A stretch of DNA of 64,000 nt. Origin: Astrocystis sublimbata (lineage: Eukaryota; Ascomycota; Sordariomycetes; Xylariales; Xylariaceae). The position numbers were made by a program, and so were the translations under genes. The stretch is taken from assembly GCA_022453515.1 (NCBI GenBank), contig JAJNNY010000003.1:868001-932000 (forward strand), given 5' to 3'. Of the stretch, positions 1 to 64,000 are shown one piece after another. Position 1 is the first letter of the stretch. The number at the start of each line of letters is the position of its first letter. The notes below the pieces were generated by a model. It was not told the origin of the DNA, did not search any database, and was given only the letters and a program-made list of their open reading frames with translations.

Positions 1-615
1 TTCGGGGTTTGTGTATGAGGACTCCAACGTTTCATTCATTTTCGACGAAACAAAATCAGCGACCGAGAGATAACGATATAATCCCACGCAGGACCAGGAT
101 CATTCCGTCTGACTGCAGGTACTAGGAAAACAACACAACATGGCCTATTTGAAACTGGTGTGAGACAGAAGCTCTAAAATTAGACCACGAAATAGTCTAG
201 AAATCCACATACATACAGTACTGTTAGACTTTGTGCTACCGATCTCATGGTGATAGTGCAAGGTTGTTGTTCCATGCATACTACAGTAGATGCTAGAATC
301 CGGGGTTTGTGAACGTGCGCATCAGGAACCTCCCAAGTCCTACGGGGTCACCTTTGTAGGATCATCCGCTCCTGTCATCATCATGAACTGCACCAAAAAC
401 CAGAAATCATATTGCAATTGTGTGACCGACGGCGCGTTTGAAGCGAACTCTAAGAGAGATTTATAGCCGTAGAGGTAGTGCAGGGTTGAATGAACAAAGT
501 TGGACCATGATAGAACGCAATTTCGTGCACTTATATATAGTAATTAGACACTCAACCGAGATGTTCCAGCTTAGATGCTCATCCGTGAATACAATTCTGT
601 TTCTTAATAATAATA
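1..615. other. Left flank, no gene supported; upstream region of the S41 peptidase gene
   Basis: No reading frame here has a recognisable product. A TATATA stretch at 532-537 lies about 80 bases before the start codon at 616 and is a plausible core promoter element. I see nothing else with structure. Confidence 0.5.
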
Positions 616-3600
616 ATGGCGCACCACTGGTGGTGGTCTATTACGTTCATCGTCACGGTGCTGGGCACCTCACTTCTTGGAGCGCAGGCAGCTCCCACTA
701 TCACCTCGTCTGACCCCCCGCAGCCTACTCGACCTGCGTGCGGTACTATAATTAACGATCCTGACGGTGAGAACACTTTCATATATTCCACAAATGCAAC
801 GCCTCTAACATTGACATAGGTGCCCTTACGTTCGATGCCAGTCTAGTATTCGATTGCCTAAATAGTGTCCCCTTCAATCCGGCCGTCGCCCTACGATTTT
901 TAAAGTATTATAACGACACATTGAGTTTCCAGACCACTATATCCGACCTGAAGAATCCTCCATCAACATATCAACAACCAAGTGTGGACCTCTTAGGGGG
1001 CATCCAATCCTTGCAAGATGCGGTACAGAGTGGTTCGTTCAAAAACCAGTATGAGTTTGAAGCTGCCTTGCAGTTACTCGTCAACCACGCCCATGACGAC
1101 CATCTGTTTCTCAATGCTGGTGTCATGTCCGCCTTCACCTTTGGAAGCCCCTTCGACATCGTTTCCCTCTCTGTAGATGGTGAGCAGATGCCCAAGGCAT
1201 ACCTAGCGACGGATGTGCTTGACAGCAATGCTTTCACTTCTTTCAAACCATCGGCCATCAGGTCGATAAATGGCCAAGATGCAACGACATACCTAGAGAA
1301 TTTCGCTGCCGCGAACGTTGCTGGTTCGGTGGACCCTCATACGGACTGGAACCGACTCATGTTCAGCTTTGCTGAAGACATCCAAGGCTCTTTTAACGTC
1401 TTCACTGGATTAACCCCCTTCTTCCCCGGGGAGACAATTACGTTCGAACTTGAAAATGGCACAACAATTAGCGAAAGGAACACAGGTATCTACTGGAACC
1501 AAGGGCCCACAGGACCTTTGGAGACGGGCGGAGACTTTTACAACTTCTTCGTCCTCGGTTTCCTGCCAGCCTCCTTTGACCCTATTGGTAGTTTTGAAAT
1601 CGCCGACCCTACTGCCGTAGAAGGAGCGCCGGCGACTATTGCTACTCCGGAAATCGTCACGCCATCACCTTTATCTTGGAACTCTCCCGCTTATCCCACG
1701 ATACCCGAGGTGGCCCAGCCGGATCTCGGGCTTTTGGGCGGCGGTGTTATTTCAGGTGAGTGAATGCATCTATGTTTCCACTTGATAGAGTGTCTGTCAA
1801 AGCTGTTATATGCTAAGTCTTAGACAGGTTATTTCTTAAATTCGTCTTCCGTCTCAGTCTTGAGTATTCCCTCGTTCGACCAAGTTGGGGATAATCTCAA
1901 CACAGCTCAAGCCACGGTAAATGACTTTATCCGACGAACGAAGAATGCAGGTCTTCAGAAAGTGGTGATAGACCTACAAGGGAATAGAGGAGGGCAAGTC
2001 GTGCTAGCTGTTTCCATATTCAAGCAATTCTTCCCCGACATTGAGCCTTTTGGTGGATCGCGAATGCGGGCTACTCACTCTACAAACGTGATGGGCGAGA
2101 CGATGACCGACTACTTCAACCAGCTGTCTGAAACAGATCCCGATCGTTCAATCTTGTCCAGTGTAGAATGGGTTGCAACAACACGCATCGATGCCGAGAC
2201 GGGCTCTAACTTCACTTCCTGGGGTCAATTTGCTGGCCCTGTTCTCTCCGGCGAAGGCGCCTTTACGGAGACTGTAAGACTGACTCCTCTGACCGATAAG
2301 CTCTCATGGCTCCGGCTAATCTATCGTCGCATATAGCAACGATTCAACTTCTCCAATGAGGTCTTTGTGGACAACCTGGTTGACTTGGCAGGCAACTTCA
2401 GCATAATCTCGCCACCAGCTCGGAAGTCTACACCCTGGGCGCCCGAGAATATCATCATAGTAAGTACTTACATCACGCAGTAAAAGCCGGAGCATCCCTC
2501 TAATGTTTCTCGCCAGCTCACAGATGGCAGCTGTAGCTCAGCTTGCGCGCTCTTCGTCGAGATGATGCATCACGAAGCCGGCGTGCGTACCGTCACCGTC
2601 GGCGGCCGACCGAGCAGAGGCCCAATGCAAGCAGTGGGCGGGACCAGGGGCGCGCGGTCACTCTCGACCGACATCCTCGACAACAACATCAACTTCGCGC
2701 GAGAACTACTCGTAGGAACCGATGATGCTGCTTTCCTTCCAAATCGGACCGAGGCACTGGATGTCTTCATTGTCGATGCATCCGTCAACCTTAGGGACCA
2801 GGTTCGCGCGGGTCAAACAACCTCGCTACAGTTCGCGTACGAGGCCGCCAACTGCCGCATCTTCTTCACGCCGGCGACGATCTTCAACTACAAGGCGCTA
2901 TGGCAGTACGCGGCAGACGCGATCTGGACCAACCCGAGCCTCTGCGTCGCAGGATCTACTGGCTACACGGCACACAGCAGCACGAACAGCTCTACGAAGG
3001 CTCCGCCGGTGTCCAAAGCATCACCATTCGTTATGGCCGACTACGTCACCATTGATCCGAATATGGTCAATTCAACGGTCGACGTTGACGACGTTGGCGA
3101 GCTGTCGGGAGACCTCCTGGCAGGTCAAACGCTAGAAGCTGTGAGATTCACGGAGTGTAGTGAGCTGAGTGACGACCCGTCATTCTTCTGTGCGGATGTG
3201 TTTCGCTGCTTCGATGACCCCATCGCCAAACCGACGGCCGTTCTCAGATGCGGCCCCCAAGACGCCCAGACGCCGTGTTTCGCGGGTACAGGGCCTGGGC
3301 AGTGTCTGCTTACGTCCGCGGTGGATGTGGGATGCATCCCTTTCCAAACATCCTGCACTGAGGACGGTCGAGCCTTACGTTTCGCTTTGCAACAGCGCCA
3401 GAGTGCTGTTCCGGCGGGCTTAGGCGCGGGCTTAGGCACGGGAACGAGCCAACCTCCACTCCTGAATCAACCTCCTACTTCGAACCAGCCTCCTATACCA
3501 AATAGACTTGCGTTGTCGGATGGGTCTGCAGCGCCGGCTCGTCCGTTCAGACCGAGACTGAACTCCAGGCCTATTGGCGAGCCGAAAGGTGTCTCAAAAA

Positions 3601-3653
3601 GGGGGGTAAAAGGCGGTTCTCGAAGCCCTCGGCAGTTCAGACAACGTCCGTGA
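616..3653 (+). CDS. Secreted S41-family (CPAF-like) serine peptidase
   Basis: Five exons: 616-766, 820-1755, 1858-2273, 2337-2459, 2517-3653, giving 920 residues. Intron 1 (767-819) ends after a perfect CTAAC branch site, and all four introns are GT..AG. The start at 616 gives a hydrophobic signal peptide (residues about 1-25, ending near GAQAAP), so the protein is probably secreted. The middle contains an AHDDH motif (likely charge-relay histidine region) and, at the start of exon 5, the LTDGSCSSACALF motif (residues 543-555) that carries the nucleophilic serine in fungal S41/CPAF-like peptidases, most likely Ser550. The last 100 residues are proline- and asparagine-rich low complexity (repeated NQPP). 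Fungal relatives occur as stand-alone secreted proteins and in some ribosomal-peptide toxin clusters; no such cluster is visible here. Substrate unknown. Family call secure; exact exon borders are my reading. Confidence 0.88.
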
Positions 3654-4199
3654 GTGAAATGATCTTTGCAGGCTATCAAGGATTAGATAGATATCCGGGG
3701 CATGATTCCTTTCAGTTGCCGTGGATGCTATTGAGCGAAACACACCCAACTACACCCTCTTCAAGACCCAGGTTAGACTTGATAACCACCAACAGGAAGA
3801 AGCATCCTTTGTTAAATTTCGCTACAGTGAACTAGTCGCTTACTAGATAGCATCTAATGATTCGCATGTTTATCGGTAGCCAAATGCCAAATGGGGTGCA
3901 AGATATAACGGAGAGAAAGGGGCAAACTTGTACAGTTATGGCATAGAAGCAACTAACTACCTTTATATATAATGTTTAATCCAATCGATGAGCCGAGAAC
4001 AAGTGAGGAATAGGAATACCTTGATAGTGCCACTCAAGCACACAATTCGAACCTAAGTCCAAACTCCTCCCTCAGCCCCCCATCACCATGGAAATCCAAC
4101 CTCTCGTCACCCTGAGCGCACCATCGCGTATATGCCCTGACTCCCATCCATACACCCCCAACCCTTCTTTGTCTTACGCATCATAGTCACATCCACAAC
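3654..4199. other. Short convergent intergenic region
   Basis: Lies between the 3' ends of the S41 peptidase gene (plus strand) and the hemerythrin-like gene (minus strand). It must hold both 3' untranslated regions. I see no reading frame or repeat of note. Confidence 0.5.
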
Positions 4200-5801
4200 T
4201 CATCCCAAAAACGGCAAATCCCTCGGCCTTCCCCAGACATCACATGGCAAGAGCCGCCAAGCCCCCTCATGTCTCAACGAAAGCTTATCCGCAATAGCGT
4301 GGACGGCGGGGATAGACAACCTAGGCCACTCGCCCGTCGCACTGGCCCCTATTCCTCCACCACCACCATACATGCTCAAACTAACCCTAGAAGCCGACCG
4401 CGAGAACAGCGGCGCGGCGGGCGCCGTAATGTCGCGCAGCCGCACCATCATGGGCGGCATCACGAAGGGGTCCATGGCCGCCGAGGCCCGCGCGTCGGCC
4501 GCGAGGTAGACCTGCGTCAGCCGTGTCGCGCGGTCGTCGGCTTCGAGGAGCGCGCGTGCGTGGGACAGACGGGCTCTTGCTTCTGTGTCGATTGCTTCGA
4601 GCTTCGTTGTCGCTGGGGGTGAATCGTTTGAGGGGTTATGCTTGGTGCTGCTTTTCCCGCCGGGGTGAAGGTGGGTGGACGTAGGAGGCGGGAATAGAGA
4701 GAGTGATGTCGTTGGTGGTGAGCGAGGGGTTGAAGTTAATGCTGAAGCGTGGTTGCCGGACATTGAAGACGGGGAGGGGGAGGGGGGCGAAAACACGGAA
4801 GTTGTTGTTGTCCGAGGTATCGTCGCCATTGGCATGGGCATCGGCGCACGTATGACGCCGCTTCTCTTACTGCCAGGGAGAGCAGGGGCAGAGGGAACGA
4901 AACACATCTCTCGCATGGAGATCAGGAGTCCCACTTGGCTTGTCAGATGAGGCACGAGGACATCCGCGAGGGCCTCAAGTAGACCGCACAGGACCATCGC
5001 GTCGTACGCTTGCGGACTCTTGTATGTCGTGGAAGCATATGCGTAAACGCGGTGTAAGAGGACGGAGAGAAGCTCATCGTCTCCTTCAATAGCCATCCCT
5101 TTTAGCTTGTCACTGTCCGACGCAGTGGCGGAGTCATAACCGCGGGGCAAAGTCAGTGTGCTTGCCAGTGTGCCTACCGGTATGCCTAGCACGGCTTCAA
5201 AACCTGGAAGTATCTCCCTCTCTTTGAGATCGTGATGATCGAGAAGCCAGGTGCTCCAGCTCTGCGCGAGAAATGACAGATCTGTTATGTCTTGGGGCCG
5301 GTGAACATACGGCGCCTGCAGGTAGATCGCGTTGAGACCACGCAACATGGCATTGTGAATGTGGGCGATCTCGTTGGCGATGTACAGCGCTGAGTGTGTT
5401 ATCTGCAAAAGAATAAATTTGTTAATCGTCTATAGACAATTGATGTTATTGGCATGTGGAGGGAATACAAGATAGGAAACAGCTTGCATTGTGGCAAGTG
5501 ATAAATTCCACGTTGCCAAACAAGAGTCCAGGACTATCCGATCCTCAAAAGAGGTAATGTAACAGATAAGTATACGTACCTGCTCGAACTGTGACGGCAG
5601 TAAAATCAACGGCCAAGGCTGGTCAGCCCACGGCTTCAAGCCAGCAGGCTCATTGTGAACTTTCTTCTCATCGCTTCGACTCGTGCTTCCACTTCCGCTA
5701 GCATGATTATTGCTTCCTCCAAATGAGAAAGCATGAAGAATAGAAGGTTCCAGGACAAACGATCCGCGGTCAGCAACTCTCGACTTGATGGCCGAAGCCA
5801 T
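4200..5801 (-). CDS. Hemerythrin-like (HHE) domain protein
   Basis: Two exons on the minus strand, 5801-5580 and 5402-4200, joined across a GTACGT..TTGCAG intron (5579-5403) in phase 0; 474 residues. Exon 1 encodes a Ser/Gly-rich leader and ends just before the helical domain. Residues about 75-145 contain paired helices with His88, His90, His130, His131 and nearby acidic Glu135 and Glu137, the pattern of hemerythrin HHE four-helix bundles that bind a di-iron centre. The C-terminal half (about 250-400) is low complexity, rich in Pro, Ser and Thr, before a conserved-looking tail with GEWPRLSIPAVHAIADKLS. In fungi such proteins are uncharacterised; roles in iron, oxygen or NO sensing are guesses. 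No signal peptide or membrane segment seen. Confidence 0.82.
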
Positions 5802-7332
5802 TATTGCAGGGATGAAATCACTATTGATCGACAGGTAGACTACCTATCTAAGGAGTGACATGGATGGATCGTGACAGCCCAAACAGTTTTTTTTCCCATG
5901 CCAGAGGGGGGGCATGTCGGCAGTGAGGGGACAACGAGATATATGACCGGCCCTCGAATGAATGCGAGCCTTACCGGTGATCGATCCATAACTGGTAGGC
6001 AACGATGACTGCGGCCATGGGTCTTGGGAACGCTCGGAAGCGCGGTGTGTCTATTTAGGACACTGGGTAACATTGACATACATTGCATTCTCCATGCAGA
6101 TACCCAAAGACGTATACTACCCCTTAACGATCTCATCAACTAGTGCTACATGTACTATTAGTAGGACAAATGCGAGTGCCATCCCCTCGAATAGGAAAAT
6201 CACCAATTTCAGAAGGGAACCTTTGGTCCTAGTATCGAGCGCTAACGACCAATATAGCGGACATGGTTTCCTACATGAAGGTCCCATTGAACTGATGACA
6301 TTACAAGACGGCTAGGGAGGTTCCGGGTTTTCCGATTCTTCGGGTCAGGAGCGCCAGGTTAATTTTGAAGAAATATCTAGACTGAAAGGACGTCGAAGTC
6401 GTATTCAGTCCTCAATTTTCCCATGCATGAAACTTATGGTATCGGAATGCGAGAGGCAGGGCGTTGCCGGGAACAGTAAGTGAAGACTTTAAGCTGTACA
6501 GGGTGCGGCGCGGAAATAGCTATGATACAACCGTTCTCAGTAGCCGCTGGAAGCTAACCGAAGCAACTTGCATCTGCACGATACGAGATCCCGGTGTAGA
6601 CCAGTCGATTAAACCGCGGTCGAACATGCGGTGTCACCCTACGAAGTTGCATGCAGGTCAGAAGAAAGACAATAAATCCCTTGGGTTCATGCATGAGCCA
6701 GAGGCACTAGAACATTTGCGACTTTCAATCGAACGATTCTACCCAAGGTCAGTCACGGTGCCATTTCGCTCGTGCAGTGTTGCCCGAGGGATGTGGGGAG
6801 TCGATTACCATTGTGCTGGGAAGCGAACTTATGGCTTGGCTGCCTTTTTGGAATGTGTTGCAAGGATATTTCACGTAGAGAGGGGCTGTCAAGAGGTGAC
6901 ACCTCGGTAAGATCGGTGAGCAAACGGATCGAACCTCGACAATCTTCTAGAGTCTAGACACTGTCGTCGAAGCCAGCCATCATGACCGATAAGACTTCCA
7001 TTCAAGCATGAAAGAATGAGTAACAGTTGTAAGCAGAGAATAAGACCACCCCGAGAAAACAATATTACACTCGTGCATAGTATGTTGTGCGACAATGACG
7101 ATGGTTGGATGTCATGACTTCGTGAAATATTAAATATTAGATAACGTGAGACGGGCGTCGGTAATTATCCTGTTCCCTTTAACATTCGCCGTCTAGATAG
7201 GTATTAGTCTAATAACTGGTTCCTACGGGTATCGCAAAAACATAATCAACCCCCGTACTCCTGTAGCAATAAAAATGTAAGCAGACCATAGTGCCAACAT
7301 CCGGTGCCCAATGGCAGCGTCATCCTAGACGA
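5802..7332. other. Intergenic, no gene supported
   Basis: Reading frames of up to about 150 codons exist on the plus strand (for example 6464-6910), but they lack recognisable domains, promoter context or fungal codon character. I see no transposon, RNA gene or strong repeat. Confidence 0.45.
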
Positions 7333-8969
7333 CTAACGCGATATATCGTCTGCATTGACGCCCGCTGCACCACTGTTGTCTACCCCTGACCAACCCGAAT
7401 CCCACCCTTTCTGCTCATCTGCAGCACGAGGGGCCTCGCCACTCTCCGCCATTCCCTTGATATCGCTCCACTGTAACCGCTGGAGTCAGTAATTGCCTTT
7501 TACAGTGAAAGAATCGCTCATGAAATGGGGATTGGCAGATGTCTCGGGAGCATAGATACCTGTTATGGTGATTTATGCCTCCGAGACTTGCCAGAAGGGG
7601 GAATAAACGACTAGGGAGTGCATACAAACTCTAACCTGCGGACTTCTTCGTCGGCGTGGACGATCGCCTTGGCTAGGTTTTCAGCCTTGGCCGTCATGGC
7701 AGATTTCCCTTTGCTGGCGCTGCTTGTCGCGTCATCATGCAGCCGTGTGAGACGGGCTAACAGTGTTTTCCGAGACGCCTGAAAGACAAACATGGACATA
7801 ATCTCGTGCATATGGTCCTGTAAGTGCAACAAGTCATCCGTGCAGTTGTCTATGTAATTTCCGACGGCTTCGAGCTTCTCTCTGTCAATCCGCGCCTGTT
7901 TGAGCATAACCAACAAGTCTTGGGTAGTCCTGGCCTCCTGTGAAGTTGACGTAGTTTCCACGTCTCCCCTTGATCTATCTCGTGACCGTGACCCTCGCGA
8001 GTCACCCTGAGATCTCCTGCCCGCCGTGTCCACGCTGAGCCTGGTCACCTCGCTCACAGTCACAACGGGACTCGGGTCTCGTTCCTTGGCTGCTGACACT
8101 GTGAAGTAGGCCGGATTCATGGAAGACTCGTCCATGGCCGAATACCCACTGCCGACTTTTATCCGCCTCCTGATCCATGCTCTCCTGCGGACATACGAGC
8201 TGTACCAGTTCGGCGAGTGCCATGAGAACTTCTTCGAAAACATGAATGAGTATTCCCAGCCATCACTATCGGCTTGTATCTGCTCGTCATGATTTATGCG
8301 CCATTCAGGCCAAGCCCATTGCCAGCTGGGGTCAGGGACTTGGGCGGTGTGTATATCCGTCGGGCTCGGCTTATGGGCAAAATTGGTCCAAGCCGTGGGA
8401 TCGAGGTTCCCCAATGCTGCGGAAGAGAAAAGGGGTATGCCGCATAGGAATCCCCCACGCTGATTCTCGTACAAGATGTCGATTTCGGTTTCGGGTTCTC
8501 TGGGGCGCTCCGGGCGAGCGTCAGACCCACGGCTTCCTATGACAGGTCGACTGGAGCGCCGCCGCTTGGCGCGATCATCTACATCTATGTCAGAGGCTCC
8601 TGCTGGAGCTGGAGAGGGACCATTGTCCCCATCTCCATCAGCATCGCCGTTTGGATCGTAGATTCGCGAGGTTTGAGAGGGGCCAGGCTCGGGCTCTCTG
8701 TCGTCGAGGTCTCCGTCCTCGTCCGTGTTCTGGGTCAGCGGGGCTTGGGACTCGGGGCGCTCGAGGGACTGGTCTAGAGTTGAATGATCTGTTATACGGC
8801 TCGACTGGATGGAATCGTGAGAGTGCCTTGTCTGAGGCGCCTCGGGCCGGGTTCGGGGCTTGTCGATGGCATCGTCGTGGTCGACGAGGGCTATCTCATG
8901 GTCGATATCCTTATCGGCGAGCGGGAGCACACGACGTGAAGTACGCACACGGCGTTTATGATGGGACAT
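7333..8969 (-). CDS. Dysferlin-domain protein, Mug65/Spo73-like
   Basis: Two exons, 8969-7626 and 7470-7333, joined in phase 0 across a 155-base intron (7625-7471); 493 residues. I chose the ATG at 8969; an in-frame ATG at 8987 would add six residues. Residues 1-160 are acidic, Ser/Pro-rich and probably disordered, with a basic KRRR at about 135. Residues about 160-272 match the dysferlin/peroxin (DysF) domain: an ILYENQRGG opening, a Trp-rich middle (WQWAWPEW) and a closing GWEYSFMFSKKFSWH followed by RRRAWIRRR. The short second exon encodes the conserved WSDIKGMAESGEA tail. In fission yeast Mug65 is meiotically up-regulated, and budding yeast Spo73 acts in prospore membrane extension; a membrane-associated role here is inferred. 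The intron is an introner-like element (separate entry). Confidence 0.85.
7471..7625 (-). mobile_element. Introner-like element, copy 1 (intron of the Mug65-like gene)
   Basis: The 155-base intron runs from GTATGC to TTACAG on the minus strand. It is clearly homologous to the two 156-base introns at 45915-46070 and 46164-46319. A 30-base block at 7583-7612 is identical to 45930-45959, and the branch-site region (GGCAATTACTGACT, then CAGCGGTT) matches as well. A central inverted repeat lies at 7574-7592 and 7534-7554, with a perfect 7-base arm (GTCTCGG/CCGAGAC) and a 5-base arm (GCATA/TATGC). Its ends coincide exactly with the splice sites. I infer a mobile intron family from its presence in unrelated genes. 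Confidence 0.85.
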
Positions 8970-10790
8970 ATTCACGGGTCGGCGCACTCAACATAATCGC
9001 GAGCGGTGGTGACGCGGATGCACGACACCTTGCGTGGGGCCCCGGAGCGCCGTGGACGGTGACAGACCTGACACTGGACTGCTCGCGAATTGTCTACTAT
9101 GTAAGTAGGTCGGTAAAGTCTGGTGTGTGACGACTCGGTGATGTGAGCTGCTCAGGGCACTACTGTATGAACATGGTGGCAAAGATAAGAAGTATCGTGT
9201 ACGTAGGGGATGTACTTCGAGACAAACAGTCTACAGGTATGTTACAAGGCAACTTGATCAGGCAGGACTCGAGAGGAGAACAAAAGCGGGCAGTCGTCGA
9301 GGCAGTGAGGCCGCCCAGCCTGTGAGAGTGGTTGCCGTCGGGACTAATGACGATGGACAGAGGCTAGACACACTTCAGGAGAAGCTGCAGTTCTCGCACA
9401 GGAGTAGCGTGCATGGCGAGCGTAGGCGCGCGTGGGTAGCGTTGAACGATGACGAAGGCGGCGGCTCCGCTGCGATGGCCTGTCCACAATGCACACATCC
9501 CTGGACATGGATGCAAGCAAGCAAGCACGGGGCAGGTTTAGCTTGCTGCTTGCTGCTGGTGCCGTGGAAACTTGGTGATGCCAAGATACAAACCTACCTA
9601 GGTACATGTAAGTAGCGGATATGCACAGCACGTGTGAGGTACCTACCGGCACGAGATGGCAATAGGCTTCGTTCTGGAAGACAGGCCATGGCAGGGATGT
9701 AAATGTCTTGTTTATGAGTAGCGAGCTTTGAAAGAAGATATTTAATTAAGATGAAGTTGACAAGGGTTGTTTGTAGGTGGACGAGGTAACACGCGAGAAC
9801 GGTACCTAGACTAGTCCCGAAACGCTAAGTACGCAGTAGGTTCAACTTGAGAGCAACATGGCAAATTGAAATACTATAAGCATCGTGATCTAATTCAGGT
9901 CTAGACTAACGAGAGAATCGAAGTCTCTATCCGTGGACTGCACATCGCTCCGAAGTGGGCCCGCAAATGCGTGATCCCGACGCGGAAAATAAAAAGCGAG
10001 AGAAGACAGAGGATGGGTTTTTAGGATTGCCGTTATTGCCTGCATGTGCCTATCTGTGCCACCTACTTGTGTGTGCCTACTTGTAGGTAGCTTTAATGTT
10101 GTAAGCAATTTTGGGTTTGTTTATGTCCCTTTCGAGTTACCTGGCCCCGTATTTGATGTATAAATGTACGGAGTAGGAGCTCGTTGGACAAGAAGCAGAG
10201 CTCCTCGATGTGGGCCATCCGCAGATAGTTAGCCCAGAGTGCGACCTTTGAGGTACCAAGTGGACGTCATCAACCTTGGTCGCGGGGCAAGTTCTCCTGA
10301 AGTCGCGCCATCCGTCCCACTAGAGGTTCGCCCGCAGTTGGGAACTGCTCATAGTGAGTGACCACTGACCAGGTATGACCATAGCTCCCCGCGTTTTTCA
10401 CTCCAGGTTACGTCATATCACCCAGCCAGCAGTCGCAAACGCCTGGCCAGACTGGTGAAAAGCTCCTCCAAGCAGTACACAGCGTTGTACCACGTTTGCA
10501 CGGCTAATGTAGGTATTGACGGGAGCATCCAAGGCTGGACCGAAGAAACAATGCCGTAACGGAATCGGAGAGTCAGGCCACACTGAGGTCTCTCCCCAAC
10601 TTGAATAAAACCCCTCCTCCAGCTCCCTTTTCTCATCCCACCCAATCCGAAGCACTCACAACATTCCAGCGAAACAACCAAATTCCGACTGACATCCATC
10701 TATTGCAACAACAACATCTCAATCAAATTCCCACCGAGATACCCAACAATCAAACACATACACACATATACACCCACAAACCCACACACA
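8970..10790. other. Intergenic between two divergently transcribed genes
   Basis: Shared upstream region of the Mug65-like gene (minus) and the small membrane protein gene (plus). It carries TAGGTAC-type sequences at about 9593-9616 and 9636-9650 and a CA-rich leader at 10754-10790 directly before the ATG. No gene is supported. Confidence 0.45.
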
Positions 10791-11343
10791 ATGTCTCGCT
10801 CTCGCGTACCTCTTCTCATCGGCGGTACCGCCGCCGCTGGAATCGGTTACTACCTCTACACCGCAGGCGGCAACACTGGTGTTGCCCAGAAGCAGGCCGA
10901 AGGTTAGCAAATCCCCAAGATCAGAACGAGCAGCGAGCAGCGCGCTGCTCATCGCCGAGCTCTGACATCATTTGCTAACGCGACCACCCGCAGCCGACGC
11001 ACACAAGCTCTCCGCCAAGATCAAGTCGGAGCTGCCGGGTCGCGGCTCCGAGGCACAGAAGGACGGCGAGGTGTTGGGCAAGCAGGCCGGCGCCAAGTTT
11101 GACAACGCAGTACGTCAGAACAACCCCTTGACAACCTAGCTAGAGCAGAAACTAACATGTCCCTCCCTTGGACAGTTGAACCGAACAGAGGCAGAGCTTG
11201 CCCGGGCCAGGGCCGAGGCCGAGGCCTACGCCAAAGATGCAAAGGCATCGACCTTGAAGAAGATCGATGAGTTCGACCGAAAAGTCGAGACCGAGGCTTC
11301 CAAGGCCAAGAGCGGCGTCTCCAGCTGGTTTGGTGGCAAATAA
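10791..11343 (+). CDS. Small membrane-anchored protein of the fungal 'calcofluor white hypersensitive' family
   Basis: Three exons, 10791-10902, 10994-11109 and 11176-11343; 131 residues, phases consistent. Residues about 7-25 form one hydrophobic, Gly/Ala-rich segment (LLIGGTAAAGIGYYLY) suitable as an N-terminal anchor. The rest is a charged, Ala/Lys/Glu-rich helix that ends with KSGVSSWFGGK, a C-terminal signature I associate with fungal proteins annotated as calcofluor white hypersensitive. That name implies a cell-wall phenotype, but no molecular function is known to me. The topology (short lead, membrane segment, long amphipathic helix) would also suit a mitochondrial or ER membrane protein. 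A purine-poor, CA-rich leader precedes the ATG, as in many well expressed fungal genes. Confidence 0.8.
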
Positions 11344-11888
11344 TCATGGGGGAAAAAGCTCATCATGAAAAGAACAACCCAACTCAACCATTATCAGACG
11401 CTGCGCGGTTAAATATAATGGAGATAATGATTCCCCCGCAGTCTAATATCCAATCAACGACGTTGGGCATTCCATGGTTGCCACGTCTCGCGCGTATAAC
11501 AGAGGCTGTCGCTTCACCGTGTACGCTAAATAATATCTGTATTAATTCTATTTGAACAACTTTCTTACTGGTTTCTTGATCTTTTGAAATGTATTCTTCA
11601 TCGTTTTTTTTTTCATTTGAAAAATGGCGCACGTGGCGACAGCATTTTCGATATTCGTGAGAAGACGAAGAATTAAGCATTACCAAGTTTGCATAAACCT
11701 ACGCATATCGTTGGTAGTTAAACTCGACTCATTACGTTTCGTATATTCATAAACTCCTATTTACAACATAAAACAGGGTATTGTCTTTATTTCTGCCAGT
11801 TCCACCTCCGGCGTTTGAATATCAACCTCGGATTACCACATAGCCTTGTTTGCTGCAGAAAAGTAACCCGCATGGCTAGCAAGTCCCT
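11344..11888. other. Convergent intergenic region
   Basis: Lies between the 3' ends of the small membrane protein gene and the Dim1 gene. It is AT-rich, with a T-run near 11605. No gene is supported. Confidence 0.5.
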
Positions 11889-14170
<2,282 letters not shown>

Positions 14171-14760
14171 ATCGGACGCCTAAACGTCTGTGTGTTCGGA
14201 TGAGCTTTTGTGGCAGTCGTCTTCAGTATTTCTGGTCTTGCGTCAAGAAAGATCTCTCTTCTCTATCGAGCAGCTAAAAGGGTAGTTCCGGATAATAGTA
14301 TGAAGCGTATTTGCGAGTCGAGGGGCACCTGAAGGGCATCTTTTTTTGGATGAGCACTCCGAGGTGGGTTGCGACGTCCCCACTCAGGTGCGTTATCTAA
14401 TCTAAACCCCTGCGGCTGCCTGCTCGTGCCTGTAAGTGATTGCATGCACGATACAGTGGAGCTGCGTTGCGTTTATGCTGTACACACACTGTCTGATCTG
14501 CAATCCGACAGCTACCGAGTACCTAACCCAGTAGGCTGCAGCACTCGTAAACCACTGCGCCGAACCTTTTGATGACTCGCAACTTATAATCAAGACAGCC
14601 TAACAGTCATCATCCAGGTCTTGTCGACACCTGAACCATCCCACGGAGATCCGATAGTGCTGCCGTTTGCATACCCATACCTGTCCACTACAACACAACA
14701 CACAGCTCCAACACTTGCCGCAACTGTTCTGGAGCCATCAAGTACGAACCCGCCGTCGCC
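14171..14760. promoter_or_regulatory. Shared upstream region of DIM1 and PRP6
   Basis: The start codons of DIM1 (minus, 14170) and PRP6 (plus, 14761) are 590 bases apart and point away from each other, so this segment must hold both promoters. No clear TATA box is visible. Co-regulation is possible but not shown. Confidence 0.5.
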
Positions 14761-17676
14761 ATGACGGGCCGACGCGATTTTTTATCGCAGCCCGCGCCCG
14801 AGAACTATGTCGCAGGCCTAGGACGTGGAGCTACCGGCTTCACGACACGGTCAGATCTTGGCCCAGCGCGTGAGGGCCCCTCTGAAGACCAGATCAAAGA
14901 GGCGCTCGCTAAGCGCGCAGCCCAGCTCGGCTTCAGCGATGCCGTCGCTGGTAAGAAGAAGGACCAGGAGGACGACGACGCCAACGACGAGCGCTACCAG
15001 GACCCGGATAACGAAGTAGGCCTCTTCGCCGGCGGCATATACGACAAGGACGATGACGAGGCCGACCAGATCTGGCGTGAGGTAGGAGAGAAGATGGATA
15101 AGCGCAATAAGAGAAAAAGGTTAGTACTCCTCACAATATCAACCCACCCATTTGCCCCCTCTCCTTCACTCCCAAATCAGTTCAGAGTTCATCTCGGAAA
15201 TCGTGGAGCAGATTACCGACCGTCATTTTCGATTAGGGAAGAACGCGAGCAAGCAGAACGCGAAGAGTACGAACGCAAAAACCCCAAGATTTCCCAGCTA
15301 TTTGCCGACCTGAAGCGGGGCCTCGGAAGTGTCACCGAGGAGGAGTGGGCTGCCTTGCCCGACGTTGGAGATCTTACCGGCAAAAACAAACGCGCCCGAC
15401 TGGCGAGACATCAACGCCACTATGCTGTGCCAGACAGCGTCCTCGCCGCGGCAAGTAGCATGGGTGAACTGGGGACCACTGTAGCCGATGACGGCAACGC
15501 GTCAGCCAGCGCATCGAAGAGCGGCAATGATGGGACCGTAACAGATTTCGCCAAGATTGGACAAGCAAGAGACAAAGTCCTGCAAGTGAGGCTTGACCAG
15601 GCCTCTAACAACGGCACTAGCACGACCTCAGGAAGTGCGACCAGCGTAGACCCGAAGGGGTACCTTACCAGTCTTGCGAAATCACAACTGCCCCAGGCCA
15701 CAGCCGAAGTTGGCGACATAAATCGAGTGCGAGAGCTACTTGGATCGGTCATCAAAACAAATCCGGACAATGGGCCCGGCTGGATCGCAGCGGCGCGTCT
15801 TGAGGAGGTCGCTGGCAAAATAGTGGCCGCGCGTAACGTCATAGCTCGTGGATGCGACCACTGCCCCAACAGCGAAGATGTATGGCTTGAGAATATCAGA
15901 CTGAACGACCAACGCAACGCCAGAATCATTGCTGCCAATGCAATCAAGAAGAACAACCGTTCAATAACACTGTGGGTCGAGGCCATGAAATTAGAAGATG
16001 ACGCACGATCCAAAAAGAAAGTAATAAGACATGCCTTGGACCATGTTCCGGAATCCGAGGCGTTATGGAAAGAAGCGGTCAACCTCGAAGAAAGCTCTGA
16101 GGACGCGAAGTTGCTCCTCGCGAAGGCTACAGAGCTGATTCCAGGGTCGGTCGATCTATGGCTGGCCCTCGCTCGCCTCGAGTCTCCAGAGAACGCGCAG
16201 AAAGTACTGAACAGAGCCCGCAAACATTGCCCGACATCTCACGAAATCTGGATTGCCGCTGCAAGATTACAAGAACAGTTAGGCCAAGGAGATAAGGTCA
16301 ATGTCATGAAGCGTGCGGTGCAGGTATTGGTCAAGGAATCAGCTATGCCCAAACGAGAAGATTGGATAACCGAGGCCGAGAAATGCGAAGAAGAACAAGC
16401 CTTGATTACCTGTGGCGCAATTATACGGGAAACTTTGGGCTACGGTCTCGACGAGGACGATGATCGAAAGGAAACTTGGTTAGCAGACGCCCGGGGGAGC
16501 ATCAATAGGGATAGGTGCGAAACGGCTCGGGCTATCTACGCATATGCTTTGCGCGTATTTCCCACTAGCAAAACGGTGTGGTCGGCCGCCGCCGACCTTG
16601 AGCGAAACTACGGCAAGGTAGAGGATCTTTGGCAAGTTCTCGAGAAGGCAGTCAACGCTGTTCCTCACAGCGAGGACTTGTGGATGATGCTTGCCAAGGA
16701 GAAGTGGAAAGCCGGAGAGGTCAACAGTGCGCGCAAGGTCCTTGGCCGAGCTTTTAAACAGAACCCGAACAACGAGGACATCTGGCTAGCAGCCGTCAAG
16801 CTGGAGGCAGAGAATGCCCAGACAGAGCAGGCCCGTGGATTGCTGAAGCAAGCTCGACAGGAGGCACCTACCGATCGCGTGTGGATGAAGAGCGCGGCCT
16901 TCGAAAGGCAGCTCACCAACCTCGACGAGGCGCTCGATCTCGTCCAGCAAGCTCTGAATCTCTTCCCGGCTTACGCCAAGCTGTGGATGATGAAGGGCCA
17001 GCTTTACGAAGACCTAAGCAAGAAGCCACAGGCCCGGGAGGCGTACGCAACGGGTGTCAAAGCTGTGCCGAGCTCTGTTCCTCTCTGGCTACTTTACGCC
17101 CGTCTGGAGGAGTCGATGGGACTTCTTCCCAAGGCGCGCTCGGTGCTCGACCGTGCTCGCCTCGCAGTTCCCAAGTCTCCCGAGCTGTGGTGCGAGGCTG
17201 TGCGCTTGGAGCTGCGTGCCGGCGACGTCAAGCAGGCCGAGTCGCTGATGGAGCGCGCTCGCCGCGACGTGCCCAAGACCAAGCAAGGGCTCCTCTGGGC
17301 AGAGAAGATCTGGCACCTAACGGAGCCCAGGCAGCGCAAGTCGCGCGCCATCGATGCCGTTAAGGAGGCTGATAACGACCCAGTGCTCCTTCCGGCCGTG
17401 GCCCGCATTTTCTGGGCCGAACGCCGCCTCGATAAGGCGCAGGTCTGGTTCGAGCGCGCCCTCGTGCGCGACTCTGACCTCGGCGATAGCTGGGCCTGGT
17501 ACTACAAATTCCTTGTCGAGCACGGCACCCCCGACAAGAGGGACGATGTCATCAAGAAGTGTGTCGCTAGCGAGCCCAGACATGGTGAGGTCTGGCAACG
17601 CGTCGCCAAGGACCCCAAGAATGCTCGGAAGAGCATCGAGGAGATTCTCAAGATCGTCGCTACTGAGGTGCATTGA
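14761..17676 (+). CDS. PRP6: Prp6/Prp1-type pre-mRNA splicing factor of the U4/U6.U5 tri-snRNP
   Basis: This protein bridges U5 and U4/U6 snRNPs and is required for spliceosome assembly. The open frame runs 971 codons, but it contains a GT..AG intron at 15120-15236 (117 bases, 39 codons, no stop). Removing it restores the family's continuous basic helix (MDKRNKRKR then EEREQAEREEYERKNPKI) and gives 932 residues. The N-terminal PRP1 domain is evident (GRRDFLSQPAPENYVAGLGR, then RYQDPDNEVGLFAGG). From about residue 240 to the end lie tandem HAT/TPR helical repeats of about 34 residues with the recurrent LW..A..LE pattern (for example VDLWLALARLE, PELWCEAVRLE). The start at 14761 is fixed by the conserved MTGRRDFL. 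Intron retention would keep the frame. Confidence 0.94.
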   Translation: MTGRRDFLSQPAPENYVAGLGRGATGFTTRSDLGPAREGPSEDQIKEALAKRAAQLGFSDAVAGKKKDQEDDDANDERYQDPDNEVGLFAGGIYDKDDDEADQIWREVGEKMDKRNKRKRLVLLTISTHPFAPSPSLPNQFRVHLGNRGADYRPSFSIREEREQAEREEYERKNPKISQLFADLKRGLGSVTEEEWAALPDVGDLTGKNKRARLARHQRHYAVPDSVLAAASSMGELGTTVADDGNASASASKSGNDGTVTDFAKIGQARDKVLQVRLDQASNNGTSTTSGSATSVDPKGYLTSLAKSQLPQATAEVGDINRVRELLGSVIKTNPDNGPGWIAAARLEEVAGKIVAARNVIARGCDHCPNSEDVWLENIRLNDQRNARIIAANAIKKNNRSITLWVEAMKLEDDARSKKKVIRHALDHVPESEALWKEAVNLEESSEDAKLLLAKATELIPGSVDLWLALARLESPENAQKVLNRARKHCPTSHEIWIAAARLQEQLGQGDKVNVMKRAVQVLVKESAMPKREDWITEAEKCEEEQALITCGAIIRETLGYGLDEDDDRKETWLADARGSINRDRCETARAIYAYALRVFPTSKTVWSAAADLERNYGKVEDLWQVLEKAVNAVPHSEDLWMMLAKEKWKAGEVNSARKVLGRAFKQNPNNEDIWLAAVKLEAENAQTEQARGLLKQARQEAPTDRVWMKSAAFERQLTNLDEALDLVQQALNLFPAYAKLWMMKGQLYEDLSKKPQAREAYATGVKAVPSSVPLWLLYARLEESMGLLPKARSVLDRARLAVPKSPELWCEAVRLELRAGDVKQAESLMERARRDVPKTKQGLLWAEKIWHLTEPRQRKSRAIDAVKEADNDPVLLPAVARIFWAERRLDKAQVWFERALVRDSDLGDSWAWYYKFLVEHGTPDKRDDVIKKCVASEPRHGEVWQRVAKDPKNARKSIEEILKIVATEVH

Positions 17677-18624
17677 GGTGGTACGGTGGCATCGCCACCT
17701 ACGTACTTTATACAAAACAATTTATGCCTGCCACGCGACAGACGTACGGGTCGGTCAGCGCCAGCGGGGGGACTTTGCAGATTATCATGTGCGACAGATC
17801 TATTCCTATATACATGTATGTTTACCAAGGATTAGCATTGCCTGGGGGTAGTAATGGGCTTAAACATCGGGCTAGATAACGAGTATAAATCGAAGCTAAT
17901 GCGTCCCATTCACGTTCACTGATCATTACTGCTCAGATGGTCTTCAGTTTCTAGCATATGAATAATCGTCATAGATTCTCGTACATAAAGACGTGCTCTC
18001 TAGCTCGACCCATACACATGATTCGGAATTCAATTTCTAATATTCTCTGAATTGTATTTCAGTCGTTGGGTATCTGGTTGGTTTCATTCATAGGAAGGTC
18101 AAGTCGCCCGACACTTCCTTCCACATTCTAAACGACATGTTCCCGAGAAGAAAGCAGCAAAAGGAGACTGTTTGTCTTTATTTTCCATCTTCGAAAGAAA
18201 CCAAATGCCAAACCTGAAACAAGGTAGATGGGGGCAAAGCTGGAAAGGGAAGGGACATGAAAACCAGAAACTAAAAATGAACAGTAGGCGGCGCGTAGAC
18301 CGCCTACATAGTGTGTTGTCATTTTGAAATCCATCCTGTGCCTTAGCAGTGAAGCTCGCATATTGTAAAAATAATAACGCCGTGGCTATGTACCTATCTT
18401 GAGTCATGATAAACCAGTCTTTTCCGCGCGCCGAGCAAATATAGCAGGTTTCAAAAGCAAATAAATCGGCAGGCTCGGCAACTGCTCCACGATTTGCAGG
18501 CAAAAGGGCTTGGTGAGCGGCTGTGGGCGCAGAGTCGAATCCAACGCCAGATGCTCCGCGCATGCAATGACATGGTCGCTAATATACAGAATCATATCGT
18601 AGGCACAAAAGAAAACCGGTAGGG
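17677..18624. other. Convergent intergenic region
   Basis: Separates the 3' ends of PRP6 and the Vac7-like gene. Nothing beyond untranslated sequence is apparent. Confidence 0.5.
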
Positions 18625-21432
18625 CTAGGCTGCCCCAGCTGTAGATGAGTCAGAAATTGACACCTCTGGTTCGGTAGGCTGGATTCTTGGGTTATTTGCA
18701 GCGTTTGGTTTGACAAGAGTCTTGCCAGAAATCGACACCTTTCGAATCTTTTGACTCAGAGGCAGAGTGTACTTGAGAACACCTTTGATGACCAAGGTGA
18801 ACTCGTCCGAGATGATCCGTTCCCATCGTTCGGTGCCGCTCTCGGTTGTATTACCTGGCTGAGCAAGTCGGAGCTCGCCAGTCGATGTGGTAGACCCACG
18901 CTGGAAAAACGACCCTTCGTATGTGAGAGGATTTGTAATTACGTGGACGTTGCCCAGCCGCATGTTAGGCGAAGGGGCATCGTCATCAGGGTCATCGAAA
19001 TCAGGGGGGTCATCGGGAGGGTCATCAAGGATCGTGAAGTCGTCGTCATGAGGACGACGCCACCATTCGGAATCATTACCAGCGTGTCGCGACTTGGCAA
19101 ACACCTCGATATCCGCGGAATCGATCATCACTACGACAACGTTCGGGTTGTGTGCTTGCACGGTAAGATCGAATATGAGCTCCTGCTCACTGACAATAAC
19201 AGTGCCAATGTTCAGCAGCTCGACATCAGTAAGTGGTTGGGAGGTTGCAAACATGAAACCAATGCCGCCAGTGACAACAAGCAACAGCATAACCGTAAGG
19301 ACAAGACAGCTCGCAAAGCGATTGAGGAATGAAGGATTCCGATGATACGTCTGAGCTTCAATGTTCCGTAATGGCATATTCCGTCTATTTCGGCCGGACC
19401 GGGCGGTCCGCACCGTACCACTTTGTAGAAGAGGAGTTCGCTCATCGTCCGCGCCAGGCGTCGTATCGCTCATATCGTAGCCATGAGATAAGGCGAGTTG
19501 TCGTTTACCGCTCAATGGCCAAACTGCATTGGGGTTAAATCGTGGGCTAGGCGGGTTGGACGGCTGTCTAAGATTGCTGCCAGAAAGCTTCGACCGGGTA
19601 GCATTTGGAAATGGAGATTCGTTGTCAAAGAGCGAGAGGTGATTGCTGCCGTTGTTCCTACCCCAGCGGCCTTGGTGATGGTGGTGATGTCGCGCTGTGC
19701 CTCTTGCGGAGCCCGCATTGCTTCGACCTGTGCCTCGTCCGTCGTCATCACCTTGGACACTCTCGTTGCCGTTGCCAGCATAAGTGTTTACAAACTTCAT
19801 GCTCTTTTTCACGGGATTATGAGTGGTGCCATCCAGAACAGCATGAATGGAACGCATTCCGTTACGGTCTACTTGGCTGGCCATAGATGCCGCGCTCGGT
19901 GTGCGCGAATGGTAACGGCGGGGTCGTTCAGCATCCGGGGGGTTGGAGTCGTAAACAAAGGTTTCGTCCGAATCGGAAGAATTGGCCTCTTCCACTGCAC
20001 TAGCCACCTTGGCCTCAAATATATCTGCTTTTGAGGACGCTGGGCGAGGGCCTCGAGTTAGCAAACTAGTCACGTGAGAGGTAATACTGGGTGTCCGTCC
20101 TGGTGCTGATCGCTTGACCCGCTTCCCAGGGCTGACCGTTGCTTCATCGCACCACGATCCTTGACCGCGGAGTTTCGGGGGCGAACGGCAAGACGAGGAG
20201 ATCGTTCTTGTCGAACAACTATGCCGAAGCTTTGGTGTCGGGATTCCGTGTGGTAGCTCACCATTACCGGAAGCAACAGACGCGGTCTTCCTGCTGTGCT
20301 TTTTCTTTTCCTTCTTCGGTTTGATTGTTTCGTTACTTGGGCGTGTTCTCAGGCTGCCGCTGACTCTTTGACCGCCTGCGCTGGGAATCAACGACAATTG
20401 CGGCATGTCCTTGACTTCTTCAGTTTCGACCGTCATATTCCTAGAAGAGCTTTCGCCTGAAGCCTGGCCCCTACCACCAAACTTCAAAGTGGAACTAGAC
20501 TGCCTGTTCTGTAGGAGTGGTGGTGGGGCAGCGGCGCTAGATCGTCTTGTATTCGTCTTGACGCTGCCGCTGTCACTTCCACTCTCGCTGGTAGCAGCAT
20601 TTGAGCTTGACTTGAAGCTAGCAGCGATCGCGTCGGAGGGTTTAGTCTGCGTAGTGCTTTGCGTCGTTGATGTCTCTTCAAGCTTCTTGATTGCGGCGTC
20701 TATGCCTGGCCGAGGTGTATTTGGCTGGCTGACCTCTTCCACAGTCTCGAGTGTGGAGGAACCGTTACTCGGTCCCCGAACGGGTGTCTTCATACCGGAG
20801 GACAATTGAGACTCTTCGGTCTCGGCGTCAGATGCAGACTGTGAACTCGGTTCTACGTGGGGTGAAGGGGTAGCCCGCTGAACGTTGATAAGTGGTGGAA
20901 TTTCAGGTTCGCTTCTACGGGCAGATGAGGTAGCCGTCGGCCTGACAAAATTAGGAGGGGGGGATTTCAGTCGTGGTGAAATTGGCCACCGAGGGGAATC
21001 TTTTGACGTCTCCTGGTTTGTGCCCGGCGACTTGCGTGGAACTGGCGCTCGCAGGATGGTGTCAGGACCGGACGGGTGTGGTGGCAAGCTAGGGATTGAG
21101 GTCGAAGACAATTGTCGTGGAATCGTAGATGGCGGGACGTTTGATCTTGTTCTCGATGGACTAAAGTCATGAGCACTGTTCTTACGCGACTGCACTGGGG
21201 ACGTTGATGTGGATGCAGGTGCACGGCTTATTCTCCCAACAGCCTTGGCGAGTCTCGCGGGCGAGGGATCTCGAGACTGGGCTGGCGAAGCTGTCAAGGA
21301 CGTCGAAGCAGATGTCCATTTGGAAGGCTGAGTATCGAGATTAGCGCTTGATGGCACCGAGGTGTCGTTGTCGACAGAATTTAAGCTCGAGATGCTGGCA
21401 TCCAGGCCAGCAGGCTGACTAGCACTCGCCAT
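18625..21432 (-). CDS. Vac7-like vacuolar segregation protein (regulator of the Fab1 PI3P 5-kinase)
   Basis: Single exon, 935 residues. The first 680 residues are Ser/Thr/Pro-rich low complexity with short basic patches (for example KPKKEKKKHSRK) and probably disordered. One transmembrane segment lies at about 706-728 (FASCLVLTVMLLLVVTGG), followed by a folded domain of about 207 residues opening with TSQPLTDVELLNIGTVIVSEQELIFDL and containing a very acidic DDPPDDPPDFDDPDDD loop. That architecture, with a long disordered cytosolic N-terminus, one membrane span and a LEA-like lumenal domain, is that of fungal Vac7. Vac7 sits in the vacuolar membrane and activates Fab1 to raise PI(3,5)P2 during osmotic stress. 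The function is taken from the yeast family. The start at 21432 is the only suitable ATG. Confidence 0.85.
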   Translation of the reverse strand: MASASQPAGLDASISSLNSVDNDTSVPSSANLDTQPSKWTSASTSLTASPAQSRDPSPARLAKAVGRISRAPASTSTSPVQSRKNSAHDFSPSRTRSNVPPSTIPRQLSSTSIPSLPPHPSGPDTILRAPVPRKSPGTNQETSKDSPRWPISPRLKSPPPNFVRPTATSSARRSEPEIPPLINVQRATPSPHVEPSSQSASDAETEESQLSSGMKTPVRGPSNGSSTLETVEEVSQPNTPRPGIDAAIKKLEETSTTQSTTQTKPSDAIAASFKSSSNAATSESGSDSGSVKTNTRRSSAAAPPPLLQNRQSSSTLKFGGRGQASGESSSRNMTVETEEVKDMPQLSLIPSAGGQRVSGSLRTRPSNETIKPKKEKKKHSRKTASVASGNGELPHGIPTPKLRHSCSTRTISSSCRSPPKLRGQGSWCDEATVSPGKRVKRSAPGRTPSITSHVTSLLTRGPRPASSKADIFEAKVASAVEEANSSDSDETFVYDSNPPDAERPRRYHSRTPSAASMASQVDRNGMRSIHAVLDGTTHNPVKKSMKFVNTYAGNGNESVQGDDDGRGTGRSNAGSARGTARHHHHHQGRWGRNNGSNHLSLFDNESPFPNATRSKLSGSNLRQPSNPPSPRFNPNAVWPLSGKRQLALSHGYDMSDTTPGADDERTPLLQSGTVRTARSGRNRRNMPLRNIEAQTYHRNPSFLNRFASCLVLTVMLLLVVTGGIGFMFATSQPLTDVELLNIGTVIVSEQELIFDLTVQAHNPNVVVVMIDSADIEVFAKSRHAGNDSEWWRRPHDDDFTILDDPPDDPPDFDDPDDDAPSPNMRLGNVHVITNPLTYEGSFFQRGSTTSTGELRLAQPGNTTESGTERWERIISDEFTLVIKGVLKYTLPLSQKIRKVSISGKTLVKPNAANNPRIQPTEPEVSISDSSTAGAA

Positions 21433-22223
21433 GGTGCCCGACTGGTCAGGTTGAGGTCTGCTAGTCGCCGGTTCCCGTTCTCGAGGAGGACTTGTACAAG
21501 GGATGGGACCACGTCTTCAAGGGAGCTTGATGACGCCACCCATCCATAGATCGGATCTAGCTCGAACAAATGACAGGTGTGTGCGCTCGTCAAAATGGAC
21601 CATCGTAGGACGCAACCAAACACGGTGACGAAGCGGACATGCGACTGGGCGGACGCAGCAGCCTGAGCTCTACACTCCAGCACAAGTGACCCTCAGTGTC
21701 TTGTCTGGACTGGACGAAGCCGAGTATGGTGGGCACTGCTTGTCTGTTGCACGCCTTTGTCGGGGCCGTGATCGATTCGTTCGTGGGTGTCTCAGGGTGT
21801 GTTGAGACAGCACACCTCACTGGTGAAGGATTCTGGGTGGACTAGATGGTCACCATCGGTTGTCAAGATGTGGTTCGCTGTATTCGGCTGCTGGGTCGCA
21901 GAGGGGACAATCTGTAAAGGCGAGATGGATCGCGGTGTAATCCGGGGAAGCAGCGCTCGAATAACACAATGCGTCGCAGTCGTAAGTCGTGACAGTGGCG
22001 GCACAGGCTGGCGAAAGCAGGAAAGCCGTTGGCCTAACGTCAATTGTCGAGGGAATTCGAACAGCCGATAGCGGGCAAGACCAGCCGAGTGCCCGTCGTC
22101 CAGGGCCAGAAGGATTTTGCTCGTTATTGTTATTCGTTGCTGTCGAGCCGGGTCGTAGGAGGGAGATGTGAGTCGTTACAGCGGGCGGTCCCGACAGGGT
22201 GTGCGCATGCAGATGTGCTAGAC

Positions 22224-22287
22224 AGTATGTAGTATGTAGTATGCAGCAGTATGCGGTATGTAGCCTGCAGTATGTAGTCCGTAGTCT
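22224..22287. repeat. Degenerate AGTATGT tandem repeat
   Basis: About eight imperfect units based on AGTATGT/AGTATGC follow one another upstream of the Vac7-like gene. The pattern is direct and simple; no function is implied. Confidence 0.75.
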
Positions 22288-25200
22288 CTTGTTGAGGATG
22301 TAGGTATACAGTTCTGGCGTCGAGTTGGTGTGATGGGAAGTGTTGGTGTTGGTGTTTCGTCAAAGATCGAAACATCTGACCCGACCAGGGAATTTAGTTC
22401 GGTTGTTCCTGTTCCAAGAACGGCAGGAGACGTGAAATGGGCTAAGTGAGTGTGTATCCGTAAGTAAGTTGATTGAGTGATACAGCCTGGAGTAGTACTC
22501 GTACTCAGCCCGAACTTCAGTAAAGGTACCTGAGGAGGTACTTAGGTACCGTACCTATTTCGCTCTTCGGGCTATTTGGGGGGACAACAGCAGCAACGAC
22601 AGGGATGAGACAGGGGCCGATGGGGCTAGATTTTATTCTTAGCTCTTGCTGTTCGGCTTAGGCCTTGCCCGGACTTATGGCAGCCACAATGCGCTAAGGG
22701 AGAGCCCTCTTTGGAGTTGAAAGGGAGACGACATACTACTACGCCTTTTGGATTAGCGCAGTTTTCAGCGAGAAGGAGTGACCACGGACCACGAACGATT
22801 GAGACAGAGAACAAGGGCTCGAGTCCGGCGGGGCAAATGTTCCTGTAGGTACTTACCTTAAGTACTGCTTACCTACAGGGAGGTACTTTACACGTAGTTG
22901 CGAGAATTCATTATGCCCTACAGCACTTCGTACCCAATTACGTCTAATTATGCGCTGTAAAAGACCTGAACAGCAGTACTCTTACCTACCTATACTTGCC
23001 CTTGAAAGAGACAGGTATCGGAAACAGCGCCCGTAGGCTTTGGCAGCTGGGGGTCCAGTGTTTCATATCGATCCGCTCAGGCAGGTACAGTAGGCACGGC
23101 ATCTTCGGGCTGCCAACCGTCAGCTAGGTACCTACGGAGTACCCCTACCTTCCAAGGGAGAATCAATGCGATACTGGAGTGCTCCGGTACCTGGTCATTC
23201 AATATGCGGGTTTGTTTCTGCCTGCCAGGTGCTTGGGGAATGTTACTCGTTACTGCTACAGCATGCTTCACGTAACCGTGGTGCTGTGATCCCGAGAGAT
23301 TAGCACAAATAATTACCAAAGAGATCTAGTATGTTTGGTGCCAGGGGAAATGTGCCGTAACACCTGTCGTCATGCTAGGGCCGCAAATTTTCGGTCAATT
23401 TCAAGGCCATGACGCTGATCTGGGGATGTTGCTGCTGTGACTGGGACGTTGAGACCTTTGCGACGGCGCGCTGCGTGATTGGTCTGGAACGTCGTGTCTT
23501 GCGACAGTAGAGACACGCTAATATCAGCCACACCCTCACAACGCAACGTTTCTCACTGGAATTCCAGGTGGTTTGTACTCGGTCTTGTACCCCCTTCTCG
23601 TCTTGGATAGTTGGACTTTACAGGACAGCTACCTAGCAATGCGTTTAGCTGGACGAAACCAGCCACAGTGCCTCGGCCATGATGTTGTTGTCACAGAGAT
23701 CGTCCATGCAAGATGGTCGACGGTACCTAGAAGGTAAGTACCTACCTACATGATGTATGTATGCAACGGGCCGGCGACAGGCATCCAAGCCCGGTACGGG
23801 ACGCTGAGTTGATGCAACCCAGAAGCAACAAAACCGTTTGGTACGGTACTCCGACTTGAGCAAGATTGAGCCGATCGTTTGCTCTTTATCAGCAGCGCAT
23901 GCGGCATCACTCTTGTCGTTAATCAACAAATTTACCTCAGTCATCAAGATACTGCCCCATCTTTTCAAAACTCTCAGGTACAGGATTTCATCACATCAAG
24001 CCTCCAAGCAAAACCTTGAAAATCCATGGAGAAAAGCAAAGCAAGCGGTCAGCGGAGTAACGGAGCCGAGGATTTAGGCACGTATTATACGTATGCTCTA
24101 CTCGTAATTGGCCCTTGTGGCCGCCGGCCGTGTGGTACACACAAATGTATTTGCTTGTCGTCATGCTCTAACCCAAGCAAGATATTTGCTTGTACACATG
24201 GATAGGTGCGGCATAATCCTCTCTACCTAACTCACCTGAGTTGTCCCGGCCAACTACCAGTCCTGACTAAGGTAGGTACTGGCTCACTAGACAGCAAGTC
24301 GCGCCAGCCGGAGGGTTTACTCCACTTCCCGGCCGCTTGGGTCGTCTCTAGTGGGCGAATAATGAGAATCTTGATGGGGACGGGAACACTGAGGAACCCA
24401 TGCTCGCCAGCCATCACTCCAAACATTAACCCTAATGTGTTTTGTCCACAGGCAGACGGGAACGTGGCTTGTGAGGAACAGATTTGCCCGAGGAATTCCG
24501 GACCGAAAGGGCAACAATCGAGGCCGCTTCCTACCTAAGCATCTACATAGTAGGTAGGGAGGCTTACACATCTGAAAACCTCGAACCACCAGAGTCTCCC
24601 CAACGTGCTAGGCCAGCTAGGGCCACGATGGAAGGCCAAAAGGAAGCGCACGGAAGAAGTGGCACCCCATAGGGATCCCGCTCCTTATTCTCACACATTT
24701 TAGATAGCCGAGAAGTAAGGCACAGCGGTGATGTCGGAGTCAGCGTGTCATGATTCTGTCATAGCAACTTATAAATCAATAAGCGAGCAACGACCAGGAG
24801 CCAACCCTCCCCAGGCAGCCCTACCCGGGCATCCATTGAGCAGCCGTGCGCATTTCTGGAGGGGGGAGGTGAATGAGGTGAGATGGGTAGGGTAGGAATA
24901 AGTATATACGTACCATGGTCCCCGGCAGATCTTGGGCCTCTCAGAGATCGACATGTGTACAGCAAGCCACGCGAGAGCACGATTGGCACTCTCGTTACTA
25001 ATAATAAATGAAATCGAAAAACGTGACTCTTCAGCATGAACTTGCTAGTCACTGTTACCATTATAACGCATCAACTACGTTGGACGTCCCAAACAAAGCA
25101 TGACTGTGGTGTAGCCTACATACACATGTAGGCGCACTGGAACACTTCTCATTTGTTTACTTTCAAGGATTACAGGTTGTACAGCCCGTGATGATGGGTA

Positions 25201-27684
25201 GAGTCTCCTTGAGTGCGTGAAGCACGCAGCGTGGTGGGATCGTGGAAATCTCACGACAGTGAGGAATAACAGTCAGAATATGACATCAAGCCTGCCACGG
25301 CCCGTTCGGACGGTACGGTAGGTATCTCGTCAGCTAAAGCCTGCCCCCAATGCTCCCTATTTTTTTATTCTCTCATCCCTGACGTGTCTTCCACACCATC
25401 CATCCTATTGGCGGCGTGGTCGCGCTGCCAGATGGCATCGATCGATTGGGAACGCTTGCGCCCCGGGGTGGTGGTCATCTGCGCAGGAACCCGTCGTTTC
25501 CATAGGCTGGACTGCCCCAGGAGCTTGGGGGGGCCGAGGGGACCATGACACGCATCGCCAAGACGTTTCCATCCGCCCACCACCCACCCACTCCCTTCGA
25601 CACTTTGCCCACATTACGTAGGATGTGTACCTACTAGTATTGCTCAAGCTACGATGATGCTATAGCGTGTGTCCCTAGTAGAGAGTGCTTAATTGATTAA
25701 GAAGATCGGGGCGCGAATCTAAGGATGCCCTGAAAACTTAATGCCTAATCACACTTTTTCAGTTTTCAATTATGAATATGGACAAGTGATAGATAGTGTT
25801 TACAATATCGGGGCTCTCGGCGCCTCCCGGGTTTTGCGTCATAATCAATATATTGTCCCGTTCCAACGCCCTTGACGTGGAAAGAGAGAGTGTCGAAAAT
25901 CCGTGCTTCGAGGCTCGCCTCTTGAAAATTCGACGAATGATGCCTGCGTGCTTGGTGCGCTGATTGCTGGCATCTAAGCCGGTCATGGGACCAATTCCAC
26001 CCACCTCCTCACTTGGTAGGTATCAACACTACCTAGACAGCGTCATCATACCGACGATGTACACCCGCCTCTAAACGAATCTACAGTGATCTTGTGTTGC
26101 TTCGATCAGCTTAGCCTCCTAAGAATAGGCCGTCAAGTCATTGTATGTACATGGCCACCCCCTTTTGCAAGTCAAAGCCACGAGGCTCCTAGCTTGCCAA
26201 TACCTACCTCTACCTGGTCAGCATTTAGATAAAATAACGCATAATTTCGGAGCACCGAGTATCTTGTTGTCAGCCTGTAATGCTGCTCGCCTTCTGCGCT
26301 CGAGTCCTTCCTTCGGCATTGTAGCGTGAATGACACTCTATATGGCAGCCCTATCTGTCCTGTCACGTATGAGGTTGTCAAGGACAAAATAAAATCTACA
26401 CGAGAAATGACAAGAACGTGGTTGTGTTGGACCAATACGACCTTCTATTCATCCGCTTACTTAACTATAGTTGTTGTGTATGAACTTATACATGCACTCT
26501 CGTCTGCACCGGAGATCATGTGTAATTACTGAGCACCCTCACCATACTTCCCCAGTGGAACTCTAAGAGGAAACCAAGCCCCCCCCGAAAGTCGTTACGT
26601 GAAGTCGAAGTCTTGGACGTGCTTTCTCAGTCTATATACGGAGCTCAATTTCCTAAGTAAAAAGACCAGGGGCAGCTCTCACTGAACTTTATCTTATGAC
26701 TTGAACTTGCAATGCAGTCACCCAGTCACATAATCAACACGACTAGAATCGTTTGAATGCCAGCTACGCCATAGTATGTATATGCAGCGCTCGCAACGTT
26801 TGTTCTCTCACCAACCATCCAGCTGTTGCGAGAGTCACTGTCTCACCTCGAACTGAGAAATACGCCGAAAAATTCGATCTAGAACTTGGTCTCATGCGCA
26901 GGGGTCTAGTTAATAATAGGGATCTCCATTCTGGGCCCATGATTTGCTTTTGCAAGACTTCAGAGACGGGATGATGGCACATAAACTCACGAAAAGCAAG
27001 TTGATTTGCTTATATCACTGTAAGACTACCGTCGGCGATGCACCATAGCTCGGCGATGATTGTAGAATTCTGAGTTTGTTGAGTTGCCGCATCCCGAGAA
27101 TCTGATTCGATGTAGCTAGCAACGCACACATCACATATTAAGCCGACTTTTTGTGATCACACACACACTACATAGCGATCCATATGCAGATACAATACAA
27201 GTCGGCTGGCTTGATAATTGTGACGATGGAACTGGAAGCTTGGTGGCTCGTCCACGGAATATACCATAGCCCACATATGATAATGTCGTAAACCGCGTAC
27301 ATCGTACATAAGAGGTGCCTGTCATTTTCCCAAATCAAGGGAGGGTGCGATTGTATTTCCCGGGCATCAGATCATAATCCGACTGACCTCTCTTATGTTT
27401 CAAAGAACACTCCCAGAAACCGAGGGAGTCTCAAATATTGAGCTTATGGTCTTGCTTCCAAGATCAATGTCTCTCCAAGATGTGCAATTTTCAGTTGAGG
27501 GCAAGTATATTCATCGTAACTTAACGCTTTCCATCCTCATGTACGTAGCTACATAACTTTCATTGGACATGAACAATATACCGTGCTGTTAAGTTTCACC
27601 CTGCTAGGTAGGCCTGCCTATTCCCTCTTTTCGTCTGCGATTCGCTTCACCCTGTATGTCCCATGAAATCTCGTATCATCATCC

Positions 27685-27712
27685 GAAGCCCAAGCCCAAG
27701 CCTAAGCCCAAG
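27685..27712. repeat. Short AAGCCC hexanucleotide repeat
   Basis: Four to five near-perfect AAGCCC/AAGCCT units lie in non-coding sequence before the coiled-coil gene's 3' end. Confidence 0.7.
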
Positions 27713-28044
27713 GTTAAGCTGGTCCGGATTCTTTCTCGTTCGCTATCTTCCCTTCTCCCGATTTAGAAATCATGACATACCTCTTCGTTAATTATGATAT
27801 ATGACTCAAATTCCAACGTCAATAAAGCAAGTAATAAAAAAATACCCAGATCCAAATATGGAAAAAGTCCACACGATTCAAGAACGGGCAGATGCATACC
27901 CTTCGACATAGAAGGTCGGGGATGGCAGATATAATGCAGAAGAGAGACTGGACTCCGATAAACGCAATGCAAGCGAAAGCCTAGGGTCGTTGTATGCAAT
28001 ATCATCATAGCAGAGAAATATGGATTCGAGGGGGAAATGCAGCT

Positions 28045-30027
28045 TTATTCCCTGATGGACTCCGTCGCCGGCTCTTCCTTCTTCGCCCAAGCTGAGGAAG
28101 CCCAGCCCATCCAGCTGGCGCGTTTGTTGTTTTCGGCCTTCTCAGCTTGAGTCTCCTGGACGAGTCGCAGGGGACGCGGCTTGTTGCCGGCGAAAGTTGT
28201 TGCCTTATCCGACCCAGATACACTGGTGTGGGTGCTGCCGGCGCGCGGCGGGCTCGAAGTAGCACCTTCTCCGGCGGAGGCAGAGTCTCCGCTGACGCTG
28301 CTGGTCTCGCTCCTCATCCCGGGGAAGTTGCCAGCGCTAGGGGCACCCTGGCTTGATGCGATTCGCGGCGTCGAGACACCCGAGAAGAAGGATGCCGAGT
28401 TGCGCGGGTTGCTGAGAGGGGGGGACAGCGGGCCGTCGGGGCCTTTGTACATCGCGTTGACGAGCCCAGCTGCCCCAGTGAACTGCTCACTCATGGGGCG
28501 CCCGCCACGGCGCGTGCTCTGCGAGCGTCCCAAGCTGATAGGGATGCTCGGCGCGGTCTCAGGGTTGTTATGCGCTGAGTTCGGTTGCGGCATCATCGAC
28601 ATTGGGCGTGGTTTGCGTTGGCCGGGATTTCCGCCTGTAGCAATGGATTTGGCACGCTGGAGCAGCGAAACACCCACGCCTGGCATCTCAGATGCCGGCG
28701 GCGGAGGGAGTTCCTTTTGCAGATTAGATGGTTTCGACTCAGATGAGTCAAGGATATGCTCGAACTCCTGGTGCTGCAGCAGTCGCTCAATGATCTTGTT
28801 AATGTACAGCGTTAAGGCCTTGTTTTGGTCTTTCATGGCACGCAGCTCGGCCTCTAGGCCTTGGCGACGCACAGGGTCCTCGCCCATCTCCGACTCATCG
28901 GCAATGGAGCCGAGTTCATCAGCTAGACTTGTGCTGGGCACCTGGAGCGCACTACCGGTACTATTCCTGCCCTCCAACGCGTTGAGAGCGTCCTGGTTGG
29001 CGGAAACGCCCATATAGTCAAAATCGCCCTTGCCGAAGTCGCCGTGGAGTGTCTTTTCTTGGAGCAATAATTGATATGACTCGTTGTCTTCCATTAGCCG
29101 CGCGTTCGCCATTCGGGCTTCCATTAAAAGCCGTTCCACTTCGTGCAGCCGCCCGCCGCCTTGGTTCTCGGTTTCGACGAGTTTGATTTGGGCCTCTGCC
29201 AACTCAAGACGCAGCGATTCTATGAGCTTGTCCTTTTGAAGTAGCAGCTTGGAGGTGTTTCGAGAATCGCTTCTCTGAACAGAGGAGGGCGGCGCAAAGC
29301 TACCGCCTTCGACACCTGGGGAGTTGTTGTTCGCTAGGAAACACGTATTAGCAATGGTAGTAGATTACGTCGGCTGCCCGGTGTCCAACTTACATTGCCT
29401 GGACGGCCGATACTCATCTTCGGCGTTGCGCTGGTTGAGAGACTCCTTCAGCCGGTTGATGATGACCTGCATTTCCTCTTCCCGGTTCGACATCTCCTCC
29501 TTCTCCTTCATCATGGAACTCCTTTCTGCTTCGTATATAGCTTCCATCTCGCGCATCTGCCTGGCCGCCTCTCTCTTCTCGTTGCGGTGGGTCTCGATCT
29601 GTTCGTCGTTCTCATGGGCTCTCTCTTCAAGCTTGGCCTGCTCCTTGACGGCGTCGTCGAGCCGCGACTGCAGGACCTCTGACTGTTTCCTGTACTGCTC
29701 CGATGTGGTGTCGGCCTTGTGCAGGCGCTCTTTCAGGTCCTCGATGAGTGCGACGGTCTCGGCCCGAGCCTCGGCGTCCGCCCGGCTGGAGACGCTCAGG
29801 GACGAGCTGGCTCTGTGGGCGGCAGCACGTGCGGAGACGGGGGTGCCGGATCGAATGGACCGTGTCCTGGTGGGCGTGCCGTTGGCGGTCGCATTCGCAG
29901 CTGCTGTGGTGGACGATGTCGGCGTAGCAGCGCGGGGTGTCCTTGCGGACGAGGCCGCGTGGCTGTTTTCTGAGGAGGAAGTTCGGCCAGGCGCCGAGGT
30001 AACCGGCTTCTTGGTCGCAGCGGACAT
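28045..30027 (-). CDS. Coiled-coil protein of unknown function
   Basis: Two exons, 30027-29394 and 29333-28045, joined across a 60-base GTAAGT..CCTAG intron; 640 residues. An upstream in-frame ATG at 30060 would add 11 residues, but MSAATKKPVTS fits better as a start. Residues 1-75 are Ser/Thr/Ala-rich and disordered. Residues about 80-205 and 235-285 form long heptad-rich coiled coils full of Glu, Arg, Lys and Leu (for example AETVALIEDLKERLHKADTT). A shorter helix around 345-375 (LEAELRAMKDQNKALTLYINKI) precedes a Pro/Ser-rich region, and the C-terminus carries a conserved-looking KRASWMGWASSAWAKKEE. Fungal relatives are usually annotated only as M-protein-repeat or transport-like coiled-coil proteins, from heptads rather than true homology. 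I cannot assign a role. Confidence 0.8.
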
Positions 30028-32461
30028 GGCGCGGCTGTGAGGCTCTAACCAAGAATGCAAAGCTACATGTGCTGGCTAGCGATGGGATGGGGCAACGATC
30101 AGCCGTTGCTGCGACGGTAACGATAGCTGGAATGTGTGAGAGTCGGGGGCGTTGTTGGAAAGACGGCTGCTGATGTTGGACTTGAGCTGACAGTCATTCA
30201 GGGACATCAACGAAACAACAACTATGGACTGCTCGTGTGCGGTATGTAAAGTGATGTTTGTTTCTGGTCGGATCAGGGAGTATGTTGTATGCAGTGTTGC
30301 CGGGCGGTGACTGTGGTCTGAGGGTCTGAGGTGTGGAGGTACCTGGTCGGGCTCAGGATCGGGCGTAGATCAATCTTGGGGTACGGTGCTGTCGAGGGAG
30401 AGTACATGTGCGCGACGGTGTGGGCGGTGGCGTGGGTGCGTGTCAGTGGATGCCTGCAGGGTACCGAGGGCGCCTGTCTAAGTACCCAGGACACACATGT
30501 ATGGTACCTAGCCCTCGCGTGGCCCAAAGTGCGCAGGCGAGCCAGGTGCTGGCTGCGGTGCCCCTAATTTAGAAACCGACTGGTGCTCGACTGGCTGAAC
30601 CTACCTAAACCTAACCCTCTCGCCCTTCCTCCTTCTTCCTCCCCTCTCCTCCTGCCCTCGCTGCCCTCCACCCAACCACGACGGGACTCCTCTCAAATCT
30701 CCTCTTTTGGAACCGCTCAGGTAGGACTCAGGGGGCCCGTACATTCCTGCCTCGCCTGCCCGTAGAAAGCGCCATGACTGAACTCTGACAGCTAGCTCCA
30801 GCGCTGCTCGACACTTGCTGTAGCCGCGGCCCCCTGGCGCTAACGTTGTCACTTCCAAAGTCTCTTGAATCAGGCCCGATTGGGATTGGTCGACGTTAAG
30901 CTCGTCCGGGGCCGCTGAACCTTGGAACCCTCTTGACATCGCAGATAACCTATCACGGCTCGTGAATCTCCTCTCGATCCTCGATTCCCGTCTCATGTCG
31001 AGTTTCTCTTTACCTATCCGTACCTGCCTATGCATACGTATCTACATGTGTATGCTATCCGTCTCTATATCTTAGTACACATCAGAGGACACTTCATACC
31101 TACAGTGTTGCGCATACACCACGAGCCTGTACGAGGCAGATACACGTCGCTGAAAACCGGGGATCGCGGATCGATGATTCAGATCGTCGGCCAAGGAACT
31201 GTTTCCATTTCCAGCTGTAATTACCGTCATGCTGACATCCCAGCATCTTCCCTGCCGCATGTGACACAAGCCAGGGTCTCAAATATCCAACAATACCATG
31301 ATTTCTAATGGAACATTTCCATCTGCCGTCATGCGTACTCCATACTCCGTAGTCGTATCTAAGAGATAACCAAAAGCCTTCTCTGAAGCAAGTGCTGCAA
31401 CTCGGATTTTCGTTCTCCTGAGCCTGGTGTGAGACGAGTGGCGCCTGGGAAAGTCATTATATGCCGGTAGTTGTAGTTGTGCGATAGAATTATAGTTTGA
31501 GGCGTCGCTGCTGTGTCACCATGTCCCGTGTTCCCGGAGCCTCCCGGTCATGATGGGTAGGTAGGTAATTTGCGCAAGCAGCCATTCAAAATTGTTCGAG
31601 AACAATCTTCCTCGCGAGGAACGTCTCGATACCACCTTTGCCCCTCTATTTTCTGTTGCTACGCCAGTCGCGTGTCGTTATGCTTGTGGCTTTTGGGTTT
31701 CGACGGGTACCTACACGCATTGAATCCGAAAAGACCCCTGGACGATATATGAGGTGCCGAATTTGTAGCTATGCGGATACACATAGTACATATATCTATC
31801 TCGATGGTACCAACTACCTACCTAGCCTATGAGCAACTATCGAAACGGAAGACTCAAATGTCTACAATGTATTTAAAATTCCGTGGACATTGTAGCATCG
31901 TACTCTGTCCTGGGTGTGATGAAGTGAACTTGGCTATCACCATCGTATGCCGTAGCGGTATCAGCGTTGATGACAAGTTCGACCCCAACCGGAGTTGCCC
32001 ATTCCATAGGAGGCAGTGAGTCAAGAAGTTTGCAATTTTTGCAAACCGATTGTCATTTCCGTGTACAAAAATACGGATAATCACACCACGTATAATGCAA
32101 TTCTCGGTTGAAACCAGACGTCGACCAACTTTGACAATACTTCACGTTTCACACAGCCGGATATGAAGAACGTCGCACGGATGGACGAGTTGACACAGAC
32201 GATATATTTCTTATTTAGAAAAATGTATTGGGTATCGTTCGTGATCATACTCGATAGGTCGAGTCTTAGACTACCTAAGCACGAGCCATCCAGAAGTATC
32301 TCTGGGATGCTGCTACTGGATTACGAGAACCCGACAAGGTCGCCGTGCATTGTTGCTCACATGCACACAACATGGAGTAATCCTAATCCCTAAACGGGTG
32401 AAATTCCTTGTCCGTTTTAATGATACCGTTAACCCAAACGCCATTTTAATGCAAGTCAAGC
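30028..32461. other. Intergenic, no gene supported
   Basis: Upstream of the coiled-coil gene and downstream of eL30. It contains TAGGTAC-type sequences near 30340, 30480, 30505, 31555 and 31800 and a short telomere-like CCTAAACCTAACCC at 30604-30617. No coding frame is convincing. Confidence 0.45.
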
Positions 32462-33234
32462 TTAAGCTTGCTGGTCGCTCAGGATATCGGAGTCACCGGC
32501 ATCGAGAATGGCCATGGTAGAGCACGAGTACAGCTTTCCAACTGTTATTGCTTATGTTAGTGTGTGATGCAGCGTAGGTGGATCGTAGGGCACGGAAGTT
32601 CCTGAGGCGGCGACTTACGGGAGGTTCCGAGTTCAATCTGTATAGGTTCGAGGTTAGCTGAATGTTGTACCCTCCAAAGTCCAAATGGAGCTTTTTCTCT
32701 GGGCTAGGATGGCGATTCATTGGGGAGACCAATGGACCACCATCCCCTACGCTACGAGAAGAGCAGGCGACAGGAACTCTGGGTGCACTTACGTTGGTAC
32801 CCTCGAAGTGGTGGACGGGGGTCTTGGACAACATGGAGTAGTACTCGAGCTCAGACTTGCGTAGAGGAGGAGCATTGGCGGCAATGATGCTGATATCACA
32901 GTCAGCTAACAGGCCTTTGCACTTTCTTCATTCCGTCGCTCGCGATGTACCGAAGAGGAGTCTGGGTACAGCCGCGATAGCCTCGTTGACCAAGGCAGGG
33001 GACGACAACAGGGATTTCGGAGGCTACCTACACAAGCTTGGCCTTGCCGGATCGCAGGCTCTTGATGGCTGTGGGTATAATGGTAAGCCTCCAGGCGTAG
33101 CTGGCGGGATCGCAGATGCAGCCATTCATTCACATACAAGACTTGTATCCCAAGACGGTCTTTCCACTCTTCATCACCAGCGCCAGCTTGCTGTTGATGG
33201 AGTTGGCATCCTTTCTGTTCTTCTTGCCAGCCAT
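32462..33234 (-). CDS. RPL30: 60S ribosomal protein eL30
   Basis: Five exons on the minus strand, 33234-33138, 33068-33032, 32889-32793, 32637-32619 and 32541-32462, total 330 bases (109 residues). All introns are GT..AG and the phases agree. The product shows the family's features: [20 protein letters not shown] at 13-32, [20 protein letters not shown] next, [19 protein letters not shown], then [20 protein letters not shown] and GDSDIL near the end. It is a component of the large ribosomal subunit. In budding yeast eL30 represses splicing of its own pre-mRNA. Here the third intron holds a strong RNA hairpin (separate entry), but no homology to the yeast site is claimed. One exon is only 19 bases. 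The gene is divergent from uL16. Confidence 0.95.
32706..32746 (-). other. Stable hairpin inside eL30 intron 3
   Basis: On the transcribed (minus) strand two 18-base arms (32746-32729 and 32723-32706) pair around a five-base loop. Fourteen pairs are Watson-Crick, three are G-U wobbles and one (C-A) is a mismatch. The wobbles pair only in the minus-strand RNA, which favours an RNA structure over a DNA palindrome. The function is unknown. Confidence 0.6.
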
Positions 33235-33662
33235 TGTGTCTGATTGGGGTCTCGGTCGCGACGGGTTCGAGCTGGGGTATCGAGGGTGTTGTTGAGTTGG
33301 TGGACGACAAGGGAAAAGGAAGGATCGATTTCAACTGGGAGTAGATAGGCCTTTCCTCTATCTCAGAAGTTTGCATGCGCTGAGTGAGCCCTGCGCTTCG
33401 GACTGCGGGGCCCAGCCCGCATCGGCAAAATGATTATTATTTGCGGTGCGCTCTGTAGCCCTAACCCCACATCGCCCACCTGGCTTACTCAGCCAATGGG
33501 AAGCGCTGGAACCGCCCCACCGTCTGTGACTCGCCTGCTTTGAAATCAACTCGGGCTTTTGCCATTCCCAGCGACTTCAAGAGGACGGCCTGGGCTCTCT
33601 CAATCAATCGACATCACAACCAACTCAACCACATCTACGTCACCCCCGAGAAATCAGACAAG
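33235..33662. promoter_or_regulatory. Bidirectional ribosomal-protein promoter region
   Basis: Only 428 bases separate the divergent ATGs of eL30 (33234) and uL16 (33663). A CCAAT box lies at 33493-33497, and a CCCTAACCCC element lies at about 33459-33468, resembling the telomere-like boxes seen in fungal ribosomal protein promoters. Joint regulation is an inference from arrangement. Confidence 0.6.
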
Positions 33663-34643
33663 ATGGCGCGTCGTCCCGCTCGTTGCTACCGATACTGCAA
33701 GAACAAGGTAAGAACCTATACATGAGATGATGCGCCGAGTAGCTCGACGAAATTTGAGATCCGCATCACATGGCGCTTCTCCCTCCTTCCCGTACACCGT
33801 CCTTGGACACAATGTTGCTGTTGTTGGGACTTCGTTTACCGAGACACCTGCGTGCCCTGGAGGAGCGCACCATTACATGCGAGGCTGCCGTCGCAAAGCG
33901 ATTCCAAAGCGCAGCCCTCTCAATCAGATCGAATCTAGTGTATGGGCCCCAGCTGACGTAGGTCATTACAGCCGTATCCCAAGTCGCGGTTCAACCGTGG
34001 TGTCCCCGACCCCAAGATCCGCATCTTCGACCTGGGCCGAAAGAAGGCGAACGTCGATGACTTCCCTCTCTGCATCCACATGGTCTCCAATGAGTACGAA
34101 CAGCTGAGCTCCGAGGCTCTCGAAGCCGCCCGTATCTGCGCCAACAAGTACCTGGTCAAGCAAGCCGGAAAGGAAGGTTTCCACCTCCGTGTCCGCGCCC
34201 ACCCTTACCACGTCGTCCGTATCAACAAGATGTTGTCGTGCGCTGGTGCCGATAGACTGCAAACCGGTATGCGTGGTGCCTGGGGCAAGCCCAACGGCAC
34301 TGTCGCTCGTGTCAACATCGGCCAGATTCTCCTCAGCGTCCGCACTCGTGACTCTAGTGAGTGAAGCCACGCCAAGATGCAAATATCCTCATGCTGACCC
34401 TGTACAGACCGTGCCATCGCTCTCGAGGCTCTCCGCCGATCCATGTACAAGTTCCCCGGTCGCCAAAAGATCATTATCTCCAAGAACTGGGGTTTCACCC
34501 CTCTCCGCCGCGAGGACTACCTCGAGCAGAAGGCCGCTGGTCATCTGCTGATCGACGGTGCTTACGTCCAGTTCCTCCGCAACAAGGGCAAGATCGAGGA
34601 CAACCTGCGGCGTTTCCCCAAAGCCTTCGAGTCTGAGGCTTAG
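33663..34643 (+). CDS. RPL10: 60S ribosomal protein uL16 (L10)
   Basis: Three exons, 33663-33707, 33972-34356 and 34408-34643; 221 residues with consistent phases. The first exon encodes only [15 protein letters not shown], and a 264-base first intron follows, a common fungal ribosomal-protein layout. Exon 2 begins [20 protein letters not shown] and contains the conserved [20 protein letters not shown] loop, which in yeast approaches the peptidyl-transferase centre, and GMRGAWGKP. Exon 3 ends [14 protein letters not shown] ([14 protein letters not shown]). The protein joins the large subunit late, in the cytoplasm. It shares its upstream region with eL30. I looked for a box C/D snoRNA in intron 1 and found only an imperfect C-box. 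Confidence 0.96.
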
Positions 34644-36822
34644 AGGGTTACTTTGTCAAATTGTTGTTGAGCAAATCTGGGATAAGAGGTCTGGCGTCAT
34701 TCGGTTACCATAGCACTGTCCATAGCAGTCAATAAGGATCTTGCATTTGCATCAAAGCCCATGCCAGCTTTCACAATATGTGTGTGTATTCAACTTCCTC
34801 GATCACAACTGGGTCGACATTCTTTGAATGTGATGAAATGCGGGTTTAGAATGCCGGGGTAGAGTGACTCATGCTCGCTATTCTGAAGAGCACATCAAAC
34901 CTATTGCGACAAATGGTATTATTCAGGTGCAGAGCACTTGATTGGCGACTACTGTAGATATCTACATGTACGCAGCCACTACCATCGGCACTTAGCTGAA
35001 TGTTTCATTCTCCAGGCAAGCCGCCTGGCTAACCGGCAACAACGACAATACCTACTTCCACTTTATCATGTTTACCTAAGCATGGAAAGAGTTATGCTCA
35101 AAAACCTCTTAATGCTCGGAATTGCAACAAACCTTGAAGTGCGATACTGCGCTTACGGATATATGACTTGACAAGATACAGACGCAGCATATACATCTCC
35201 TCATTAGTTCCGGCTGTGTCGGAGACTGATGCTACGCTCGTATTAATTTATTGTCAATTCAATCCTGTTTGTAAAGCAAGAAACACCATAAAAAGTACGC
35301 GACTAAGGTGGCATAGACATAGTATTGTATCTCGTGAGTTTGGGTGCTGCGGGGTCCACTTTCTGACCTCCCACCAGGGTGATGTACCAAAGTTGGCCGA
35401 ACGCTGGGAGTGGAAAACAGCGTCTTGTGAGATCCGTACATAAATTGCATGGGGAAATGGGCAGAGATAACCATTCTGAGGCCGCACCGTTTCGTCAGAA
35501 TAGGTATCTATGATCCTTGTTATCTTGCTGGCTGCGGTTACAATACCATTAACACTCATCTTTCTATCGAAGTCATTACCACCTTTGACTTGCTAGCTCA
35601 GCTGACAGTATACTTAATAATACATTGATCTACTTTGGTACTCTTACAGAAAAAGAAACAGATAACAGATATCTCGCTGACCCCTTTGTATGGGTTACCT
35701 GGCGGGCCTAGTTGAGAGATGGATATCACACCACGCACCCCCCCAAGCTGATGCTCCCCTTTCTTGTTCTACGTACATGGTAATAACACGAAGCTGGCTT
35801 TGTCGCGTCACTTTTGTTATTTGGGGTCAACAAGAAGCAGTGATGTAACCTGTTATCACTCATACTTTAGCACGAGGTATGCGGCAGAGGCACACTGGCA
35901 GCCAGGGTCAAACTGACCGACATTCGGGAGAGGTTGGCGTTGACGGCTTATCGCATCATTCAACCTGGCAGTGTCTGCGTTGCATCCAGTGGATGGTGGT
36001 GGTGAGTGGATCTCTTGCTGAATGGTCAGGAAATCACGTAAGATCCAGTGCAGTACAGCGAGTTACGGTGTCCAGGCCCCCCGAACTACGGCTTGAACAG
36101 CAGCTGGGCAGTAGTGCGTGGCCCTATGTCGTAGTGCTGTCCCAGTAATCCCATTGAGAAGCGCCTAAACGGAGTTCGAAACCCACGGCGAGCGCGCACT
36201 AAGAGGCTTGGCACCTAGCCCGATCTACGCCTCCGGACTGCCGACCGCCCAACTCTCTCAACAACCCGCGCCAGAGACCACGCCACGCGACTTGCGATAG
36301 GTCATCCTCAAGCTCAGGGTGCTGGGAAGCGCCACACCCCCCAACGGAGGCAGCTGCCCAGGTGATGCAGAGACCCCGTCGTTGAACCCCCGTGTACTTA
36401 TCATCTTCACAGCCCAACTTCTGCTGTGAGCTTGTTGACGTCGTTCTTCAAAAAACGCAAAGAATCTCACATCACTCGAACTCCTAAAAAAAGAAATTGC
36501 GTCCATTGTTAGCGGCTACTTTGTTCATGCGCCTCCCGTGAGCGCTTCGTACACAAAGCTAGGTACTTACTGAGCACCAACCACACCAACACCAACAACA
36601 ACGGAACTCCGATATCATTCCGAAAGTGACGCCATTCATCAGCACAACAACAACAGATCAGAACAGTAAACTCGAAGTATCAAGTTGGTCGAAAGTGCCG
36701 CTTTGTTATCTGTTTTCTTATTCTTGTTGTTGTGGCCACCTCGCCAGATTGGCGTGTTCTGAAACGGGATCTGTCCCCTGCTGGGTGACTTCTCTACGGT
36801 CCCTGATAGAAGATAAAACACC
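34644..36822. other. Intergenic, no gene supported
   Basis: Holds the uL16 3' region and the upstream region of the 569-residue protein gene. A TAGGTAC-type sequence occurs at 36561. No convincing coding frame, RNA gene or repeat is visible. Confidence 0.45.
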
Positions 36823-38532
36823 ATGGCTTTCCAACAGCCTCGTCAGGCTGCCCAGCGAGTATACAGACCTGCGCCCGAGCAGAACGAGCCGACCTTCTCT
36901 CAGCTAGCCATCGCACAGCCCGTTGATGACTCCCAGACATGGGTTTTATTTTCACCAGCAACAGAGGCTGGCACCTCATCATACGGATCAAACATAACAC
37001 CTGGCCGTTCGCGATATAGTGATCTTGGAAGTCTCGACACCATCGCTCCATCTGAACCCAGCGCTCAGCTTCACCGGTCTGAAAGCTTCATCGATGCCGT
37101 GGACGAAGACGACGATGGCGAGTTGGATAGCCTCGACAGTCATTTACCCGAATTTCGATCTACTCCCGACATATATGGCTCTTCTGAAGATGCAACACAT
37201 GCGACACACGTCCTGCCGGCTCACGATGGGTTGGGCTCCTTCAGGCTAGAGCAGGATGGCATGGGCGCGGATATCCAAAACCGGCTATATTCGTTCGAGC
37301 AATACAACCCCCGTCGCGTCAAGAGACGGCGGGAAAGCTTGGAGTTGGCGCGAAGAGAGCTCGAAGCGGAAGAGGGTCAAGAAATTGACAAGATACGTAG
37401 AATAGAGAATTGGCGTCTGGAGCAAAGCCGCTATCTTCTGGATGAAATACAGAAAGAAACTCGGAGACGTCGTCGATCGGTAGCTAGCGCGTCAAACACG
37501 CATCAAGTCGACCACAGGGTCGAGGGCACAACAAAGACCAGTGCGAATGGAGGACATGCCCAAAGTGGTGTGGATGAAGACTGGCACGATCAGGACGCAG
37601 ACGATGTCTCCGATGAGCATGATAGCTTACTGAGTCGCATTACTCGTAAAGTGATTCAGGATCTCATGGGGATCGATGACAAGATGTTATCGATTCTGTT
37701 TGGCGAAGAACTACCCGACGAAGACGATCTCTCCACGACCCCGAAGGCCTCATCAGCATTGCCATTGGCGAGAGCGGACGACAGGAGTCTCGCCGAACCG
37801 ACACTAGAATCGGCTTGGCAGGTGAAGATGCTAGAAAAAATAGCCAAAGAACTGGGCTCATTGGTTCATCAAATCTCCGAACATCCAGGCGCATTCTCGA
37901 CATTCAATCGTATGCAACAGATGCCTATCCCTTATGCAGGTCTTCAGGCCATACCGGAAAGTGTCAGCCATCCCGTACCCGATACGACCGCAAGCGAAGA
38001 GCCTGCGATCATGCCTGAATTTCAGCCTACTATTCCGCGACCGATCGAGGTACCGCAGCCGCGCCACTCCTCCAGTTCTGTTCATGGCAAAACGCAGATC
38101 CAGGCGGACAGTGACCTCGCCTTCACACAGGATGAATGGGAGCAAGACCTGGATATTCGATTGGTATTCCGTTATCTACGGTCACGCTTCCTGCCACATT
38201 CAACAAGTAGCGGGTTGCACGGTGGGACATCACATCTAGCAGCGTCGACAATGAACGCGAAGGATGCTGCGGCGAAAGCGGCCAGAGTTCGCCAACACCA
38301 CCCTCTAGTATCTCGATCCCGCAACGTGGAGAAGCGCAAGTCCAAGCCTATGACGGCGACGAGCCCAACCTTGTTTAGACCGGCATCGAGCTGTGCAAGT
38401 CAGAGCACGCGCCGGTCCGTAAGGCGGAGTAGCGCTTCCTCATCTCGTCATTATTGGGATATTGGGGGGTCTGTAGGGACGGGGTCTATGATTGCTACAA
38501 CAGGAGCCATGGGAAGTTGGGGCGAGGTTTAA
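36823..38532 (+). CDS. Conserved fungal protein of unknown function with a central coiled coil
   Basis: Single exon, 569 residues. I recognise no named domain. The N-terminus is Gln/Pro-rich with a short WVLFSPA motif at about 41-47, then an acidic segment (DEDDDGELDSLDSHLPEF, about 95-112) that probably binds a basic partner or is disordered. Residues about 165-225 are strongly basic and helical (VKRRRESLELARRELEAEEGQEIDK, then ETRRRRRS), consistent with a coiled coil plus a nuclear-localisation-like patch. A second helical block spans 265-350 (SRITRKVIQDLMGIDDKMLSILFG). The last 30 residues, HYWDIGGSVGTGSMIATTGAMGSWGEV, look like a conserved tail. The long continuous frame and the ATG at 36823 support it as a real gene. 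A nuclear role is only a guess. Confidence 0.78.
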   Translation: MAFQQPRQAAQRVYRPAPEQNEPTFSQLAIAQPVDDSQTWVLFSPATEAGTSSYGSNITPGRSRYSDLGSLDTIAPSEPSAQLHRSESFIDAVDEDDDGELDSLDSHLPEFRSTPDIYGSSEDATHATHVLPAHDGLGSFRLEQDGMGADIQNRLYSFEQYNPRRVKRRRESLELARRELEAEEGQEIDKIRRIENWRLEQSRYLLDEIQKETRRRRRSVASASNTHQVDHRVEGTTKTSANGGHAQSGVDEDWHDQDADDVSDEHDSLLSRITRKVIQDLMGIDDKMLSILFGEELPDEDDLSTTPKASSALPLARADDRSLAEPTLESAWQVKMLEKIAKELGSLVHQISEHPGAFSTFNRMQQMPIPYAGLQAIPESVSHPVPDTTASEEPAIMPEFQPTIPRPIEVPQPRHSSSSVHGKTQIQADSDLAFTQDEWEQDLDIRLVFRYLRSRFLPHSTSSGLHGGTSHLAASTMNAKDAAAKAARVRQHHPLVSRSRNVEKRKSKPMTATSPTLFRPASSCASQSTRRSVRRSSASSSRHYWDIGGSVGTGSMIATTGAMGSWGEV

Positions 38533-40276
38533 CGATATTTTACGAATTGGCCAATGTATTATGACACTCCCACTGATGCCGCATCTGTACGATTACATGT
38601 ATTAGACGTCCACAGCCGCACTAGCTTTCTCAATATCCAGAAATTCAGTAATACATCTTCTGCTTCAATTCCACCGAAGGCTGAAAGGCGTCCGAAATAC
38701 AGCCGGTTGGCCTTGCGCCACTTAGCTTAATTCACGTAAGCGTCTCTCTACGCATGCGTATACTTAGATGACTGCATGTACAATCTCGGTGGCATTCAAG
38801 TCACAGGACCCTGAGGGCTCCCGAGACCAAAGTGCCCGAAAATGTCGCCGCTGAGTCCCCGAGTAGCGGCGCCTACGACGATAGATAGGATAGGTAGGTA
38901 GCTCTGAAAAAGAATGAGGCTTGCAGATCTGACGCCTTGTTTTCCGCATCGTTTTGTGATTCCTGCTCTCTACCTGCATCGAGTTCGAGGTGCCCCTCTG
39001 GCGGTTCTCGGCGGTGGCGAGGCGGGCGGCCCAACACGAGCACGGCGTTCTTCACATGGATGAAGTCACTTTTCGTGCACAAGCTCGACTTCCCTAGGCC
39101 AGGTTCGGCGGGGAATCTGAAGGACAGACTTGGGTATGGACTTGTCGAGCGTGCCTCGGCGCCATTGGCTCCGCCAGTTCGAGACACGGGGGATGTGGGA
39201 GGGGTTGTGGAGCCAATAGGGACGACTGCCGCTTCACTCTATTGCATCCTTGGTGCGCGGGCGAGCGCGAGCATGGACGCGAGTCCCCTGCCTGCTGCTA
39301 AATCGACTGCTTGCTTACACGTCAGTTGGTTGCCCTTTCTTCCTGGGAGCAGCTGCGCGTTAAGTGCCTGCCCAGACATCGACTACCTAATCACACAGTA
39401 CCTATAGTGAACGTATGTACATTGCATGTCTGTCTGCCTACAGCCACATACATACCCGCTGCGCTTCCTGCCTGTACGAGTACATATTGCTGCATTCCAT
39501 CTGCGTCCGAGGTGTTGGATACTGTAGCACCCACACTGATGCCTGTGATCACCCCCGCCGTTTTTCACCCATCCTGACCTCGCCTGACGGCCTGAGACTC
39601 TGACCCGCCGTCTGGCCTGTCAGGTTCACTTACCGTTTGCCTGGCGAGCTGGCCATAAGATAATTCTATGTACTTACTGTACAGTAATTAGACCTTAGAC
39701 CTTCACGATTTACTTACAATTCAACCCCACATTTTATACCCCCCTCCCGCCTGTGAGCACCCGTGTCAAGCCAACCTTATCGCGGACAGGCGCCTCGCTT
39801 TTCGGTAACTTCAGTTGCATTTCGTCGCCTCATCCTTCGCATCGAAAGCTCTGCCCGTATATGTCCTGTGGCTATTGCTTCTTATATTTAGTTCCTCGAG
39901 CGCCCCGGCTGTTAGAATGCGTCCTCTTCTTTCATGAATTTGATTTCATCGCACTGGTCAGTGTCTGCCTCCGCAGACTCGCCTGACGCTCTTTGAGCCG
40001 AGTGGACAGTCGATGGTGGGCTCAGCTAACAGTCCACAGTCATGTACTAGATAGACATTGTCTGGATCGCGACCCCCGCGGTTTTCCGGCACGGTCACCG
40101 ACTGATATCCTCACAAGCTCGACCACCAGAGTGCTGCGCCCGCCGCGACTGCGACCGTGACCGCGACAACAAAACCCAGGCTCCCCCCAATCGCCCTCGC
40201 TCGTCCCGCACCACCGCCCTTCCCCCCAATGCTTTAGAAGAACTCCAATGCCAGCGCCTTTCGCTCAAATAGCTCA
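38533..40276. other. Intergenic, no gene supported
   Basis: Between two co-oriented orphan genes. Frames such as 38937-39407 have no recognisable content. TAGGTAGGTAG occurs at about 38890. Pyrimidine-rich sequence precedes the ATG at 40277, as expected of a fungal 5' leader. Confidence 0.45.
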
Positions 40277-43270
40277 ATGGCAGGATCCGCCCCCGACTTC
40301 CAGCTGCCGAACGCTCCCTTCTTCGATATCTATGCCGATGCGCCTTTCACTGCCAGCGCGCCCAGCCTTCCTGGTGGTCCCTGCAACTTCACAGATCTAA
40401 CACCAGGCGCCAATGGACATAAGTGCGGATGTCGTCGCTTCTGGAGTCGCGCCTCCTTTGGTGGCCTAGAGAGAGGAAGTCCCGTTGGGTTCCCGCCCGG
40501 TTTCGGTAATGGATATGAGGACCAGACACAGTGGTGCATGTGTTCGCACCATGCCTGCTACCACGACGATGCCCGCGACAGCCAGACTCCCATTCCAGTC
40601 CCCGTAGTCGCATCCACCCATGCGAATGGCCAGGAGAATGAACGGCCCCGGGCGAACCGCGAACCACTCACTCCTGTGATACCGGAGCTGTCTTTCAACG
40701 TGCCCTGTTCCGTAGCCCAGGATATGGAATTCGATCCCGTTGGTCACCCCGTTTCTATGGCTCATGGACGCGAGGAAGCTGCGCGGCCCCGCGGCATTGA
40801 CGAGGCATCGTTACCTGACACGTTGGCCTGGGCCAGTCTGATCCATTCAAACCCAGGTCGAGCTGAGTCGTTGGATCCCATACCTAGTAATTGCTTGTTG
40901 CCCTCGCAGCCGAGTTCGACTACTTCATCTGCCAAGATAGCATACCTAAAACCATTTTCTGGAAAAGGACTAAATACACTTAGTGGTGTAAGACACCAAA
41001 CACTTGAGCCACTTAGGGAACAAACCAGCAAGATTGCCGAGCCGGAGGATAGAGATACCATCGATCTCGAACTCGACCAGGCTGTGGACGACGCCCAAAC
41101 TGTAGCCAACACTCCGAGATCATCAACCCACAGAGATGTGACCGATGGGTTGGCCCAACCACCTGCTCCTGATGTAAACCATCAAGCGTTCCATTTGCTT
41201 TCCAACACTGTACAGGGTCATGAGCAGCGCATCGAGAATTTAGAGAGCATCTCATTTTCCGCTGCCGCACACGATGTTTGCCATGAGAAGCATGACCATG
41301 CTGACCTGAGAGTCACAGAGCTCGAGTCACGCGTGGAAGAGGTTGAGAAGATTCTCAATGATGATGCAAGCCATGCTTCGGGCCACGGTTGGGCTCGATG
41401 CAACCGGATAGGCGACACGGCAGGTAGTGTCGTGTCGGTGGCAACTAGCTCGGGCAGTCGTGTCATGGACCGAGCCGAGCTTCAAAGTGAACTTGAGAAT
41501 TTGAGAGCCGAATTAAGTCAGCTGCATGGCCTCTCCTCTTTCCCTTGCCGCATGCGACCTTGGGAGGTTGAGGTCGTATTTCTTCCCTTTCCTCTCAAAA
41601 ACGTATGGTTGGAAGCGCGTGAGTTTGGCAGCCAGCGTCTCTCATACGGCAGTTCCGCTGAAGTCGACCTTTGGACTCGATTACCTACCAATAGTGAACC
41701 GCAGTCGCCAGGTTTCTATGATTCTACTGGGCCAGAAGATGAGTCCCAATGGCTCCTAGGACGAGCTTGCGCACCCGACCACATGATCGCACACCGATTA
41801 AGAAGTCGCGGTTTGGTGAAGAATATCACGGTCCGGGGCCCAGACGCTCGGAGCGTGCATCAGGCTATGTCAGAAGCTTTCGGCACACTATTTCGGACGT
41901 TTTCTCGAATGCAGGGCAACGTACACCACGGCTCCACGATCCACCCTCGCGTTACGAAGTTCATGGGCTTACAATCGCCATGGGTGCCGCTGCGAAAGCT
42001 CCACAAAGACTCCCAACTTCGATTCCTTGCACCAGCTGAAATGGTTACACCTGTCTCGTGGGACGTTCAGTTCCTCGCATCGAGTGTTGTGATGAAATCG
42101 CATGGCACTCACCGCCTTTTCATCACCCATCCCGAGGCGTACCTTCAAGATGATAATGCGTACGAGAATGGATGGACGTGGCAGCGCTTACGTGAACTGA
42201 GCCGTGTCTATGCGGACTCGCAAAGTAGCCAAGAAATTCTTGAAGGAGATGCCAAGGAGGAATGTTGGGCTTGGAACGACACTTTAGATCAGCCCCCAGC
42301 TGCTGCTGGTCGACGATATCAATTGCAGACAGCCCAGGCACTCGCACAGGGGCGTTGGCGCGCTGGGTCCAACGTTTCATCGTCACGAGACGTATATGTC
42401 AGTGCCAGGGCTACAACGCCATCTCATGCCACTAGACGATCTCTTTCACGAGCACAGTCGCCAGCTCTGATGCAAGAAAGGAGAACGTCGAAACCTCCAC
42501 GCCTACGAACCACGTCTGTGCCGCTTGCTCTTCAAGTGTCCTCATCTCCAGCGATCACGAAGAGACGCGGTGCGTCGCATGGTCACCCAAACGAACGAAA
42601 TGTGTCAGCTCAACCAGGCCGGGCAGGTCAAATGGCAGCAGCGGCTAGGCGGCGGAGCACTCGCTCCCCATCTGTTCGATTCCTCGTCGTGAACCGGCGC
42701 ACCCCGCGCTGGAGCACAGCATCTCCTAGCCCTGTGCCTGAAATGATTGTGGCGCGTGGCAAGTCACCTTACTACGCGACGCCGCATAGTAATGCGCCTT
42801 TTATAGACACACGTCCTAGCCGCGACAACGTCAATGTCCACGATGGTGAAGACTTGGATTTCGATTTCGACGTAGCTGAGAGCGATAGCATGATTGACAT
42901 TTACGAAGACGAAGCTATCAACAACGATGATGATGATGACGACGACGACGACGATGGTTCTATGGTGGACCTCGGCCATGATTCCTTCCAAACGCAATCA
43001 AATGAATCTTTTCGAGACAGCCAGGCGCATGCACACGAGGATGAAATCTTCCTGGGCTTCGAAGATGCCGAAAACTGCGACCCAGATGTGAGCATCCACA
43101 TGGACGACGATGCTATGATGGATGACGATGATGCTGCCGTTTTGAGAGTGATGGACTCGGACGAGCATGCAACCCAGAGCCAGAGCTCCAGCGCCCCGAG
43201 CGAATATCCAAGCAATCAGCGCTGGGTCGCCGGCGATGACCAGGTGTTCGGCGCTCTGCAGAAGAGGTAG
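40277..43270 (+). CDS. Large fungal protein of unknown function with a Cys/His-rich N-terminal module
   Basis: Single exon, 997 residues, no family I can name. The N-terminus has Cys36, a CGC pair (Cys50, Cys52) followed by RRFW, and a WCMCSHHACYHDD cluster (Cys87, Cys89, His91, His92, Cys94, His96), a spacing that could bind zinc. Residues about 345-370 and 405-425 are short coiled coils (LRVTELESRVEEVEKIL; LQSELENLRAELSQLHG). A folded-looking, Trp-rich domain spans about 430-680, from CRMRPWEVEVVFLPFPLKN through RLFITHPEAYLQDDNAYENG to ECWAWND. The C-terminal third is Ser/Arg-rich, then highly acidic, with a ten-residue aspartate run at about 888-897. This layout suggests a nuclear regulator, but that is inference only. 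Confidence 0.8.
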   Translation: MAGSAPDFQLPNAPFFDIYADAPFTASAPSLPGGPCNFTDLTPGANGHKCGCRRFWSRASFGGLERGSPVGFPPGFGNGYEDQTQWCMCSHHACYHDDARDSQTPIPVPVVASTHANGQENERPRANREPLTPVIPELSFNVPCSVAQDMEFDPVGHPVSMAHGREEAARPRGIDEASLPDTLAWASLIHSNPGRAESLDPIPSNCLLPSQPSSTTSSAKIAYLKPFSGKGLNTLSGVRHQTLEPLREQTSKIAEPEDRDTIDLELDQAVDDAQTVANTPRSSTHRDVTDGLAQPPAPDVNHQAFHLLSNTVQGHEQRIENLESISFSAAAHDVCHEKHDHADLRVTELESRVEEVEKILNDDASHASGHGWARCNRIGDTAGSVVSVATSSGSRVMDRAELQSELENLRAELSQLHGLSSFPCRMRPWEVEVVFLPFPLKNVWLEAREFGSQRLSYGSSAEVDLWTRLPTNSEPQSPGFYDSTGPEDESQWLLGRACAPDHMIAHRLRSRGLVKNITVRGPDARSVHQAMSEAFGTLFRTFSRMQGNVHHGSTIHPRVTKFMGLQSPWVPLRKLHKDSQLRFLAPAEMVTPVSWDVQFLASSVVMKSHGTHRLFITHPEAYLQDDNAYENGWTWQRLRELSRVYADSQSSQEILEGDAKEECWAWNDTLDQPPAAAGRRYQLQTAQALAQGRWRAGSNVSSSRDVYVSARATTPSHATRRSLSRAQSPALMQERRTSKPPRLRTTSVPLALQVSSSPAITKRRGASHGHPNERNVSAQPGRAGQMAAAARRRSTRSPSVRFLVVNRRTPRWSTASPSPVPEMIVARGKSPYYATPHSNAPFIDTRPSRDNVNVHDGEDLDFDFDVAESDSMIDIYEDEAINNDDDDDDDDDDGSMVDLGHDSFQTQSNESFRDSQAHAHEDEIFLGFEDAENCDPDVSIHMDDDAMMDDDDAAVLRVMDSDEHATQSQSSSAPSEYPSNQRWVAGDDQVFGALQKR

Positions 43271-45101
43271 TACGATTTCGCAGCTTGCCCTACAATGTGT
43301 CGTATCGCCGGCATTATGTCTCTTGGAAACGCACAGGACGAGAAGAAGTCGGTGTATTGCACGCACCTATGTGCGATTTTCTGAGTTGGCTTCATTCATC
43401 GACTTCGGATAATCGACAGGCGAGATGGAGTTTACGGCTTTAGAGCGATGATATTGCTTCTCCCTTTTGGTTACTGACATGGGTTATACTGTCTTCGCTA
43501 TTGGGTATGGAAGCGGGCGTCGGGATGAATAGCAGGATTAGACGAGGCGCTGGGGCATTCCCAGTGGTATCCATCCATGTTAGTGTATATTCTGCCATCT
43601 CTTTGTTTCTCAGGGACACATGTATATCCCCGCATCCTGTTGGGCTACTTCTTATATCCGAAGAAGTCAAAGCCAACTCTTTTATGTGCACCGTCGAGAG
43701 ATACGATGCAAATACTTTGCAGGTGCTGCAAAAGCACCCATCGCTGAGGACGTCAATCTTGCTACGCTCAAGGGAAGGGGCATTCACGTCAATATGAATG
43801 GACAACAGGCTGTTCAAGGAATGACGGTATTGACGTTAAGGTCTATTATATACCTACTTATACAACACACTTTACGTTTAGGACAGACGTGGATATATAC
43901 TCCCAACTACGTGTAATCTACAAAGGCTGAATTGTACGGTCGGCCACGCGTTCATCGCTTCATGAGCGCTTTGGGAGTTTTCGTTGTGGTGACACCCCCG
44001 ATGACATGTCGGGCATTTCGAACTCGGCGACTTGCGATGATGGTCGTTGATATAAATCAACAATGTGCGCTTTGCAGTTTTGCAGATCTGCAGTTTTGAT
44101 GTCTATCTTCATTGATGCGGAAAGTTACGTGTGCATGTATGTCGGCAAACACAGGCCTCAGAGATGTCGGGCAAGGTCCAGCCAGGCACGACAGGTATGT
44201 CAAGATGGTGAAAGAGGGGAGAGGAATCGAGGTGGGGCGACGGCATCCCAGGATGGATCGTGACTGGCTGGCTGGCGAGATTCGCAATTGCATCATGATG
44301 GTAGCGTCGGACTTGGAGCTGTAACCCCGCTACCTCGCTACCTCATGTATACTGTGACCTCGTCAACCTGGTACTTTCGTAGTATTGTGGGTGTGATTCC
44401 GCTGCCGGCCCTTTCTTCTACGTAGGTTGTATGTAGGGTTGTTATCGTCTTGCGCTGTTTCTCATCTGCTTCTCTTTCCTGTTGCTATCGACCGTTCTGC
44501 CCGGCCACTTACACTTCGTGTCGTGGACTCGTTACTGGTGAGTGGGAGTTTAGGAGATATCCATACAAATCCGAACGTCTGGCTTCAGCTTACAAATATA
44601 TCTATTTGACTGCAGCAGTTAAATTCTAAGTTGGTACCTAAGTACCGATACCCAGGCACCCAGCGGGCCAGGCTAGTCGTTTCGGCGTTAACGCAGGTAC
44701 AACCATCGCCCACTTTCTCCTCCTCCCAGTAGCCAATCTGCACAGCAAAAGAGGTAGAGACATACCCAAGCAGCCCCGTCACAATTGGGGGCCTTGGGCA
44801 TATCTCTCACTGCACCTTACGCACGTGCTTCCAATATCGGAGTTTTGAGAACCTGGCAAAGACTCGGAAGTGGAGAAAGCTGATAGGTCCTTAGGTATAT
44901 AAGAGCTAGGAGTCCAGGCTACTAAGGACGACGCAAGCCACTCACTCATTCATTGACTGAGACAACCCGTGGTATATTATCTGGAGACCTGACCTTGTAA
45001 CCCTCCTTTGTTCTCTGGAATTAGCGAGAAGGAAAAACTTACTTACAACACCAACCCATCTCTCATCATCATACCGCGCAAAATCTAGACCAGGATTCAA
45101 G
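43271..45101. other. Intergenic and aldo/keto reductase upstream region
   Basis: No gene is supported. TATATAAG at 44896-44903 lies about 200 bases before the reductase ATG and is a plausible TATA box with a long 5' leader. GGTACCTAAGTACC sits at about 44633-44646. Confidence 0.5.
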
Positions 45102-46810
45102 ATGACGAAGCCAGAGGACCTCCCCCCTATGACATACCGCTTCCTGGGCCGCTCTGGTCTTCAGGTCTCGGCTATCTCGATTGGAGGATGGTTGACATAC
45201 GGCGGGTACACGGAATCGGGTAAGCTCTCCCTTTGGCAGCATTCGTTGCGTGCCATGTGGTATGGAGGGGTGCTTCCGATTTAGGAGTAGGAGCTTGGGT
45301 AGATCAAAGGTTTTGTTCCAAAAGAGATGAAGCCACGAGAACGAGAACGAGCATGTTGTGAGATGGCAGAATTCTAGCAGGAAAAAGTTAACCTTTGAAT
45401 CACAACAGAAAAGGCACATGAGTGCATGAAGGCCGCGTACGACAGCGGCATCAACTTCTTCGACTGCGCTGAGGTTTACGCTGGTAAGCAACTTTCGTCT
45501 GCGAGCCATCATTTTATATACCCAGTTGTATAGGAACGCGAAAGTAGAAACAATTGCTGACACTTTGGCTTCCGTCGAAACAGGCGGCAAGTCCGAAGAG
45601 GTCATGGGTGCGGCCATCAAGAAATACGGCTGGAAGCGCAACGACCTCGTCATTTCGACCAAGGTATGCCCCCCAATTCTTTATTCAATGTCTGAGGAAG
45701 AAACATGTTGGGCTGACTGCTCCGTTCTAGCTCTACTGGGGCGTCGCCTTCGGCGACAACCCCGTGAACAACAAGGGTCTTTCGCGCAAGCATATCATCG
45801 AGGGAATGGAGGGGTCGCTCCAGCGCCTGGGGCTTGACTACGTAGACGTCATCTACGCCCACCGCCCCGACCGGCAGACACCCATGGAAGAGACGGTCCG
45901 AGCCTTCAACCACCGTGTGTACCCCCCGGAGTCGTTTATTCCCCCTTCTGGCAAGTCTCCGGGGTACAGATTACCCTAACGGGTATCTGTACTCTCGCGA
46001 CACCTGCAACCCCCCGTTTTGCGACTAAATCTTTCGCTATGAAGGCAATTACTGACTACAGCGGTTGTAGTGATCAACACAGGCAAGGCCCTGTACTGGG
46101 GCACCTCGATGTGGAACGCCGACGAGATCGCGCAGGCCTGGCGGTACGCAGACCGCTTGGGACGTATGTACTCCCCGGATTTTTTTATTCCCTCTTCCGA
46201 CAAGTCTCGGATGCATAAATTACCTTGACCGGTATCTATGCTCCCGAGACACCTGCAAACCCCCGTTCCTGGCCAATTCTTTGAATGTAAAAGGTGATTA
46301 CTAACCCCAGGGGTTGTAGTGATCGGCCCCATCGTGGAGCAGCCCGAGTACAACATGCTTTGCCGTGAGAAGGTCGAGTCCGAGTTTGCGCACCTGTATC
46401 GCGAAGTTGGCACGGGCCTGACCGTGTTCTCGCCCCTTCGCCAGGGCTTGCTCTCGGGCAAGTACAAGGACGGCATCCCGGAGGGCTCGCGGCTCGCACA
46501 GAACCAGGTCGAATTCATCGCCGGTTGGTTGAAGCGCACCGGCAAGGAGAAGTTCGACGAGATCATCAAGCACATCAACCAACTCGGGCCCATCGCCGAA
46601 AGTCTGGGTATCAAGCAGAGCACCCTCGCGCTCGCCTGGGTCCTCAAGAACCCCAATGTCTCCTCTGCCATCATCGGCGCTAGCTCTCCTGAGCAAGTCT
46701 ACGAAAATGTGCGTGCCGTCGAGGCCGTTGATAGGCTGACGCCCGAGATCATGGACAAGATTGATGAGATCCTGAACAACAAGCCGCCTGCTATCCTTGC
46801 GCGTTTTTAA
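45102..46810 (+). CDS. Aldo/keto reductase, potassium-channel beta-subunit-like (AKR6 type)
   Basis: Six exons, 45102-45219, 45409-45483, 45584-45663, 45731-45914, 46071-46163 and 46320-46810; 346 residues with consistent phases. The enzyme should reduce aldehydes or ketones with NADPH in a TIM-barrel fold. The catalytic tetrad is complete: Asp58 and Tyr63 in [11 protein letters not shown], Lys91 in VISTKLYWG, His135 in [31 protein letters not shown] (161-167) and the C-terminal [21 protein letters not shown] (cofactor-binding) are typical of the Kv-beta/AKR6 branch, found in fungi as soluble enzymes. Introns 4 and 5 are two related copies of an introner-like element, both 156 bases and both in phase 1. 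Intron 4's donor (C|GTGTGT) forces a Leu at residue 153, where I would have expected Val. Confidence 0.93.
45915..46070 (+). mobile_element. Introner-like element, copy 2 (aldo/keto reductase intron 4)
   Basis: This 156-base intron (GTGTGT to TTGTAG) aligns almost without gaps to intron 5 of the same gene, with about three quarters of positions identical by eye. It shares a 30-base identical block (45930-45959) with the Mug65-like intron. Its central arms, GTACAGAT at 45964-45971 and ATCTGTAC at 45985-45992, pair perfectly. In the other copies the same arms read GCATA/TATGC, so two base pairs have changed on both sides. Confidence 0.88.
46164..46319 (+). mobile_element. Introner-like element, copy 3 (aldo/keto reductase intron 5)
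   Basis: A 156-base intron (GTATGT to TTGTAG), same length, phase and downstream exon start (TGATC) as copy 2. Its inverted repeat has GTCTCGG at 46204-46210 pairing with CCGAGAC at 46244-46250, and GCATA at 46213-46217 pairing with TATGC at 46237-46241. The branch site is TTACTAAC near 46299-46306. Confidence 0.88.
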
Positions 46811-49087
46811 GAGAACAACGCCGCACTTTGACTGCTTGTTGAGGTTGGACAGAGGATGAATACATAAGTAGCTACTCGCAGTATTATGCGAAAAATAGAC
46901 GCTTCGGACGACATGTATGATATATCCCGTAACAACTTTCTAACTTGCTCTTGCGTGCTGGTGCATTGTGATATTATTAAGACCCTGCACCTAGACTATC
47001 CGAATCCGAATCCGACACCGCAACTTCACTCTTAGTTTGCTTGCCTATTAATAATGTTTACTTTATATTCGTTGTAACGGAACAGGTAATATGCTGAACT
47101 ACCAAAGGTCTAGCTATAGGCCTGCAGCTCGGTACCACTACACTATCAAGAGGTAAAACGTTATCAACACGGAGATTTGGTCGTCTGCAGCCACTTGTAT
47201 ACAGAACCGTGACAATTGTGTCGTGTGTTTCGAGTATGAGAGCTCAAGGTTCTAAACTCACTATGATTCGGAGCGTTGTCACTTGTTAGATCATATGCAA
47301 CAAGATGTCCTCGACGACTTCTCGTGGTAGTTAAGAGTATTGCTCTAATGAACATGACGTATCATTCATGTGAGAGGAAGTAAAAAGGAAAGTGGCCCGG
47401 AGTGGCACAAACAATATCGGTACGATGAATAAGCAGCGTCCGCCTCTTCATGTAACGTTTGGATCAAGGGCAGAGGCAGATGCAGGCCGACAAATAGTCG
47501 CCCCATGCGGCCGCTGCCGTATGATTCCTAGCCACCTCACGAGCTCGCAAGGCCGAGGAGGCACTTTTTCACCAGACTCCTAACCGCTGATGTTCGAACC
47601 ACCCACCACCGAGAACCCACATTCCACCCTGCGTCCAGCCATTACATCTGTCTGGTACAATAGATTTTGGTTCCGATGACAATGTGAGATGTTTGGTGGA
47701 TTCCGTGATGCGGAGAGAGGCATCGAGTGCTCCAATCATCTAATACGTTACATGTCAACATGCATAGAATTGAACAGATGTTATTCCATATTATTGTAGT
47801 AGCGAACCATAGAGCTCGAGGAACAGTAATCATTGGTACACCTGTTCTGGAGGCGACCAGTCGAGAGTTAACTTTTCACATGTAGATTCAGCGCCTCCTG
47901 TGGAGTACGTGACAGTTGATGTAATGACTAAATCCCATTGCGCTGATGCTTGTTCGAGGCAACCATATATTGGACACGCATAATATAGTTATTAGTATGG
48001 TCATAAAAACATATGGGAGTGCTCGTTGTCTTGGTTGAGAGAGAAGTACTGTCCGGGTCAAGGGATAACTTTTCACTACGGATGAAGCATTTTCCGGATC
48101 AAGGGATAACTTTTCACTGACGGATGAAGCATTTTGCAGGTTGCTGCTGCCTAAACTACACTTAACCCCTCTCATTGCCGATGCGTCAATGTTCGTGAGA
48201 CCTATAGCTATTGTATTATCATTCTTGGACGATACAGTATGGACTCACCGACCAGTCTATTTGACAGGGGCTCGAGAGCTAATCACGCCAACACCCATTG
48301 AAGGTTTGCGGCGCTGATATGCAGAACATTGCCAACGTATACTCGACCTTCCGTAATCGACCCCGGTATCATATGAAATGGAAGGTTGACTTTAAGGCAT
48401 CCATGGCATGCCCCAGGTGTTGCTTTATGCCATATTGGTTCCCGGGGGATTACTAAGTACTCAAGTTTGTTGGCAGCCCGGCCTTCCTTTTTCATTCATA
48501 GTTCGACGCCAATCTCGGCAAACGTCCCCGATAATGGTTGCGTTGCCGTTAATTGCCCATAGGGCAGAATGTTCGGTCGAGAGAAGTTTGAACAGTATTG
48601 GGTTTCTACTTATTTACTACTGTATTCTCTGCATGTTATCCAGGGCGCGTCTTGGCGGTTTAACAACCGCAGTCATTTAGGCCGACTTGATTGTGAAGTC
48701 AAGAGTCGCAGTTTTGGTTCTATGTTAAAGCCTTAAAAAAGAGGGTCAGTAATTCCTCGTATTGAAACTTCTTTCTGAGTACCAGATGTTGAGGCGCGTT
48801 ATTGGTCAACGTTGAATGTAGGTTGTAATCACCCGAGTATGCGGCGGCACAGAATGATGCTGTGCCTCTCACCAACAGCTGTGCCTAGTCAACATACCGC
48901 AACCATCGGCAATGGCTTTGAAGATGACTGTATGAGTCGCTTCAGTCGAACTTCGGATGCTTTTTAGTCATGGCCACAATTCACGTAGCTAAGATAAATA
49001 ACCCTCGCTGGTCCTTCATTCTTCCACCTGCTTCATCACCATCTTCACTCTCATCACTTCTCTCATCCGTCCTCGCAAGCTTTCACG
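46811..49087. other. Intergenic, no gene supported
   Basis: AT-rich non-coding sequence with one short tandem duplication (48053-48135). GATAAATA at 48993-49000, about 90 bases before the ATG of the secreted protein gene, could serve as a TATA element. No coding frame is convincing. Confidence 0.45.
48053..48135. repeat. Tandem duplication of a 41-42 base unit
   Basis: The segment 48053-48093 is repeated directly as 48094-48135 with two differences (GGGTCAAGG/GGATCAAGG and one inserted G). The core CAAGGGATAACTTTTCACT is identical in both. It lies in non-coding sequence. Confidence 0.9.
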
Positions 49088-49725
49088 ATGCTGTTCGCCA
49101 ACCTCCTTGTCCCCGCCGCCTTCGCCGTGGTAGCGCAGGCCATCAACCCGATCAACCATTACCCTGGCCCGGACGAGTTTCTGAAAGTCGGAGATGTGTT
49201 CGTCTATGAATTCGAGCCCGACCTCACGCGCGGAGATGACACTTTCGAGGCCATCATTTCCTGCAACCTCGTGGACCCGATTGTGGTCCACGAAGGCTCC
49301 GGCAGCATTTTCGATCCCCCAGTGCTGTATGTAATTATCAATTGGGCACCCCCTTTGAGCAAATTTTCAGAGGCACGACTCTATCGGGCATCTATGCTCT
49401 TGAGAGCTCTGAAAGTTTGTTCATCGTGAACGCCTGCTTTACTCTACTCTACTCTAAACTGCAGTTACTAACGTCAGGTGCTGAAGTGACTACAAGGGAG
49501 ATTCTGAAACAATTGATCGTATGTGGCCTTCCAATCCGTACCTCGTGTCTTGTACTAATCGCTTTGGAAATCCATCTAGCCGCTGTCAAGTACTCGAGCG
49601 GCAACGTGACCTGGAACGTCCAGCCCATCGATGGCCGAGTGGGCGCGGAGTGGTATTACAGGTTCGCCTTCTCACTCTCGCGAGAAGCCACCGAATTCCA
49701 TCCCGTCTTCCATATCGAGAATTAA
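49088..49725 (+). CDS. Small secreted protein, possibly with a Kre9/Knh1-like Ig fold
   Basis: Three exons, 49088-49326, 49487-49518 and 49580-49725; 138 residues. Residues 1-18 form a clear signal peptide (MLFANLLVPAAFAVVAQA). The mature part starts INPINHYPGPDEFLKVGDVF and has a single cysteine (Cys59). It contains KYSSGNVTWNV (94-104) and WYYRFAFSLS (115-124), the pattern of the N-terminal domain of fungal Kre9/Knh1-like cell-wall proteins, though without their usual Ser/Thr-rich, GPI-anchored tail. The assignment is therefore tentative. The acceptor before exon 2 is AAG; choosing the earlier CAG gives a stop two codons later. Intron 1 aligns with the introner-like family, and the AAG falls exactly where those elements end, which supports the model. 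Confidence 0.72.
49327..49486 (+). mobile_element. Introner-like element, copy 4 (divergent; intron 1 of the secreted protein gene)
   Basis: A 160-base intron (GTATGT to CTGAAG). It shares GCATCTATGCTC with the other copies at the equivalent offset, and the branch-to-acceptor stretch TTACTAAC..CAGG..TG.AG with copy 3. Arms at 49364-49375 and 49395-49406 still pair, with one mismatch when G-U pairs are allowed. It is more diverged than copies 1-3, so it is probably an older insertion. Confidence 0.68.
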
Positions 49726-50824
49726 AGGCAGCAGGAGGAGCAGCCATGTCCAGGCAGCCCACGACGGCCTGTGCGATACGAAAGCGGAGGAGAAAAGGAA
49801 GAATGCCTGATTACAACTTGGAGGAAAGAGGCGATAAGAAGTGAATGGAAATGGACATCACAACTTGCAGTGTACATAGACACCCTCGTTGCTGAGAGCT
49901 TTTGTCGTGTTTGGCATTAGCACTTCTGACGAGTAATGAAGCTGTTGATTCCGCGATCGTGTGTTCCAAATTGTCTAGTGACTTCGGGTATCCTATGTCT
50001 AATGTAATTAATTGAACCGTTGTACGTGAGGCATAGGTACGTCAACGACCACGGTTTGGGGAAGACACTTGGGCTCGGTTATTTCTCAGGCTCTGAACTC
50101 CTAAATGGGTTGAGAGTGTCTACATCTACTCTGGGATTCGTAGAGTAACCCTGCTTATTGTATAAACTGGAACGAGCCCCAAGTCCAGATATGCATCTAG
50201 CTGAGAAGCTAGAGTGACGGAAGACTTTCTGGACAAAGCCCAACAAATGTTGCGACGTATGAGACCATCGATGGCTGGAGTTGGAGGGGTTGATCTCGTC
50301 AGCCTATTGCTACAGTAAAAAGGTTGACATGTGTCATGTTGCATCATATTTTCAAACTTAGCGTGAGGCTTTCACTAACACCCATCCATACCTTCTATAT
50401 GGTAATCATAGAACCTTAGTTTGAATCAACTAGTTATGTCTAAGCGCAGTGTCACCAAAACTTAGATTCCATGTAGGTAGGTAGCTTCTGCATATAGCAA
50501 GCACTGATGTATGGGAGATTGACTAAATGTGTCCAAAAGTAGAACCGCACCTTACGTGAATGTTAATGCCAATACGGATGATGTCCTATAACTCTGGCCT
50601 GCGCGTATCCCAAACACGAACCTGAAATAGGCAGGCCGTAGATCCTGAAAGTATTGTATATCGATTAAACTCCTCATTTCATAAGTAGAATACAGACGCT
50701 GTTGCATCGAATGGTATCTTGAATGGGTACTCGCAATTTATCCTAATCGTCGCGTCGTAAGATTGTGCGTGTCGTAAACCGACGTCGCAATTGTGCTTAG
50801 ATCATTAATACCGGATCAAAAAAC
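49726..50824. other. Convergent intergenic region
   Basis: Between the 3' ends of the small secreted protein gene and the PPxY membrane protein gene. TAGGTAGGTAGC occurs at 50475-50486. No gene is supported. Confidence 0.45.
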
Positions 50825-51628
50825 TCATGATGATGGTAAGACTGCATTGGGCGGGGGCCTCGGCTCGTCTACTGTCGGTGTGGTGGTAGCAGGACCGCTT
50901 GTCGTTGCTGTCGTTGCTGCCGTCGTGGTCGTGTTGTTCGTGACATCGCCTCTCGACTCCTCACTTGTGCCTGTGGCGTTGCCATCAACACCCGACGTTG
51001 TATTCGAAGTACCTTCTCTCCTCGATTCCTCGTTCGATCGACTAGTGTCGCCAGAACTTTGGCTCGTTGTCGCGTTGCTGGAATTGCCCCTCCTCATCTC
51101 GTCGCTCAATCTCGTGCCATCCCCAACACCACTACTCGTCCCCGCGGCCTGCCCAAGATTTGAATCGGGATCCTCGCCAGAGTATACTGGCGGAGTGCGA
51201 CCCATGCCAGCTCCAGCCGTAGCTTGCGAATACGTCATCAATTCCACATGCTCGGTGCCGGTCACCGAGGGCGGCTTCGGCGCACTCGGCGTGTACGCAG
51301 GCGGTGCTTCGCCGAGTTCGTTGAGCCCTTCTTCCCTACTCCCGACGCCGAATCCCAAGCGCCGCGACCTCCCCCGCCTCCCGGCTCTGTCGCCGCCGAC
51401 GATAATCACCCCATTCGGTCCGCGTTCACCTTGCGCGCGCCCCTCCTCGAGCTGGCGCTGGTATTCGGGGTCCGCGGCTAACCTGGCCAGACGCGACTTC
51501 TTCTTTTTATATCTAAAGCAGGTGATGACGGCGACAACGACGCCGAAGACGAGGATGGGGATTAGTACGTAGGCGAATGGGTTCTGGTGGCCCCCGCCGT
51601 TGTCTGAGTCGTCGTCGAACTGGGCCAT
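50825..51628 (-). CDS. Single-pass membrane protein with two PPxY motifs
   Basis: Single exon, 267 residues. A short acidic N-terminus (MAQFDDDSDNGG) is followed by one transmembrane segment at about 18-38 (FAYVLIPILVFGVVVAVITC) and a stop-transfer RYKKKK. This suggests the N-terminus outside and a long cytosolic tail. The tail carries a DPEYQRQLEEGR helix, PPAY at 109-112 and PPVY at 146-149; PPxY motifs bind WW domains, as in Rsp5/Nedd4 ubiquitin ligases. From about 155 on it is Ser/Thr/Asn-rich, with repeated TSEESR-like units and a long Thr/Ala stretch. Fungal proteins of this shape are common and uncharacterised. An adaptor role for Rsp5 at the plasma membrane or endosome is inference. 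An antisense open frame over the same DNA reflects its biased composition. Confidence 0.72.
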   Translation of the reverse strand: MAQFDDDSDNGGGHQNPFAYVLIPILVFGVVVAVITCFRYKKKKSRLARLAADPEYQRQLEEGRAQGERGPNGVIIVGGDRAGRRGRSRRLGFGVGSREEGLNELGEAPPAYTPSAPKPPSVTGTEHVELMTYSQATAGAGMGRTPPVYSGEDPDSNLGQAAGTSSGVGDGTRLSDEMRRGNSSNATTSQSSGDTSRSNEESRREGTSNTTSGVDGNATGTSEESRGDVTNNTTTTAATTATTSGPATTTPTVDEPRPPPNAVLPSS

Positions 51629-53253
51629 TTCCGATATCCCTGCTCAGTGTTGTGTTGTGTTCTTATTGTCTTCCGATTTTCCACTCATATAGAGTTCATC
51701 TCTCTGTGTTTGTTTTTATGCGACTTCAGCCGTGTGTTTTAATTGTTGCTCGTGGCGCAATGCCGAAAGGCTTCGGCGTCAGATCCGAGCGCCCACGCCC
51801 CCTAAGCGGGCTCGATGGGAATCCGTTGAAGGATTAGTTTTCGTCGGTAACAGCTGATCCTGCCCGTCTCGAGATCTTTCCGAGTGTTTCGCAGCTAATG
51901 GTGTGTTTGGTATCTCACAAGCACGATGTCCATTCACCATGCACCGAGTGGTCTAGGACAAGATGAGTATGCTCAGCAAAGAGGATATCACTGGCCTGAT
52001 AGGGTTCCAGACGATTACGTTTCCTCCGGTTTCCGTAGGCAACTATTAGGATATAATATATATAACAGATGGTACGATTGTGAATCTCAATCAATTGACG
52101 AGAACTGTAAAGAAACCAGGAGAGTAGTAGTGACAGTTGGAAGAGGCTGGGTTAAGAAGGAAGTCCTACTCTGCACTATTTCCGAACTAGATGGAATCCT
52201 AGATCATCGTCAGCATCTGTACCCCGGTAGTCTGGTGGCGGTGCTACTTACCCTTGTACTGAGGATGTAGTGCAGATTACTAGGTAAAGTAGGTACCTAA
52301 GATACTAAGGTAGACAGACAATACACATACTTGTTCAATCGCAACTGTAGGAGGGCGGTTTTAGAGGGGTAATTCCAAATCGCGAGTTCTGCACGAACTA
52401 ATTTCCTTCATTTTGCGGGCAAAGAGCTCGCCGAGAGGACGCGGCATAAATCGAGACAGGCACTGAGAGAGCACAAAGTGATCTCTCGATGTGGGCAATG
52501 TGCTACAGTGTAGTACATACATTGGTGGCAGGTGATGGGGGGTTTCGTCATTGTACTTCCAATTAGTGATCGCCGGTTGGCGGACGGAGCGGATGGAGTG
52601 CACCCAACAGAATAGGCTACGAACAAGGGACCTCCAAGGGTCTAGGGGGGACATGACGAGCCGGAATGCGCGGCATCCACTGCATTTGGCTATCTCAACT
52701 GAGGCTAGAGCATCTAGGGGAAGTGTCTTCTAAATGGTTTTTGGAATCTTTACTTAGGCAGCCTGTAGGCCTACCTATTTTCTTCGTTTCTGAAACTGAA
52801 TCAATTTGCTGCAGGAACCTAAGATTAGGTTAGGTACCTAGGTACTTAACACTGGAACTGGAGTCGTTACATCGAGTAATCCAAGGAGGCTGGAAAGCTG
52901 TTAGGTTTGCATGCTGTAGCGCAATACCTGAGCTAAAAGCTTGTTTGTTCCTACTACCTAGACGGGCTCGACGGGCTAGGAACTTCCTAGCCACAGTAAA
53001 GCCACGTTCATGGGAGAGCAGAGCCCCCACCTTTTACCAAGGAGTGTTGCTGGGCGTTTGCCAATACTGTACATCTTCAACTTCCTCCCGCAACAGCATA
53101 GACCGCATCACTATTGCGATCTTCAGGAACCAATTAGAACAATATATCAGCATACCTGTGCTGTGTACGAGACAAAAAATAACTCTCTCTCATTGCAAAG
53201 GTCATTCATAATTGCTATTCCATCCCACCCCAGACGCCCCTGCGTTGGTGACA
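51629..53253. other. Intergenic, no confident gene
   Basis: A 114-codon frame (51926-52270, plus) exists but has no recognisable content. Sequences of the TAGGTACC type cluster at 52285-52310 and 52828-52848. TFB5's upstream region is at the right end. Confidence 0.45.
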
Positions 53254-53628
53254 ATGGTACGCGCAATCAAAGGTATCTATCTCTGAGTTAGTCCATCACG
53301 CCTACCGGCTAGCCTAGACGAAGGGATTCTAACTTGATCTATCTTGCTTGATAGGCACGTTGGTGGAATGCGATCCATCTATCAAGTCCATCATTGTCAA
53401 CATCGATAAGGACAATAATGAATACATCATCGAGGATCTCGACGATTCGCACCTCTTGATCAAGGATGTCATGGTTGCGCAGCTCAAGGCCAGGCTAGAA
53501 GAAGTACGTGCCTGGATCGCTTTCAACTTATGGACGCTCTCATATCCGGCAGCGGCTGACTTCATGCATAGAAACTGAAAGAGAACGTACCTTTTGTGGA
53601 GGATGAGTCGGGCTCTGACCAACAGTAG
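53254..53628 (+). CDS. TFB5: TFIIH subunit Tfb5 (TTDA/GTF2H5)
   Basis: Three exons, 53254-53272, 53355-53503 and 53572-53628; 74 residues, within the family's usual 65-80. The protein starts MVRAIKGTLVECDPSIKSI, the conserved opening of Tfb5. It continues with a strand-rich middle (IVNIDKDNNEYIIEDLDDSHLLI) and one helix (VMVAQLKARLEEKLKENV), then a short acidic tail. Tfb5 stabilises TFIIH by binding Tfb2 and is needed for nucleotide excision repair. The first exon holds only 19 bases, so the gene is easily missed; the ATG at 53254 is fixed by the conserved MVRA. Its 3' end faces that of the isomerase gene, 259 bases away. Confidence 0.93.
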
Positions 53629-53887
53629 ACGACGAGGTCATATTACCAAATCTATCGCAGTACAATCACATCTCATCCTCATCGAAGAATTCTCTCTGAA
53701 GGAGTACAGGCGAGGTCGGACAGATCTGGAAGGAATGATGCCGACCGACACATTATGAGTGCGATCGAGCGAACATACCTCACTGTTATACGGGCAACTT
53801 GTTGCACCACTATGAAAGACTGCTATATGCTCAAGATGCTACTAATACACAAGACTTTTATGACGCCATGCGATCCATGTCCAGTGC

Positions 53888-54849
53888 TTACAATTTTTCG
53901 AATCGTGGTTTAGTTTTCTTGAGACCTGAGAGCATGGCGGCCTTCAAATCGTTTGATTGGAGCATGGCGGCATTCCAAACCGCCGTGTAGCGGAGACCTG
54001 GCTTTTCTATCAGCAAGCATACGAATCACGCGTCGGACTAGTCAACCCACCATCTTCCACGGAGTGATCTCTAGAATAATTCAAAATCTCCTTGGTGCCT
54101 TGTACGGCCACAGGGCTCTTGGAAGCTACGAGGGTTGCCAATTCCGTAGCAGCATCAATAGCGTGAGCCTTGCTCTCCAACACTCGGCTCACAAACCCCA
54201 CTGCAAGCGCTTCATTGGCGTCAAAGAAGCGGGCAGACAGACATACGTCTTTAACCCACGAGTGGTTGCCGACAATTTTGGGCAGGCGGCTCAGCGTACC
54301 GATATCTGCCGCCATTCCGATGTCGACCTCTTTAACGGAGAATTTGGCGTCTTGAGAGCAGATCCTAATGTCGGCGCAGCAGGACAAATCTATAGCAAGA
54401 CCAATGGATATACCGTGCATCACCACAATAACAGCTGTGATATTTTAAGTACATAGTGGCAGGATGGGACATGAACATATACGAGAATTAAACGTACGTT
54501 TCTCACACTTCTCAATCGCCGTGATACTATCCTGGAATTCGTAAATACTCCGTTTCACACGGGTTGCATATCGTGAGCCGTCCGACGTTGCGTCTGGTGA
54601 GAAGATCGGCCCTTGACTTGCGGCGTTCACATCGAGACCGGATGTGAATGCCCTGTCGCCTACCGCCGAGAAGATGATTGCACGTACGTTGGGATCGTAC
54701 GATAGCTTTCGGAAGATCTGACCCAGTTCAATCCACATATCCTGGATGAAGGCATTTAGCTTCTCGGGTCGGTTCGTCTCGACGTGTGTCACATACTCGG
54801 CCGGGGACGAGATGAGGAAGTGCTTATAATCATTCATTGCGGCCGCCAT
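53888..54849 (-). CDS. Delta(3,5)-delta(2,4)-dienoyl-CoA isomerase (crotonase family)
   Basis: Three exons, 54849-54498, 54434-54051 and 53997-53888; 281 residues. The enzyme moves double bonds in 3,5-dienoyl-CoA during beta-oxidation of unsaturated fatty acids. The crotonase fold is shown by RPEKLNAF (27-34), the oxyanion-hole FTSGLDV (68-74) and HGISIGLAIDL (124-134). The acidic residues specific to dienoyl-CoA isomerases, Asp133, Glu153 and Asp161 (in KEVDIGMAADIGTL), are all present, which separates it from simple enoyl-CoA hydratases. The C-terminus is PRFEKL; EKL is not a standard peroxisomal PTS1, and no clear mitochondrial presequence is seen, so location is open. The start at 54849 has an alternative in-frame ATG 12 bases downstream. 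It is divergent from UTP15. Confidence 0.9.
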
Positions 54850-55319
54850 ATTGAAATAATCCAGATCATGCAGTCGAATATGAAGTATTAATAGATTCTG
54901 GCGTTGTCGCGGCTTTCGTTGAGAAGCGACCAGAAGTTCGGTCGCTCACTTACATACAAGCTGACGTGATGTTGATTGGGTTCAACTTGTTGTCCCTTCA
55001 ATTGATCTGGTTGAGCCGAGGTTCGCTCAGAAGACCCTTGATCCACTTAAGAGCTTCAATGTTACAGGGTTGGGTTAGTGGCCGAGGCGATTCCACATGT
55101 ACCTCTGTACTTAATCGATAGGAAACTTGTGTACCTTATCAGTCTATCAGTTGGGAGCATCCCGGCAACCGCTAGTCCCCTTAGCGCAAAAGACAGTAGT
55201 GGGGCTAGCTATGAGAGTTCCCAGCAAAAAAAAAAAAAACCTAGGGATACCAGCAACCGTCGAAGCAATGGAATAACACCACACCATTTCTTCGCTGCCA
55301 ACAACACCAATTGACCAAG
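54850..55319. promoter_or_regulatory. Shared upstream region of the isomerase and UTP15 genes
   Basis: The two start codons (54849 minus, 55320 plus) are 470 bases apart and divergent. A run of 13 adenines lies at 55227-55239. Such poly(dA) tracts often mark nucleosome-depleted fungal promoters. No TATA box is clear. Confidence 0.5.
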
Positions 55320-56936
55320 ATGGCGGCCGAGGTGGCACCTCTGCAACAGCTGAAGCTGCCCACGGGCCCTTCGGTAGTGACGGCAGAGCAGAAATACTGG
55401 CGGACCTTCAAGAACCAGCTCGTCATCCCGACTCCGACCGAAGTCCCCGTCACGCACATCACCGCGCCCAGCGCCCACGCCGGCGCAGGTCTCACGAGCG
55501 ATAACAACGACTTCTTCGCTGTCACCGCCGGCCCGCGCGTGCAGATATACTCGATACGGACCAGGAAGCTGGTCAAGACCATATCGCGCTTCAGCGACAA
55601 TGCCCGCAGTGGTGAGATCCGCCGCGACGGCCGCATCATCGTCGCGGGCGAGGACACGGGCAAGATACAGGTCTTCGACGTCAAGTCGCGAGCCATTCTC
55701 AAGACATGGGATCAACACAAGCAGCCCGTCTGGACCACCAAGTTCTCACCCACCGACCTGACCACCCTCATGAGCGCGAGCGACGACCGCACCGTGAGGC
55801 TCTGGGACCTGCCCAGCTCCGAGAGCTCCTCTGTCTTCATCGGCCACTCTGACTACGTCCGCTCAGGTGCCTTCATACCGGGGACAATGAGTAATCTGCT
55901 GGTCAGTGGTAGTTACGATAACACGGTGCGACTCTGGGACCCGCGAACACCCACCTCGTCTTCCTCGGTCATGGTATTCAAGCACCATGCGCCTATCGAG
56001 GATGTCCTTCCTCTCGCCTCAGGCACAACTGTTCTCGCCTCGTCGGGAAATCAGATATCGGTTCTGGACTTGGTTGCCGCCAAGCCTCGCCACGTCATCA
56101 CCAACCATCAAAAGACCGTCACCTCTCTCAGCGTCGCCTCCAATGGTCGCCGTGTCGTATCTGGTTCTCTTGACGGCCACATCAAGATCTACGAGACTAC
56201 AGGCTGGAATGTCGTCGCTGGCGCCAAATACCCATCTCCCATTCTTGCCGTGCAAGTTATCTCGGCAGGCGCCAACGACGATGATCGACATCTGGCCGTG
56301 GGTATGCAATCCGGCGTGCTATCGTTGCGCACACGTCTCACGGGCTCGGAAGCGGCGCGCGAACGTGAGCGTGAGAAGGAAATGGAGGCGCTACTCGCTG
56401 GCAACATCGACACCCACGACAAAGCAAAGAACAAGCGGAAAAGGCATGCCGCGGCTACCAAGCGCATGGAAATGGTGGGCGAAAATGTCGAGGTGGTGAT
56501 AGCGAACGACCTCTCGCGCCCGACGCGCGAACAGCCCTGGCAGAAGGATCTACGGCACGGCAAATTCAGATCCGCTTTGGATCGTGTTCTTGACAAGCAA
56601 GCGAAAGACCACAGTCCCTTGATAGTTCTGACGGTTCTCGTTGCGTTGCGTCATCGCAGTGCCCTGCGCGACGCCCTCGAGGGCCGTGACGAGATCACAG
56701 TCCAGCCAATCCTTAGATGGGTGCAGCTGCACATAGTCGACCCACGATATGTGTCTATATGTACCGATGTGGTGACGCATTTACTGAACTTATACGCCGA
56801 GTTTACAGACGACAGTAAGGAGCTTGCAGGGGCGTTCAGGAGTCTCTCGCGCCGTGTTAATGTCGAGGTCGAGAGATCTCAAGTGGCGGTCCTAACCAGC
56901 GGAATGCTGGACAGCCTTCTCGCCGGTGTCAATTAG
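55320..56936 (+). CDS. UTP15: Utp15, WD40 component of the small-subunit processome (t-UTP/UTP-A)
   Basis: Single exon, 538 residues from the ATG at 55320. Utp15 belongs to the UTP-A complex that binds the 5' external spacer of nascent pre-rRNA with U3 snoRNP in the nucleolus and supports rRNA transcription. The N-terminus (LQQLKLPTGPSVVTAEQKYW) matches the family. Residues about 40-345 hold about seven WD40 repeats with clear closing dipeptides, for example MSASDDRTVRLWD, VSGSYDNTVRLWD and VSGSLDGHIKIYE. A basic linker (KAKNKRKRHAAATKR, about 365-380) leads to the C-terminal UTP15 helical domain (about 395-530), with DRVLDKQAKDHSPLIVLTVLV and ALEGRDEITVQPILRW. The length fits the family. Confidence 0.95.
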   Translation: MAAEVAPLQQLKLPTGPSVVTAEQKYWRTFKNQLVIPTPTEVPVTHITAPSAHAGAGLTSDNNDFFAVTAGPRVQIYSIRTRKLVKTISRFSDNARSGEIRRDGRIIVAGEDTGKIQVFDVKSRAILKTWDQHKQPVWTTKFSPTDLTTLMSASDDRTVRLWDLPSSESSSVFIGHSDYVRSGAFIPGTMSNLLVSGSYDNTVRLWDPRTPTSSSSVMVFKHHAPIEDVLPLASGTTVLASSGNQISVLDLVAAKPRHVITNHQKTVTSLSVASNGRRVVSGSLDGHIKIYETTGWNVVAGAKYPSPILAVQVISAGANDDDRHLAVGMQSGVLSLRTRLTGSEAAREREREKEMEALLAGNIDTHDKAKNKRKRHAAATKRMEMVGENVEVVIANDLSRPTREQPWQKDLRHGKFRSALDRVLDKQAKDHSPLIVLTVLVALRHRSALRDALEGRDEITVQPILRWVQLHIVDPRYVSICTDVVTHLLNLYAEFTDDSKELAGAFRSLSRRVNVEVERSQVAVLTSGMLDSLLAGVN

Positions 56937-58897
56937 CGTGGATTACATTACGGTCGGATGTTTCGGATGAAGAATCCGACTTTTTCGTTAGTCACTCTCA
57001 GAGCCAAGTCTCGTTTCGGTCTTCGCGAGGTTGTGCAAGCCGAGCCGAGATAGAGGGATACAGGCTCATTACATAGCCATGGCTCTTTTGCATTGCGCCG
57101 GCGTTCGTGGCTTGCTTCTTTGCCTATACTTTAATTTTGGATGGGGAGGGATATGGGAAAGGTACGGAAAGAAAAGGATGCTCTTGTAAGACATGGTTTT
57201 TTCATGTCTCTGCGGTATGCTGTGGCATATTAAAAGATACGTGTTCCTCAATGATACCATGATATTTTGATCCTGTTGTCAGCAAGTACTGTGTATTGTG
57301 ACGATAATGTATTTCTTCTGAGACGAGTTACGCGGTTTCTTCAATCCGAGGTAATTGTGTTATCGACAACGCCATGAGGCTTTGGTGATGTTGCTATAAA
57401 ACGTTTGCAGCTATCATACGGAATTCCCATCGACATCCAATCGTTTACAGGTAACTTGACATTCTCGAAAAGGGGCTTGTGCTTTACAACATCACCCTAG
57501 ATTTACGACCTCCAGTCGCTGCTCTATCCTAAACGCCGCCTTTGCCCACAATATAAACCTAGAATGACGCAGGATGGAATGCACGTAAATAAGTAGCACG
57601 TGCTGCTAGCTAACTACTTCAGCAGCCGGTGTTGGGATATTACCTAGAGAAAGAAGGAAGCATGTGAACATAGTACACAATGCATAGTCTTTCTTTTTTT
57701 TAACCTCAGAGCCTGAGTTATTGTGGTCGATGGTACTTCTGTGACTGGTTATGAGATTTATTTCATTCCGAAAACAACTTGAAGCTTGCTTGATGATGTT
57801 TCCAATAAGAGTAATCCTTGGCGATGTGAATATTTCCTATTTAGGAAAGATCTTGCAAAGCTTGTTGCTACTTCTGCCAGCCCATCTCCAGGGTCGCTAC
57901 TACATACCTACGTAGGTAGGTATGCATGCTAGGTTGGTTGTCTTCGCACTAATGTCGGAATGGCCCGTATCTCTAACAATGCTATAATTAATTGCTTGAA
58001 TACATCTTCATCTTGGAATTCAAATGTAGCATGACTGACTACCCATGCTATCTTACGGCTCTCGGCCTAACTTGCCATTATTGTCTGAACGCTGTGTAAC
58101 TAACCCATCCCCCTGTTGCATGATATTCATAATAATCACCTGATGGTGCCGATTGTCCATCACCGGAAGCACGTGGGCTGGGTTGATTGAGCCTCACTCA
58201 CCACTTCACTCATGCTGTGGTGAACAGATGTATGTAGCATATGTAGAACATCGGATGAAAGAATGGAACAATCACGATAAAAAAAAAGAAGAAAAAAAAG
58301 TAACGCGAATCGCGAAAAGGGAAACCGCGTTCTGTGTAGCGCATATAGAAACCAAGTGACGCTGACAACAGGTTTACTTCGGTTGTTCCCAAATCGGGCC
58401 GGTCTCGGGGTGAATCGGCAGCAGTCTCAGACAATTGAACCAATATATTGGAAGGCTGGATAATAATAGGCTCGGCATAGCATGGCATGGCATAGTCATT
58501 TCATCAGTATATATCATTACCCAGCAACATAAAACGTAAACAAGGACTGTCTACGAGGCTGGTCGTGTTTAACAGAGACATGGTAAACCCGTGGCAGTCA
58601 GTCAGTCATGTAATTAAGGTTATCGCTTGTCGATACCCTCGCATCTATACTATAGCGAGTGGATACCACATGGTTAGCTTTCACTAGTGCATGATCTTAA
58701 AAGCTGCAAATGGTGTTCAATACTAGTATATTTGGGTAGTCGTGCTTTTGGGTGACAAGACTGTCTTAGTGTTTAAGCATTATCATTACTCATACAAACT
58801 CCGCCTTCGAGTCTTTTTTGTTCTTTTGATGAGCCCCACGTCTTCGTCCTGCTAGAATTACCAACATCCCGTAGAAACCCGGATCAAAGCTCCCAGC
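56937..58897. other. Convergent intergenic region
   Basis: Between the 3' ends of UTP15 and the Bys1-like gene. It contains an A-rich tract at 58279-58301 and a palindromic CATACCTACGTAGGTAGGTATG at about 57904-57925. No gene is supported. Confidence 0.45.
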
Positions 58898-59441
58898 TTA
58901 AGCGCAGATGGTAGCAGTCAGGTTGACGGGCTGGGGGCATCCGAAGACCTTCTTGGTGGCCGGGGTGCTGTAGCAGCTGGCCTTATTAGCGGCACAATCG
59001 AACACCATGCAGCCCTCGCCGGGGGTCAAGGTGTTGCGCGACTTGGCAAAGGGGTTGCCGAATTCGGTGCTGAGCTCGTCTATTGAGAAACATTGTGTCA
59101 GCACTTGTATCACGGGCAGCACAAAGGACGACGGCCAACCCGGCCTTGTATTACTCACAGTAGGCGTAGTCGGGGTTGGAGGAGAAGGAGTAGCCGAAGA
59201 ACAGAGGGTCGGTCAGAGTCTTGGTTGTCGCAATCTTGACGGTCGAGCCGGATTTGCGGAAGTTCTCGGAGAAGGACTTTCCAGGGGCGACAGTGGTCAG
59301 AGCACTGGAGGCGCTGCCGTCGAAGGGAACGGACTGGACGTAGATGTTGGTCTTGCAGGTGTTCTTAACAACAGCCTTCTGGGCAGAGACGCCGGAGGCG
59401 AGGAGGGCAGCACCCATGATGGTGGCGAAAGAGAACTGCAT
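58898..59441 (-). CDS. Bys1-like small secreted protein
   Basis: Two exons, 59441-59159 and 59079-58898, across a 79-base intron; 154 residues. The first 20 residues (MQFSFATIMGAALLASGVSA) are a signal peptide. The mature protein begins QKAVVKNTCKTNIYVQSVPF and continues with APGKSFSENFRKSGSTVKI, then ELSTEFGNPFAKSRNTL. This is the thaumatin-like beta-sandwich pattern of the Bys1 (blastomyces yeast-phase-specific) family, widespread in plant- and animal-associated fungi with no established function. Six cysteines, mostly near the C-terminus (GEGCMVFDC, ASCYS, FGCPQP, TICA), are likely to form disulphides. A TATA element upstream and the sharp signal sequence suggest an abundantly expressed secreted protein. 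Confidence 0.85.
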
Positions 59442-62400
59442 TTTGACGGATTGGATTAAGAGGTAGATGCTTGGGAAGCGGATGAGAAGTTGAGTAGGTG
59501 CTCTGTGAAATAGTCGGGAGGACTGAAGTGAGTGATCTGCGAGTGGTTGATGATGCGAGCTGGAATGGGACCATGGACTAGCGACGGTGTGCTCCCTTTA
59601 TATGTTGAGATCAATGTCCCTTGGCATAGGCGAGCCAGGCTACGTGGGTGATGGATGGATGGATGGCCTTGCTGCTTGCCAACGATGTACTACCTTACCT
59701 TGGATGCTCAGGGTGCTACGGGACGGCAGTGTCGGCAGTGTCGTGTTCGCGTAGTCACGGCCGGGCCGGGTAGGGCGATACTCACTCATGCTCTGGCTCA
59801 TGCTGCTTTACGCATTCGGCCGCCCAAGTCTGCTTGAGCCTGCTCGAGGAGAGGACGAGCGTGTGATGGACCATGGATGCTGCCCTTGGGTGGCCGGTGA
59901 TGTCGGCTGAGATGTGGGGTGAGCTCAGTCGTCGCTAGCATCGTTCTGGCATCGCAACATCCACAAATGAGCAGAAATGAGGAATGGGGTGAGCGATACG
60001 AGCCGCAACTGCTCGTATTACCCTGGCGAGCCTAGCAGACCAGCCCTGAGGTATCCAGTTCCTGCCCCAGTCGCCGCGGGTAGCGATGTATCATGTAGCA
60101 ATGTACAGTAGCATCGCCCCAAGCGAGCCCAAGCATAAGGGCAGGTGGAGGGAGGTCCATCGATCGTGGCTTCTGCCAGATGGGCCTCGATGGGCAACGA
60201 CAGCCGTGCGGCCTATCACAGCCCCGACTCGCCCGACCTCGAGCCCATCTGCTCCTGCCCATGCTCATGCCTCATGCCTTCCAAGGCCAGCACGCTCGAG
60301 CAAGGGTTCATCCCCGCATGATTGATGCCGGCTGCTCAACCCGCTCAGACCCGCTTCGTTGTCAGGAAACCGCTGTCTGCCGCTGCACCGGCACTAGGCT
60401 CTCCACTCCAATACGGAAATCTCACCGCTAAACCCAGCCGCCCCCCTCTCTTAGCATCCCGATCTTATATCATGTTCTCGCTATCATCCTGGTCCTTACC
60501 TACACAACTAGGCACGGACTAAGTCAGTATTCTTGACCATGCGTTACGGTGCTTACGGTTCAGCAACAAGTGATACCTACTGAGTATGTAACTGTCGTCT
60601 AACTCAAATCTATTACGCAATCAATTGGTATCGAACAGATACCCTCCCTAGTCAAGCATCAGACTAGAAGCATTGGGTATTCGCGCTTAGCTCTCAATGA
60701 TCTATGCCCAGCCAATAAACGGAGCGGGGCAATGTTGTCATGACTGTTGTGTTCGGCAACTTCTCTCGTCAATTGAAGGATCTTCGCATTGGTCGTTGAG
60801 CGTAACAGTGCTGATTGCTATGTAAATTATCTACTCAAGCACGTCAAGGTCAGCTTTCCGATCGGGAAAATATCGTGATCCTTAACGTCGTCATTATGCC
60901 TTCCAGGTTACATTCCAACGTTGCATGAGCCGCTACGATCGAGTGGGGTTGCTGTGTGAAATTGGGGAGTTGCGCTAGGCGGCATAACTGCCATGCTATC
61001 GTATCGGCCAATTGCTACACCGAGTCGCTCCAACATCCACAATCACCATTCACAACAACTCATCCCCATGACCAACAATCTATCTGCGAAACCAATATCC
61101 GCCTTCATTTCGGCCATGAGAACATCGCTCAAGCAGAGCGAAATACTTTTATTGCGAGCCGCGTGTTTAGTTCAAAGGCATAGAATGAATCTGAATGATA
61201 ATAATATAGTACTTTCAGAAAGAACGTTTCCGCAATAATAAATCATAAACGTAACCACCTACAGCACCCGGATTTGAATTAGATTTACATCACGACACAG
61301 TATAATCTCAACCAATCAGAAAACGGCTCAATCTCACTTCGCCGTGCAACACGGGTAGACAACTGCCACTCTGTGCTGCGCCTCTCGTGTCCTGGCACAC
61401 CCCACTGGCTAGCTCACGGGCATGACAGGGGCTCATTGAGGCTCAAAAAGTCAGCTTGATATTTTCTCATAATCTGGCCAAAAGTCTCTTTCGATCCGAA
61501 TGCTAATCATGCGACCTGGTATACAGCTTTGATAGTTATAGCGACGACCAGATACGTGTTTCACCTTGCTTCTCGTGCTGACTGCAGATTTTCGTTGACT
61601 AAGTAGAAGCCCGCGATGTTACGTAGCATAACAAGGGATGAATGTCCTAACAGGCATAGAATCTTTGTAAGTGGTATTTGCCCTTCCGGCGACTATTAGG
61701 AATAAAATGAGTGTCATTGTTCAGAACCTTCGACCAGCACCTCAAGTCTTTTGCTTCAACATTGAGCTACGGAGAAGTACGCACTTAGACTAATTTGATG
61801 ACAACTTGTGCTCATTTGTAAGTGATAACAGAGAAGGCCAGTGGGATAATGCCATCGTAACTTCCTTATGAAAAAAGCAAGACAGAATAGTAACCATATT
61901 GACTGACTATGTCAACTATTTGTTTGATAGGCACGGTTACAGGTACTCAGTCCTAAGTATCACTTCAAATGACAAGGGTGGTTAGAGTAGAATTCAACTC
62001 ATACTCATACTCATAAATAGAGCAGTATATCTTACTCACATTGAGTTGCAAACATCATTTAAGGGGGGTATGCAACAGTAGTTCATGCTCATAATCACAG
62101 ATTTGTGCTAAAAGTCCTTGCCCATGAAAACATTGCACTTAAGGGACTGCCGGTTCCCGAATGTTGAGCGTGCCTCAAGCCGCCAGTTATGGAATATAAG
62201 GCTCCGGCTGGATTGCAAATTTCAACCAGATTAGTTCTAGTTTTCCTACTTAACTCCTTCGTCCTATTTTTAAAAAGATGAATCGGTAATCACAATAGCT
62301 TAGGTTAGCAACTTGGAGCTTCGTTTTAGAATCGTTTCTGTAACTCAATATAGGACAATATCAAATAACTAGTAATAAATGTGCAACGAATACGATACTA

Positions 62401-62672
62401 ACTTGTCTGATAGCCAATGCTTTACTGTATGATTCAGATACTGGGACGTAAAAACATCATTATGATTTGATTGTCGGCAAAATTCAGCTAAATTTCGGCC
62501 GATGTGCATTTCTGATCAGGTAGCTAGGCCCAAGCCCTACATAGAAAACCAGCCCCTTTCCCTGCGTGGTCATCCCGATCCGCAACATTCTCACTCATCT
62601 ACTCATCGAACTGAGTATAGACCACAGCTGACCCTAGCTAAATTGCGTCCTTATCATGAAGCCTTTACGAGC
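59442..62672. other. Intergenic, no gene supported
   Basis: Bys1-like upstream region, then 2.5 kb of increasingly AT-rich sequence. It includes a small (ACTCAT)3 repeat near 61997-62014. I see no coding frame, transposon relic or RNA gene. Confidence 0.45.
59597..59603 (-). promoter_or_regulatory. TATA box of the Bys1-like gene
   Basis: ATATAAA on the minus strand lies about 156 bases before the ATG at 59441, in the right place for a TATA element with a leader of about 120 bases. Confidence 0.6.
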
Positions 62673-63094
62673 TTACTCGTAAGGCCAGATGGGGTGGGAC
62701 CAGCCGTTGTTGTGGTTGTCTTTGTTGCCATGGTCCTCAGACTTTTCCTTCATGGCGTTCTTCAGGATCTGGTCCAGTTCCTCCTTCCAAGCCACTGTAA
62801 CACTCAAATTAGTTCCTGCTCTCAATTGTAGAATAGAGATGGTGGCCTTTGTTACTTACTGACTTCGAAGAGCGGATCCATGCGGCTACGGTCCTTGAGA
62901 ACAGCTTTGCCTTCTAAAACACCCCAAAAAGGTCAGAAATTAGTATCCGATACGTCATATTAAACCCGACATGAGAAAAGAGAAGGAGAAGGGCTGTGCT
63001 AGGAATTCAAAGGCGTACCGGCATCGCCAGCGGGTGCTGCTGCCACAAAAGGGGCCAAAACGGCACCGATGATCAGGATGAGCTTGGACTGCAT
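62673..63094 (-). CDS. Small secreted protein of 83 residues, no known family
   Basis: Three exons on the minus strand, 63094-63019, 62913-62860 and 62794-62673, total 252 bases; all introns are GT..AG and the phases agree. No single reading frame reveals the gene, because its longest exon is 122 bases. Residues 1-20 are a typical signal peptide (MQSKLILIIGAVLAPFVAAA). The mature peptide has no cysteine. It has a basic KDRSRMDPLFE segment, a short helix (WKEELDQILKNAMKEKSED, 46-64) and an Asn/His/Trp-rich end (HGNKDNHNNGWSHPIWPYE). A TATA box 139 bases upstream supports expression. It may be an effector-like or signalling peptide, but nothing in the sequence shows a function. Confidence 0.68.
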
Positions 63095-64000
63095 CGTGCT
63101 GAGTTGATTTTTGGAACGCGGTGGTTTCAGTGAAGCTATGAGTTTGGTTCTGGAGGTGTGTTGCTCAGGAGAGATGAAGAGGTGGTGTGTGATGAGGAAA
63201 GAAAAGACTTTTCAACGTAGGCCTGACGCTGATATTTATAATCATTTCATATCGCAAGAACCTGACTAAGGCAGTCGGAATAAAGTGCCGATGGATTTAC
63301 GACTCACCATGTGGCTTACCGGTGAAAGAATGTCTTGCAACAGCTCTGCCGGTATCAGACTAGATATGTGCTCTATGTTTCCTTTCCCCTCACAGACTGC
63401 ATCAGGTGAGTTGGTGTTCAAGGGGTCAACTTCGTAAGTTCCGGGCAGTGATGCTTCATCGAGTACCCATTTGGAAGATAGGATACCGAAGAGCCAGTAA
63501 TGATACTGGAATTTGAAGCATGGTGACTTACCCCTCAGAACTATTGACTCGCAACCCCACGTTCTTGCTTGTGGCGGCGACTATCGTGCAAACTACGGAG
63601 TCAGGATATGCATAGACCTCCTTGAACATCGTCGAGATCGTCTTATCTCTAATACCGGCTCTAAGACATGGCGGCACAGACTCACCCTTACAATTCCAGC
63701 TCGATACCCGTTTCTGCCCGTTGCCCCATAGATCTTCTGAGAGACGGCGTGAGTTGCACATCTGATTTTCAGATAAGAATTGATACGCCTCTTGAAGTAA
63801 TGAGAATCATTATCCAGCTGACGCAAAATATCGGCGTTTACCGTAATAAGCCTGTATCTGTTCTTGTTTCAAAACATCCCCTCATCAAGATATCGCCAAG
63901 TCAAAGTCAACCACACCGGAAGATGCGCCGGTTCCGTGGCCCCACGGAGTTCCTTGCAGACGATCTGGTACATGTAGGTTCACCAATAGCCCGAGACCAT
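63095..64000. other. Right flank, no gene supported
   Basis: Upstream region of the 83-residue protein gene, then non-coding sequence to the window end. Overlapping frames at 63513-63826 have no recognisable product, but an exon of a gene running off the window cannot be excluded. Confidence 0.45.
63233..63240 (-). promoter_or_regulatory. TATA box of the 83-residue secreted protein gene
   Basis: TATAAATA on the minus strand lies about 139 bases before the ATG at 63094. Confidence 0.6.

Follow-up and report, generated by a model that had tools for sequence, protein, structure and literature searches.

The origin of new spliceosomal introns is an old open question, and among introners it is the fungal ones to which DNA transposition applies least well. 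Introner-like elements of the Capnodiales were reportedly treated by Torriani in 2011 and by van der Burgt in 2012. Passages of PMC4457414 (Collemare 2015) describe these elements as canonical fungal introns that multiplied massively and seamlessly, degenerate quickly, and occur twice in some genes; passages of PMC8469720 add predicted structure or inverted repeats and a preference for AG/GY sites. The family reported here, compared with them by description and not by sequence, shares these properties apart from the site preference, which fits only one of its lineages (group B), and it belongs to another fungal class.

The closest described systems are the symmetrical sister stwintrons and cropped sister introns of the Hypoxylaceae and Xylariaceae (Fekete and co-workers; PMC8469720, PMC12403724), i.e., of the same fungal order. 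As described in passages of these two papers, they and the present family have in common inverted repeats near both intron ends, seamless sense insertion with no target-site duplication, loss of symmetry in older copies, and more than one copy in some genes. In contrast, the present family consists of canonical introns and not of [D1,2] stwintrons: the −1 exon base is G in 34/113 copies (16/18 in group B), and an AGT-type center was found by a simple word test in 2/107. Judged against the same passages, its repeat sequence is unrelated to NTIRE-10, its 3′ arm coincides in part with the branch-site word and does not lie downstream of it, and it counts at least 145 copies versus tens per species. 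Moreover, its lineage-specific exon bias is strong, whereas section 3.6 of PMC8469720 and the discussion of PMC12403724 state that the elements described there have none.

Introners with marks of DNA transposons, as presented in passages of PMC9860276, carry inverted repeats, as does the present family. The same passages describe Acanthoeca introners with terminal inverted repeats (TIRs) but no target-site duplications (TSDs) and call ascomycete introner families TIR-less and TSD-less. Unlike these ascomycete families, the elements studied here have plain near-terminal inverted repeats; no TSD was detected, and the element carries both splice sites.

Here, we describe a new introner-like family from the genome of Astrocystis sublimbata, whose architecture is close to that of the symmetrical introns of Xylariales. 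Its copies lie in sense orientation, have lineage-specific exon flanks, and show no detectable variable target-site duplication. Within one genome, it offers many copies, fresh to decayed, beside a smaller family of known type. No description of it was found in the titles and abstract openings listed by the literature searches; it may be present without a name in supplementary tables such as PMC9860276's lists of introners.

Related introns in the reductase gene and elsewhere in the window

The window, i.e., the whole 64-kb stretch analyzed (C113:868001-932000, within a searched genome of 42,594,959 bases on 189 contigs), contains an aldo/keto reductase gene (Kv-beta-like) on the plus strand at 45102..46810. 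Its six exons give a spliced translation of 346 amino acids, with start and stop positions taken by reading the sequence. The PDB sequence 6ebk_A (Kv-beta subunits) matched with an E value of 1.1e-97 and aligned without gaps across the junctions of both the fourth and the fifth intron (i4 and i5). The best 11 database matches were 81 to 86% identical and carried the names Xylaria, Poronia, Nemania, Rosellinia, or Xylariaceae. By eye, spacing around both junctions was unchanged in 12 relatives of the 120 listed (GL[IV]GP in 12/12, HLI in 10/12). The remaining introns are located at 45220-45408, 45484-45583, and 45664-45730, also on the plus strand. Aldo/keto reductase paralogues in the genome were considered as empty sites and discarded as too distant (26 to 41% identical).

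Both i4 (45915..46070) and i5 (46164..46319) lie on the plus strand, are 156 bases long, belong to group A (see below), and interrupt the frame in phase 1, at C|TG in each case. i4 begins with GTGTGTAC and ends with CGGTTGTAG between exon flanks CACC|TGATC; i5 is flanked by GGAC|TGATC. From the core coordinates, the near-terminal inverted repeat of i4 has its 5′ arm at 45926..45934 (CCGGAGTCG) and its 3′ arm at 46053..46061 (TGACTACAG), the latter overlapping the branch-site-like word CTGAC. An inner hairpin is predicted in i4 at 45954..45995 from the group A consensus fold and a weak reverse-strand match of the family profile (E values of 1.4 and 0.44), and in i5 at 46203..46250 (GTCTCGGATGCATAAAT..ATCTATGCTCCCGAGAC; reverse-strand match, E value of 0.001). 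As the first-pass annotation had claimed, the two introns share their length and phase and about three quarters of their bases (116/155 aligned positions; 110/156 ungapped), and the exons around them are unrelated: the 40-base flanks matched at 14/40 and 19/40 positions, the second value including the common TGATC as the sole exception. Nor did the pair arise by local duplication. Among the 113 parsed copies described below, the nearest relative of both was L027, located elsewhere in the genome (0.793 for i4 and 0.814 for i5), and neither intron is within the six nearest of the other.

The same annotation had named two related introns in other genes of the window, and both were recovered with a leave-out profile built from 110 genome copies, none of them from the 64-kb window. 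The minus-strand copy at 7471..7625 (155 bases, in a predicted gene, exon flanks GTTT|TGGAG) scored highest of the four (E value of 1.9e-45), followed by i5 (2.1e-37) and i4 (3.5e-37), and for all three the profile envelope ended at the splice sites. Its inner hairpin, at 7541..7588 on the minus strand, gave a reverse-strand match with an E value of 0.018, and 7472-7587 one of 4.3e-6. The fourth copy, at 49327..49486 on the plus strand (160 bases, exon flanks TGCT|TGAC), is clearly more divergent, matching only profile positions 27 to 155 of 156 (E value of 1.6e-8). Its flanks score sense, and its host gene, with an ATG read at 49088, is a prediction from sequence only. Aside from reverse-strand matches inside copies, no fifth copy was found in the window with this profile, the next match having an E value of 0.07; in the reversed window, the best E value was 6.3. 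Four copies per 64 kb would extrapolate to far more genome-wide than were found, in a window selected because of those copies.

Two minor features of the window were observed alongside. The match with an E value of 0.07, at 13475-13508 on the minus strand, resembles the 3′ end of the family and is possibly a decayed copy. At about 48055-48135, two near-identical adjoining stretches with TCAAGGGATAACTTTTCACT and ACGGATGAAGCATTTT were seen by eye in an apparently intergenic position.

Copies across the genome: number, orientation, architecture, and age

DNA and pattern searches of the genome retrieved at least 145 distinct copies. This is a lower bound: copies were found through conserved motifs, so that those that are decayed, truncated, or not introns may be represented too sparsely. 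Used as a DNA query, i4 yielded 96 candidates at first look and the minus-strand copy 151, 40 of which were scored each time and all matched; the divergent copy at 49327 matched itself only. Five extra rows in one such search were reverse-strand matches within copies. Three sequence patterns gave 181, 129, and 143 matches versus 4, 2, and 8 for the reversed patterns, far beyond the four copies from which an introner-like family had originally been proposed. Capture-recapture between patterns yielded 243, 261, and 172 copies, values that are low because conserved copies match several patterns and rough because the sample was mostly gathered with the same patterns; 172 to 261 is thus read as a lower bound. 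The earlier expectation of hundreds of copies genome-wide holds as an estimate of this kind, not as a full count.

From 162 hits, 16 were excluded as copies (those under 41 bits and the partial L139 and L161), and 146 rows were tabulated, one of which (L133) proved to be the reverse reading of another copy. Thirty-three rows, including L133, failed boundary parsing or mismatch limits and were left out of the flank statistics, which rest on 113 parsed copies; L133 apart, they were kept in the orientation count. Two or three copies occur together at loci L001, L030, L038, L045, L051, L088, L089, L091, L122, and L144. At L030 (contig C126, about 1011-1320), two copies stand head to tail with no intervening exon, the second sitting precisely on the 3′ splice junction of its neighbor, and a third lies nearby. 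On the short contig C11, L078 and L079 (39064 and 53499) are apparently the same copy present twice in opposite orientation; an inverted duplication may thus make up part of C11, and L079 was removed as a duplicate.

To assess intron status, 42 long open frames served to train a codon model (self-check, 874/1000), after a hexamer coding model had proved too weak for the training size (44/110 classified copies sense and in frame). With the flanks joined, the sense strand scored best in 94/112 copies and the frame expected from the splice ends in 84/112; at random places, that frame was best in 831/3000 and the sense strand in 1501/3000. Where two candidate AGs differed in frame, the second fitted better in 36/42 copies, a comparison that is blind in most of group A, whose two AGs are 9 bases apart. 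The first AG after the branch-site word therefore seems not to be used. A Pfam domain crossed the junction in 9/10 proteins selected from 47 translations. By frame and homology, the predicted ends of the copies were shown to be splice-exact.

Orientation was determined for all copies by a windowed strand test, with extra flank for 12. The claim that copies always lie in the sense direction stood for 142/145: 139 by codon score, 9 of these calls resting on fewer than three informative windows, and 2 by Pfam in spite of a negative score (L024, a transporter, and L053, NOG1). The remaining one, the second copy of L122 (score of −5.3), was counted as sense by reading its translation as an Na+/H+ antiporter. 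The exceptions are L028, L127, and L163, which score against the gene; in L028, the donor GT is missing and every frame is interrupted by nearby stops.

The 113 parsed copies are GT-AG introns with a median length of 157 nt (quartiles, 156 and 158). Donors were mostly GTATGT (42 copies), GTATGC (33), and GTCAGT (17), and acceptors were CAG (43), TAG (39), and AAG (31). Intron ends alone define groups A (49 copies), C (26), B (18), and D (14), with 6 others; L023 and L058 look misassigned to group D, which affects all group D values, and the donor of L007 was parsed four bases upstream of the likely one, which affects only its 5′ flank. The family core spans CTGGAGTCATTTA to ACTGACTCCAG, and its ends are the near-terminal inverted repeat CTGGAGTCA/TGACTCCAG, predicted to pair as RNA. 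In group A an outer arm is added, so that the repeat extends to TGCAACT..GGTTGCA and the predicted stem of the consensus has just GUA beyond it on one side and G on the opposite side; the complete 16-pair stem is found in 14/49 copies of this group. Between the arms, the inner hairpin reads GTCTCGG.GGCATAAAT..ATCTATGCTCCCGAGAC. The elements are near-palindromic, the profile giving reverse-strand matches inside the same stretches. Predicted folding was more stable than that of dinucleotide shuffles (median z of −3.0 for the 113 copies; A, −4.4; B, −2.4; C, −1.8; D, −2.9), and RNAalifold on the full alignment returned no structure. L071, which ends near base 381 of its locus, is a derivative of ∼59 nt that kept both near-terminal arms and the 3′ end and lost the middle, resembling in this deletion the cropped introns of Hypoxylaceae.

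Mean pairwise identity among the 113 copies was 0.73, and median identity to the nearest neighbor was 0.86. The family includes very recent copies: the introns of L004 and L005 are 100% identical, and their hosts encode a 6-phosphogluconate dehydrogenase and an acetyltransferase, respectively (Pfam). BLAST of the two 3.1-kb loci against each other found a single common stretch of 163 bases, plus its palindromic self-match. Among the pairs listed, the 25 of highest similarity had introns that were 94 to 100% identical and exon flanks that agreed at 2 to 12 of 25 bases, values equal or close to the chance expectation. Overall, copies sit in unrelated Pfam families, and such likeness in unrelated genes suggests gain, as against loss.

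Single-side departures from paired positions were A-C in 249 cases and G-U in 231 (132 and 130 in group A), counts that lean towards group A because its consensus fold defined the pairs; since A-C is as frequent as G-U, nothing indicates that selection maintained RNA pairing once the copies had inserted. An exception was the outer stem arm, with G-U in 153 and A-C in 35 cells (113 copies). Selection for pairing is possible there, in a segment that overlaps the donor and acceptor words, has a T-G pair in the consensus, and hence gives no clean pairing test. Stem completeness was highest in group A copies with close relatives (Spearman coefficient of 0.47, P = 0.0007, n = 49). Simple ageing would produce such a trend, as would a requirement for the stem during propagation, and age alone could account for it.

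Exon flank bases and routes of propagation

No junction-adjacent run of matching positions, as expected of a variable target-site duplication, was detected in the 113 copies, by a test that a fixed-dinucleotide duplication would escape. Excess matches occurred at spliced distances of 9, 12, 15, 18, and 21, the strongest diagonal being 12 (summed z of 3.5). These multiples of three are attributed to codon periodicity; a weak 12-base exonic repeat is conceivable in view of the diagonal at 12.

The exon bases next to the introns differed strongly between the groups. In group A, +1 was T in 47/49 copies (P = 4e-30), and +2 was G in 35/49 and A in 3/49. Group B had A at −2 in 15/18 and G at −1 in 16/18, and group C only A (12 copies) or T (14) at +1. 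Group D, with its two apparently misassigned members, had T at +2 in 13/14 and G at +1 in 11/14. A tree for which only the intron core was used, with ends and exons left out, predicted the bases at +1, +2, −1, and −2, with 0/200 shuffles as good at each position; the bases at +3, +4, −3, +10, and −10 were not predicted by it. The preference thus looks like a property of the lineage. Such a preference of each lineage for its own one to three exon bases is a mechanistic clue predicted neither by plain reverse splicing nor by random break repair, and it fits neither of the two simple models of propagation considered below, an RNA route and a DNA element.

Phases in 90 confident copies (39 in phase 1, 31 in phase 0, 20 in phase 2) roughly track the codon positions of the preferred words, and the 23/40 group A copies in phase 1 exceed what |TG alone would give. 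Several sources of the bias can be considered. AG| beside the group B donor GTCAG may reflect selection on the strength of the splice site, which would hardly account for the T that follows CAG or TAG acceptors in group A. As a cause of the bias, pairing of exon bases with intron bases 2 to 4 is only speculation, because the excess of G over A at +2 in group A opposes simple pairing. A rather doubtful proposal is that the intron end sequence itself would determine next to which one to three exon bases each lineage inserts (|TG in A, |GTG in D, |AYG in part of C, AG|G in B). A copy in the form of RNA or single-stranded DNA would perhaps pair with the target through its hairpin end. Spliceosomal introns guided in this manner would recall group II introns or IS200/IS605 elements. 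The passages of PMC12403724, PMC8469720, PMC9860276, and PMC4457414 that were consulted hold no description of it for introners.

Taken together, it is very probable that a multi-lineage introner-like family multiplied in this Xylariaceae genome by sense insertion into exons without loss or gain of coding letters, its members being canonical GT-AG introns of ∼157 nt that carry an inner hairpin in addition to the near-terminal inverted repeat. RNA-mediated re-insertion is the most likely route, not a proved one. The copies would probably have propagated through an RNA copy of the intron that was put back into transcribed coding sequence, as we infer from a unit that ends at splice sites and from copies that, as far as seen, lie sense in genes. 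The RNA could have re-entered by reverse splicing, or excised intron RNA could have been used in break repair; the near-terminal stem would have been needed at this step, holding the ends together or protecting the RNA, and not for later splicing. Two observations count against this route: plain spliceosomal reverse splicing does not predict lineage-specific exon bases, and inverted repeats are also expected of a DNA element.

The repeats could be the ends of a MITE-like non-autonomous DNA transposon, moved by a transposase from elsewhere, of which only spliceable sense copies in exons survive. They are clear near both intron ends and were both retained in the internally deleted L071, the lineage-specific bases resemble a target preference, and most introner families elsewhere look DNA-borne in passages of PMC9860276. 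However, the ends of the element coincide with splice sites, a target-site duplication of variable sequence was not detected in 113 copies (a fixed dinucleotide being invisible to the test), and a DNA element should leave intergenic copies too, while 142/145 copies were sense. We consider a transposon origin possible but improbable.

Templated break repair or template switching could also copy the intron together with a few exon bases, the flank bases then being microhomology between donor and target. That the +1 and +2 bases follow the core phylogeny would agree with this, as would TGATC after 6/35 group A copies beginning with TG (P = 8e-6) and the common downstream bases in two of three near-identical pairs (4 to 5 of the first 5 in L004/L005 and L076/L097, only the first in L018/L005). 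Relatedness and flank likeness were correlated at P < 0.05 in parts of all groups: weakly for +1 to +3 in group A (r = 0.18, P = 0.046), for the 5′ flank in B (r = 0.32, P = 0.028), for the 3′ run in C (r = 0.09, P = 0.023), and for +1 to +3 in D (r = 0.71, P = 0.003), the last with two seemingly misassigned members. In group A, the largest, the bases from +2 to +6 did not track relatedness (r = −0.006), and none of the flank positions tested (+2 to +6, −1 to −3) had tree signal, so that the preference looks fixed by lineage and not passed from parent to daughter. Some handing down of flank bases is possible; as the general route, break repair seems quite unlikely. That ordinary introns became alike through segmental or tandem duplication of gene pieces is scarcely conceivable, and such an origin was refuted for the pairs tested. 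In its favor, ten loci hold two or three copies. Against it stand the exon flanks, which agreed hardly more than by chance in the 25 pairs just mentioned as the most similar ones listed, the unrelated Pfam families that harbor copies, and the finding that neither i4 nor i5 is the nearest relative of the other.

A single candidate for an autonomous partner, L150 (C9:18600-22760), was picked on contig C9, where inverted pairs of a word resembling the 5′ arm occur. It is a perfect inverted repeat with two 1817-base arms, an AT-rich center, and reading frames of up to 238 amino acids. Apart from one 21-base word, itself with three mismatches, it did not match the family profile.

A second, NTIRE-like family in the same genome

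A word put together from two published features of Xylariales stwintrons, their donor and their near-terminal repeat, gave 36 matches in the genome versus 11 for the control. From these emerged a second family of about 114 nt, GTATGTATCAAAAC.. ..GACTGACATGTTTTGATA, with 19 pattern matches versus 0 in the control. Its 10-base near-terminal inverted repeat, which in the best copies reads GTATCAAAAC / GTTTTGATAC or close to it, resembles NTIRE-10 of Xylariales stwintrons. Fifteen of the 19 places were retrieved and three were already in hand; of those retrieved, L185 and L189 failed to parse as members, and 17 copies were parsed (L002:2600, L015:831, L026 on the minus strand, L111:8, L165:190, L177 to L184, L186 to L188, and L190). 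G occupied −1 in 11/17 copies, and +1 was C in 7 and T in 7, i.e., the 3′-side bias was much weaker than in group A. This NTIRE-like family is separate from the main family and smaller, and a known kind of intron and a new family thus occur side by side in one genome.
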